Source: Methylobacter sp. (GTDB taxonomy: Bacteria > Pseudomonadota > Gammaproteobacteria > Methylococcales > Methylomonadaceae). Taken from it: 48,942 bases of DNA. This document shows positions 1 through 48,942 of this stretch, piece by piece. The stretch lies in NCBI GenBank assembly GCA_004299305.1, contig SCPZ01000136.1, positions 1 to 48,942 on the forward strand, read 5' to 3'. Each line of letters starts with the position of its first letter. The stretch's first letter is position 1. The notes beneath the pieces were generated by a model, which did no database searches, had not been told where the DNA came from, and worked only from the letters and a program-made list of their open reading frames with translations. The position numbers were made by a program, and so were the translations under genes.

Positions 1-1
1 G

Positions 2-313
2 CAGCATCCCACCGGATTGACCGCCAACATTACCAAAGCAAACTTGGCGGTAACCGGCCTTAGCGCTTTCAGCAAGGCGTATGACGGCAACACTGTCGCT
101 AAACTGGGCGGCGCGGCTAAGATCAGCCCGCTACTGGGCGATATAGTCACATTAGGTGGAAGCGCTCACGGGATGTTCGCTAATCCGTGGTACGGCACGA
201 ATAAAGCCGTCACCGTTTACGGCAACACTATCAGCGGCATTGATGCCCCCAACTACAGACTGGTGCAGCAGACCGGCTTGACCGCCAACATCATAAAACC
301 GAAACGGCCTTAA
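2..313 (+). CDS. C-terminal end of a large YDG-domain repeat protein (partial)
   Basis: The reading frame is open from the left edge and ends at a TAA at 311-313, so only the last ~103 residues are present. The visible part holds a phrase with a YDG core (KAYDGNTVA) and a repeated phrase: HPTGLTANITKA at the start and QQTGLTANIIKP near the end, about 80 residues apart. This spacing and wording are typical of YDG/MBG repeats at the C-terminal end of very long filamentous-haemagglutinin-like secreted adhesins. Such proteins are usually exported by a two-partner (TpsA/TpsB) system, but neither partner is visible here. No start codon should be assigned inside the window; the TTG at 17 is internal. 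The family call is fairly sure and the function (adhesion) is inferred. Confidence 0.7.
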   Translation, partial: QHPTGLTANITKANLAVTGLSAFSKAYDGNTVAKLGGAAKISPLLGDIVTLGGSAHGMFANPWYGTNKAVTVYGNTISGIDAPNYRLVQQTGLTANIIKPKRP

Positions 314-328
314 AACGGCTTACCGTTT

Positions 329-804
329 AGGAATGAGCATGAAATAATTTGAACAACTCGCGTTGTAAGTTTACAGCGGGAGTGCAAGCTTTGCTTGCGC
401 TTGCAGGCGAAGCCTGCACTCCGGATTTTGGCAACGTGTTCAAGTTATTTCGTACGCATTCCTAAGTTTATTTGTAACTATTCAGCGTATGCTAAAAATG
501 ATTAATGGAACACGGATGACACTGATTAAACGGATAATCACTGATTTAAGGAATGAGCATGAAATAACTTAGGCATTTTATTCTCCTCTCCCCAGCCCTC
601 TCGGTAACTGCTCCTGCGTTACTCTACCTCCTGCATCCGTGCAGTCGTCCAGCAGGAGAGGGAGCTAGTTGTCGAAGTTATTTCGTGCGCATTCCTAAAA
701 GCACAGAATATTTTAAAAAATCCGTGTAAATCCGTCCTATCCGTGTCATCCGTGTTCCATTTCTTATTTTCGCTGAATAGTTACGTTTATTTCATGCTCA
801 TTCC
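329..804. repeat. Nest of inverted-repeat elements between the YDG gene and ppa
   Basis: No gene is seen here. Three sets of inverted repeats are stacked. (1) A 135-bp element, 329-463, has ends AGGAATGAGCATGAAATAA and TTATTTCGTACGCATTCCT and encloses a long hairpin at 379-422. (2) A ~310-bp element, about 474-783, has ends GTAACTATTCAGCG and CGCTGAATAGTTAC, with inner arms related to ATCCGTGTCATCCGTG. (3) Inside it lies a second copy of family 1, at 549-696. A further half end, perfectly complementary to the first (18 of 18), lies at 787-804. The arrangement looks like non-autonomous elements that inserted into one another. No transposase is present. Confidence 0.75.
379..422. repeat. GGAGTGCAAGC hairpin (REP-like)
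   Basis: The arms GGAGTGCAAGCTTTGCTTGC and GCAGGCGAAGCCTGCACTCC can pair over about 20 bases, and each arm is itself partly self-complementary. Related hairpins occur at 7992-8035, 23784-23849 and 31604-31647, always outside genes. The family is therefore dispersed and is carried inside larger inverted-repeat elements. Confidence 0.8.
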
Positions 805-883
805 CAAGCCTTGTTTTAAAGACTTGGAAACCACAACGCCGACTTTGTCTACATGGATGTAGGCGCAAATATCTGCCTATGCG

Positions 884-1498
884 TCATTCGGCAATAAAAC
901 GGCTCTGATAATCTTCCATGGCTCGTCTAATCACTTCATGCGCTTCTTCGCGTCCATAAACATTGGTTATTTCGCAGGAATTTTTTTCGCTAGGCAGGTG
1001 TTTATAAGTCAGGAAATAATGTTTTAGGCGGTTGATATAAGATTCTGGGCAATCCGATACATCACTCCACTGCCGATAAAATTCGTCGCCTTTCATGACC
1101 GCAATAATTTTGTCATCGGCTTCACCGCCATCCAGTAAACGAAAACCGCCGATGGGTATCGCCTGTAAAAGAATATCGCCATGCGTCACATTACGCTCGC
1201 TCAAGACGCAAATATCCAGAGGATCGCCATCGCCTTTGGCAACCGGCTTGCCGGATTTTAACGCGGCAAATTCGGCAACCTTATCCGCGCAATAAGTTTG
1301 CGGAATAAATCCGTAAAGGGTAGGAACGGTATTGGAAAACTTTTGCGGCCGGTCGATTTTAAGATAGCCGGTCTCTTTATCGATTTCATATTTAACGGTG
1401 TCCGACGGGACAATTTCGATAAAAGCCGTAACGATGTCAGGTGTATGGTCGCCAGGACTGATGCCGTGCCAGGGATGCGCTTTGTATTGTATATTCAT
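884..1498 (-). CDS. ppa: Inorganic pyrophosphatase (family I)
   Basis: This soluble cytoplasmic enzyme hydrolyses pyrophosphate to two phosphates, which pulls biosynthetic reactions forward. The 204-residue protein carries the family I signature KGDGDPLDICVL, whose acidic residues bind Mg2+, in the middle of the chain. It also has the family's N-terminal IEIVPSDTVKYEIDKETG region. The length is slightly above E. coli Ppa (176 residues), with extra residues at the N terminus (YKAHPWHGISPGDHTPDIVTA). The start is an ATG read at 1498. It stands about 60 bases downstream of thyA on the same strand and may be cotranscribed with it. The identification is firm. Confidence 0.95.
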   Translation of the reverse strand: MNIQYKAHPWHGISPGDHTPDIVTAFIEIVPSDTVKYEIDKETGYLKIDRPQKFSNTVPTLYGFIPQTYCADKVAEFAALKSGKPVAKGDGDPLDICVLSERNVTHGDILLQAIPIGGFRLLDGGEADDKIIAVMKGDEFYRQWSDVSDCPESYINRLKHYFLTYKHLPSEKNSCEITNVYGREEAHEVIRRAMEDYQSRFIAE

Positions 1499-1561
1499 GT
1501 TTAATGGTTGTTTTTTGCTTAAAAAATGGGAAGCGCCTTTCCTGTTTTGATAACGAAAGCG

Positions 1562-2395
1562 TTAAACAGAAATCGGCGCCTTGATATGTTCATGGGCCTG
1601 ATAATCGACGACTTCAAAATCTTCATATTGATAATCGAATATCGATTCCGGCCTGCGTTTTATTTTTAACGTCGGCAGCGGGTATGGCTTACGGCTCAAC
1701 TGTAAATTAGCCTGCTGCTGATGATTCAGGTAAAGATGGACGTCGCCGCCGGTCCAGATAAAATCACCGACGTCCAAGTCGCACTGCTGGGCGACCATGT
1801 GGGTCAATAAGGCATAACTGGCGATGTTGAACGGCAATCCTAAAAACGTGTCGCAGCTGCGTTGATAGAGCTGGCAAGACAGCTTGCCGTCGGCCACATA
1901 AAACTGGAAAAACGCATGGCAGGGCGCTAAAGCCATTTTACCCAGCGCGACGTTCTGTTGCGGACTGATGCTTTCATCCGGCAAATCAGCGACATTCCAG
2001 GCGGAAACGATAATCCGGCGGCTGTTGGGCGTTGTTTGAAGTTGCTCGATGACTTGCTGGATCTGGTCGATATGCCGACCGTCAGGTGTCGGCCATGAAC
2101 GCCATTGATGACCGTACACGGGGCCTAACTCGCCGTTTTGATCGGCCCATTCATTCCAGATATTGACATTATGCTGATGCAAAAACCCCAGGTTGGTCTC
2201 GCCTTTTAAAAACCAAATTAGCTCATAAATAATTGATTTTAAGTGAATTTTCTTTGTGCTAACTAATGGAAAACCTTCCGCCAACGGAAATCGCATTTGG
2301 TGGCCGAATATGGACAAAGTGCCGCTACCGGTCCTGTCGCCTTTTTGCCGGCCTTCGGCCAGGATTTTATCGAATAATTCTAAATATTGCTTCAT
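1562..2395 (-). CDS. thyA: Thymidylate synthase
   Basis: The enzyme converts dUMP to dTMP using methylene-tetrahydrofolate, the committed step of dTTP synthesis. The 277-residue protein holds the catalytic cysteine in [11 protein letters not shown] (Cys159). It also has the nucleotide-binding stretch [19 protein letters not shown] and the folate-side C terminus ending in KAPISV. E. coli ThyA is 264 residues. The extra ~13 residues (about 140-152, rich in P, Q and E) precede the active-site strand, a place where ThyA families differ in loop length. The start is an ATG read at 2395. The upstream region contains a palindromic repeat at 2429-2508. The identification is firm. Confidence 0.97.
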
Positions 2396-2428
2396 GCTGT
2401 TTTTTCATGGCCCTATCGATGTTTTTGG

Positions 2429-2508
2429 CTTCCAAATTTAAAGCGGGACGATTTTACAGATAACATCCCTTGAAGGGATGTTATCTGTCCCGGCTTAAGT
2501 TGGTAGAC
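2429..2508. repeat. 80-bp dispersed palindromic element, copy 1
   Basis: The core at 2456-2488 is a 33-base palindrome with 16-base perfect arms (ACAGATAACATCCCTT and its complement) around one central base. The flanks are also roughly complementary (CCAAATTTAAAGCGGGAC against GTCCCGGCTTAAGTTGG). The whole ~80-bp unit recurs in inverted orientation at 28648-28727. It lies just upstream of thyA. Confidence 0.8.
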
Positions 2509-2621
2509 ATGTTTTTTAACAGAAATTTACGCGTATTGCCGGTTTTATAGAGTTATAAAATTTCGACCTGTACGATTTTTCATAATAATCAATTTTTTAC
2601 AAAAAATAAGCAAACCGTGGA

Positions 2622-2778
2622 GTAACTACTCACCCCCTTTTTTTAACAGCAACGTCGATTCTTACTGTCCAAAGCCAGCTTTGGACTCCAGAAAAATAGT
2701 TCAAAGCTGGCTTTGCCTACATGGATGTAGGTAAGGAGCGTGAGCAGGAGCCAGCATTAGCATAGGGTGAGTAGTGAT
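2622..2778. mobile_element. 157-bp miniature inverted-repeat element with an 8-bp target duplication
   Basis: The ends read GTAACTACTCACCC at 2622-2635 and GGGTGAGTAGTGAT at 2765-2778; they pair at 12 of 14 positions. The element is flanked by a perfect 8-bp direct repeat, ACCGTGGA, at 2614-2621 and 2779-2786. An 8-bp duplication with inverted ends is the mark of transposition. Inside is a small hairpin (GTCCAAAGCCAGCTTTGGAC, around 2668) and no coding capacity. The right-hand duplication abuts the stop codon of the neighbouring glycosyltransferase. The transposase family that moved it cannot be named. Confidence 0.7.
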
Positions 2779-2786
2779 ACCGTGGA

Positions 2787-3779
2787 TTAATATTTATTCG
2801 CTAACCAGAATCTTTTATCCAAAATATGCCAAATAGTCATGATAGAGGCCTTGCGAGCAGATTGGATTTTAAGCCGCTTGCGCCACATTTTCGGCACACC
2901 TTTAATGGCATCCCATTTGGCGGTTAATATCAGCTTACCTTGCCCATGCATGGAAAAATAGATAATGCTTACAATGTTTAAAAGTATATGAATTGGGAGC
3001 AGCATCCAAAACAAAATTCCCGGCATATTTTTTATAAATGTCCAAACTAAATTTCGATGTCCATGATATACGGAGAAATGGCTATGCCGTCCCCCTGTTG
3101 TGCCTGAGCCAACATGATGCGCCACGGACTGAGGCACATAAAGACAACGATAGCCCGCCAGCCGTAAACGAAAACCGAGATCTACATCTTCCACATAACA
3201 GAAGTAGTCTTCGTCAAAGCCTCCTATCTTGCATAAGGCACTGCGCCGATAAAGGGCTGCTGCTGCACAGGGCGAAAACACCTCCCTGTTGCTATCCGCC
3301 TGCCGCATGACTGATGCGCCTCGTCCTAAGCGCCATACCCTGCCACTCAGATGATAAGCATCACCCTCGCCATCTAACAGGGAAGTATCTCCCGCGTTTA
3401 GTAGCTTGCTGGCAAAAAAATCGAATGCAGGATTACGCTGTGCGGCGGCTATTAGCTCTTCTAGCCAATGAGGCTCTGCAAATGCATCGGGATTGATAAG
3501 CGCAATCCATTCCGATTCATCCGAGGCTTCTTCAATGGCTAAATTGTTCCCTCGCGCGAATCCGGTATTCTGAGCAAGTGCGATTAATCGCACAAAAGAA
3601 AATCGTTGCACAATATCAACCGATCCATCGGAACTATCGTTGTCCAGCAAAATGATTTCATACGGTTTCAGTGTCTGGGCCATTAGTGCAGACAGACATT
3701 GGTTAAGAAACTCCGCCCCATTCCAATTGACGATGATCACGGAAACATTAGGCCATTTTTTCTGTTGCAAATCGTCCAT
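2787..3779 (-). CDS. Glycosyltransferase family 2
   Basis: This protein probably adds one sugar to a growing surface polysaccharide on the cytoplasmic face of the membrane. The 330-residue sequence opens with a GT-A nucleotide-binding fold (VSVIIVNWNGAEFL, then EIILLDNDSSDGS). It has the acidic metal-binding region and an EDVDLGFRLRLAGY motif near residue 195, typical of rhamnosyl- or GlcNAc-transferase-like GT2 members. A hydrophobic segment around residues 245-270 may anchor it to the membrane. It is the last gene of the leftward polysaccharide cluster; its 3' neighbour is the 157-bp element. The sugar and acceptor cannot be read from sequence. Confidence 0.88.
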   Translation of the reverse strand: MDDLQQKKWPNVSVIIVNWNGAEFLNQCLSALMAQTLKPYEIILLDNDSSDGSVDIVQRFSFVRLIALAQNTGFARGNNLAIEEASDESEWIALINPDAFAEPHWLEELIAAAQRNPAFDFFASKLLNAGDTSLLDGEGDAYHLSGRVWRLGRGASVMRQADSNREVFSPCAAAALYRRSALCKIGGFDEDYFCYVEDVDLGFRLRLAGYRCLYVPQSVAHHVGSGTTGGRHSHFSVYHGHRNLVWTFIKNMPGILFWMLLPIHILLNIVSIIYFSMHGQGKLILTAKWDAIKGVPKMWRKRLKIQSARKASIMTIWHILDKRFWLANKY

Positions 3780-3816
3780 TTATCCCACTTTTAGCTCGGA
3801 TAAGACACCCCAAATA

Positions 3817-5166
3817 TTATTCACGTTTTCCCCAAATTCTCAGTATTTCATCCACATAAAGAGCCGTTGATTTCGGCTGCTGAGCGTGAGCGCTGAGTTG
3901 CCCTGTCAAACCGGGCTCATCAATGAGTCGCAATAGCTGCTTTGCTAATGCTTTCCGATTGCCCGCCTCAAACAGTAGGCCATTTACCTCATCTCGAATG
4001 ACCTCGGAAATACCGGGAAAATCTGAAGCAATTACCGGACAATACTCAGCTTGAGCCGAATAAACGACCAGCGGAGTATTTTCATACCATAGGGAGGGAA
4101 CTACCAGCACATCGAGGTCGGCTAGAACCTCGCCAATTTTAGAATTATGGAAGGTTCCGCAAAACTCAATGGCATTTTGCTGGGTGCTGGCGAGTTGCTG
4201 CAATTTGTTTGAATATTCAGGAAAATCTTCCGTGTTGCCATATATTTTTAAAATCGCTCGACCGAATGGCAGCGCTTTAAAAGCGTCTATGAGTATATGA
4301 CAGCCCTTATGCGGTGCGAGAGTGCCGATGTATCCGATCCTAAAGGGTTGACGGCATGACTGGCGCGGGGCGGTCGCTACATTCCTATCCACATTAATCC
4401 CGAAGGCGGACTGAGTAATCAGCTGAGGAGAAATCCCATGCTGAACCAGCTTTTCAGTCATAAATCGGTTCGGCGCAACGATTCCGTTTAATTGATTTAA
4501 CCGTGCAATGTTTATTTGTAGACGAGAACTGAGCGCCTGCACTTCTACCCGATGCGGGTATAGCGGCATGAGCTCCGCTTGAGTGAGCCGCGCTAACAGG
4601 GCTGCTAATGAGCTTGGAAGCCATTTAGCAAGGCTGCCGGTCAGCCCTTTTTGTGTAGTCTCAGCAAAGTGCTTTACACAGTTTCCCGCATAAGCACTCG
4701 GTCCCTGGCATAAGCGACCATTACACAATACCAGCTGCCCGGTGGGACAAATAGCCCAAAAATCTGTGGGGGTCATAAAGGCAGGGATTCTCGCGCGTAC
4801 AGCCAACTCGATCAAGCCGGTACCCAAACGGTTTAGATGAAAAAAGTGAACTACCTCCGGCTTAAATATTGCCAAGACTTGCTCGAAATACTTAGCGGCA
4901 AGACGATTATCGTAACTTAATTCCACCATGGAAGTTTGCCCGGACATCGGGGTATAAGCATGATGAAATCGGTAAACGTGAATACCTTCGTACTCATATT
5001 CGTCGAACCGATCTTCTTCTTTTGTTTCCCGATCGGATGGATGGCCGGTTAAAACATGCACCTGATGACCGCGTGCTGTGAGTTCGCGGGCAACGGAAAG
5101 GGTTAAAACCTCAGTACCCGCTCCGTAGTCAGGAAAGAATTGATGGACGGTTAGCAAAATTTTCAT
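3817..5166 (-). CDS. Glycosyltransferase family 4 (GT-B)
   Basis: This is a nucleotide-sugar-dependent glycosyltransferase of the polysaccharide cluster. The N-terminal acceptor half begins MKILLTVHQFFPDYGAGTE, a phrase typical of GT4 enzymes. The C-terminal half has RIGYIGTLAPHKGCHILIDAF and a later VVPSLWYENTPLVVYSAQA stretch with the E that binds the donor nucleotide. I choose the ATG at 5166 (449 residues). An upstream start at 5199 would only add 11 residues before this conserved opening. A cysteine-rich segment (CPTGQLVLCNGRLCQG) at about residues 130-150 resembles the cysteine cluster of a GT4 subgroup. Donor and linkage are unknown. Confidence 0.88.
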   Translation of the reverse strand: MKILLTVHQFFPDYGAGTEVLTLSVARELTARGHQVHVLTGHPSDRETKEEDRFDEYEYEGIHVYRFHHAYTPMSGQTSMVELSYDNRLAAKYFEQVLAIFKPEVVHFFHLNRLGTGLIELAVRARIPAFMTPTDFWAICPTGQLVLCNGRLCQGPSAYAGNCVKHFAETTQKGLTGSLAKWLPSSLAALLARLTQAELMPLYPHRVEVQALSSRLQINIARLNQLNGIVAPNRFMTEKLVQHGISPQLITQSAFGINVDRNVATAPRQSCRQPFRIGYIGTLAPHKGCHILIDAFKALPFGRAILKIYGNTEDFPEYSNKLQQLASTQQNAIEFCGTFHNSKIGEVLADLDVLVVPSLWYENTPLVVYSAQAEYCPVIASDFPGISEVIRDEVNGLLFEAGNRKALAKQLLRLIDEPGLTGQLSAHAQQPKSTALYVDEILRIWGKRE

Positions 5167-5252
5167 GCCCAACTCAATGATTGAAGTGCATCCTAGCACT
5201 GTTTAACTTGCTGATAAGGTTTCCTCGGGCTTTTGTCTTCATGATCTATTGC

Positions 5253-6935
5253 TCAAAGAACATTAGCCCCTAAGCGGTCTAAATTGATAAGTAATCGATG
5301 ATTACCCCAATCCCGATCACCTTTATCAACCGGCAATAGTTGCTTAGGCTGGTTATGCGGATACAAAGCGATTGCCAATTTACTATCCCCGCTCTGCAAT
5401 TTGTCTGCCGATATTAAAATTGAGTCTTTCCAAATTGTTCCTTGTTTTGGCGTCATTTTGCTCATGGGCTGTTTATAGTCAGCTTGGGCAAGGATATTTC
5501 CATTTGCATCTGTAATATGGATAGCATTGGTATAAATCAATTCTTGCTCAACAAGGCTTTCCCATGCGAGGTCAATACATAATCCCTCACCTTGATGCAC
5601 AATTTTTACTCCACGCAATACGAACAAATTGCCAAAGCCCGTTCCCATAACTGAACGCAACTCTTTGGGGGTCATTACATCGGCATCAGATGAACTGATA
5701 CGGTTGATATTTTCCAGGGAAAAATAGATCGGAGTAAGCAAACACGCCAGGACAATCGCTGCCGAAACAGTATTTCTATTTAAGTTGAAATGGGAATACC
5801 ATGATGCCCGCATTACCTGGGTTCCATGCATTTTTTTCTGCCCGTCTCCGAGTATAAAACGTCTTCCAGGCATTTCGATTAGCGCCCACATCAGGTACGA
5901 AGCCAGCAATGCAATGGCCCAAAAAATGGCTAACGAAAGTAAATTTGGCAACTGTGGAAAGGCAGTAATGTTGTCTTGATAGTATCGCAAAAAAATTTGG
6001 TGCAACAGGTAGAGCGAAAAGCTTATTTCGCCCAACAAAACCAACACCGGATGAGACAGCCAGACAGCGATCCGACCACGTCCCATGGCGATGACATAGA
6101 TTAACAAGCCAAAAATGAACATTGATCCGCTGCCATATAACCATGCCGTAACAGACAAACCTAGCCAAGTTGTACCCGCCCATTCCGCCAAGGGATTTGT
6201 AAAGTGCATGCATATGCCGGCAAGTAGAATTACACCGGTCTCGTACAGAAAAGCACGCGATTTACTCCATTGAACGTTGCCAACTTTTTTGCGCCAGTAG
6301 GACGCAACAAAAATTCCAAAAATAAACTCAAAAATTCGAGAGAACGGATGAATGTATAGCAATGCAAACCTGGTTATACCGTCGTTCATCGAACTGAAAC
6401 CTTTCGGCAAGTGTAATAAGTCCGATACCACCATCAATAAGACAAGCATGGCGCCCGAAGCCGATAACTTTACTTGCCAGGTAAGGTCCCATTTATAAAT
6501 AAGAAATGGAAAGGCTAGGTAAAAAAAGAATTCTGTTGAGATACTCCAGGAAGGGCTGTTATACGCAAAGAAATAGCGTGGAAGGGGAATCCAGGCATTG
6601 ATCATTAAAATGTTGGCTAATCCTGTTTTATTGTCCCAGCCTTGCGGCAACAACCAACATGTAAGAAAAAGACTGGCTAATAAGGCAGGCCATATTCGAG
6701 CGATGCGAGCGCGCCAAAAACGCCTTATCTCAGCCCAAGTTTCCAGCTTTGGATAGACGTAAGCTAAAATAAATCCCGAAAGAACAAAGAAGAAAGAAAC
6801 AGCATGATCCAAGTTAAAAAAACTATATGGCTTGCTGAGGCCAAACAAACCGCCGGAATGATAAATAACAATTATCGTTGCCGCAAAAAATCGTAGCGAG
6901 GTAAGCGCATCGAGACGTTGTTTAACTTGCATCAT
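5253..6935 (-). CDS. Acyltransferase 3 family membrane protein (OafA/YrhL-like)
   Basis: Members of this family move acetyl or other acyl groups across the inner membrane onto sugars such as O-antigen. The 560-residue protein starts with the family's LDALTSLRFFAATIIVIYHSGG motif, which contains the catalytic His in YHSGG. About ten hydrophobic segments follow up to residue ~370. The last ~180 residues are hydrophilic after one more membrane segment (about 392-410) and probably lie in the periplasm. OafA-like proteins often end in an SGNH hydrolase domain, but I do not see a clear GDS motif, so this tail is of unknown type. It lies between the sugar epimerase and GT4 genes, which fits O-polysaccharide acylation. 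Confidence 0.85.
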   Translation of the reverse strand: MMQVKQRLDALTSLRFFAATIIVIYHSGGLFGLSKPYSFFNLDHAVSFFFVLSGFILAYVYPKLETWAEIRRFWRARIARIWPALLASLFLTCWLLPQGWDNKTGLANILMINAWIPLPRYFFAYNSPSWSISTEFFFYLAFPFLIYKWDLTWQVKLSASGAMLVLLMVVSDLLHLPKGFSSMNDGITRFALLYIHPFSRIFEFIFGIFVASYWRKKVGNVQWSKSRAFLYETGVILLAGICMHFTNPLAEWAGTTWLGLSVTAWLYGSGSMFIFGLLIYVIAMGRGRIAVWLSHPVLVLLGEISFSLYLLHQIFLRYYQDNITAFPQLPNLLSLAIFWAIALLASYLMWALIEMPGRRFILGDGQKKMHGTQVMRASWYSHFNLNRNTVSAAIVLACLLTPIYFSLENINRISSSDADVMTPKELRSVMGTGFGNLFVLRGVKIVHQGEGLCIDLAWESLVEQELIYTNAIHITDANGNILAQADYKQPMSKMTPKQGTIWKDSILISADKLQSGDSKLAIALYPHNQPKQLLPVDKGDRDWGNHRLLINLDRLGANVL

Positions 6936-6944
6936 TTTCCTGAC

Positions 6945-7880
6945 TTAGTTGTGCGGATTCGATAGATAGCGAAAGGTGTACTCCAGGCCCTTCTCAAACG
7001 GCACCTGTGGCGACCAAGCAAGATGCTTTTGAGCATGAGTTATATCCAGCACATTGGCGGGAACATCAAAGGCGCGACCAGCCAAATAGGTACGGGCGAC
7101 GGCGCGATTCAGTAATACTTCAATCGCGGTCAAAATATCATTCAAACTTTTACCTTGTCCTGAGCCAATGTTAAATAATCGTTCTTTGCCGCCATCGAAC
7201 GCCGCCTTCATCAGTGCATCGACGACATCGGCAATGTAAATATAGTCACGCACGACCGATCCATCACCCCAAATCTCGATCGGCTGATTATGAATAGCGC
7301 GATTCATGAACACGGCAACCGCACCTTGTGCTGCATTGGCGCGCTGTCGTTCACCAAAAGGATTTGCCACGCGTAACACTGCGTAATCCAATCCATGCAA
7401 TATGTGGTACAAGTGCAGGTATTTTTCGATAGTAAGCTTGCCGATTCCATAAGAAGAAACCGGATCGGTCGGATGCTTCTCACAAATGGGAATAAACTGT
7501 GGAATACCATATACCGTACCACCTGAAGAAACGAATACGATCTTTTCTACACCGGCATGTCGTGCCGCATCCAACAACCTCAGCGTAGCAACAACGTTGC
7601 TTTCCACGTCATAAATAGGATCATCGTTAGATGACTTGGGCAATGTAGATGAAACAAGGTGAAACACCACGTGACATCCATCAACAGCCTGCTCAATATC
7701 CGCAGCAGAAACAAAATCCCCCTGTATCCATTCAATATGCTCTTGTTCGGTAAAAACACGGTAAGGCTGGATGCCCAGCCTATCGAATACCTTGACAAAG
7801 TGACCTTCGGACAGCAAAGCATCACACAAATGTGAGCCGATAAAGCCCGCCCCACCCAAAATTAAAAAACGTTTTTTCAT
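6945..7880 (-). CDS. NAD-dependent nucleotide-sugar epimerase/dehydratase (extended SDR)
   Basis: This is a cytoplasmic enzyme that likely supplies a nucleotide sugar for the cluster. The 311-residue protein starts MKKRFLILGGAGFIGSHLCDALL, the GxxGxxG Rossmann loop for NAD. It has the catalytic serine in VFVSSGGTVYG and the YxxxK pair in SSYGIGKLTIEKY. WGDGSVVRDYIYIADVVDAL is the classic late motif of UDP-glucose 4-epimerase-like (GalE/WbpP) members. I place the start at the ATG read at 7880; the longer frame to 7940 adds 20 residues of no homology. The exact substrate is uncertain, with UDP-hexose 4-epimerase the first guess. Confidence 0.88.
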   Translation of the reverse strand: MKKRFLILGGAGFIGSHLCDALLSEGHFVKVFDRLGIQPYRVFTEQEHIEWIQGDFVSAADIEQAVDGCHVVFHLVSSTLPKSSNDDPIYDVESNVVATLRLLDAARHAGVEKIVFVSSGGTVYGIPQFIPICEKHPTDPVSSYGIGKLTIEKYLHLYHILHGLDYAVLRVANPFGERQRANAAQGAVAVFMNRAIHNQPIEIWGDGSVVRDYIYIADVVDALMKAAFDGGKERLFNIGSGQGKSLNDILTAIEVLLNRAVARTYLAGRAFDVPANVLDITHAQKHLAWSPQVPFEKGLEYTFRYLSNPHN

Positions 7881-7945
7881 TACTGACCCATAGTAATAGT
7901 TTTTCTGAAACAAAGGGTTGGTGCCATGCTGATTACCCACCCGTC

Positions 7946-8104
7946 AAAATTACAGCAATTTCAAATTCAGTTAGCTACTAAAGGCGTTGCTGGAGTGCAA
8001 GCTTTGCTTGCCAGCGCAGGCGAAGCCTGCACTCCAGCGACTCTGACAACGACATAGCCTTTTAATTGTGTAACTCATTTAAATTAAAACCGTTGTAAGT
8101 TGAC
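7946..8104. repeat. Dispersed inverted-repeat element with hairpin, copy 1
   Basis: This gap inside the polysaccharide cluster holds a repeat that also occurs, inverted, at 23717-23918. The shared parts include CAAATTCAGTTA, CGACATAG and TTTAAATT, and a central hairpin at 7992-8035 (GGAGTGCAAGC ... GCCTGCACTCC). The outer ends are roughly complementary to each other (related to TTACAG-GTTTTCAAATT). No gene is present. It separates the epimerase from the methyltransferase-glycosyltransferase gene. Confidence 0.7.
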
Positions 8105-8146
8105 TGAATACGAGTGTCTTGGAGTAGCTTCTGAGAATTCAACAGT

Positions 8147-10678
8147 TTATCGATAATCCGCTATCAAATTTCCCACGTTGCCAACAAAACTACTCATAAG
8201 AAAATACTGTTCATATACTTCCCGGCCTGCTACACCAAGAGCTGCTAGTTCAGTTGGATTCTGTAGAAGAAAAACCATTTTCCCTGAAAGTTCTTCAGCA
8301 GATTCGTTAGTAAATATCAGGCCATTCTTCCTATTTTCCAATAGTTGGGCATGACCTATAGACGATGAGCACAAACACGCCTTGGAAAACATCAGTCCCT
8401 GTGTAATCACAATGGGCATTGGATCATCTCGCGAAGCTGAAACCAGCACATTGGTTTCAGCGTAAAATTCCAGCAGCTTGTCGGACGGCATATTTTCGAT
8501 ACACTCAACCTCCGGTATGAGAGCCGCCTTGGCGCTCACTTCCTTATAAAAAATAATAGATTCATGATAGGGCAACGGTGACCCAATGATGCGAAAAACG
8601 GCCTTAGCCCTTAACTCTTCAGGCAACCGCCCAATAGCATCTAAAAAAACATCTTGCCCTTTGCGGGGCTCTACTGAGCCAACAAGAGAAAATACAATTT
8701 TTCCTGATTTATGCGGGCGATTCGGTATAGCTGTGTCGCTACAACCGTAAAGCAACAGATGCAGCTTCTCCTGCGATGTATATTGCAAAGCCAAAGGGAA
8801 ACAAAGTGGGCTACCAAGCCATATAGATTCGCAGGCGGCAAATAACAACGGTAAATCGGATGTCATGTTTGCAACTGCGTTAAAACCCACATCGGTTTCA
8901 TGTATCCACCATGTCAGGTGCTTGCTTATATCTTTAAAGTAGTGAATAAAACTAAAAGAACCGAGGGATGTCACAATAACTCTTTCAAAAGTTACTACAA
9001 AATCACGGGCTTCCGATGAGTAATCTTGGCAGTCAAACAATAAGGGGTCAACAATAGTAGGAAAACCCTCTTGTTCAAATTCTTCGCGTATCGGACCCTC
9101 TTTAGGAGAAATAACTACAGGTCGTACACCATAAAGAGAAAAAAGTGCTCGCGCCAAATATAAAACAGCGTATGGAGCTCCAGTACGAGAAAAATCATGC
9201 ACGACCAGTAATATCTTAGCGTTAACCCCTAGATGCAGCACTTCACCTTTGTATGGCGTATCCGATGGCGCTGTCCAAAATTGAAACAGCTTTACGACGC
9301 GTTGCCATACAGTTGTTGACGGTTTCGCAAGATAATCACCGTTCTCGACCATTTTATCGAGTAAAATTTGCCGAGCGTTTAAGTACTGCTGACGGAGCTT
9401 TGATACTATGGGCGCAACCTTAACACGCCATGTTAAGGGGACAATTAGCCCGGCACTTAAATAGACTATTCGAGCAAAATTATGCACTGTCATCGGACGC
9501 ATTTTCAATGCGTTTCCTAATCTGTACCACTTTGACTGCTGCATACTCAAAATCTCTTGCACCCTTTTTTCCAGTTCAAGCTTTTTTTCGTCAAGTGCTT
9601 GATTCAAAAATCCTATTTCTTGATTTTTCTGGGTAATAATAGAATCTTTCGCTAAAATCACTTCATTGAGGCGAATGACCTCTTGCGCTTGGCGAGCAAT
9701 TTCTACCTTAAGGGACTGTTCTTCAAAAGCATGTTTCTGTATAACTTGTTTTTGAATAGCAAAAATTTCTTGATATAAGCTTTTTAGTTCAGGATTTTTT
9801 ATTGAGATTGATTTATCTTTAAACAAGGCCAATAACTTATGCAAGGAAATATCAAATCCCTGTACAACGCCCATTAGACCTGCATAGTTTTTAACATCCC
9901 GATTAGACGCCTCATTTTCATCCAGGTAATCGCAAGAATCCTGGTATCCAATGGGATAAATCCCCTGAATAGAGATATCGACAGCTTCCAAATTGGTCAG
10001 AAAAAGCTTCAGCGAATTCGCTGAAAAATAAACAAGATGCGAAGGAGGATGACGGTAAATCCATGCGCTCGGATCAACCAATGCATCCACTGAACGCGCA
10101 TTTGGCGTTGTGATGACGAGTTGGGTTTTTTTGCCTATCGCCCCGTGCAAAAATAATTCAAGGAATAGATCGTAAGGTTCGGGTAAATGCTCCAGCACGT
10201 CCAGCATGATAATCAGGTCAAATTCCATCTTGGGCAGATTATCGATACCTTCAACAACATGAATTTTCTCCCCATGGCGAGATAGGGCTATGTCCCGTGC
10301 ATGATCCGATAATTCAACGCCCCATGCTTCCCATCCTTGTTCAGAGGCTAATGCCAGATGCGTCCCGAAAGCGCAGCCAATATCCAATATTTTTTTTCCT
10401 GCGACATTCGGAATGGTTAAAATAAAATCGCGAAACAGCGGTATTGCAGCGTCTGTGGTTGAGTCGTAATCGGCGTAACTCCCTGTGCTATCGCTATGGA
10501 AATAACTTTCGCCATCGTAATAAGCTTTAAGGGTTTGCTTATCCGGCATCGGCCAGACAAAATCACACGCACAAGTTCCGCAGCGTAATATTTCGTAGCC
10601 ATTGGATTTGCATAATGACAAGGCTGTAGTCCCCGAACAAACAGGACAACTCGATTTGTTTTGACTGGTTATTTTCAT
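8147..10678 (-). CDS. Fusion protein: zinc-ribbon methyltransferase, coiled coil, GT4 glycosyltransferase
   Basis: This 843-residue cytoplasmic protein joins two activities. Residues 11-36 form a small zinc ribbon (CPVC at 11-14, CGTC at 33-36). A class I SAM methyltransferase follows, with motif I KILDIGCAFGTHLA near residue 95 and MLDVLEHLPEP near 157. Residues ~315-385 are charged heptads likely to form a coiled coil. From about 470 comes a GT-B glycosyltransferase with FSLVGSVEPRKGQDVFLDA and a later VSASRDDPMPIVITQG donor-binding segment. Comparable fusions are known where methylation caps polysaccharide chains and the coiled coil measures length, as in WbdD. Applying that role here is inference. 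The start is an ATG read at 10678. Confidence 0.85.
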   Translation of the reverse strand: MKITSQNKSSCPVCSGTTALSLCKSNGYEILRCGTCACDFVWPMPDKQTLKAYYDGESYFHSDSTGSYADYDSTTDAAIPLFRDFILTIPNVAGKKILDIGCAFGTHLALASEQGWEAWGVELSDHARDIALSRHGEKIHVVEGIDNLPKMEFDLIIMLDVLEHLPEPYDLFLELFLHGAIGKKTQLVITTPNARSVDALVDPSAWIYRHPPSHLVYFSANSLKLFLTNLEAVDISIQGIYPIGYQDSCDYLDENEASNRDVKNYAGLMGVVQGFDISLHKLLALFKDKSISIKNPELKSLYQEIFAIQKQVIQKHAFEEQSLKVEIARQAQEVIRLNEVILAKDSIITQKNQEIGFLNQALDEKKLELEKRVQEILSMQQSKWYRLGNALKMRPMTVHNFARIVYLSAGLIVPLTWRVKVAPIVSKLRQQYLNARQILLDKMVENGDYLAKPSTTVWQRVVKLFQFWTAPSDTPYKGEVLHLGVNAKILLVVHDFSRTGAPYAVLYLARALFSLYGVRPVVISPKEGPIREEFEQEGFPTIVDPLLFDCQDYSSEARDFVVTFERVIVTSLGSFSFIHYFKDISKHLTWWIHETDVGFNAVANMTSDLPLLFAACESIWLGSPLCFPLALQYTSQEKLHLLLYGCSDTAIPNRPHKSGKIVFSLVGSVEPRKGQDVFLDAIGRLPEELRAKAVFRIIGSPLPYHESIIFYKEVSAKAALIPEVECIENMPSDKLLEFYAETNVLVSASRDDPMPIVITQGLMFSKACLCSSSIGHAQLLENRKNGLIFTNESAEELSGKMVFLLQNPTELAALGVAGREVYEQYFLMSSFVGNVGNLIADYR

Positions 10679-10699
10679 ACCTGATTTCTGATAGATTTA

Positions 10700-11389
10700 T
10701 TATTTACGCACAGCGATACACATCCAGTTCAGCGTATCATCCGTATCAGCCCAGCGGTTGTCCAAATACAAGGCCAACCGATTAATTATCTTGTTAAGCC
10801 ATTGTTTCCGACCCCCCCGTTCGTGCAAATGACTCAAGAAAATCTGGCCGATTAACGCATACACGCCGCCACATGGCGATATGGACTTAATCGAAAACCC
10901 ATGTCTCTCCAATAGGCTAATCAGGCCATATTTGGTAAAACGCCAGTAATCATAAGGCACCTCATGATGTCGCCACTGCATTGGCGCCGTTAGTATTAAT
11001 ACTCCGTTTGAATGCACCAATCTAGCGCATTCACTAAGATAGAACTCAACATCATCCAAATGTTCCAAGGTTTGTGTGGACAATAAAGTGTCAATGCTCG
11101 CAGTATCAAGCGGCACTGCCTGTCCGGGTTCTATCTCAATATCCAGACAAATCCCCTCAGCAGCGGCTACATCGGCGCCTATATAGCGCTCAAGCTTCGG
11201 CATAAAAAAACTTTTGTATGGCTGCCCGCCGCATCCATAGTCAAGCATGATGCCATGAGCCTCATTGAGCGCCATATCGTGCAGCCAAGTTCCAATCAAG
11301 TTGAGAGAGATATAGTGAGGGTGATCTAGTGAAGCGCCCAAGGTTTGTTGGCGTATCAGTCCGCCCAATGCATTTTTGATCGCACTCAT
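10700..11389 (-). CDS. SAM-dependent methyltransferase
   Basis: This 229-residue class I methyltransferase has motif I in MLDYGCGGQPYKSFF (near residue 50). It has an acidic motif II (RYIGADVAAAEGICLDIEI) and the post-motif region LLSTQTLEHLDDVEFYLSECARLV characteristic of the Methyltransf_11 group. WRHHEVPYDYWRFTKYGL is a phrase common in methyltransferases of polysaccharide gene clusters. It lies six bases downstream of wzt and 20 upstream of the fusion gene, so it is part of the same transcript. It could methylate a sugar of the repeat unit or the chain end; the sequence does not tell which. Confidence 0.85.
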   Translation of the reverse strand: MSAIKNALGGLIRQQTLGASLDHPHYISLNLIGTWLHDMALNEAHGIMLDYGCGGQPYKSFFMPKLERYIGADVAAAEGICLDIEIEPGQAVPLDTASIDTLLSTQTLEHLDDVEFYLSECARLVHSNGVLILTAPMQWRHHEVPYDYWRFTKYGLISLLERHGFSIKSISPCGGVYALIGQIFLSHLHERGGRKQWLNKIINRLALYLDNRWADTDDTLNWMCIAVRK

Positions 11390-11395
11390 TGTATT

Positions 11396-12634
11396 TTAAC
11401 TAGTGATTGACCAGTCACAGGGATGAATAAATTTTCCCCATGTTTGGTAATTTGTCCGTACGGAAAAAGACAGGGTCAAATCTGTCAGAGCGTAACAGAT
11501 TTTATGGTCTGTGGTATATGCGCCAAAGGCAACATTGTAATCGCCTGGAGCCAGACAGTTAGGAAAAAGATGCAACTGCCCGCGCAATTTTTCACCCTTA
11601 GCAATAGGAGGCCAAAACACATTTTTCTCGCGACTAGTCTGTCCAAGCATCCAATCCCCGTCTGCGCGGTAAACGCTAACGGCAATCACACTTTCTTCAA
11701 GGGCCGCCTCAGCCTCCAGAATAAACTCAAATTTAATATCTCCTCCCACATTGAAAACTTTGCTTTGCCTGCCATTACTGTTGAGCATCCTGATGTCGGC
11801 AAACCGCGCCAGCCCAGTTGACTGCTGCACGATAACCGTATCCTCAATTGGAGCAGCAACACTGCCTTTATGACTAATACTGTCTACATAGTACTCTTGG
11901 CAAACATCAACGGAATAGCCAGACAACCTTAGACTTCCATTTTTTATCCAAATAACGCGATCACAAACAATTTGAACTGTACTCAGATCGTGAGACACAA
12001 ATAAGATACTTGTTCCCTTCTCTTTTATAGCTTTTATTTTTTTCATGCATTTATTCTGGAAAACAATGTCACCGACACTTAACGCTTCATCTATCACCAA
12101 AATATCTGGATGCACATGCACTGCCACAGCAAATGCCAAGCGTACAAACATCCCGCTCGAATATGTTTTGACGGGCTGCTCAATAAAGTCGCCAATATCG
12201 GCGAAGGCAACAATGTCGTTAAAGCAGGACTCGATTTCTTTGTTACTTAAACCCAGCACCGCAGCATTCATATAGACATTTTCGCGTCCGGTGAACTCAG
12301 GATTGAAGCCGGAGCCGAGTTCCAAGAGCGCAGCAATACGCCCACGGGTTTCCACGCTGCCGTCGGTAGGATTAAGCGTGCCACAAATTAATTGTAGCAA
12401 AGTAGATTTGCCGCTACCGTTGCGTCCAATAATACCTACGGTTTCACCTTTTTTGATTTCAAAGGAAATATCCTTTAACGCCCAAAATTCACGAAAGTAT
12501 TGCTTGGGCGATTGGCCTGTCAGCCTTTGCAGTCGAGGGGCGACAAATTGCTTGAGCCGGTCGCTCGGGGTCTCGTAAATTTGATAGCACTTGCTGAGGT
12601 TTTCTACTTTGATGGCGAGGTCGATGGTATTCAC
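11396..12634 (-). CDS. wzt: Polysaccharide ABC transporter ATP-binding protein (Wzt) with C-terminal sugar-binding domain
   Basis: This is the ATPase of an O-polysaccharide exporter that moves finished, lipid-linked chains across the inner membrane. Walker A is GIIGRNGSGKSTLL (near residue 70), the signature is TYSSGMFVRLAFA, and Walker B is ILVIDEALSVGD. Residues ~250-412 form the extra domain found in Wzt proteins that recognise the modified end of the polysaccharide. That fits the methyltransferase genes next door. The start is a GTG read at 12634, whose last bases overlap the TGA of the upstream nucleotidyltransferase gene (4-bp overlap), suggesting coupled translation. The call is firm for family; chain specificity is unknown. 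Confidence 0.93.
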   Translation of the reverse strand: MNTIDLAIKVENLSKCYQIYETPSDRLKQFVAPRLQRLTGQSPKQYFREFWALKDISFEIKKGETVGIIGRNGSGKSTLLQLICGTLNPTDGSVETRGRIAALLELGSGFNPEFTGRENVYMNAAVLGLSNKEIESCFNDIVAFADIGDFIEQPVKTYSSGMFVRLAFAVAVHVHPDILVIDEALSVGDIVFQNKCMKKIKAIKEKGTSILFVSHDLSTVQIVCDRVIWIKNGSLRLSGYSVDVCQEYYVDSISHKGSVAAPIEDTVIVQQSTGLARFADIRMLNSNGRQSKVFNVGGDIKFEFILEAEAALEESVIAVSVYRADGDWMLGQTSREKNVFWPPIAKGEKLRGQLHLFPNCLAPGDYNVAFGAYTTDHKICYALTDLTLSFSVRTNYQTWGKFIHPCDWSITS

Positions 12635-12921
12635 TTGATCATCCCGGCTTCATCGGCTTGTTTTGCTTTTACAATCGACATGAACTCCGCAGAGAAATCC
12701 GCTTGCTTCGGCTCAATGCCAAGTTGAGATTCCAGTTCCATTTTGATTTGCGCGCGATGTATTAGCGATAACGGAATATCGGATTCGATGAACAAGTCTA
12801 TATCTCCGCCTTTTGCTTGGTCGTTGAGTCTGGAACCGAATAAATACACAGCCGTTCCCGTTCCGGCCAAACGGGAAACTGTTTGGGTGATTGTACGTGC
12901 TTGTTGTTTTGTTAGGCGCAC
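12631..12921 (-). CDS. Small nucleotidyltransferase (MNT domain)
   Basis: This 96-residue protein has the minimal nucleotidyltransferase motif VYLFGSRLNDQAKGGDIDLFIES: GS, then D-x-D for metal binding. MNT proteins usually pair with a HEPN protein as antitoxin (MntA-type AMPylation of the HEPN toxin) or stand as orphans. No HEPN gene is adjacent. It starts with GTG at 12921, with a GGAG seven or eight bases before it. It ends in a 4-bp overlap with wzt, so it is embedded in the wzm-wzt transcript, which is unusual because those two genes are normally neighbours. The fold is fairly sure; the target is unknown. Confidence 0.82.
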   Translation of the reverse strand: MRLTKQQARTITQTVSRLAGTGTAVYLFGSRLNDQAKGGDIDLFIESDIPLSLIHRAQIKMELESQLGIEPKQADFSAEFMSIVKAKQADEAGMIK

Positions 12922-12956
12922 GTTGTTACTCCGAACAGGGTATACCGAAAACGGCG

Positions 12957-13775
12957 CTAGAGAACATCTGCAAACCCCTTCCTAGTTTTTTCAAACCAGA
13001 GCAATCCAAGCCAGGCTATAACGATAGACGTAACACTGTAAATAGCCAGATAGCTCCAATTCGGTTGCAGGCCCCATAGTAAAATATTGCGAACTTGTTC
13101 TATAACAAAAGTAAGCGGATTTAAAAACAGGTAGTAACTGACGGTTTCCGGCAAGGCGCTCAAGGGGTAAAAAATAGGACTCATGAACATCAGCACGGTC
13201 AGCGCCATACCGACAAGTTGCCCGACATCACGGATAAAAACCCCGATGGATGCAAAAAACCACGACAAACCCATAATCAATAACAAAAACGGCAGCAACA
13301 CAACCGGCAGATACAACATAGTCCAGGAAAAATCATGACCTAGCGCCGCTAAAAAAATCAGCAAGACAAGCAAGTTGATACCGGTATGAAACAAAGCGGA
13401 ACCGAGCGCCACCCAAGGCAGGATTTCAAGTGGAAAAACCACCTTCTTGACATAATTAACATTGCCCAGAATCAATCCCGGCGCACGTGAAATACATTCA
13501 GAAAACAGGTTAAACACAATCAAACCGGTAAACAGCACCAGCGCAAACTCGTATTTGTCTGTGTCGCCTTGCCCCCATCGCGCCTTAAATACAAAACCGA
13601 ATACAAAGGTGTAAACCGTCAGCATCAGGACAGGATTAATAAACGACCATAGCAATCCCAGAAATGAGCCACGGTAACGACCGATAACTTCACGTCTGAC
13701 CATTTGTTGGATGAGGGGGTAATTTTTCTGCAAGCCGGTAAATATGCTTAAAAAACGGGGTGTTGTCGTATTCAA
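12957..13775 (-). CDS. wzm: Polysaccharide ABC transporter permease (Wzm)
   Basis: This is the membrane half of the O-polysaccharide exporter and partner of Wzt. The 272-residue protein begins with the cytoplasmic amphipathic stretch typical of the family (LIQQMVRREVIGRYRGSFLG). Six hydrophobic segments follow, including the ABC-2 motif with SPIFYPLSALPE and FLNPLTFVIEQVRNILLWG near the end. The start appears to be a TTG at 13775, giving the usual N terminus; no ATG lies closer than the one in QQMVRREV, which would cut the conserved helix. It is the first gene of the leftward cluster. Confidence 0.93.
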   Translation of the reverse strand: MNTTTPRFLSIFTGLQKNYPLIQQMVRREVIGRYRGSFLGLLWSFINPVLMLTVYTFVFGFVFKARWGQGDTDKYEFALVLFTGLIVFNLFSECISRAPGLILGNVNYVKKVVFPLEILPWVALGSALFHTGINLLVLLIFLAALGHDFSWTMLYLPVVLLPFLLLIMGLSWFFASIGVFIRDVGQLVGMALTVLMFMSPIFYPLSALPETVSYYLFLNPLTFVIEQVRNILLWGLQPNWSYLAIYSVTSIVIAWLGLLWFEKTRKGFADVL

Positions 13776-14116
13776 AATAAAGTCAGGAAAAATCTATGAA
13801 TGCTGAGATTCATTATCGCAGATAAAAATCAGCTGTGCGACAATTGTTTGCCGTTCATTTAGAACGTGGATTGAGTAGATAAATAAGTTAAAGGTGCAAA
13901 ATTTTTCATATTTTTAATTGTCCGTTAACGCACTTAATCCAAGCAGTTGCACAAATTTTTCAGGTTAATTCAAATACAGTTTACGACTGCACGGATGCAG
14001 GAAGACGGTAATTTCAAACAATCGCAGATCGCCGTTTAAAATTGAGTGATAATAGTCGTCAAGATTTTAAGCATACTTTATGCTTACCCATTTTAACGAT
14101 ATGAAACCTGCCTCGT
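13776..14116. other. Divergent intergenic region between wzm and dedA
   Basis: These 341 bases must hold the promoters for the leftward polysaccharide cluster and for rightward dedA. It is AT-rich. The only clear structure is a short hairpin at 14069-14085 (AAGCATA / TATGCTT), 31 bases before dedA. No convincing -35/-10 pair or RNA gene was found by eye. Confidence 0.5.
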
Positions 14117-14761
14117 ATGGAAATTATTTACTTTTTATTACACTTACTCAAAGACCCCCTGACGACATTACAGGATTTTCTTGCGCATTACGAAATGCTC
14201 ACCTATGTGATTTTAGCCGCGATAATTTTTGTCGAAACCGGCTTAATCGTCATGCCGCTGTTGCCCGGCGATTCTTTGCTTTTTGCGGTGGGCCTGTTGG
14301 CGGCTTCGACCGGAAAATTAGATATTCAAATCATCATTCCATTACTTATATGCGCGGCTTTGCTGGGCGATAATGTCAACCATTTCTGCGGAAAACATTT
14401 TAGTAACTTGGTCAAATCCCGAGATCACATTTTATTTTTTAAACGGGAATATATTACTCAAACCGAAGAATTCTATGCCAAACACGGCGGAAAAGCCGTT
14501 ATTATGGCCCGCTTTATCCCCATCATCCGCACGATCGCTCCTTTCGTAGCCGGTGCGGGCAGCATGAAATACTCAAAATACATCATTTTTTGCATAATCG
14601 GCGCGACTTTATGGGTTACCAGCATAACTTTAGCCGGATATTTTCTCGGCTCAAATGAATGGGTAAAATACAATTTTGAGAAGGTCGTTTTAGCTATTGT
14701 TTTCGTATCGATCATGCCGATAATTTGGCCGCTTGCAAGAATCAAATTTCAATCCACGTAA
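14117..14761 (+). CDS. DedA family membrane protein
   Basis: DedA proteins are inner-membrane proteins related to the VTT/SNARE-associated fold. They are needed for membrane integrity and, in several bacteria, recycle undecaprenyl phosphate or phospholipids. The 214-residue protein has the family's early segment (FVETGLIVMPLLPGDSLLFAVGLLA), a cytoplasmic loop HFCGKHF, and the conserved FIPIIRTIAPFVAGAGSMKYSKY with the essential Arg and Pro/Gly. Four or more membrane segments are visible. The start ATG at 14117 gives the normal length. A role in carrier-lipid flipping would fit its place beside the polysaccharide cluster, but that link is only positional. Confidence 0.9.
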   Translation: MEIIYFLLHLLKDPLTTLQDFLAHYEMLTYVILAAIIFVETGLIVMPLLPGDSLLFAVGLLAASTGKLDIQIIIPLLICAALLGDNVNHFCGKHFSNLVKSRDHILFFKREYITQTEEFYAKHGGKAVIMARFIPIIRTIAPFVAGAGSMKYSKYIIFCIIGATLWVTSITLAGYFLGSNEWVKYNFEKVVLAIVFVSIMPIIWPLARIKFQST

Positions 14762-14851
14762 AGTCTTTTATGTTCTACAGCTATGACCGTACTGAGTAAA
14801 TACGGTTAAGGCCGCTTTGCCCATAACTTGAACATAACAAACGCACAATCG

Positions 14852-15682
14852 ATGTTTAAAAAGCCAACACTCCCCCTGTTTTTATTCAATAGCCATGAAG
14901 GCAACCCGGCCAACCGGGATTTAACACCTTCGGGTGACGATACGAGTTCGATGGTACAAAAAAAGCACGCAGTATTTGCAGCCTTAACCGGCGAAGAACA
15001 ACCTCGCTTTATAGGCGGGTTGTTATTGATTTTAGCGCTGCTGTTGCACTTATGGTTGGCGCTTTGGTTGTTAAAACCAAGCAACGAGCCGCCCAAAACG
15101 CCGACAAAGATCATAATGCAGGTATCGCTGCTTTCTGCACCCGGTCAAAAAGCCGAAGTTGCGCCACCAACTCCCCCCATGCCGACACCACCGAAAGCTG
15201 AGCCGCCTAAAAAGCAAGCCGTTAAAAAACCGGTCAAGAAAAAACCGCCGCTTATCCCTAAACAGGCGGAACCACCCAAACCGCAGATTATTGCTGAGGA
15301 GAAGCTTTCGCCTTCCAATGCTACGCCGGTAGCACCGGCGGCGCCGGTTTCAGCACCGCCAGCTGTCAGTCAGCCCGCACCTGCTGTAGTCAGCAGTGAA
15401 CCGAAAATCAGCACCGGTGTCGTTCCATTGGAGCGCATTCCTCCCAGGTATCCGGCGCGTGCAGCTAACCGCCATATCGAGGGCTGGGTTAAAATCGAAT
15501 TTACTATTACCACGAGCGGTAACGTTGAAAATGCCGTCGTTGTTGAGGCGCAACCTGCCGAGATTTTCGACGAGGCTGCGCTGAAAGCCATTAATCAATG
15601 GACATTCAAAGAAAAAATAGTTAACGGTGTAGCGGTTGAACAGCGCGCTGTCCAGACGCTGCAATTTAAATTAACCCAATAA
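14852..15682 (+). CDS. tonB: TonB family energy-transducing protein
   Basis: This protein passes proton-motive energy from ExbB-ExbD to outer-membrane TonB-dependent receptors. It has one membrane helix (LLLILALLLHLWLALWLL, about residues 52-70 from this start). A long proline- and lysine-rich periplasmic stretch (PPTPPMPTPPKAEPPKK and onwards) follows. The globular C-terminal domain is IPPRYPARAANRHIEGWVKIEFTIT through WTFKEKIVNGVAVEQ. I choose the ATG at 14852; an ATG at 14951 is an alternative that would leave a shorter cytoplasmic tail. It is followed 101 bases later by exbB and exbD. Confidence 0.92.
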   Translation: MFKKPTLPLFLFNSHEGNPANRDLTPSGDDTSSMVQKKHAVFAALTGEEQPRFIGGLLLILALLLHLWLALWLLKPSNEPPKTPTKIIMQVSLLSAPGQKAEVAPPTPPMPTPPKAEPPKKQAVKKPVKKKPPLIPKQAEPPKPQIIAEEKLSPSNATPVAPAAPVSAPPAVSQPAPAVVSSEPKISTGVVPLERIPPRYPARAANRHIEGWVKIEFTITTSGNVENAVVVEAQPAEIFDEAALKAINQWTFKEKIVNGVAVEQRAVQTLQFKLTQ

Positions 15683-15783
15683 TGGGTTTTCGCTTTATCC
15701 AGCCTTATGCCAAGTCAAAAAACAGCAATCAATTCACCGATTGCCCCCTATATTTATTTTGAATATCTAAAAAGGAGACCTTA

Positions 15784-16443
15784 ATGCCCTCTCATATTTC
15801 GCCGGAAGTTATTATCGACGGTACTTTGTACACTTTGCTGGCCTTTTCGGTAGCGACATGGACGCTGATTTTTTTCAAAATATGGCAGTTCACAAAAAAT
15901 AGTTATTATAACCGGCGCTTTAACAAGGCATTTTGGGATGCGTCCAACCTGGAGCAGGCAAAAAGTTTGCCCGCAGAGATAGCACGAGGCCCGCAAGCGC
16001 GAATTGCACAACAAGGCTTTGCCTGGATGAATGAAAGTCGGCAATCGGAGGGCAAGGGCCTTAAATATCTCGGCGTTCCAGATGAACTGCTGGAACACGC
16101 GCTGCTCGTTCAAATGCAGCAAGAACAACACGCAATGGAAAGCGGCCTAACGCTGCTTGCCAGCATCGGCAGCACCGCGCCTTTTGTCGGCTTGTTCGGT
16201 ACGGTTTTAGGCATCATGAATGCGATGCATCAGATTACGGCAAGCGGTTCGACCAGCCTGGATGTGGTGGCAGGCCCCATCGGCGACGCGCTGATCGCCA
16301 CGGCAATAGGTATAGCAGTCGCCGTACCGGCGGTATTGGCCTATAACTTTTTCTTGCGCCGCGCCAAACAGCAACGTGCCGGTTTGGAAAACTTTGTGGT
16401 AAGTTTTACCCACATCGCCTCAACTGCAAACGCTAAGGGATAG
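15784..16443 (+). CDS. exbB: Biopolymer transport protein ExbB (MotA/TolQ/ExbB family)
   Basis: This is the inner-membrane proton-channel subunit that works with ExbD to energise TonB. The 219-residue protein has three hydrophobic segments (near 15-35, 115-140 and 155-180). It has the family core TLLASIGSTAPFVGLFGTVLGIMNAM and IGDALIATAIGIAVAVPAVLAYNFF. A good ribosome binding site (AAGGAGA) sits a few bases upstream of the ATG at 15784. It lies three bases before exbD and is clearly cotranscribed with it. TolQ is the close alternative, but the adjacent TonB-type gene and lack of TolA/TolB favour ExbB. Confidence 0.93.
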   Translation: MPSHISPEVIIDGTLYTLLAFSVATWTLIFFKIWQFTKNSYYNRRFNKAFWDASNLEQAKSLPAEIARGPQARIAQQGFAWMNESRQSEGKGLKYLGVPDELLEHALLVQMQQEQHAMESGLTLLASIGSTAPFVGLFGTVLGIMNAMHQITASGSTSLDVVAGPIGDALIATAIGIAVAVPAVLAYNFFLRRAKQQRAGLENFVVSFTHIASTANAKG

Positions 16444-16445
16444 AC

Positions 16446-16856
16446 ATGGCCTTTAAACCGCAATCCGAAGACGAAGGAGCGATGAGTGAAATTAACGTCA
16501 CGCCGCTCGTCGATGTGATGTTGGTGCTGGTGATTATTTTATTAGTGACCGCGCCCTTACTTACCCAATCGGTGCATGTTACCTTGCCGAAAACCGCCGA
16601 GACTACTGCTGATGTTAAGGATCAGCCGTTACAGCTCGGCATCGATGCGCAGGGGGGGATAACGTTGAACAAGCTCCCGCTCGCCGACCTTGCCGCCTTG
16701 GAAACCGCGTTGAAGGCTGAGTTGTTAAAAAATCCCGACATCGGCTTGCATTTATATGCCGATCAAGGCGTCATTTATGCAAAAGTCGCCGAAGTTATGG
16801 CTACCGTACAACATTCCGGGATAGCTAAAATAGCGTTCGTGACGGTGGAGCAATAG
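16446..16856 (+). CDS. exbD: Biopolymer transport protein ExbD (ExbD/TolR family)
   Basis: This is the second stator subunit of the TonB motor. The 136-residue protein has a short cytoplasmic tail and the conserved MSEINVTPLVDVMLVLVIILLV segment. The Asp in PLVDVMLVL is the proton-carrying residue of the single membrane helix. A periplasmic domain ends IAKIAFVTVEQ. It begins just after the exbB stop and ends the tonB-exbB-exbD unit. Length and motif agree with the family. Confidence 0.93.
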   Translation: MAFKPQSEDEGAMSEINVTPLVDVMLVLVIILLVTAPLLTQSVHVTLPKTAETTADVKDQPLQLGIDAQGGITLNKLPLADLAALETALKAELLKNPDIGLHLYADQGVIYAKVAEVMATVQHSGIAKIAFVTVEQ

Positions 16857-17155
16857 CTCGGCCTCATCATGCTGATAAATTTGTTAATGTTCTGTATACA
16901 ATCTATTTACAAATTCATTCATTGATTAACAAAAGCCTTTAGTCTAATTTCAACCGATGCGCATGGGAGCCGTGGTGTCGATCCCATCAATTAGGTGTAT
17001 ATTAAGACATTTGTTTTATAGCCTCCTTGTACGAAATCTTATGCGAATCCTACCTTTTGAAATGTTTTTATTCATTCTATTTGCATTGAGTAATGCGTCA
17101 TTGTTCATTAAATCCCACTTAATCTTTAAACGCATTGGCTAAAAACGGCTTCACT
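16857..17155. other. Intergenic region before the antiporter genes
   Basis: The region is AT-rich with no convincing gene. A 61-codon open frame at 16957-17142 encodes a hydrophobic run without recognisable features and was not accepted. The promoter for nhaD is expected here, but no clear motif or riboswitch was identified. Confidence 0.4.
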
Positions 17156-18766
17156 ATGCATAAAAATCAACCGCTTTCGTTCAAATTTTATCTGCCACTT
17201 GTGATACAAAAAATGCCGCTCTACTCAAAATATATCACGATCATACTTGCCCTCATTTTTCCTTCCCTATCAATGGCGACTGAAGGAGCAGGCGCTATTA
17301 GCCAAGTACAACCCTTAGATTTGACTCAGCATTGGGTCGGTTATCTGGCTTTGGTTTTGTTTACGCTTGCCTATTTTCTGGCCATGACTGAAGAAGTCAC
17401 GGAGCTACGAAAATCGAAGCCGATGGTGTTTGCAGCGAGCGTAATTTGGATATTTATCGCCGCCGTTTATGCCAACGGCGGAATGAGTGAACAAGCGGGA
17501 GTGGCGTTCCGTTCCACGCTGGAAGGTTATGCCGAGTTATTCCTGTTCATCATGGTTTCGATGACTTACTTGAATGCTATGGAAGATCGAGGGGTGTTCG
17601 AAAACCTGCGAGTCTGGTTGCTAAGTAAGAACTTTAGCTATCGCCAATTATTCTGGATTACCGGCTTCCAGGCTTTCTTTATTTCGTCGGTATGCAACAA
17701 CCTGACTACCGCTTTGCTGATGGGCTCGGTCATTTTAGCGATGGGTAAAAATAGTCCGCGCTTCGTCACCTTATCCTGCATCAATGTCGTCGTGGCCTCC
17801 AACGCCGGAGGTTCGTTCAGTCCATTCGGCGATATTACCACCCTGTTGGTATGGCAAAAAGGCATAGTCCCCTTTACTGATTTCTTCTCCTTATTGATTC
17901 CCGCGATCGTCAATTTTGTTTTACCGGCCTCCATCATGCATTTTGGGATACCCCAAGAAAGGCCAGCTGCGGTCATGGAGACGCAAGCCATGAAGCGAGG
18001 CGGCTTTATCATTATCGCGTTATTTGCATTGACTATTATCACTGCAACCTGTTTTGAAAATTTCCTGAGTCTTCCCCCGGCTGCCGGCATGATGCTCGGC
18101 TTGACTTACCTGAAATTCTTCAGCTATTACCTGCAAAAAACAGCAACATACACCAATAATGATCTAATCAATTCTGATAAATTGGAAACATATCATATAG
18201 AAGCCGCCATGACAGAGAAGGCGCGCCTCGGCGAATTGCTTATTAAAGAACACCTGATCACCGAACATCAGCTTCATCAAGTATTAAAAAACCAGGCACA
18301 ACAGCAAGATTTAGAGGAAAACCAATCCTTTGATGTGTTCCAGAAAGTCGCTCAATTGGAATGGGATACGCTGCTGTTCTTCTATGGTGTAATGGTTTGT
18401 GTCGGCGGCTTGAGTTTTATCGGTTATCTGGTCGTTGCATCTCATGTTTTGTACGGCAGTATCGATCCCACTGTAGCCAATATCCTGGTAGGCATCGTTT
18501 CGGCATTCGTGGACAACGGCACTATCATGCTGGCGGTATTAACCATGGCGCCGGATATTTCCCAAGGGCAATGGCTGTTGGTGACCTTGACCGCCGGTGT
18601 GGGCGGCAGCATGTTGGCGGTAGGTTCCGCAGCAGGTGTGGGCTTGATGGGACAGGCTAAAGGCGTTTATACCTTCACCAGCCACCTGAGATGGACGCCG
18701 GTCATCGTACTGGGTTACTTCGGCAGTATCGCCACCCACTTTCTTATCAATGGCCGCTATTTCTAG
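17156..18766 (+). CDS. nhaD: NhaD-type sodium/proton antiporter with a central MshEN-like insert
   Basis: This inner-membrane protein expels Na+ (or Li+) in exchange for protons. From the ATG at 17156 it has 536 residues and about 12 hydrophobic segments. It has NhaD phrases such as ISSVCNNLTTALLMGSVILAMGK, SNAGGSFSPFGDITTLLVW and VDNGTIMLAVLTMAP. The N terminus looks like a signal sequence (ITIILALIFPSLSMATEG), as reported for other NhaD proteins. Between membrane segments (about residues 335-395) is a hydrophilic loop. It contains R357, L358, G359, L362, L373, L377 and Q380 in the exact spacing of the MshEN c-di-GMP motif. Alternative starts at 17135 (TTG-like) or 17210 change only the N terminus. 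Confidence 0.88.
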   Translation: MHKNQPLSFKFYLPLVIQKMPLYSKYITIILALIFPSLSMATEGAGAISQVQPLDLTQHWVGYLALVLFTLAYFLAMTEEVTELRKSKPMVFAASVIWIFIAAVYANGGMSEQAGVAFRSTLEGYAELFLFIMVSMTYLNAMEDRGVFENLRVWLLSKNFSYRQLFWITGFQAFFISSVCNNLTTALLMGSVILAMGKNSPRFVTLSCINVVVASNAGGSFSPFGDITTLLVWQKGIVPFTDFFSLLIPAIVNFVLPASIMHFGIPQERPAAVMETQAMKRGGFIIIALFALTIITATCFENFLSLPPAAGMMLGLTYLKFFSYYLQKTATYTNNDLINSDKLETYHIEAAMTEKARLGELLIKEHLITEHQLHQVLKNQAQQQDLEENQSFDVFQKVAQLEWDTLLFFYGVMVCVGGLSFIGYLVVASHVLYGSIDPTVANILVGIVSAFVDNGTIMLAVLTMAPDISQGQWLLVTLTAGVGGSMLAVGSAAGVGLMGQAKGVYTFTSHLRWTPVIVLGYFGSIATHFLINGRYF

Positions 18767-18895
18767 GCCGGTTCTATCAAAAATTCGACGCCAACATAGC
18801 GCTTAAACGCAATACAGCAACAGAAAGCGTCGAATCCATCGACTAAATGTCCATTAAGAGACTCAATTATTTAGACTTTTTAACGGGAAAACCCT

Positions 18896-20194
18896 ATGCC
18901 TATCATTCCTTTTTCGCCGGTTGGACTTATCGTGCTGAGCGTTTTCGTTATCGGCTTGGCGATGATTATCTTCGAAGTCCAGTTGGCGATGGACAAATTC
19001 AAGCCCGCGTTGATGATGATGTCAACGGTAGCCATCATCGGTATTTACTATTGGCTCAGTGGCGACGACCCAAATCGATTCAAACCCTTGATTGCGATGC
19101 AGGCGGCGACCAAAGAATCGTTATTCGGGTTAATCGCTTTTATGGCGTTTATGTGGATGATTGTCGAGATTCTCAACGAACGCAACGTTTTCGCAGCCAT
19201 GAACCACGCGTTAATGGATAGGGGGCTGGGCGCGAGGGGTTTATTCTGGGTGATGGGTTTATTGTGTGCATTGTTGAGTCCTTTCATCAGCAGCTTAACC
19301 ACTACCATGATTTTCGGGAAAGCCATCAGCAAGGTTTCAGAAAATTCGCGCTACACCCATCTGGTTTTATGCAACACGATTATCTCATCCAACAGCGGTG
19401 TTTGGTTTATCGGCACCTCGACCAGTTTGATGGTGATTTTGGCTAATAAAGTCAACATGACCGACTTGCTGATGTTATTCCCAGCAGCGATTTTCGGCTG
19501 GTTTTTAAGCGCCTTGGTGTTGGATCTGTTCTACTTGAAAAAACTCGATACCGGCACACTGCTTAAACCCAACACAGCAGCAGAAGGTATCAAACCTGGC
19601 GGGCTTAGCCTTGCCTTGGTTTGCGCCTTCGCTATTATTGGGGCAGTGGTATTGAATATGGTGCTGCATGTCGATATTGAGTTCGCACTGGGCAGCGGTT
19701 TGGGTTTGGTGGTGATGTATATCTGGGTGTTAAAGACAAGATTGTGTAATGTTGAAATTAACCTGGATGTTCAACTACAAAAGGTTGAATGGGCGACTTT
19801 AATGTACTACATCGGCATCATCACCGGCATGGCGGCCCTCAACCATGTCGGCTGGCTGTCCTATGTGCGCCAACTGTACGAAACCTTGGAGCCGACTTGG
19901 GTGAACTTTATTTTAGGCATGGTTTCCAGCTGCATCGACAATAACTTGCTCGAAGCGGCGGCGATTATGTCGAATCCCAACTTAGGCGTTGATCAATGGA
20001 TGCTGAACGCGATGATGGTAGGCATCGGCGGTAGCTTGACTGTGGTCGGTTCATCGGCGGGAGTCATGGTTATGTCCATCGATAAAAGCTATACTTTTGC
20101 TACGCACTTACGTTTTTTGCCTGCTGTGCTGGCTAATTTTCTCGGTTCTTTCGGTTTCTGGTATCTACAATTCGAAGTTTTGCATTGGGTATAA
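18896..20194 (+). CDS. Second NhaD-type sodium/proton antiporter
   Basis: This 432-residue membrane protein is related to the preceding antiporter. It keeps SPFISSLTTTMIFGKAISKV, IISSNSGVWFIGTSTSLMVILANKV and SSCIDNNLLEAAAIMSNP, the last two matching the paired half-helix motifs of the ion-transporter superfamily. It lacks the hydrophilic central insert of its neighbour and is about 100 residues shorter. The start ATG at 18896 follows a GGGAAAA stretch. It lies 129 bases after the first antiporter and before kup, so the three genes form a monovalent-cation group. Whether the two antiporters work separately or as a pair is unknown. Confidence 0.85.
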   Translation: MPIIPFSPVGLIVLSVFVIGLAMIIFEVQLAMDKFKPALMMMSTVAIIGIYYWLSGDDPNRFKPLIAMQAATKESLFGLIAFMAFMWMIVEILNERNVFAAMNHALMDRGLGARGLFWVMGLLCALLSPFISSLTTTMIFGKAISKVSENSRYTHLVLCNTIISSNSGVWFIGTSTSLMVILANKVNMTDLLMLFPAAIFGWFLSALVLDLFYLKKLDTGTLLKPNTAAEGIKPGGLSLALVCAFAIIGAVVLNMVLHVDIEFALGSGLGLVVMYIWVLKTRLCNVEINLDVQLQKVEWATLMYYIGIITGMAALNHVGWLSYVRQLYETLEPTWVNFILGMVSSCIDNNLLEAAAIMSNPNLGVDQWMLNAMMVGIGGSLTVVGSSAGVMVMSIDKSYTFATHLRFLPAVLANFLGSFGFWYLQFEVLHWV

Positions 20195-20262
20195 GCCGAT
20201 GTTAAAACAGAATGCCCCCAGTTAATTCCACGCTAATTTTTTCACCTAATTCAATATTTACT

Positions 20263-22149
20263 ATGTCGACCCATTTGCAGAGTCATTCCAAACAACAAGT
20301 AACCGTCTTGGCGTTAAGCGCAATCGGCGTGGTATTTGGCGACATAGGCACCAGCCCCTTGTACGCAGTTAAGGAAATCTTCGGCAGCCATTTGCCGATT
20401 GATAAAGTCCATGTATTAGGCGTGCTATCACTGATTTTTTGGGCCTTAACCTTGGTTGTAGCGATCAAATACGCAACTTTTATTATGCGTGTTAACAACA
20501 AAGGCGAAGGCGGCATCATGGCGCTAATGACTTTTGCACTGCAAAGCGCTAACGATAACCCGAAAAAAACCCGCTTTATTATTACTATCGGCCTGCTCGG
20601 CGCCGCATTGTTTTACGGCGACAGTATTATTACCCCGGCAATTTCAGTATTAAGCGCAGTCGAAGGCTTGCAAATCATTGCGCCGCGCTTAAGCCATTAT
20701 GTATTGCCGATCACCATAGCGGTCCTGTTCGCCCTGTTTATTTTGCAGGCTAAAGGCACCGGAACAGTCGGAAAAATGTTTTCACCGATCATGTGTCTTT
20801 GGTTTATTACCTTGGGCGGTCTCGGCTTAGTCAATATCAGCCATGCTCCCGGCGTATTGGCGGCGGTTAACCCTTATTACGCTATCCATTTATTGCTCGA
20901 ATTAGGCTGGCAGGGCTTTTTAATTATGGGGGCGGTGGTATTGGCAATAACCGGCGCTGAGGCGCTTTATGCCGATATGGGCCATTTCGGCCTGAAACCC
21001 ATCCGTTACGCTTGGTTCGGCTTTGTTTTTCCGGCCTTGTTACTGAACTATTTCGGCCAAGGCGCGTTGCTCCTTGAACACCCTGAGGCGGTGAAAAATC
21101 CACTCTATTTGCTGGCGCCGACTTGGGCGATGTACCCGCTATTAATTTTGGCGACACTGGCATCGGTTATCGCCTCTCAAGCGGTCATATCCGGGGCATT
21201 CTCAGTCACAAGACAAGCCATACAACTAGGCTACTGTCCGCGTATGAATATTTTGCATACTTCGGGACGAGAGGTAGGACAAGTGTATGTTCCTGCGATC
21301 AACTGGTTGTTGATGGTTTGTGTATTTGTCGTGGTATTGAGCTTTAAATCTTCTTCGGCGCTCGCTTCCGCTTACGGCATTGCCGTTACCGGCACCATGA
21401 TTGTTGACACCCTGTTGGTGTTTATCGTCATCCAAAACCTTTGGCAATGGAAAATACCGGCCAGTATTAGCTTTTTAACAACTTTTCTAACGGTAGATTT
21501 ATTGTTTCTTGCTTCCAACAGTTTAAAAATACCCACAGGGGGCTGGTTACCTTTACTTATTGGAATCGTACTGTTCTTAATGATGACCACCTGGATTAAA
21601 GGCCGTGCATTGTTGGCGGAATATCAGGATGAAAGGCGTATGCTGTTTGAAGACTTGGAAAAGAAGATAATCAGTCATCAAGCTGTCATCGCTAAAGGTT
21701 CCGCCATTTACCTGGCTAAAAGCCTACATGGCGTACCCCAGGTGTTTTTACACAATTTCGAACATAACCATGTATTGCATGAACAAATTGTTGTACTAAC
21801 CGTTGTCACTAAAGATGAGCCCTATGTTGATGTGGCGCACCGAATCAAAATTCGCGCATTTGGCGAAAATCATAATTTTTACCGGGTCAAGCTTTACTAT
21901 GGTTTTCAACAAAGTCCTGATGTAAGGCAGGCTTTAGAGCAATGCGTTCAGGAAGGATTAAGCATCGATTTCAAGCAGACCTCGTTTTTTATCGGTAGTG
22001 AACGCCTCTCTTTCCGGAAAAAAAGCTCTATGCCTAAATGGCGCAGACCCTTATTCAGGTTTTTATTCCACAATGCTTCAAGCGCGATAGAATTTTTCAA
22101 AATTCCCGTTGATCGCGTCATTGAGCTGGGTATCCGCATCGAACTTTAG
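20263..22149 (+). CDS. kup: Potassium transporter Kup
   Basis: This is a low-affinity K+ uptake system of the KUP/HAK/KT family, probably H+-coupled, in the inner membrane. The diagnostic phrase VFGDIGTSPLYAVKEIFG is near the N terminus, followed by GALFYGDSIITPAISVLSAVEGL. Twelve membrane segments are predicted by eye, then a hydrophilic C-terminal domain from about residue 450. I choose the ATG at 20263, giving 628 residues against 622 in E. coli; the longer frame from 20212 would add 17 unsupported residues. Together with the two Na+/H+ antiporters it suggests joint K+/Na+ control. Confidence 0.95.
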   Translation: MSTHLQSHSKQQVTVLALSAIGVVFGDIGTSPLYAVKEIFGSHLPIDKVHVLGVLSLIFWALTLVVAIKYATFIMRVNNKGEGGIMALMTFALQSANDNPKKTRFIITIGLLGAALFYGDSIITPAISVLSAVEGLQIIAPRLSHYVLPITIAVLFALFILQAKGTGTVGKMFSPIMCLWFITLGGLGLVNISHAPGVLAAVNPYYAIHLLLELGWQGFLIMGAVVLAITGAEALYADMGHFGLKPIRYAWFGFVFPALLLNYFGQGALLLEHPEAVKNPLYLLAPTWAMYPLLILATLASVIASQAVISGAFSVTRQAIQLGYCPRMNILHTSGREVGQVYVPAINWLLMVCVFVVVLSFKSSSALASAYGIAVTGTMIVDTLLVFIVIQNLWQWKIPASISFLTTFLTVDLLFLASNSLKIPTGGWLPLLIGIVLFLMMTTWIKGRALLAEYQDERRMLFEDLEKKIISHQAVIAKGSAIYLAKSLHGVPQVFLHNFEHNHVLHEQIVVLTVVTKDEPYVDVAHRIKIRAFGENHNFYRVKLYYGFQQSPDVRQALEQCVQEGLSIDFKQTSFFIGSERLSFRKKSSMPKWRRPLFRFLFHNASSAIEFFKIPVDRVIELGIRIEL

Positions 22150-22222
22150 CGGCGCTGTTTAGAATCGTACCGCTACAAAAGACGGATGAATAGGGCTGCG
22201 CACCCTAACACGAAATATTCGC

Positions 22223-22738
22223 TTATACCGCTACAGCATTCAAATTTTCGTCTTCATACAAACGTAATTTTTTCCAGCCGGCGAATTTACCGTCATAAAA
22301 TTCCAGGTCATTATCAATTGAAAACTCATAACAGCTTCTAAACAGTTTAGCTGTACGGAACGCGTGCAATTCATCGTCTGCCGTTACTTTCTCGATATTG
22401 CCAACCTGGAACGTTTTATTCCTGGATTTGCAATTATTAACCCAAAAAACGGTATAGCAAAGATAGCTTTTGTCTTTACGGTGATCGTACTTAATGGTTC
22501 TGGACACCCCGGTGACCCCGGTGGTGGTTTTATTTTTGGGCGGCTTTAGAAACCGTGTCTTGCTGCCTTTTAAAACGGTCAGCATCTGGTCGCGCCAGGT
22601 AATTGCAGCCTGCAAAGACTTGCCTTTGTTACCCCACAATTTATGCGAAAAATAACGGCTGGTCTCTTTGCCCCGCCTTACGATGCGCACTTGAAAACCG
22701 AATACATCGGGCTCGGTAATATGTTTATTTTTTGCCAT
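22223..22738 (-). CDS. AP2-like domain protein
   Basis: This 171-residue basic protein has two segments that resemble AP2 DNA-binding domains. Residues ~15-50 (FGFQVRIVRRGKETSRYFS...AAITWRDQML) are one. Residues ~72-140 (TGVTGVSRTIKYDHRKDKSYL, then TFQVG) are the other, with the TGVxGVS start and strand pattern of bacterial AP2 proteins. Bacterial AP2 domains occur in mobile homing endonucleases and in stand-alone proteins of unknown role. No nuclease motif (HNH, GIY-YIG) is visible. It stands alone between kup and the peroxiredoxin gene, on the opposite strand. DNA binding is inferred. Confidence 0.62.
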   Translation of the reverse strand: MAKNKHITEPDVFGFQVRIVRRGKETSRYFSHKLWGNKGKSLQAAITWRDQMLTVLKGSKTRFLKPPKNKTTTGVTGVSRTIKYDHRKDKSYLCYTVFWVNNCKSRNKTFQVGNIEKVTADDELHAFRTAKLFRSCYEFSIDNDLEFYDGKFAGWKKLRLYEDENLNAVAV

Positions 22739-23011
22739 GATAGAATCCCACCAAACGAATGAACTAAATGAATTTAGCAGCCAAGCTAGGGCGACTGTCC
22801 GTAGAGAACTAGCCGCTAGAGTAAATATCTTACTTTGTTGTAAGCTATTGATGACAAATTATGGCTAAAATTAAAATTAAAGCAAGTTAAAATAACAGTA
22901 CATTCCAATTCCCGACTAAGCTAGTGTACAATTCCAACGATCCACTGTTTCAGTGGCTAACATCAAGTTCGCAGTCTTTTGTTTTTTCACTCTATTATTT
23001 GGAGATAATCA

Positions 23012-23617
23012 ATGAGCGTATTAGTCGGTAAACAAGCACCTGATTTTACAGTTCCCGCCGTCTTAGGTGATGGTCAAATTGTTGATTCGTTTAGTTTTTC
23101 TGAGTCTACCAGCGGAAAGTATGCGGTCGTATTTTTCTACCCCTTAGATTTCACCTTTGTTTGTCCAAGTGAATTGATCGCTTTAGATCACCGCATGGAT
23201 GAATTCAAAAGCCGTAATGTTGAAGTAATTGCTGTATCTATAGACTCTCATTTCACCCACAACGCATGGCGTAACACACCTATTAATAAAGGCGGCATAG
23301 GCCCGGTTCGTTACACCATGGCTGCGGATATATCCCACTCTATTTGTAAAGATTATGATGTTGAAGCGGGTGGTCCTGCGGTTGCCTACCGAGGCACTTT
23401 CCTGATCGATCGCTCAGGCAAAGTTCGCCATCAAGTGGTTAACGATCTGCCTTTAGGTCGTAATATGGATGAATTGCTGCGTATGATTGACGCCTTACAA
23501 TTCCACGAAGAGCATGGCGAAGTATGCCCAGCCGGCTGGAATAAAGGCGATTCAGGCATGAATGCAAACCCTGCCGGTGTTGCAGAATATTTGGATAAAA
23601 ATGCTGATAAGCTGTAA
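23012..23617 (+). CDS. Typical 2-Cys peroxiredoxin (AhpC/Prx1 group)
   Basis: This cytoplasmic peroxidase reduces H2O2, organic peroxides and peroxynitrite. The peroxidatic cysteine is Cys51 in DFTFVCPSE and the resolving cysteine is Cys172 in HGEVCPAGW. The chain of 201 residues is normal for the family. An ATG at 23012 follows a TTTGGAGAT ribosome binding site. A strong hairpin terminator lies 47 bases after the stop, so it is probably transcribed alone. No alkyl-hydroperoxide reductase F subunit is adjacent, so the reductant is probably thioredoxin. Identification of the class is firm; the symbol is left open. Confidence 0.93.
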   Translation: MSVLVGKQAPDFTVPAVLGDGQIVDSFSFSESTSGKYAVVFFYPLDFTFVCPSELIALDHRMDEFKSRNVEVIAVSIDSHFTHNAWRNTPINKGGIGPVRYTMAADISHSICKDYDVEAGGPAVAYRGTFLIDRSGKVRHQVVNDLPLGRNMDELLRMIDALQFHEEHGEVCPAGWNKGDSGMNANPAGVAEYLDKNADKL

Positions 23618-23663
23618 GTAACAGCGGATTATTGCGTCGGCCCAACAACTGGGCTGTGTAATA

Positions 23664-23700
23664 AAAAAAGGCCTAGACAATCAATGTCTAGGCCTTTTTT
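23664..23700 (+). terminator. Intrinsic terminator after the peroxiredoxin gene
   Basis: A perfect 16-bp stem (AAAAAAGGCCTAGACA pairing with its complement) encloses a 5-base loop at 23680-23684 and ends in a T run. The A run on the left side means it could also stop leftward transcription. Confidence 0.88.
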
Positions 23701-23716
23701 ATTGTCTGGAAGAGAG

Positions 23717-23918
23717 ACTTACAGCGTTTTCAATTTAAATTAGTCGCTAACAATTAAAAAACTATGTCGTTATCATAGTCGCTGGAGTGCAGGCTTCGCC
23801 TGCGCTGGCAAGCACCGAAAGTAGGCGCTTTAGGCGAAGCTTGCACTCCTGCATCCCATGGTTTCAATAAGCATCGTAGCTCTTTTAGTAATTAACTGAA
23901 TTTGAAAACACTGTAACT
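23717..23918. repeat. Dispersed inverted-repeat element with hairpin, copy 2
   Basis: This region holds an inverted copy of the repeat at 7946-8104. Its ends are complementary to each other (ACTTACAGCGTTTTCAA on the left, TTGAAAACACTGTAACT on the right). The middle carries a GGAGTGCAGGC ... GCTTGCACTCC hairpin at 23784-23849 with an extra ~20-base segment in the loop. The bases just after it (23925-24035) carry another pair of partly complementary arms of the ATCCGTGTC type. No gene is seen between 23618 and 24050. Confidence 0.75.
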
Positions 23919-24050
23919 AGAAAAATGGAACATGGATGCCGAAAGCAGTCGACTTTAGGCGACATGGATGAGGCGATAAACACTGATAAAAATTCGTGTA
24001 AATCCGTCCAATCCGCCTCATCCGTGTTCTATTGATCGTACGTTGTTTTG

Positions 24051-24836
24051 CTATTCCGGTTTGCTTTGTGCGACATCCGGCGCTTCTTCCAGAAACTTCC
24101 GATAATTAATTGAAACCTTAAGCCCTGCAAAACGCCCGGCCATTCTAACCAAGTCCTGGGTCTTTTTATCAAAGGTAATTTTAACTTCGTTTAAGGCGCG
24201 ATCCTCATAACCCTCTTCTATATGGTTGGTTTCCAGCAGGAATCGGTAAATATAGACTTCCTGTTCTGCTTCATCCTTAATTTCAAACGGCTCACCCAAT
24301 TGCGCCAGAACCGCCGGTTTTTTGGGTAAAGCATCGGAAATTTTTTCCAGCAATGCCGAGTTGGCTTTAAGCTGTTGTTTTTCTTTATCGATCTCTGCAC
24401 CGCCTATCGAGCGCAAAGAAACCTCTAAAAACTTGGGTGGGGCAATCGCCAAAAACAGCGATGAAAATGACCAGGCAATCAGGCGACTTTCTTTATTAAA
24501 ATTCAAGTCCGAATAAAATTTTACCTCCGGCTTGATCAGCTTATTGTTGCCGTCAACCTTGCGAAACCAATATCGCCAGCGCCTGCCGTCCGCCGTTGGA
24601 TCATCCTGGCTGGCATAAAGCTTGGACAGCGACACAAAATCTTTGCTGAAAAGAATGGGATCCTTGAAGCGCAAAGTAAACTCATCATTAGCCACGACGG
24701 AAAAGTGTCGATCGAACTCATCCATCTGCAAATAGACCTGATAAGCTCGAACCCAGTACATACAACCGGATAACAAACCTGTCAGCGCCAGCAAAATAAC
24801 CATGCGCTGACTTCGTTTAATTATTCCGTATTTCAT
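24051..24836 (-). CDS. Predicted lipoprotein of unknown function
   Basis: I do not recognise the family. From the ATG read at 24836 the protein has 261 residues. A basic start and hydrophobic stretch lead to a lipobox LLSGC, so it should be cut before the Cys, lipidated and exported. The rest is soluble, with many charged residues and a mixed alpha/beta look. Notable phrases are DEFTLRFKDPILFSKDFVSLSKLY and EVKITFDKKTQDLVRMAGRFAGLKVSINYRKF. It starts 11 bases after the hslO stop on the same strand, so it is likely in the same transcript. A TTG further upstream (24851) would overlap hslO and is less likely. Confidence 0.75.
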   Translation of the reverse strand: MKYGIIKRSQRMVILLALTGLLSGCMYWVRAYQVYLQMDEFDRHFSVVANDEFTLRFKDPILFSKDFVSLSKLYASQDDPTADGRRWRYWFRKVDGNNKLIKPEVKFYSDLNFNKESRLIAWSFSSLFLAIAPPKFLEVSLRSIGGAEIDKEKQQLKANSALLEKISDALPKKPAVLAQLGEPFEIKDEAEQEVYIYRFLLETNHIEEGYEDRALNEVKITFDKKTQDLVRMAGRFAGLKVSINYRKFLEEAPDVAQSKPE

Positions 24837-24847
24837 AGGCTTATTGA

Positions 24848-25717
24848 TCAATGCCGCGTTTCTGAGTCAGCAGCGATAGTTTTTTGAGACAGGATAGTTT
24901 CCACATCAACTTTATCAAAACAATAGCGTTCGCTACAGAACTCGCAGTTTACTTCAATAATATCCCGCTCCTTTAGAATATCTTCCAATTCAGTCCGGCC
25001 CATGGCGAATAATGTTTTCTCAATATTCGACCGCGAACAGGCACAACTAAATTCAACCGGTTCTGCATCAAACACCCTGACTTTTTCCTGGTTAAACAAG
25101 CGATACAATAGTTGCTCACAATCCAGGTCGAACATTTCCTGTTCGGTCACTGTGTTGGCCAATATCTCAATGTGCTCCCAATCGGCCTGATAATTTTCCT
25201 GTACCGGCAGTTCCTGTAATAATAAGCCTACGGCCTGAGTTGCATTGGCAAACAACCATAAACGGGTCTTAAGTTGTTCGGATTGTTCAAAATAGGTTTG
25301 CAAAACAGCAGCCAAGTTGCTGCCCTGAAGCGGAACGACGCCCTGATAAGGCGAGCCGCTTTCCGATTCGATGGTTAACACCAGCCGCCCTTGGCCAAAC
25401 ATGGCTTCTAATGGGCCGGGATTTACCTTGTCCTTGCCCCTGACCAAGCCTCTTATTTTTCGCTGATCCGTTGCCTGGGCAACCAGCGTTTTAATATCGC
25501 CATCGCCTTGAGCCTGAAGGATCATTGAGCCTTTAAACTTAACGGTAGCCGACAACATGACCACCGCCGCCAGCGCCTCACCCAGCTGCTGTTGCACGTT
25601 TTCAGAGCCGCGCTGATGAAGTTTTGCCGCTTGCCAGCTGTTGGTTAATTTAACCCATTCCCCGCGAACGCCCAGCTCTTCAAATAAAAAACGGCGTAAT
25701 AAATCTTGCTCTATCAT
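24848..25717 (-). CDS. hslO: Redox-regulated chaperone Hsp33
   Basis: Hsp33 is a cytoplasmic holdase switched on when oxidants release its zinc. The C-terminal zinc centre is visible as CAC (in [14 protein letters not shown]) and CEFC (in [13 protein letters not shown]). The N-terminal domain has [23 protein letters not shown] choose the ATG read at 25717, giving 289 residues, the usual size. The open frame continues upstream to 26014, but that part overlaps the msrA coding region on the other strand and is not Hsp33. It is divergent from msrA with 85 bases between, placing two oxidative-stress repair functions side by side. Confidence 0.94.
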
Positions 25718-25802
25718 GTTTTTCCAGTTAAAAATTATGCATCTTATGGCATTAGGATCATCAATCCTTGTCCAAACAGTCTTACTAAAAATACCACAGG
25801 CC

Positions 25803-26438
25803 ATGATTTTTTCATCAAAAAAATTAATTCTCCCCGATCCTAAACACGCTTTACCGGGGCGAAACACGCCCATGCCCGTTGTAAACAGGCATTTTGTAAC
25901 AGGCAACCCGATAGTTCCGCCGTTCCCTGACACCATGGAACAGGTCTTGTTCGGCATGGGCTGCTTTTGGGGCGCTGAACGAAAATTCTGGCAATGTCCC
26001 GGCGTATTCAGCACAGCAGTCGGTTATACCGGCGGCTACACGCCCAATCCGACTTATGAGGAATTATGTACCGGTTTAACCGGGCATACAGAGGTTGTCA
26101 AGGTTATTTATGATCCGGCCCTTATACCGTTTTGCGAGTTGCTGCGGATTTTTTGGCAATCGCATAACCCCACCCAGGGTATGAGACAAGGCAATGACAT
26201 CGGTACGCAATACAGGTCCGGGATTTATACCTATACCCAACAACAGCTCGATGAAGCGCTGGCATCAAAACAGCACTACCAGCATCAACTGACTCAAACG
26301 GGTTTTAAACAAATAACTACCGAGATTATATCGGCAAGCGAATTTTATTATGCCGAGGATATGCATCAGCAATACCTGGCCAAAAATCCTATGGGTTACT
26401 GCGGTTTAGGAGGGCTAGGCGTAGCTTTTGATGAGTGA
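25803..26438 (+). CDS. msrA: Peptide methionine sulfoxide reductase A
   Basis: MsrA reduces methionine-S-sulfoxide in proteins using thioredoxin. From the ATG at 25803 it has 211 residues and aligns by eye along its whole length with the E. coli enzyme. It has [10 protein letters not shown] near the start, the active-site Cys54 in GMGCFWGAE, then [30 protein letters not shown] and the C-terminal YCGLGGLGV containing the recycling Cys. The longer open frame (from 25641) overlaps hslO and is not supported. Confidence 0.96.
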
Positions 26439-26456
26439 TTGATTACAAAAGACAAA

Positions 26457-26483
26457 AAAAAGGCGGTTTAAAAAAACCGCCTT
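26457..26483 (-). terminator. Hairpin after msrA
   Basis: A 10-bp stem (AAGGCGGTTT with its complement) has a 4-base A loop at 26470-26473. The poly-A run lies on the left, so the U tract would follow the stem only for leftward transcription; for rightward msrA the hairpin has no U tract. It may therefore act weakly for msrA or protect msrA from leftward transcription. Confidence 0.6.
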
Positions 26484-26710
26484 GGAATATATTTAGGAAG
26501 AATATAACGCAACTTTTCAGCTATGGTGCTCTACAAGAGCCTTAAAAGTTAGGTTAATAATATCAATAAAGATTGCAACATAAAATGTGACATATTGTCG
26601 CAGCTGTGTATTGTTAATTGATAGTTATAGTTAAAAATCCAATAATGTACTTAAATACACTGGTTTTCTTATTCTAAGCCACTTCTACAACGCACTGTTT
26701 TTATAGAAAA

Positions 26711-28093
26711 ATGCTCTCATACGCCGCACCTAAATCAGAATTTTCTGCCCGACAAAACCTAAAATGGCTATTTATTCTCAGAAACTTGATGATACTCAGC
26801 GAGGTGATGCTTATTGTTTTATCCGTATACGGTCTCAATATCCGCCTGCCGGAGCAGCCGCTCTGGCTGGTGGTATTGTCGATAATCGTCGTTAATATTT
26901 ATACCTCGATACGCTTGGAGACAGAGGAACCCGTTACGGAGTTGGAAATTTTTTCCCAATTAGTCATTGACGTGTTTGGCATCACCGCATTGCTGTACCT
27001 GACCGGCGGCGCATCGAACCCTATTACCTGGGTATTCCTGTTACCACTGATTATTACAGCCATCATGCTGCACCAATCATACGCCTGGTATATGGTGATT
27101 TTAACCACATCCATGTATACGGCATTGATGGCCTACAATATTCCGCTGCCGTCGATAGAACCGCACATGCCCAATCCGGAAATGCGCTATTCCGATACCA
27201 AGAATTATGAGCTGTTGCAACAGGTTCACGCCATGAGCGACACCCATTATTTTAATCTTCATATCTTCGGCATGTGGTTCGGTTTTGTATTTAGCGCCGG
27301 TTTAGTCGCATTTTTTGTGGTCGAACTGGCTAAAACGCTTAAGGCCCAGGAACGAAATCTGGCGGAAGCCAGGGAAAATTCGTTAAGAGATGAGCGCGTT
27401 ATCGCATTAGGCACCTTGGCTGCCAGCGCCGCCCACGATATGGGAACGCCATTAGGCACTGTTGCTATTGTGGCTCATGAACTTGAGCAAGAGTACCCTA
27501 TCCATCGTTTCCCTGATTTGCACGAGAAATTGTTGATCATGCAACAACAGATTAACCGGTGCAAAACTGCGTTATCGGTGATGTCGGCCTCCGCCGGTGA
27601 AATGCGCGCCGAATCCGGTAGCGCGATGCTGCTGACCGATTATATTGATGAAGTCATTAATCAATGGCGCACTCACAAACCGGGGGCAAAGCTATGCTTT
27701 TTCATCGACCCTGATGTTGCAATGCAGGCAAAAATCATTGCTGAATTAACGCTGACCCACTCGATTATTAACATTTTAAATAATGCCGCTGAAGCATCCC
27801 CGCCGGAAAAGGGCATTGAATTTCACGCGTCATGGGATTCAAACCACGCCATTATTAAAATCAAGGATTTTGGCCCCGGACTGCCTCCTGAATTAATCAA
27901 TTTTGCCGGTAAACAACCCGTTATCAGTAAAAAACGCGGCTTGGGAGTGGGTCTATTCTTAGCCTATTCCACGATTAATCGCTTAGGCGGTAAAATCAGC
28001 CTTAACAATAGCCAGTCGGGCGGCGCCTGTGTGGAAATTACCCTACCCCTTTTAAATACAGAGAACCCTAATGCCAACCCAGGAAATGGATAA
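26711..28093 (+). CDS. regB: Redox-sensing histidine kinase RegB/PrrB type
   Basis: RegB-type kinases sense quinone redox state and aerobic electron flow and phosphorylate RegA. The 460-residue protein has about six membrane helices in residues 20-215. It has the ubiquinone-site motif GGASNPITWVFLLPL. The phospho-accepting His242 is in AASAAHDMGTPLGT. A cysteine at 284 (QINRCKTAL) sits where the RegB redox-active Cys lies. An ATPase domain follows with N (INILNNAAEA), G1 (IKDFGPGLPPE) and G2 (RGLGVGLFLA) boxes. It overlaps regA by 23 bases, so the pair is coexpressed. Some groups call these PrrB or ActS. Confidence 0.9.
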   Translation: MLSYAAPKSEFSARQNLKWLFILRNLMILSEVMLIVLSVYGLNIRLPEQPLWLVVLSIIVVNIYTSIRLETEEPVTELEIFSQLVIDVFGITALLYLTGGASNPITWVFLLPLIITAIMLHQSYAWYMVILTTSMYTALMAYNIPLPSIEPHMPNPEMRYSDTKNYELLQQVHAMSDTHYFNLHIFGMWFGFVFSAGLVAFFVVELAKTLKAQERNLAEARENSLRDERVIALGTLAASAAHDMGTPLGTVAIVAHELEQEYPIHRFPDLHEKLLIMQQQINRCKTALSVMSASAGEMRAESGSAMLLTDYIDEVINQWRTHKPGAKLCFFIDPDVAMQAKIIAELTLTHSIINILNNAAEASPPEKGIEFHASWDSNHAIIKIKDFGPGLPPELINFAGKQPVISKKRGLGVGLFLAYSTINRLGGKISLNNSQSGGACVEITLPLLNTENPNANPGNG

Positions 28094-28619
28094 ACCACGG
28101 CTGTTGCTGGTGGATGATGATGAAACTTTTTGCAAAGTGCTTAAGAGCGCATTGGAAAAAAGAAATTACGAGGTACTGGTCGCTAACGATGTTAAAGACG
28201 GAATATCATTTGCCGAACGCTATTTGCCTGAGTATGCGGTGATTGATTTACGTATCGGCCATGAGTCCGGCCTGGAACTGGTGAAGAAACTGATCTCTTT
28301 GGATGATAATACCACTTGCGTAATGTTAACCGGCTTCGCCAGTATTGCGACAGCGGTTGAGGCTATAAAACTGGGCGCCACGCATTATTTAACCAAACCG
28401 GCCAATGCGGATGAAATTGTCAATGCCCTGCATAAAAATGAAGGCGACTCATCGGTCTCGATCAGTGAGAACCCGCTATCAGTAAAGCGCCTGGAATGGG
28501 AGCATCTACAAAAAGTATTGATGCAGCACGACGGCAATATTTCGGCCGCTGCCAGGGCGTTAAACATGCACAGACGCACCTTACAAAGAAAACTGGATAA
28601 AAAACCGGTCAGGGAATAG
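28071..28619 (+). CDS. regA: Response regulator RegA/PrrA type
   Basis: This is the transcriptional partner of RegB. The receiver domain starts PRLLLVDDDETFCKVL; its phospho-acceptor Asp lies in YAVIDLRIGHESG, and the conserved Thr and Lys follow in VMLTGFAS and YLTKPAN. The C-terminal ~45 residues are a Fis-type helix-turn-helix (GNISAAARALNMHRRTLQRKL), nearly the wording found in RegA proteins. The length of 182 residues is usual. The start may be the ATG at 28071 or the in-frame ATG at 28086. Target genes cannot be read from the window. Confidence 0.92.
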   Translation: MPTQEMDKPRLLLVDDDETFCKVLKSALEKRNYEVLVANDVKDGISFAERYLPEYAVIDLRIGHESGLELVKKLISLDDNTTCVMLTGFASIATAVEAIKLGATHYLTKPANADEIVNALHKNEGDSSVSISENPLSVKRLEWEHLQKVLMQHDGNISAAARALNMHRRTLQRKLDKKPVRE

Positions 28620-28647
28620 ATCGATTCGCAATAAATAAAATATCCGA

Positions 28648-28727
28648 CTTCCAACTTAAGCTGGGACAGATAACATCCCTTCAAGGGATGTTATCTGTAA
28701 AATCGTCCTACTTTAAACTGGAAGACA
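28648..28727. repeat. 80-bp dispersed palindromic element, copy 2
   Basis: This is an inverted copy of 2429-2508, with the same 33-base palindrome at 28666-28698 (the one central base differs) and nearly the same flanks. It lies 29 bases after regA and could double as a terminator, although no U tract follows the palindrome directly. Confidence 0.8.
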
Positions 28728-28753
28728 AATATCCCTATTTTTTACGACTTACC

Positions 28754-29794
28754 TTAGCTATCCTTTTCCAACAGCTGGATTTTTTCTTCCAGCATTTTTA
28801 CCCTTTTTAACAGCTCAGGCAATTTACTGATTGCGATCTGCTCTTTATAAGCCGTCTTCTTGTCTTTAGCCGGACTGCCGAAAACCTGCGCACCGGCCTT
28901 GACATCGCCTGCCACGCCGGAACGCGCCATGACGACTGCGCCACTGCCAATCGTAACATGGTCGGCAATGCCCGAGCTTCCTGCCAAAATCGCATAATCT
29001 TCAATATTGCAGGAACCGGACACCCCCGTTAAGCCGCACATAATTACATTTTTGCCGACTTTATTATTGTGCCCAATCTGCACCAGGTTATCGATTTTAC
29101 TGCCCGCCCCTATTGAGGTGCTGCCCAATGCGCCCCTGTCTATGCAGGTATTAGCGCCAATCTCGACATTATCTTCAATAACCACATTACCAACCTGAGG
29201 GACTTTGACATGCTGGTTATTCCTGAATTTATAACCGAAACCGTCAGCGCCAATAATGGCTCCCGAATGGATAATGACATTATTGCCCACGACCACATCA
29301 TCGTAAATAACGGCATAAGGGTAAATACGACAGTTTTTGCCTACTTTTACATTTCTGCCAATATAGGCGCCTGCATGTATTTCGCTGGCATCGCCTATGC
29401 TTGAGTTCTCGCCAATTACCGCGTAAGGCCCGATATACAACTCATTGCCCAAAGTCACATTCGCTTCAAGCACTGCCTGCGGCGCAATTTGCCGCGCATA
29501 AATTCTGGCGGGATGCAGCAATTCGACTGCTTTGATAAAGCTGAGCTCCGGGTCGGCGCAAACCAACAGCGCCATGTTTTCAGGAACCTGCTCAACACCA
29601 AAACCTTCGGCAATAAAACAGGCGGAAGCCGTTGAATCCTTAATATGCCGGGTATAGCGACTATTGGTCAGCTGGGTAACCTGCCCCTGGTGTGCAGAGG
29701 TAATATCCGCCGCTGCATGGATGGTTGCCGATGGATCGCCGCCTTCAATCCGCGCACCACAAAAATCGGCAAGTTCTTTTAATATAATCGGCAT
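28754..29794 (-). CDS. lpxD: UDP-3-O-(3-hydroxyacyl)glucosamine N-acyltransferase
   Basis: LpxD adds the second hydroxyacyl chain in lipid A synthesis. The 346-residue protein has an N-terminal uridine-binding domain. A long left-handed beta-helix of hexapeptide repeats follows (for example [22 protein letters not shown]). The catalytic His is in [15 protein letters not shown]-terminal helix ([21 protein letters not shown]) is typical. I choose the ATG read at 29794 ([16 protein letters not shown]); the longer frame adds 15 unrelated residues. No other lipid A genes are adjacent, so it stands apart from the usual lpxD-fabZ-lpxA block. Confidence 0.94.
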
Positions 29795-29871
29795 AGTCGT
29801 CTCTGCTGTTATTCTAAATAGCGCCAAAACAGTCGGCACCTTGTTGAAAATATAGGTTTAGTGTAACAAAT

Positions 29872-30369
29872 CTAAGTAACAACCACATTACCTGTATCGC
29901 GCTGCCAGTGTCCCGACTTACCGCCCTCTTTTTCCAATAATCGGACCGACTGGATAACCATGCCCCTATCGACGGCTTTGCACATGTCGTAAATGGTAAG
30001 CAGGGTAATCTGCGTGGCATTTAGCGCTTCCATTTCCACGCCGGTTTGTCCGTTGGTTTTTACGGTGGTTTGGCAGCGTATCCGATTGCGGTCGATTTCT
30101 GCGCTCAGCTTGATTTCCACATGCGTTAAAGGCAGCGGATGACAAAGCGGAATCAACTCCGCCGTTTTTTTGCTGGCCATGATGCCCGCTATTCTCGCTA
30201 TAGCCAGCACATCGCCTTTTTTGTGTCCGCCGTCTACAATCAGCTTGAGCGTAGACGGCAGCATCTCGATATAGCCTTCAGTAACGGCGGTACGCTGGGT
30301 GATTGCTTTTTCGCCAACGTCAACCATGTGAGCTTCGCCGGATTGATTAAAGTGGGTTAATGCGGTCAT
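29872..30369 (-). CDS. moaC: Cyclic pyranopterin monophosphate synthase MoaC
   Basis: MoaC works with MoaA in the first step of molybdenum cofactor synthesis, making cyclic pyranopterin monophosphate from the MoaA product. The 165-residue protein has the family opening [18 protein letters not shown]. The active-site region is [20 protein letters not shown], and [24 protein letters not shown] follows with the conserved Lys and Asp. It is divergent from moaD-moaE across a 177-base gap. No moaA or moaB is seen in the window. Confidence 0.96.
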
Positions 30370-30546
30370 TTTTCTGTAAAATTATCAGGGAAAGAGGCGG
30401 ATACTATGGTTACCGGCTTGAGCCGTTCGTGGCGACGTCTTCTCCTATTTATTATAACAACTGCCGGTTAAGAAAACTAAAAGGCAACCGGTCTCCTCTA
30501 CAATGCACCTTGCACCTATTTTATTTTTGTAACCGAGTGAATCACT

Positions 30547-30783
30547 ATGTCAATTAAGGTTCGTTATTTTGCCAGCTTGAAAGAAAATATCGGTCGCTCG
30601 GAAGACAACCTGGAGTTTGTTGCAGACTTGGCTACAGTCGACGATGTCTGGCGCTATGCCAACCCCGATAAAGCATTGCCGAATAATTGTTTGGCGGCGG
30701 TCAATATGGACTATGTCGACTTGAATAGCGCAGTTAAAGACGGCGATGAAGTGGCTTTTTTTCCGCCGGTGACCGGAGGCTGA
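30547..30783 (+). CDS. moaD: Molybdopterin synthase sulfur carrier subunit MoaD
   Basis: This is the small ubiquitin-like subunit whose C-terminal thiocarboxylate delivers sulfur to MoaE. The 78-residue protein begins MSIKVRYFASLKENIGRSED and ends FFPPVTGG, the required Gly-Gly tail. It is separated from moaE by one base, so the two are translated from one message. No molybdenum-cofactor riboswitch is evident in the 177 bases before it. Confidence 0.95.
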   Translation: MSIKVRYFASLKENIGRSEDNLEFVADLATVDDVWRYANPDKALPNNCLAAVNMDYVDLNSAVKDGDEVAFFPPVTGG

Positions 30784-30784
30784 C

Positions 30785-31234
30785 ATGCAGATAAAAATTT
30801 GCCCGGATTTTTTTGATCCCTGGCAAGAAATTCAGGCGTATCAACATTCGGCACAGGACATGGCCGGTAAGTTTGGCGCAACCGGCATTTTTATCGGCAC
30901 CATGCGCGATTTTAATGAAGGCGACGATGTTCAAGGGATGACACTGGAACATTATCCCGGCATGACCGAAAAACAACTGGAAAAAATCGTTACCGAAGCC
31001 TTGCAACAATGGCCGGTTCTTGATGCTTTGGTGGTACACAGGGTGGGCAACATTCTGCCTAACGAACCGATTGTATTGGTAGCGGTATGGACATCGCACC
31101 GTGGCGATGCTTTTGATGCGAGCCGATACATCATCGAAGCATTAAAGTCGAGGGCGCCTTTCTGGAAAAAAGAACTGTTGCAATCTCAAGCCGAGCGGTG
31201 GCTGACAAAAAATACTCCCGGTTCATTTGGGTAG
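30785..31234 (+). CDS. moaE: Molybdopterin synthase catalytic subunit MoaE
   Basis: This is the catalytic partner of MoaD that converts cyclic pyranopterin monophosphate to molybdopterin. The 149-residue protein has the diagnostic MTLEHYPGMTEKQLEKIV, HRVGNILPNEPIVLVAVWTSHRGDAF and the active-site Lys segment LKSRAPFWKKE. The start is the ATG at 30785, immediately after the moaD stop. It is followed by a repeat-filled intergenic region that begins after the stop. Confidence 0.96.
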   Translation: MQIKICPDFFDPWQEIQAYQHSAQDMAGKFGATGIFIGTMRDFNEGDDVQGMTLEHYPGMTEKQLEKIVTEALQQWPVLDALVVHRVGNILPNEPIVLVAVWTSHRGDAFDASRYIIEALKSRAPFWKKELLQSQAERWLTKNTPGSFG

Positions 31235-31402
31235 TGTTCGCAGGTTCCCAAGCTCCAGCTCTCATCTTCATACACATCCTGCAACCTCCCACCTGTTCAG
31301 AACGTTGCAAGTTAGACCTTCCAGGTTTTAAAAACCTGGAAGGTCCGCCATCGGCATGTTTCTCGCAGGGTTCAAATATAGTGGCGTCGTCAAAACGTTT
31401 AA
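31235..31402. repeat. Intergenic repeats after moaE
   Basis: The first part (31235-31280, with TTCCCAAGCTCCAGCTCTC) resembles 48780-48812 near the right end of the window. A 29-base palindrome at 31316-31344 (ACCTTCCAGGTTTT with its complement) follows but lacks a T run. No gene is seen. Confidence 0.6.
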
Positions 31403-31781
31403 GACGGGGTTACAAACCCATACGCGCCAACTTAACATCCATAATATGCCGATTTATAGAGCAAGCCGTCATGTCGGCAGGGCTTACCACCTAGCACTTT
31501 GTTTAAATAGCACGTCATACCGGCATGGACTGCCGGTATCCAGAACACATGGATGTGATCTAAGGAATGAGCACGAAATAACTTAGGCAAGTTGCCAATA
31601 GTCGGAGTGCAGGCTTTGCCTGCATGCGCAAGCAAAGCTTGCACTCCTGCCGCACACAGTTGTCCACTTTATTTCATACTCGTTCCTAAGCTTGCCATCC
31701 CTGGCTTCTGGATCCCGGCAATCCCTGCCGGAATGACGATGTTTTTCCTTAAGTTGGCGCGTATGGGTTACAAACCCCGTC
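31403..31781. mobile_element. Four-level nested inverted-repeat element
   Basis: Outer arms CCCATACGCGCCAACTTAA (31417-31435) and the exact complement (31749-31767) are extended by GACGGGG and CCCCGTC. Within them are arms CGTCATACCGGC...CCAG (31513-31543) and CTGGATCCCGGC...ATGACG (31708-31738). Within those lies a 125-bp copy of the AGGAATGAGC element (31563-31687). At the centre is a GGAGTGCAGGC hairpin (31604-31647). Each level has its own arms, as if four elements inserted in turn. There is no coding capacity. Confidence 0.78.
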
Positions 31782-31812
31782 TCGTATGAGGGGGTTAAGC
31801 AAATAACAAAAA

Positions 31813-32325
31813 TCACTGTCCGCTACGCACTAACCGAACATAGAGATTGTGGTTCTTAGCGCCCCAATAGTCGTTACCATAGTGGAAGTAGACGATCCAC
31901 GCGTAGATATTATAGTTAGCAATCGGCGAGGAAGACCAAAAACTATCGCCGGTTGCATTGGGAAACGCCGTTAGATTTATTGCAGGATCATAACAGCGAC
32001 TTTCAACTAAGGATTGCAGCTCTTTTAGATTAGGCAAACGCCAATCATTTTTTCCTGCAAACACCGCGCTTTCAGCGCTTTGTAAGGCGCTTGGCCAGTT
32101 GTAAGGTTGTGCGGAACCGGTGCAGACGCCGTTATGCCATGTTTGCCCCAATGAGCAACGCATCCAGGTTAAAACGGTTTTATTATCAAGCACCGTGCCA
32201 TCCGCGTTCACGGTGTAACGGCTGTCCGGCGCATCGGCAATAATATGGGGATTACAGGTTTGGGCGACACTTACCTGTGCATGGATTAATAGACAAAAAT
32301 ACAGGCTTAGCTTAAGTCGTTTCAT
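31813..32325 (-). CDS. Secreted DUF1566 (Lcl C-terminal) protein with a putative DGR variable region
   Basis: The 170-residue protein starts at the ATG read at 32325, with a signal peptide (KLSLYFCLLIHAQVSVAQ). It is almost only a DUF1566 domain: TVLDNKTVLTWMRCSLGQTW, NDWRLPNLKELQSLVESRCYDP, FWSSSP, AWIVYF and a YVRLVRSGQ end. DUF1566 has a C-type-lectin-like ligand-binding fold and is found in secreted proteins and in some targets of diversity-generating retroelements. The last 43 codons (31813-31941) match the neighbouring gene without a gap but differ almost only at codon positions 1 and 2. A hairpin (AACCCC...GGGGTT, about 31773-31796) lies just past the stop. Its ligand is unknown. Confidence 0.8.
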   Translation of the reverse strand: MKRLKLSLYFCLLIHAQVSVAQTCNPHIIADAPDSRYTVNADGTVLDNKTVLTWMRCSLGQTWHNGVCTGSAQPYNWPSALQSAESAVFAGKNDWRLPNLKELQSLVESRCYDPAINLTAFPNATGDSFWSSSPIANYNIYAWIVYFHYGNDYWGAKNHNLYVRLVRSGQ

Positions 32326-32392
32326 AAAATATCCTCCGAAGGACAAAAATTAAAGGGCGCGATGGATTTAGGAAGTTAAGCAAATAACAAAA

Positions 32393-33424
32393 TCACTGTC
32401 CGCTACGCACTAACCGGACATAATCACCGTAGTCCTTACCGTCCAAACCGCCGCCACCATCGTAGAAATAGACGATCCAAGCGCTGCTACTATCGTAAGC
32501 AAGCGAGGAGGAAGACCAAAACCGAGCGTTTTTTACAGTGTTTGGGAAATATCTCGTGTTAATGGCTGGCTTATAACGGCTGTAATCAACAATCGAATGT
32601 AGCTCTGCTTGTCTAGGTATTCGCCAGTCCTTATAACCACACCAACCCGCCGCATTCACGGCTTTGACGTATGCATCGGTATCGCAGGCGCTGGTACTGC
32701 CGCAAGAACCGCCATTTTGTGCGCCCACATTACCGCCGTTTTTGCTGTTGTCGGGTTCATACCAGCTATAACGCCAATTTTTATCGTGTAAACCGTTGTC
32801 ATCGGTTTTTACTTCCCACATCAACCCGGTCACGTTGTCTTTGACACAGTTCCAAGTCTTGGCATTTGCCGCTAATGCCGCACCGGTACTACTGATTTTA
32901 GTGAAGTCAAACCCGGCATGGCCGTTGCTGTTATTACTTTTTGCAATATCTCGCCCTGATTCGGCATCCTGATTGGGATAACCGTCTACAGGACAAGGCA
33001 GCTTATTGTTAGCGCCGTCTGAACAGGTGGTAATACCGGTGTCGTTAAGGCCGTAGGCTTTGTTGGGGATGGGAATGGCATCGATAGTCGCGCTGATCTC
33101 CAGTGTATCCACGCTATTCTCAGCTAAAACACGAAAATAGTATTTTTTGCCGTTGGTCAACTTGCCAATTACAAGCCTTGTTTTAGTTATATCTTGCCAT
33201 GTACCATCTGCGTAATTCAGGCAATTGTTAATATCGCTAATGGTCTCTGTGGCATAACAAACGCCGTAATTCGTTGCACTGGTTAACCTGCCCCATTGCA
33301 AGGTGACTTGTTGATCGCCGGTAGTCGCTTTAAGCGCTAAGGCCGCAACAGACGTGATCGGGTAACTCAGCGAAAAGAATAGTAAAACGGCGTAACTCAA
33401 TGCGCGAACGGGATGTTTAAACAT
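32393..33424 (-). CDS. Secreted fibronectin-III plus DUF1566 protein with a putative DGR variable region
   Basis: From the ATG read at 33424 the protein has 343 residues. It has a signal peptide to about residue 28, then a fibronectin type III-like domain (~30-120; KATTGDQQVTLQWGRLTSATNYGVCY ... GKKYYFRVLAENS). A full DUF1566 domain (~140-343) follows, with DNVTGLMWEVKTDDNGLHD, DWRIPRQAELHSIVDYSRYKP, FWSSSS, AWIVYF and YVRLVRSGQ. The last 129 coding bases (32393-32521) and about 18 bases past the stop match the downstream gene in the manner described there. It lies just upstream of the shorter gene on the same strand. An ATG at 33439 is an alternative start. The role is probably extracellular binding. 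Confidence 0.82.
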   Translation of the reverse strand: MFKHPVRALSYAVLLFFSLSYPITSVAALALKATTGDQQVTLQWGRLTSATNYGVCYATETISDINNCLNYADGTWQDITKTRLVIGKLTNGKKYYFRVLAENSVDTLEISATIDAIPIPNKAYGLNDTGITTCSDGANNKLPCPVDGYPNQDAESGRDIAKSNNSNGHAGFDFTKISSTGAALAANAKTWNCVKDNVTGLMWEVKTDDNGLHDKNWRYSWYEPDNSKNGGNVGAQNGGSCGSTSACDTDAYVKAVNAAGWCGYKDWRIPRQAELHSIVDYSRYKPAINTRYFPNTVKNARFWSSSSLAYDSSSAWIVYFYDGGGGLDGKDYGDYVRLVRSGQ

Positions 33425-33475
33425 GTTGGGCTGCCTCATTATTTTGTAGTGGACACGTAGCGCTTTTGACCGCAC

Positions 33476-33849
33476 TGCGTGCTGTAAGAGAGTACAAGAA
33501 GCTGTTTTTGTACCCCGAAAGTAAGGTAAATCAGTGTAAATGCCCGATTAAATCGCCCCTGGGCAGTTATCTCCAATTGCGGGCACACTACGCGCCACAT
33601 GAGCAGCACAATAACATCATTGTTGTGCATTAAAAATAAAAAATGTCCCAGCTTGATTCAATTAATGTAAAAAAGTCGCTCCACGTTTTACGCTCCGGCG
33701 TGGGAACGCAGAAGGATTTTTTTGTTATAATTTGATGAGGAATTGAGGTAACCCGCTGTTCATCTGTGAATATCGGTGTCAATCTGTGGCTCATAAATTA
33801 TTTAAGACCATTAATGAATAAAACAAAAAAAGCAGTAAAGATGTAAAAC
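33476..33849. other. Intergenic region between the DUF1566 pair and murI
   Basis: No convincing gene is present. It includes a CGCTCCACG...GGCGTGGGAACGC repeat-like segment (about 33670-33710). It also includes a stretch related to the ATCTGTG/ATCCGTG dispersed family (33760-33795). A 63-codon frame at 33439-33630 looks non-coding. Confidence 0.5.
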
Positions 33850-34647
33850 ATGAATGCTTCAAATCCCATTGGTGTTTTCGACTCCGGCGTTGGCGGATTA
33901 TCGGTCCTGCATGAGATTCGCAAGGCCTTGCCGGGTGAAAACCTGTTGTATGTGGCGGATTCGGGCCATGCGCCCTATGGCGATAAATCCCGGCAATTTA
34001 TCGAGGCTAGGTCGATTGCCATTAGCGAGTTTTTGGTCAATCAGCACGCCAAGGCCATCGTCGTCGCCTGCAACACCGCAACCGGCGCTGCTATAGCAAC
34101 ATTACGTTCAAGATTCCTTATGCCGATTATTGCGATGGAGCCTGCCGTTAAACCGGCGGTAGAGAACACCAAATCAGGAGTTATCGGCGTTATGGCGACC
34201 AGCCGGACCTTGGCCAGCGATAATTTTGTACGATTGTTTGCGCGCTATAGTGCTGAAGTCGAGATATTGGGCCAAGCCTGTCCGGGACTGGTTGATCAAG
34301 TCGAAGCGGGCGATCTGTCAGGTGACAAAACCCGGTTATTGCTGGAACAGTATGTACTGCCATTATTGGAGCGGGGCGCCGATACTATAGTCTTAGGCTG
34401 TACGCATTACCCGTTTTTAGCGCCGTTGATACAGGATATAGTCGGACCCATGGTGGCGGTCATAGATTCCGCCGCCGCCGTTGCGCGGCAACTGCACCGT
34501 CGGCTTGAAGTGGGTGATTTATTGGCTGATGCGTCCGGCTCTGGGACGGAATTCTTTTGGACCAGCGGCACGCCTAATCAAGCAAAGCCGCTGGTCTCTC
34601 AATTATGGCAGGCAAGCGTCGAAGTATACCACCTGCCTACATGCTGA
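33850..34647 (+). CDS. murI: Glutamate racemase
   Basis: MurI makes D-glutamate for peptidoglycan. The 265-residue protein has the opening IGVFDSGVGGLSVLHEIRKALP and YVADSGHAPYG. Its two catalytic cysteines are Cys74 in VVACNTATGA and Cys184 in VLGCTHYPFL. The ATG at 33850 gives the usual N terminus. Its last 11 bases overlap the end of convergent mtnC. Confidence 0.96.
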   Translation: MNASNPIGVFDSGVGGLSVLHEIRKALPGENLLYVADSGHAPYGDKSRQFIEARSIAISEFLVNQHAKAIVVACNTATGAAIATLRSRFLMPIIAMEPAVKPAVENTKSGVIGVMATSRTLASDNFVRLFARYSAEVEILGQACPGLVDQVEAGDLSGDKTRLLLEQYVLPLLERGADTIVLGCTHYPFLAPLIQDIVGPMVAVIDSAAAVARQLHRRLEVGDLLADASGSGTEFFWTSGTPNQAKPLVSQLWQASVEVYHLPTC

Positions 34648-35311
34648 TTTGATCGAAACTATTCACCTGCCGGTGTTCAGCCTGCGGATCGGGTGCGCTG
34701 TCCCGAACCAGCCAGATTGTTTCAAACCCTGCGGCTTTGGCGGCATCCAGTTCCTCTTTAATATCCGATAAAAACAACAACTGCTTTGCAGGCATGGCAA
34801 GCTGTGCGGCGATGTTGTCATACGATTGTTGTTCTTTTTTGCCGCCGATATGGGTATCGAAATAACCGGAAAATAACGGCGTTAAATCGCCGTATTCGGT
34901 ATGTGCGAACAACAGTTTTTGCGCGTAAACCGAACCGGAAGAATAGATGTATAAATCCAGCCCTTTAGCTTTCCAGGCTTTAAGGTTTGAAGCCGCATCG
35001 AAATACAGATGGCCTTTGAAATCGCCCTGCCGGTAACCGGCTTCCCAGATCAGGCCTTGCAAGGATTTTAACGGCGTAGCTTTTTTATCTTCGTCTAGCC
35101 ATTGGATCAGCTGGTCGATGATTTGCTCGGTGGACAGCGAGTCGCCAACTTCTTTGCAGACATCTTCCAGCAGGATTTTAACTTGCGGATCGTCTGCATG
35201 GCTGCGGACATAGTCGGCCAAGTTTGCCCGCGCATAAGGGAACAACACATCCTTAACAAATAAAATCGATGAGGTCGTGCCTTCAATATCGGTGATGATG
35301 GCTTTAATCAT
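34637..35311 (-). CDS. mtnC: Enolase-phosphatase E1 (methionine salvage)
   Basis: MtnC enolises and dephosphorylates diketo-methylthiopentyl phosphate to the acireductone. The 224-residue HAD-family protein has the nucleophile motif ITDIEGTTSSILFVKDVLFPYA, the Ser in LYIYSSGSVYAQKLLF, and the C-terminal acidic LFLSDIKEELDAAKAAG. It overlaps mtnD by 4 bases (ATGA type) and is the last gene of the mtnB-mtnD-mtnC group. Its 3' end runs into the end of convergent murI. Confidence 0.95.
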   Translation of the reverse strand: MIKAIITDIEGTTSSILFVKDVLFPYARANLADYVRSHADDPQVKILLEDVCKEVGDSLSTEQIIDQLIQWLDEDKKATPLKSLQGLIWEAGYRQGDFKGHLYFDAASNLKAWKAKGLDLYIYSSGSVYAQKLLFAHTEYGDLTPLFSGYFDTHIGGKKEQQSYDNIAAQLAMPAKQLLFLSDIKEELDAAKAAGFETIWLVRDSAPDPQAEHRQVNSFDQISM

Positions 35312-35868
35312 GACAATTCGGCAAGGTATTGATCGAGAGTCGGGAAAGATTTGGCAATATCGCTGCCGGTAAAGTCAGCCACCCAGCCATCCGCCGTGGT
35401 GAATAAACGTATACATTTAAACCGGGGATTTTCGCCCATATCGAACCAGTGCGCAGTGTTGGCCGGAACGCTGATTAAATCGCCTTGTTCGCACAGCACC
35501 GCGTACACTTTACCTTCAACATGCAAATAAAACAGGCCGCGACCTTCGATAAAGAAGCGCACTTCAAAATCGGCATGGGTATGCTCGGCCAGAAACTTCT
35601 GCCGGAACACGGCTTTGTCGGGATGATCCGGGCTTAAACTGATCACGTCAACGGATTGAAAACTGTATTGCTGTTTCAGACGGTCGATGGAATCGCTGTA
35701 GGCGGCAAGCACGGTGTCCTGGTCCGCATCGGCGGCAAACTCGCAGTTGGCGGTCCAGCGTTCAAACTGTACGCCTATTTCATTCAACTGGTTTTGTATC
35801 AAGCTAAACTCGGTGACTGTTTCGCCAAGCTTAGGCTGGTTATCGGGGTAAACGGTTAAAGCGCTCAT
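35308..35868 (-). CDS. mtnD: Acireductone dioxygenase
   Basis: This metal-dependent cupin enzyme cleaves acireductone, giving the methionine precursor keto acid with Fe2+, or an off-pathway product with Ni2+. The metal-binding residues appear in EHTHADFEVRFFIEGRGLF (two His and a Glu), with the later His in VPANTAHWFDMG. From the ATG read at 35868 it has 186 residues, matching the family. The longer open frame to 35925 runs into the 47-bp repeats and is not supported. It overlaps mtnC by 4 bases. Confidence 0.95.
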   Translation of the reverse strand: MSALTVYPDNQPKLGETVTEFSLIQNQLNEIGVQFERWTANCEFAADADQDTVLAAYSDSIDRLKQQYSFQSVDVISLSPDHPDKAVFRQKFLAEHTHADFEVRFFIEGRGLFYLHVEGKVYAVLCEQGDLISVPANTAHWFDMGENPRFKCIRLFTTADGWVADFTGSDIAKSFPTLDQYLAELS

Positions 35869-35925
35869 CGTCTTTTGACTCCTTACAGTCATCGGTAATT
35901 GCTTATGCATTGCGCATCCATACAA

Positions 35926-36024
35926 GTCGTCGGCAACTGCTCCTGCGTTGCTCTACCTCCTGCATCCATGCAGTCGTCGGCAATTGCTCCTGCATTGCTC
36001 TACCTCCTGCATCCATGCAGTCGT
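35926..36024. repeat. Two tandem copies of a 47-bp repeat at the mtnB end
   Basis: Units at 35926-35972 and 35973-36019 differ at only two positions (CAACTGCTCCTGCGTTG against CAATTGCTCCTGCATTG), and GTCGT of a third follows. A degenerate partial unit precedes them (about 35890-35925). A related unit occurs at about 601-650 inside another repeat. On the leftward strand the last unit provides the final codons (LHGCRR) and stop of mtnB. Confidence 0.82.
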
Positions 36025-36632
36025 AATTCACAATCAAATAAAAATTCCAGCGCCTCAAGATGGCGTAGCGTTTCCTGTACTGAACCGCCCCAAGTATAAA
36101 GCCCGTGTCCGGCAATTACATAAGCATATATAGCGCCGTGTTTATCCATATACTGCTCCACTTGCTCAGCCAAGCGGGGAATATTCTGGTCGTTGGCAAA
36201 AAACGGTATGACCACCCGGCTTTCATGGCTATCGATACCGGCCAAGGCTTTTAACAGCTCATAATCTTCCAACACGATTTCGGATTTAAAAATCCGTGAA
36301 CACAGCGTCGCATTAATCGAGTGCGGATGTAATACCGACTGAACCGCCGGAAAACGCTTATACAGCGAGGTATGCAACAGCGTTTCCGCTGACGGTTTTT
36401 TACCGTCCAGTGAGTTGGCCTCGCTATCGATCAGCATAATATCGTCCAGCTGTAAGCGGCCTTTGTGCTTGCCGGAAACGGTAATGGCAATAGTGCCATC
36501 TGGCAATCGAGCGGAAAAATTGCCGCTGGTTGCCGGCACCCAGCCTTTGCTGTCGATGAATCGTCCGGCATCGATCAGTTGATTGGCCAGCATTAAAAAG
36601 TCTTCGTTATAAGTCATGTCTGTTAGTTGCAA
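36000..36632 (-). CDS. mtnB: Methylthioribulose-1-phosphate dehydratase
   Basis: MtnB dehydrates methylthioribulose-1-phosphate in the methionine salvage pathway. The 210-residue class II aldolase-like zinc protein has SGNFSARLPDGTIAITVSGKHKG. The metal-binding His pair is in SVLHPHSINATLCS and a third His in YVIAGHGLYTWGGSVQETLRHLEALEFLF. The final six residues and stop lie inside the 47-bp repeat, so its natural end appears to have been replaced. The start is the ATG read at 36632. It heads mtnB-mtnD-mtnC; mtnA is not in the window. Confidence 0.93.
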   Translation of the reverse strand: MQLTDMTYNEDFLMLANQLIDAGRFIDSKGWVPATSGNFSARLPDGTIAITVSGKHKGRLQLDDIMLIDSEANSLDGKKPSAETLLHTSLYKRFPAVQSVLHPHSINATLCSRIFKSEIVLEDYELLKALAGIDSHESRVVIPFFANDQNIPRLAEQVEQYMDKHGAIYAYVIAGHGLYTWGGSVQETLRHLEALEFLFDCELRLHGCRR

Positions 36633-36839
36633 AGATTGATGTAGAGTAAGTAGAGGGTAAAGAATGAATGTTTATTCAATTTTGATACAAAAAACTAAAG
36701 GATACATCAAGTAACGTAGCTTTTTTAATACAATAACCTAATACGCTTGAGGGGCAATATAGGGGTAAAAAGTGAAAAATTTAAACAATTTCGATTTTTG
36801 AAGTTTTTAAAAGAACCGGTAAACAGACCACCGAATAGA

Positions 36840-37985
36840 TTAAGATTTGATAAAAAGGTTTAGGTATTTATCGAAGACAAAGATTCGATTTCGATTTTGT
36901 CCGGTCATTTCTCTAAGTATTTTGGCATTAACAAAATCAGCTACCAAGTCATTAGCGGCCTTTTTACTCAGACTGCAAATAATAGTCACTTTATTTACAT
37001 CTGTTATTGGTTCGACAAATAGTTTTTGGAGCAATATGCTTGCCGAATGGCTTTTGCGGCCAAAAGTCTGATTAATCTGTTGCTCTAATTCGGTTTTTAG
37101 TATTAACACTTGCGAAAGTGTCTCTGTGGCTAGCACAGCCGTCTGCTCTACCCCAACCAAAAAATATTTCAGCCACTGAGTCATATCGTTTTTTGTTCGT
37201 ACAGCTGTCAAGTTATCGTAATAAAGGCTTTTATTACGCTCAAAATAATTAGATAGATACAACAAGGGTTTTTCTAGAATCTTGCTATCGACTAAAAACA
37301 GCGTGATAAGCAAACGTCCAATTCTGCCGTTTCCGTCTAAAAATGGATGTATAGTTTCAAATTGATAATGCGCTATGGCAATACGAATGAGCGCGGGTAC
37401 AACTATTTTATCATTATGCAGTAAGTTTTCCAGGTCGCCCATCAACCGCTCTACATATTGATAATGGGGTGGTACAAAAACCGCGTCAGCTGGACTGCTG
37501 CCGCCAATCCAATTTTGGCTTTTGCGAAACTCTCCGGGTTGCTTGTGGTCTCCTCTCACGCTATCCAATAAAATTGCATGGCTACTTTTAATCAAACGGG
37601 AGGAAATAGGTAGTGTTTGTAAATCGATAATGGCTTGATTGAGTGCTTTTGTGTAATTTTTTACCTCTTTCCAATCGTCACGTCGTTCGGGCGCTATGTC
37701 TTCTTCAGTCAATAAAGCCTCGTCTATTTTAGTTTGCGTACCTTCTATACGACTGGAAATAACCGCTTCTTTAGTTACATGCAGCTGAATAAACAAATCA
37801 ATATTTGGAACCAGTCGGGCAAAAGAATTCAGTTCGCCCAATTTTACAGCGGCTTTCTCCAATAACGCATTGATTTCTGGATTGTTCCAATTCCATTGAG
37901 CATTAATATCTGATGGTACAAAGTAATTGTAATTGCCAGCTCCCCTTTCAATATGCCCCGATTTATACTTTTCTAATTGGATCAT
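36840..37985 (-). CDS. Fic family protein with winged-helix C terminus
   Basis: Fic proteins usually transfer AMP to target proteins. The 381-residue protein has the catalytic motif HPFLDGNGRIGR beginning at His213. It also has an N-terminal inhibitory helix with S77, E81 and G82 (SSRIEG), which makes it a self-inhibited class II Fic. The C-terminal ~100 residues (LILKTELEQQINQTFGRK ... LFVEPITDVNKVTIICSLSKKAANDLVADFVN) look like a winged helix, as in the SoFic type. The start is the ATG read at 37985. No toxin/antitoxin partner is adjacent. Three copies of an operator-like motif lie upstream. Confidence 0.88.
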   Translation of the reverse strand: MIQLEKYKSGHIERGAGNYNYFVPSDINAQWNWNNPEINALLEKAAVKLGELNSFARLVPNIDLFIQLHVTKEAVISSRIEGTQTKIDEALLTEEDIAPERRDDWKEVKNYTKALNQAIIDLQTLPISSRLIKSSHAILLDSVRGDHKQPGEFRKSQNWIGGSSPADAVFVPPHYQYVERLMGDLENLLHNDKIVVPALIRIAIAHYQFETIHPFLDGNGRIGRLLITLFLVDSKILEKPLLYLSNYFERNKSLYYDNLTAVRTKNDMTQWLKYFLVGVEQTAVLATETLSQVLILKTELEQQINQTFGRKSHSASILLQKLFVEPITDVNKVTIICSLSKKAANDLVADFVNAKILREMTGQNRNRIFVFDKYLNLFIKS

Positions 37986-38028
37986 TTTTGCTCAACATTT
38001 AATCATTAAAGTAATCTAAGAAGAGAAG

Positions 38029-38080
38029 TAGTTTACTTTAACCATTAAAAGTAAACTATAGGGAATCTTAGTTTACTTTT
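38029..38080. promoter_or_regulatory. Operator-like AGTTTACTTT repeats upstream of fic
   Basis: TAGTTTACTTT at 38029-38039 and its complement at 38047-38058 form an inverted repeat. A third copy, TTAGTTTACTTTT, lies at 38068-38080. They are 44-95 bases before the fic start, where a regulator or the promoter would sit. The winged helix of the Fic protein itself is a candidate binder (inference). Confidence 0.6.
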
Positions 38081-38174
38081 CTAACCTTGTTAAGGTTCTC
38101 TATATTTGATAGTGAGCAGCAAATATACAAATGTCCGGTTTTGTAGCGTTTAGCCACTTCAGTTTTTTACCGCT

Positions 38175-39518
38175 TCACTTACCGATACAAAAACTAGAAA
38201 ATATCTTCCCCAATAAATCATCCGAAGTGAATTTTCCGGTAATTTCCGCAAGGCTGTTCTGAGCCTGTCTTAAATCTTCGGCGACCAGTTCTCCGGCTTG
38301 GCTAGTCCTTAACTGGTTTAAAGCGCTGTCGACAAATTCATGGCCTTTGTTTAAGGCTTCGATGTGCCGCCTTCGGGCGATAAAAACATTATCGGTAGCC
38401 TCATTAAAACCGACACTCTGTTTGAGGTGTTGTTTTAACAGTTCCATGCCGTCGCCGGTTTTTATCGATAAATAGATTTCGCTGCCGAGTTCGGTTTGTT
38501 TGATTTCCGGTTCCAGGCCCAGCAGGTCTATTTTGTTATAGATTTGAGTGACGTTACCGGGAGGCAGGGTTTTTAATATTGACTCTATGTCCAGGTCTCT
38601 GACATCGATCAGCAATAAGATTTTATCGGCGTTTTTGATTTCCAAGTGGGCTCTGCGGATGCCTTCTTGCTCTATCGCATTGTCGCTTTCGCGAAGACCA
38701 GCGGTGTCGATGATGTGCAAAGGCATACCGTCCAGTTGGATGCGCTCTTTCAACACGTCGCGGGTGGTTCCGGCTATGTCGGTGACTATTGCGGCTTCAT
38801 GTCCGGCCAAGGCGTTGAGCAGGCTGGATTTCCCGGCGTTGGGTTTACCTGCCAATACCACGGTCATGCCGTCGCGCAACAAGCGGCCTTGTTGCGCGGT
38901 TTTCTGGATTTGTTCGATGCGCTGCAATATTGTGACGACCCGGTGTTCGACCACGCCGTCGGTCAAAAAATCGATTTCTTCATCGACAAAATCGATGGCC
39001 GCTTCGACATAAGTTCGAAGTTCGGTCAGTTCTTCAACCAGTTCGTTGACCTGTATTGAAAAAACGCCTTGCATTGATTTTTGCGCCGAACGTACCGATT
39101 GTTCGGTGCTGCTTTCAATCAAGTCGGCGACGGCTTCAGCCTGGGCTAAATCAAGTTTGTCGTTAAGGAATGCGCGTTCGGTAAATTCGCCGGGATTGGC
39201 TAAGCGCGCTCCCAACGATAAAACTCGCCGCAGCAGCATGTCCAATACAACCGAGCCGCCGTGGCCTTGAAGTTCGAGGATGTCTTCCCCGGTATACGAA
39301 GCAGGAGCGGGGAAATAAAGTGTGATGCCGGAATCAATGGCCGAGCCGTCGTCATCAATAAAAGATGAATACTGGGCCAATCGGGGAGTTAATGGTTTGC
39401 GACTTAGATGTTTCGCGATTTCGGGAACCAATGCCCCCGAAATGCGAATGATACCGACACCGCCATTCCCTGGCGGTGTTGCAATGGCTGCGATGGTATC
39501 TAGGTTTTCAATGTCCAC
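38175..39518 (-). CDS. mnmE: tRNA modification GTPase MnmE
   Basis: MnmE with MnmG makes cmnm5U at the wobble position of several tRNAs. The 447-residue protein has the N-terminal folate-binding domain (TIAAIATPPGNGGVGIIRISG). The inserted G domain carries G1 VLAGKPNAGKSSLLNALAG, G2 TDIAGTTRD and G3 DTAGL; the C terminus is the catalytic FCIGK. The start is the ATG read at 39518, 12 bases after the yidC stop. It closes the conserved rpmH-rnpA-yidD-yidC-mnmE run. Confidence 0.97.
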   Translation of the reverse strand: MDIENLDTIAAIATPPGNGGVGIIRISGALVPEIAKHLSRKPLTPRLAQYSSFIDDDGSAIDSGITLYFPAPASYTGEDILELQGHGGSVVLDMLLRRVLSLGARLANPGEFTERAFLNDKLDLAQAEAVADLIESSTEQSVRSAQKSMQGVFSIQVNELVEELTELRTYVEAAIDFVDEEIDFLTDGVVEHRVVTILQRIEQIQKTAQQGRLLRDGMTVVLAGKPNAGKSSLLNALAGHEAAIVTDIAGTTRDVLKERIQLDGMPLHIIDTAGLRESDNAIEQEGIRRAHLEIKNADKILLLIDVRDLDIESILKTLPPGNVTQIYNKIDLLGLEPEIKQTELGSEIYLSIKTGDGMELLKQHLKQSVGFNEATDNVFIARRRHIEALNKGHEFVDSALNQLRTSQAGELVAEDLRQAQNSLAEITGKFTSDDLLGKIFSSFCIGK

Positions 39519-39529
39519 TTTAGCCTAAG

Positions 39530-41242
39530 CTATGCCGTTTTAGCTATCTGCTTGGTGATATACGACTGTTGAATGATAGACAGGGTGTTGTTGACTACCC
39601 AGTATAAAACCAGACCGGCCGGGAAAAACAGGAAGAAGATGGTGAAGACGATAGGGAACATCTTCATGACTTTAGCCTGGATCGGGTCAATCGGCGCAGG
39701 GTTTAAGCTTTGCTGAATTTTCATGGTGATGCCCATGATGACCGGCAAGACATAAAATGGGTCTTGTATCGATAAATCCTGTATCCATAACATGAACGGC
39801 GCTTGACGGAACTCGACGGTTTCGCTCAATACCCAGTATAAACACATAAACACCGGAATCTGCACCAAGATCGGCAGACAGCCGCCCAACGGGTTGACCT
39901 GTTCTTTTTTATACAGCGCCATCATTTCGGTATTGAAACGCGGTCTATCATCGGCAAAACGTTCTTGCAGTTCTTTAAGACGCGGTTGAATTTTGCGCAT
40001 CTTGGCCATTGATTTGTAGCTTGATTGCGACAATGGGAAGAACAGCAATTTAATACACAACGTTACGCCGATAATGGCTACGCCCCAATTACCGGCCGCA
40101 TCGTGGATTTGATTCAACAACCAATAAATGGGTTTGCCAATAAAGGTTAAGAAGCTGTAATCAACGGTAAGTTCAAGCCCCGGCGCTATTTTTTCCATCA
40201 TAGGCTGGATTTTAGGACCGGCGAATAATTGCGCAACAAACTGTGCATCCGAATTTGCGTTAACGGTGACTAGTGGGGAATAAGTTCCGATAACATAATG
40301 GCCGTCATTCAACGCTTTGGTATAAAAATGATTGTCCTGATCGGCAGGCGGAATCCAGGCAGAGGCGAAATAATGCTGAATTAACGCTGTCCAACCGCCT
40401 TTGGTTGCAACATCAAGATTCTCATCAGCCATGTCGTCATAGCTTATTTTTTGATATTTTTCTTTTTCGGTATAAATAACCCCGCCTGCATAAGCTCTCA
40501 TGCCGCCGGTCAACATTCCACCGCTACTTGTCGTATCCGGCGCTCTAAGCAGCTGGCTGTATTGTCTGCCTAACCAAGGCTTTTCGGAATCGTTCCTGAC
40601 TTTTTGTTCCAGCGTGATGTCGTAGCTGCCGCGTTTGAAGGTAAATGATTTGGTAATGGTCAGCCCGTTATTATCAGTCCATGTTAAAGGTACGGTTAAA
40701 CTGTCCTGTCCCGGTTGTAGGTCGTAATTGCTTTGTTCGTTTTTAAAGACGGTGTGATGACTCGGCGCAGTCGCAAAACCGCTGTCGGCAATCAAGCCGC
40801 TTTGCGCAACAAATAATTTTTCCTGGCTACTGTCGAATAAACGTACCGGAGCGGTATTTTTTTCCGCAACCGATAAACCAATCAATTCACGTAATTTATC
40901 TACAACGGTGTTGGACTTTTCAACTGAATAAGTCAGTAAATCCAGATTCTGGATGGTGCCGCCTTGCAAATCAATTTGAAGCGAAAGCACATCGGTTTTA
41001 ACGGTAATGACGTTAGCTGATGACTTGGTTGCCAATGGGACGGCTGTGGTATTTTGTTCTGCGGTTTCCGCTTGGGCTGCTGCATCGGAAGCAACAGGTA
41101 GATCTTCTTTGGTATTGGCGGCTACAGAGTCTGCAACAGCGGCAACTTCAGGTTTAGGGCCATAATCCAGTTGCCAGGCTTGTTGCAGCATAAAAACAAG
41201 CATTACAAAAGTAACGATCAGTACAAATCTTATATTATCCAT
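39530..41242 (-). CDS. yidC: Membrane protein insertase YidC
   Basis: YidC inserts and folds inner-membrane proteins, alone or with SecYEG. From the ATG read at 41242 it has 570 residues. An N-terminal membrane anchor ([20 protein letters not shown]) is followed by a large periplasmic domain. The five-helix Oxa1 core begins near residue 365, with [22 protein letters not shown] and the [21 protein letters not shown] hydrophilic-groove region. The longer frame to 41287 overlaps yidD further and lacks homology. It overlaps yidD by 8 bases. Confidence 0.96.
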
Positions 41243-41468
41243 TCTTATTACCAAATTTTTCTGGAACGGGATCAATGCCACCTTCATGGAACGGATGGCA
41301 TTTTAATAATCTTCTTAGGGTGAGATAAGAGCCGATAATGGCCCCGTGGAGCTGAAGCGCTTCCAGAGAATAACTTGAACAACTTGGATAGAAACGACAT
41401 CTATCGCCTAGCAGAGGACTAATAAAGTACTTATAAAACTTTATAATTGCTATGAGTATGAATCGCAT
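41235..41468 (-). CDS. yidD: Membrane protein insertion efficiency factor YidD
   Basis: This small protein aids YidC-dependent insertion. The 77-residue protein has the full family pattern: [27 protein letters not shown], then [19 protein letters not shown]. It overlaps rnpA by 19 bases upstream and yidC by 8 bases downstream, as is common in this locus. Confidence 0.95.
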
Positions 41469-41821
41469 CGGGATACCAGCTTAAGCCAATGCCTTTCCAA
41501 TGATTTTCTTAACAAATCCGGCGGAGCATCTACGGCTTCTCTACGAGCCAAAACAACAATATCCATATTCCCCAAATCGTGTTGTTTTATCCTAAAGTTT
41601 TCCCGGACAGTTCGTTTAATCACATTCCTGTGTACTGCCTTTCTTATATTTTTTTTAGCAATTGCCAAGCCTAGCCTCGGATGATCGAAATCATTCCTTA
41701 TGGCTAATAAGGTAAAATATTGGTCACTTGATTTTACAGGCTTAGCAAAAACCTTTTTATATTCAGCCGGTTTTTTTAACCGTAACTGCGGGGGGAAACT
41801 AAAAACTTCTTCAGCCACCAA
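41450..41821 (-). CDS. rnpA: Ribonuclease P protein component
   Basis: RnpA is the protein cofactor of RNase P, which cuts tRNA 5' leaders. The basic 123-residue protein has [28 protein letters not shown] followed by [15 protein letters not shown], the family's RNA-binding RNxxKR motif. The start is probably the TTG read at 41821 or the GTG next to it at 41818; no ATG fits. It lies seven bases after rpmH. Confidence 0.94.
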
Positions 41822-41828
41822 CCGTCAA

Positions 41829-41963
41829 CTAAACGGTTAACTGGGCGCGACCTTTTGCTCTACGAGCATTGAGAACTTTACGGCCGCCTACTGTTGCCAT
41901 TCTTGCACGAAAACCGTGAGTTCTTACGCGTTTGATTTTACTGGGTTGGTATGTTCTTTTCAT
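41829..41963 (-). CDS. rpmH: 50S ribosomal protein L34
   Basis: This 44-residue, very basic ribosomal protein reads [20 protein letters not shown] at its start and ends GRAQLTV. The whole sequence is recognisable as L34. The start is the ATG read at 41963 and the stop is the TAG read at 41829-41831. It is the first gene of the leftward origin-side operon, with rnpA seven bases downstream. Confidence 0.97.
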
Positions 41964-42132
41964 TTTACTTAAGGCCTGATCGGGTGAGTGTTAACAAAAA
42001 CAGATAAAAAAGACAGCGGATGATAAAATAAACCGCTTGACCTGTCAATTCTGTAGCGCAATCTCCTATTGCTGTATAGTGATAAAAAATCGAAATTACC
42101 CTATTTACACTAATCAACTTTTTACTATTTAA
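41964..42132. promoter_or_regulatory. rpmH-dnaA divergent promoter region
   Basis: These 169 bases are AT-rich and separate the two origin operons. They must hold promoters for rpmH leftward and dnaA rightward. TTGACC at about 42037 could be a -35 element for dnaA. No consensus DnaA box (TTATCCACA) was found here, unlike the dnaA-dnaN gap. Confidence 0.5.
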
Positions 42133-43452
42133 ATGAGCTCAATTTGGAACAATTGTCTTTCTAAACTTGAAAATGAAATTTCAAGTTCCGACTTCAGTAC
42201 ATGGATACGGCCCCTTCAAGCCATAGAAAGCGACGGACAAATAAAATTATTAGCGCCCAATCGTTTTGTACTGGACTGGGTTAAAGAGCATCATTTTGCA
42301 AAAATTGAAGAAACCATTTACGAGTTTTCCAACGGCACATTAAATTTGAGTCTGGAAATCGGTTCCAAAAGTTCGTCCGTTGTTGCTGCCGCGAAAATTG
42401 CAAAACCAGCCTCCGGTCCTCAAAAAACCACTCCCAACTTTCTTAATAAGGCATTTACCTTCGACAATTTTGTTGAAGGTAAATCGAACCAGTTGGCAAG
42501 AGCGGCTTCCGTGCAGGTTTCCGAGAACATCGGCAAGGCTTATAACCCCTTACTCATTTACGGCAGTTCCGGTTTGGGCAAAACCCATTTAATGCATGCC
42601 GTCGGCAATGCTGTTTTACAAAAAAATCCTTCCGCAACTGTTGTTTACCTACACTCCGAAAAATTCGTCCAGGATATGGTTAAAGCATTACAGCAAAATT
42701 CCATTAATGCGTTTAAAGAATTTTATCGCGGCGTTGATGTGCTTTTAATTGACGACATTCAATTCTTTGCCGGTAAAGAACGCTCTCAGGAAGAGTTTTT
42801 CCATACCTTCAACACCCTGTTGGAAAAGAAACATCAGGTTATTTTGACCTGCGACAAATACCCCAAGGAAATCGTAGGACTTGAAGACCGGTTGAAATCA
42901 CGGTTTGGCTGGGGACTACCTGTTTTGATCGAACCTCCTGATTTGGAAACCAGAGCTGCTATCTTAATGAAAAAGGCCGCCCTGGTTAATATCGAACTGG
43001 CTCAGGATGTAGCTTTTTTTATCGCTAAACGGATTCCTTCCAATGTCCGTGATCTGGAAGGCGCTTTAAGGCGGGTTATTGCCAATGCTCAATTTACCGG
43101 TCGTGAAATCACCATCGACTTTACCAAAGAAGCGCTGCATGACTTAATCTCCTTGCAGGATAAACTCGTTAATATCGACAACATCCAAAAAACGGTTGCC
43201 GAATATTTTAAAATTCGAGTCGCCGATTTATCTTCTAAAAACAGGAAACAATCCATAACCCGGCCAAGACAAATAGCTATGTGTTTAGCCAGGGAATTAA
43301 CCTCGCACAGTTTTCCTGAAATCGGCGATGCCTTCGGCGGTCGCGATCACACCACGGTAATGAATGCCTGTAAAAGAATCGCCGAATTAAAAGAATCCGA
43401 TACCAAAATTGCCGAAGATTACTCCAACCTGTTGAGAACCCTGTCACATTAA
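42133..43452 (+). CDS. dnaA: Chromosomal replication initiator DnaA
   Basis: DnaA binds DnaA boxes and melts the origin. The 439-residue protein has the N-terminal DnaB-interaction domain ([13 protein letters not shown]) and a short linker. The AAA+ domain has Walker [17 protein letters not shown] and Walker [26 protein letters not shown]. The C-terminal box-binding domain holds [14 protein letters not shown] and [15 protein letters not shown]. The start is the ATG at 42133. Its final ~8 codons are copied again at 43769-43792, as part of a duplication that reaches dnaN. Confidence 0.98.
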
Positions 43453-43464
43453 CGGTGAGCAAGC

Positions 43465-43473
43465 TGTGGATAA
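43465..43473 (-). promoter_or_regulatory. DnaA box, copy 1
   Basis: TGTGGATAA is the complement of the consensus TTATCCACA. It lies 13 bases after the dnaA stop. A weaker box, TTATCAACA, is at 43589-43597, next to a very AT-rich stretch (43600-43670) that could be the unwinding region. These support oriC between dnaA and dnaN. Confidence 0.8.
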
Positions 43474-43804
43474 GTCCTGTTTTTTCTAACCCTCTTGACT
43501 TAACTACAAGTTGTACACGTTAAAACAGCATCTTTAGCTACATAGTTTATAACACACTATGTAATTGATTTTTAATAGTAAAAATATGTTATCAACAGTT
43601 TTCTTATCAGCTAATAGTAATAATAAAGAGATATTCTTTATATGATATTTATTATTAAGTTGAATTTAACGGACCTCTTAAAAAGGCAAATTAAGTAAAA
43701 ATACAAAAAATTTTATCTTAGATTTTTTTCATGTTGATATGTCAAAATTGATGTAAAGGCAAAAAAATCTGTTGAAAACCCTGTCACATTAATCGTGAGT
43801 AAGC

Positions 43805-43813
43805 TGTGGATAA
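43805..43813 (-). promoter_or_regulatory. DnaA box, copy 2
   Basis: A second perfect TGTGGATAA lies at the equivalent place in the second copy of the duplication. The weaker box of copy 1 corresponds to TTTTCAACA at 43928-43936. The strong box has been kept in both copies. Confidence 0.8.
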
Positions 43814-43979
43814 AAGCTATTTTTACTAACAGCCTTGATTTAACTACAAGCTATACATTTTATATAGCGTCTTTAACCACATGTTTTATAACAACCCAGC
43901 TAATTGATTATTAAGGGTAAAAAGCTGTTTTCAACAGTTTCCTTTTAAGCTAGTAGTAATAATAGAGAAATATTCTTTT

Positions 43980-45131
43980 ATGAAATTTATTATTAATAGA
44001 GAAGAAATCCTGACTCCTTTGCAGCAAATAGTCAGCGTGATCGAAAAAAGACAAACCATGCCTATTCTTTCCAATGTCTTGATAGTTATCGAAGACGATC
44101 AATTGGTTTTAACAGGCACCGATCTTGAAATTCAGATCATTGCTAAAATTAATATTGCAGCTGCTACACCGGGTTCGATTACGGTACCGGCCAGAAAATT
44201 TTTGGATATTTGCAGGCTTCTACCTAGCGGAGCTGAAATTAAATTCGAGTTAGTGGACGATATCGCCAGGGATGGTGAGTATGCCACAAGCCAGTCGGGA
44301 ACTGGCGCGGCGAAAGTAAAAATAGCCTCAAGCCGTAGCCGTTTTTCTTTAAGTTGTTTGCCTGCCGATAATTATCCTGAATTTGCCGAGTCCGAATTAG
44401 AGAATCACTTATTTATCAATGCCGGTAAATTTAAAAAAGCGCTCGATAAAACCGTATTCTGCATGGCTAACCAGGATGTTCGTTATTACCTGAACGGCTT
44501 GTTGTTTAATGTATCGAACAGTAAATTGAAATTAGTTGCATCGGATGGACATCGCTTGTCTATTTATGAAGATAATCTGGATCAAGCTACCGGTTTTGAA
44601 GCCAGGATTATTCTTCCCAGAAAAGGTGTAATTGAACTTAATCGATTACTTGACGATCCTGAAGTTGAACTAAAAATTGAGTTTTCCGGTAACAATATTA
44701 GAATTTTCATCAAGAATTTGATTTTCTCGGCAAAACTGGTTGATTCAAAATATCCTGATTTCGGCAAAGTGTTCCAACAAGAATTTTTTAACCAAATACA
44801 TATTCAAAAACAGCTGTTAAAAGAAGCATTGACCCGTGTTGCTATTTTGTCGAATGAAAAATTCAAAGGCGTGACTTTCGACATTTCACCTGAAAGCCTG
44901 AAAATTAGCACGCATAACCCGGAGCATGACGAAGCCGAAGAAGAGTTGGCGATTGAATACATTGGCGAACCTTTAACCATTGCTTTTAATGCCCAGTATT
45001 TACTGGATGCTGTTTCAAACCTGGATTCCGAGCTTGCGGTTCTAACCATTGCCAGCAATGCCAGCAGTTGTTTTATTGATGAACCGAATGACTGTGGGTA
45101 TAAATTTATTGTTATGCCCATGAGACTGTAA
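43980..45131 (+). CDS. dnaN: DNA polymerase III beta subunit (sliding clamp)
   Basis: DnaN is the ring-shaped clamp that keeps DNA polymerase III on the template. The 383-residue protein has the opening MKFIINREEILTPLQQIVSVIEKRQTMPILSNV in pieces, the three-domain pattern with FKKALDKTVFCMANQDVRYYLNG in domain 2, and the C terminus YKFIVMPMRL. It is slightly longer than E. coli DnaN (366) because of an insert after residue ~90 (DDIARDGEYATSQSGTGAAK). The ATG at 43980 is the start; no strong ribosome binding site precedes it. recF follows after 10 bases. Confidence 0.97.
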   Translation: MKFIINREEILTPLQQIVSVIEKRQTMPILSNVLIVIEDDQLVLTGTDLEIQIIAKINIAAATPGSITVPARKFLDICRLLPSGAEIKFELVDDIARDGEYATSQSGTGAAKVKIASSRSRFSLSCLPADNYPEFAESELENHLFINAGKFKKALDKTVFCMANQDVRYYLNGLLFNVSNSKLKLVASDGHRLSIYEDNLDQATGFEARIILPRKGVIELNRLLDDPEVELKIEFSGNNIRIFIKNLIFSAKLVDSKYPDFGKVFQQEFFNQIHIQKQLLKEALTRVAILSNEKFKGVTFDISPESLKISTHNPEHDEAEEELAIEYIGEPLTIAFNAQYLLDAVSNLDSELAVLTIASNASSCFIDEPNDCGYKFIVMPMRL

Positions 45132-45141
45132 TAGTGCAGTA

Positions 45142-48700
<3,559 letters not shown>

Positions 48701-48849
48701 TCTGTTTATTTATTTTTCACAGTAAAGACGACAGCTTTGAAATATATGCGACAAAATGTACATCCAAGTGTTTCGCTCGTTCCCAAGTTCTAGCTCTCGT
48801 CTTTATACACAAGTGCTTGGGTGACACCGTCATCCCGGCAGATACCGTC
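48701..48849. repeat. Intergenic region after gyrB with a dispersed segment
   Basis: The stretch 48780-48812 (TTCCCAAGTTCTAGCTCTCG) resembles the one after moaE at 31248-31280. GTCATCCCGGCAGATACCGTC follows, recalling ends of dispersed CGTCAT-type repeats. No terminator hairpin for gyrB was identified by eye. Confidence 0.5.
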
Positions 48850-48942
48850 TTAAATGCATTTTTGCAAGGAAAAATTAGGATCGAAAGGCTCACCTGATTT
48901 TAAGATGGCATAGCTAAGATGGATAAGCTTACGCATGGCGGC
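48850..48942 (-). CDS. C-terminal fragment of an IS110-family-like transposase (partial)
   Basis: Read leftward from the window edge, the frame encodes AAMRKLIHLSYAILKSGEPF and then DPNFSLQKCI before a TAA at 48850. The MRKLxHLxYxxLKSGxPFDPN pattern is the usual end of IS110/IS1111-type transposases, which carry a DEDD catalytic domain and site-specific recombination activity. Only 30 codons are inside the window, so completeness cannot be judged. Confidence 0.72.
   Translation of the reverse strand, partial: AAMRKLIHLSYAILKSGEPFDPNFSLQKCI

Follow-up and report, generated by a model that had tools for sequence, protein, structure and literature searches.

Do the two tandem genes on the minus strand of this Methylobacter contig carry the mark of a diversity-generating retroelement (DGR), and, if they do, where is the machinery that made it? 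The window, that is, the whole stretch of 48,942 nucleotides analyzed, is contig C15 of a 144-contig, 4.49 Mb assembly with an estimated completeness of 99.99%. A long gene (P0002) is followed on the same strand by a short one (P0001), with 67 bp between them as measured from the likely ATG, while the open frames extend over 32393-33475 for P0002 (360 aa, reaching a GTG at 33475) and over 31813-32346 for P0001 (177 aa, reaching a TTG at 32346). Both genes match the Pfam family PF07603, Lcl_C, with E-values of 3.8e-36 and 5.4e-31, and we take this to be the family formerly named DUF1566. The closest named records to the P0002 protein were those of a Methylovulum MAG, of Methylococcaceae and Methylococcales MAGs, and of Crenothrix, which points to a gammaproteobacterial methanotroph as the probable host. 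The coordinates of all features are collected in Table 1.

Table 1. Features of the two target genes in the window, with the loci of a related genome that retain pieces of the core
Feature	Position	Strand	Remark
Short target gene P0001, Lcl_C domain	31813..32325	-	ATG ending at 32325
Variable repeat 1 (VR1), stop codon included	31813..31941	-	Adenine-site tests against relatives' templates
Long target gene P0002, Lcl_C domain	32393..33439	-	ATG ending at 33439
Variable repeat 2 (VR2), stop codon included	32393..32521	-	Adenine-site tests against relatives' templates
VR1 end signal in target form (GGACAGTGA) with conserved tail past the stop	31789..31836	-	
VR2 end signal in target form (GGACAGTGA) with conserved tail past the stop	32370..32416	-	
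Spacer of 67 bp separating the two targets	32326..32392	-	Site of Avd, template and reverse transcriptase in relatives' complete cassettes
Avd and reverse transcriptase stubs between two target genes, G057	L097 7266-7603 and L099 3711-3915		

The likeness of the two gene ends extends about 23 nt past the stop codons (31789-31811 against 32370-32392, 91%). The end signal has the target form GGACAGTGA in both window copies, where the templates of relatives have GGAGAG or GGAGCG, with one class-G156 template departing from this wording; both window ends carry, at their 3′ end, the conserved target-form signal of a DGR target. The products are probably secreted, as judged by eye, and the lectin-like fold that the earlier note had placed at their C-termini might be expected from the Pfam Lcl_C match and from PMC6642488; the fold model of the window protein is poor (pLDDT 52.8), and a sequence search of the PDB gave no solved relative. 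In addition, a MITE-like 34-nt inverted repeat (91%) flanking 313 nt was observed at 31402-31782 of the window, ending 30 bp past the P0001 stop, and its 14-base end occurs, among the compared loci, only in the window and in loci overlapping it.

The substitutions between the two gene ends bear on the first part of the question. The last 43 codons align without a gap, and our recount of the figures in the earlier note gave the same values, namely 29 differences in 129 bases, with 24 at codon positions 1 or 2 and five at position 3 (13, 11 and 5 by position). The roughly two thirds of differing third positions that it had described upstream were also recovered (21 of 30 just upstream), and over 60 codons the number is 44 of 60, against 5 of 42 in the gene ends (p = 4e-10). 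Four templates of related methanotrophs (G183, G014, G156 and G029), which give gapless 129-nt alignments with VR1 and VR2, were used as stand-ins, an adenine site being one where two or more of them have A. VR1 and VR2 differ at 21 of the 44 template-adenine sites and at eight of the 85 other sites (p = 2e-6), and the contrast was maintained at codon positions 1 and 2 alone (21/41 against 3/45) and with each template taken singly (p from 2e-6 to 2e-5), so that, with the relatives' templates as stand-ins, the differences are concentrated at template adenines, as in a DGR target. The adenines deduced in the earlier note from the window letters proved to be adenines in the homologous templates of relatives, whose Lcl_C homologues are DGR targets by template/target comparison. 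Its description of codons derived from AAC or AAT was equally borne out, with 15 of the 17 codons that are AAC or AAT in two or more of these templates differing at positions 1 or 2, and 14 of these 15 keeping the third base, which changed in one; only four of the remaining 26 codons differ at positions 1 or 2 (p = 3e-6).

Against the single templates, VR1 gave p-values of 0.0009 to 0.04, with 0.04 for G014 and G029, and VR2 gave 2e-5 to 3e-4. The closest template, that of G183, has 10 and 13 non-A mismatches of 86 to the two window ends, and none of the four can therefore be the true template. The target pairs of G107 and of a Methylovulum record (L140) exhibit an adenine-site pattern like that of the window. 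A G158 sequence first read as a template (test p = 4e-4) has an end of the target type and more likely represents a target. Overall, the letters of these loci support the view that the footprint in the window gene ends is that of a DGR, an interpretation that applies to the past of the two genes and not to their present.

The second part of the question was addressed in the window's own genome. The whole assembly gave zero matches to PF00078 (RVT_1) at E ≤ 0.001 and no homologue of a relative's DGR reverse transcriptase (RT) at E ≤ 1e-10, a DNA search for the template at E ≤ 1 returned just the two window genes, and a repeat-pair scan, which accepts copies differing at A with at most three other mismatches per 90 nt, gave no such pair within the window. 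Avd is a usual but not universal accessory protein of DGRs; it was not found in the window's genome by a search that was positive in four of nine genomes (G014, G183, G156 and G057), and the 67-bp spacer has no Avd or RT remnant by tblastn (E ≤ 1) or blastn (E ≤ 0.1). None of the parts of a complete DGR, whether RT, matching template or Avd, was hence detected in the assembly. The proposal in the earlier note of an element acting in trans is thus not supported for this genome at present, and the lack of RT and template counts against its reading as worded; what stands is that the comparison with relatives nonetheless identifies the window pattern as that of a DGR, and that past action in trans is plausible, a coreless pair being present in the Methylovulum record too although the ends were rewritten after the two copies parted. 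A viral carrier was sought in viral_contigs with two queries, the RT of a relative and P0001; these scans, whose reach is close relatives only, gave no relative, and among the RTs of phage and plasmid records (118 and 1029 records) every best place was below 60% identity.

Matches to RVT_1 were obtained in 18 of the 23 genomes of the genus, with the DGR motif pattern present in four of the loci drawn from those 18 genomes. A GLPIGN..SQ-type motif, which we assume to mark a DGR-type RT, was used for this purpose; the pattern skipped partial matches, and its absence from short RT matches (e.g., G057:C234) says little. Among the 201 genomes of the family, VR1 is matched at the DNA level in 21, and 34 match the DGR RT of the relative (E ≤ 1e-10), in some cases weakly. 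Six of the 21 VR-matching genomes (G014, G024, G156, G177, G183 and G191) have an RT match and 15 do not, with 15 being an upper bound for orphans because this number includes incomplete genomes and genomes whose match is confined to the conserved last 25-30 bases. No DGR-type RT was found to go with the footprint pairs of the window, of G107 and of G057, the last having a partial RT match that might or might not be of the DGR type. The repeat-pair scan detected A-differing pairs in five of 36 sources, and then, with more loci, in 35 of 108, several overlapping one place. No paper on DGRs in bacterial methanotrophs was among the matches listed from the open-access literature.

Over 117 nt, the G183 template and its target have no non-A and 17 A mismatches, and likewise for a target on another contig. 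The G156 template shows 0/16 and 0/17 non-A/A mismatches to its targets and 1/16 to a target on another contig, and the values in G014 and G029 are 1/15 and 0/15, respectively. One template explains targets on two contigs in both G183 and G156, and, judged by sequence, trans action occurs in this methanotroph DGR family. Avd matches NF033474 (E = 3.6e-11) and PF22296 (E = 1e-7), both under the curated cut-offs of the families.

The complete cassettes (G156, G024, G120 and G183:C153) are arranged on one strand as long target, Avd, template, RT and short target. The same element order was observed in G029, with the frame of its long target left unassigned, and the G014 locus looks complete, with an RT frame interrupted near the contig end. 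The window pair is ordered and oriented like the targets of these cassettes, minus the core. Coreless pairs, with targets 22 to 75 bp apart, were found in the window, L140, G107, G173 and L144, the spacing in G173 and L144 being taken to the open frame and not to a chosen ATG. G057 harbors two intermediate loci. In one, the stretch that separates the targets keeps 56 aa of Avd (87.5%) and, from the 3′ end of the RT, 41 bp (83%, E = 0.002); the other has weaker traces of both. These stubs are scars of core deletion, so target pairs of this family do lose the core that lay between them; as the window spacer maintains no trace of a core, a deletion there is something that we infer.

The window and L140 pairs, both coreless, share 79.7% DNA identity over 1741 bp. 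At codon positions 1 and 2 they differ at 23/41 and 19/41 adenine sites, against 30/200 and 34/200 upstream, and third positions differ at 14/84 in the ends against 66/200 upstream (p = 0.003). Since the ends differ more at adenine sites and less at third positions, they were rewritten after the two pairs parted, either by a DGR located away from the pair in one genome or in both, or by cores that were afterwards lost independently. Between paired ends, the third-position differences (of 42) are five in the window, four in L140, one in G107 and 0 to 3 in G057, with RT-bearing genomes having 0-1 (G183, G156 and G120) or six (G024). We read the five of the window as ageing since the last renewal, on a clock that is loose because RT-bearing G024 has six, RT-less G107 one and G057 0 to 3.

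Our best explanation, which we hold to be probable, takes the window ends to be DGR variable repeats, diversified earlier, perhaps in trans, and now frozen, the machinery of that DGR being absent from the assembled genome. A DGR of the relatives' family would have used a template of about 115-130 bp, and its adenine-mutagenised cDNA would have been copied into the two genes, at least in part in trans. The two proteins, both probably secreted, would thereby have been altered at the same set of residues. Afterwards, the machinery would have been lost, or the pair would have arrived in this genome without it, and the ends would have aged slowly after the last renewal, to 5/42 third positions.

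A special case, in which the machinery was left behind and not lost, is that the pair was transferred horizontally, already diversified in a Methylovulum-like donor, and that no DGR was met in this lineage; it is a serious candidate, which we place a little short of an even chance. The pair is 79.7% identical to L140, which may lie outside g24, and the moaC/moaE-region DNA is 68-77% identical to that of five g24 genomes, the comparison covering the pair for L140 and the moa region for the g24 genomes. No Lcl_C relative lies beside moaE in 22 congeners (up to 1.5 kb covered), and together with the identity contrast this would favour transfer over loss; however, a related locus that looks complete is present in G014, which belongs to the same genus, so loss within the genus is also possible. 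We regard as quite unlikely a DGR that is present and acts in trans, with its RT and template in an assembly gap or on an unassembled replicon. The 144 contigs and the single templates serving two contigs in G183 and G156 speak for it, but the estimated completeness of 99.99% yielded no RT, template or Avd, and the window has more third-position differences than RT-bearing G183, G156 and G120. A further account is that of ordinary paralogues with 3′ ends homogenised by gene conversion and binding residues then changed under positive selection. Conversion would reduce third-position divergence too, and surface residues often change fast, but the changes fall at template-adenine sites even within codon positions 1 and 2 and the third base is retained in nearly all changed AAC/AAT codons, which makes this account highly improbable.

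It is conceivable, though rather doubtful, that coreless pairs of a long and a short Lcl_C gene serve as portable hypervariable modules, which would move between methanotroph lineages without machinery, keep the homing signal and be re-diversified in trans by any related DGR of the host, or else, in hosts that have none, be kept as fixed binding repertoires.

According to PMC6642488, DUF1566 is the most common Pfam domain among DGR target genes, and the DUF1566-target DGRs described there are like the window pair in target domain, C-terminal variable repeat and several targets per element; they were found through RT and template, whereas the assembly of the window's genome has neither. Thiohalocapsa PB-PSB1, as described in PMC10907252, similarly has targets at loci without intact machinery, some of them matching a remote template, and MITE-like repeats near the loci, but it retains other complete DGRs and the window's genome shows none. 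The methanotroph cassettes (G183, G014, G156 and G029) share with the window homologous targets, a similar end signal and templates alignable gapless over 129 nt, but they keep the Avd, template and RT that the window pair lacks. The pair behaves like a DGR target, or was one in the past, and is not itself a DGR. Less usual is that footprint-bearing targets were found without machinery inside a graded series of core loss, from complete cassette through scarred G057 and the fresh orphan of G107 to the ageing orphan of the window, which makes testable how long hypervariable proteins persist after mutator loss. DGR targets are recognisable, and their history partly readable, in an RT-less genome, and RT-first surveys would miss such targets; the survey in PMC8144416 would, by its own statement, overlook targets distant from the RT.

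The window's genome contains 12 further Lcl_C domains. A second long-short Lcl_C pair was found on contig C25, with open frames 1969-2625 and 857-2026. Over 90 nt, its short gene differs from the G183:C153 template at 18/31 adenine sites and 4/59 others (p = 2e-7), and from the G120 template at 18/31 and 10/59, while the long gene has an indel in its end. As this footprint appears against another template class, two DGR classes seem to be represented by orphan targets in the genome. The ends of a third long-short pair on contig C9 (7363-8190 and about 8404-8775) have no likeness left to any end signal found in the compared loci, and this pair is perhaps an older orphan. The Lcl_C genes on C24, C37, C42 and C47 were rejected as targets; they lie inside longer frames ending in unrelated sequence. 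G031, in which no RT match was found, carries six Lcl_C genes in a row (L105 5708-11730) with a target-like end signal and differing end length and backbone, and these are perhaps older orphans as well.

Three loci of relatives depart from the usual anatomy. In G183 (L092 1211-2239) the RT start is duplicated, and the gene between the copies resembles, by eye, a REP-associated transposase. In G177 (L106 2320-5499) a 1060-aa open frame ends in an apparent template-form end (GGAGAGTGG) and looks like a long target as if fused to its template. In G156 (L101 3869-6223) the long DGR target combines a caspase domain (PF00656), PKD domains and Lcl_C.
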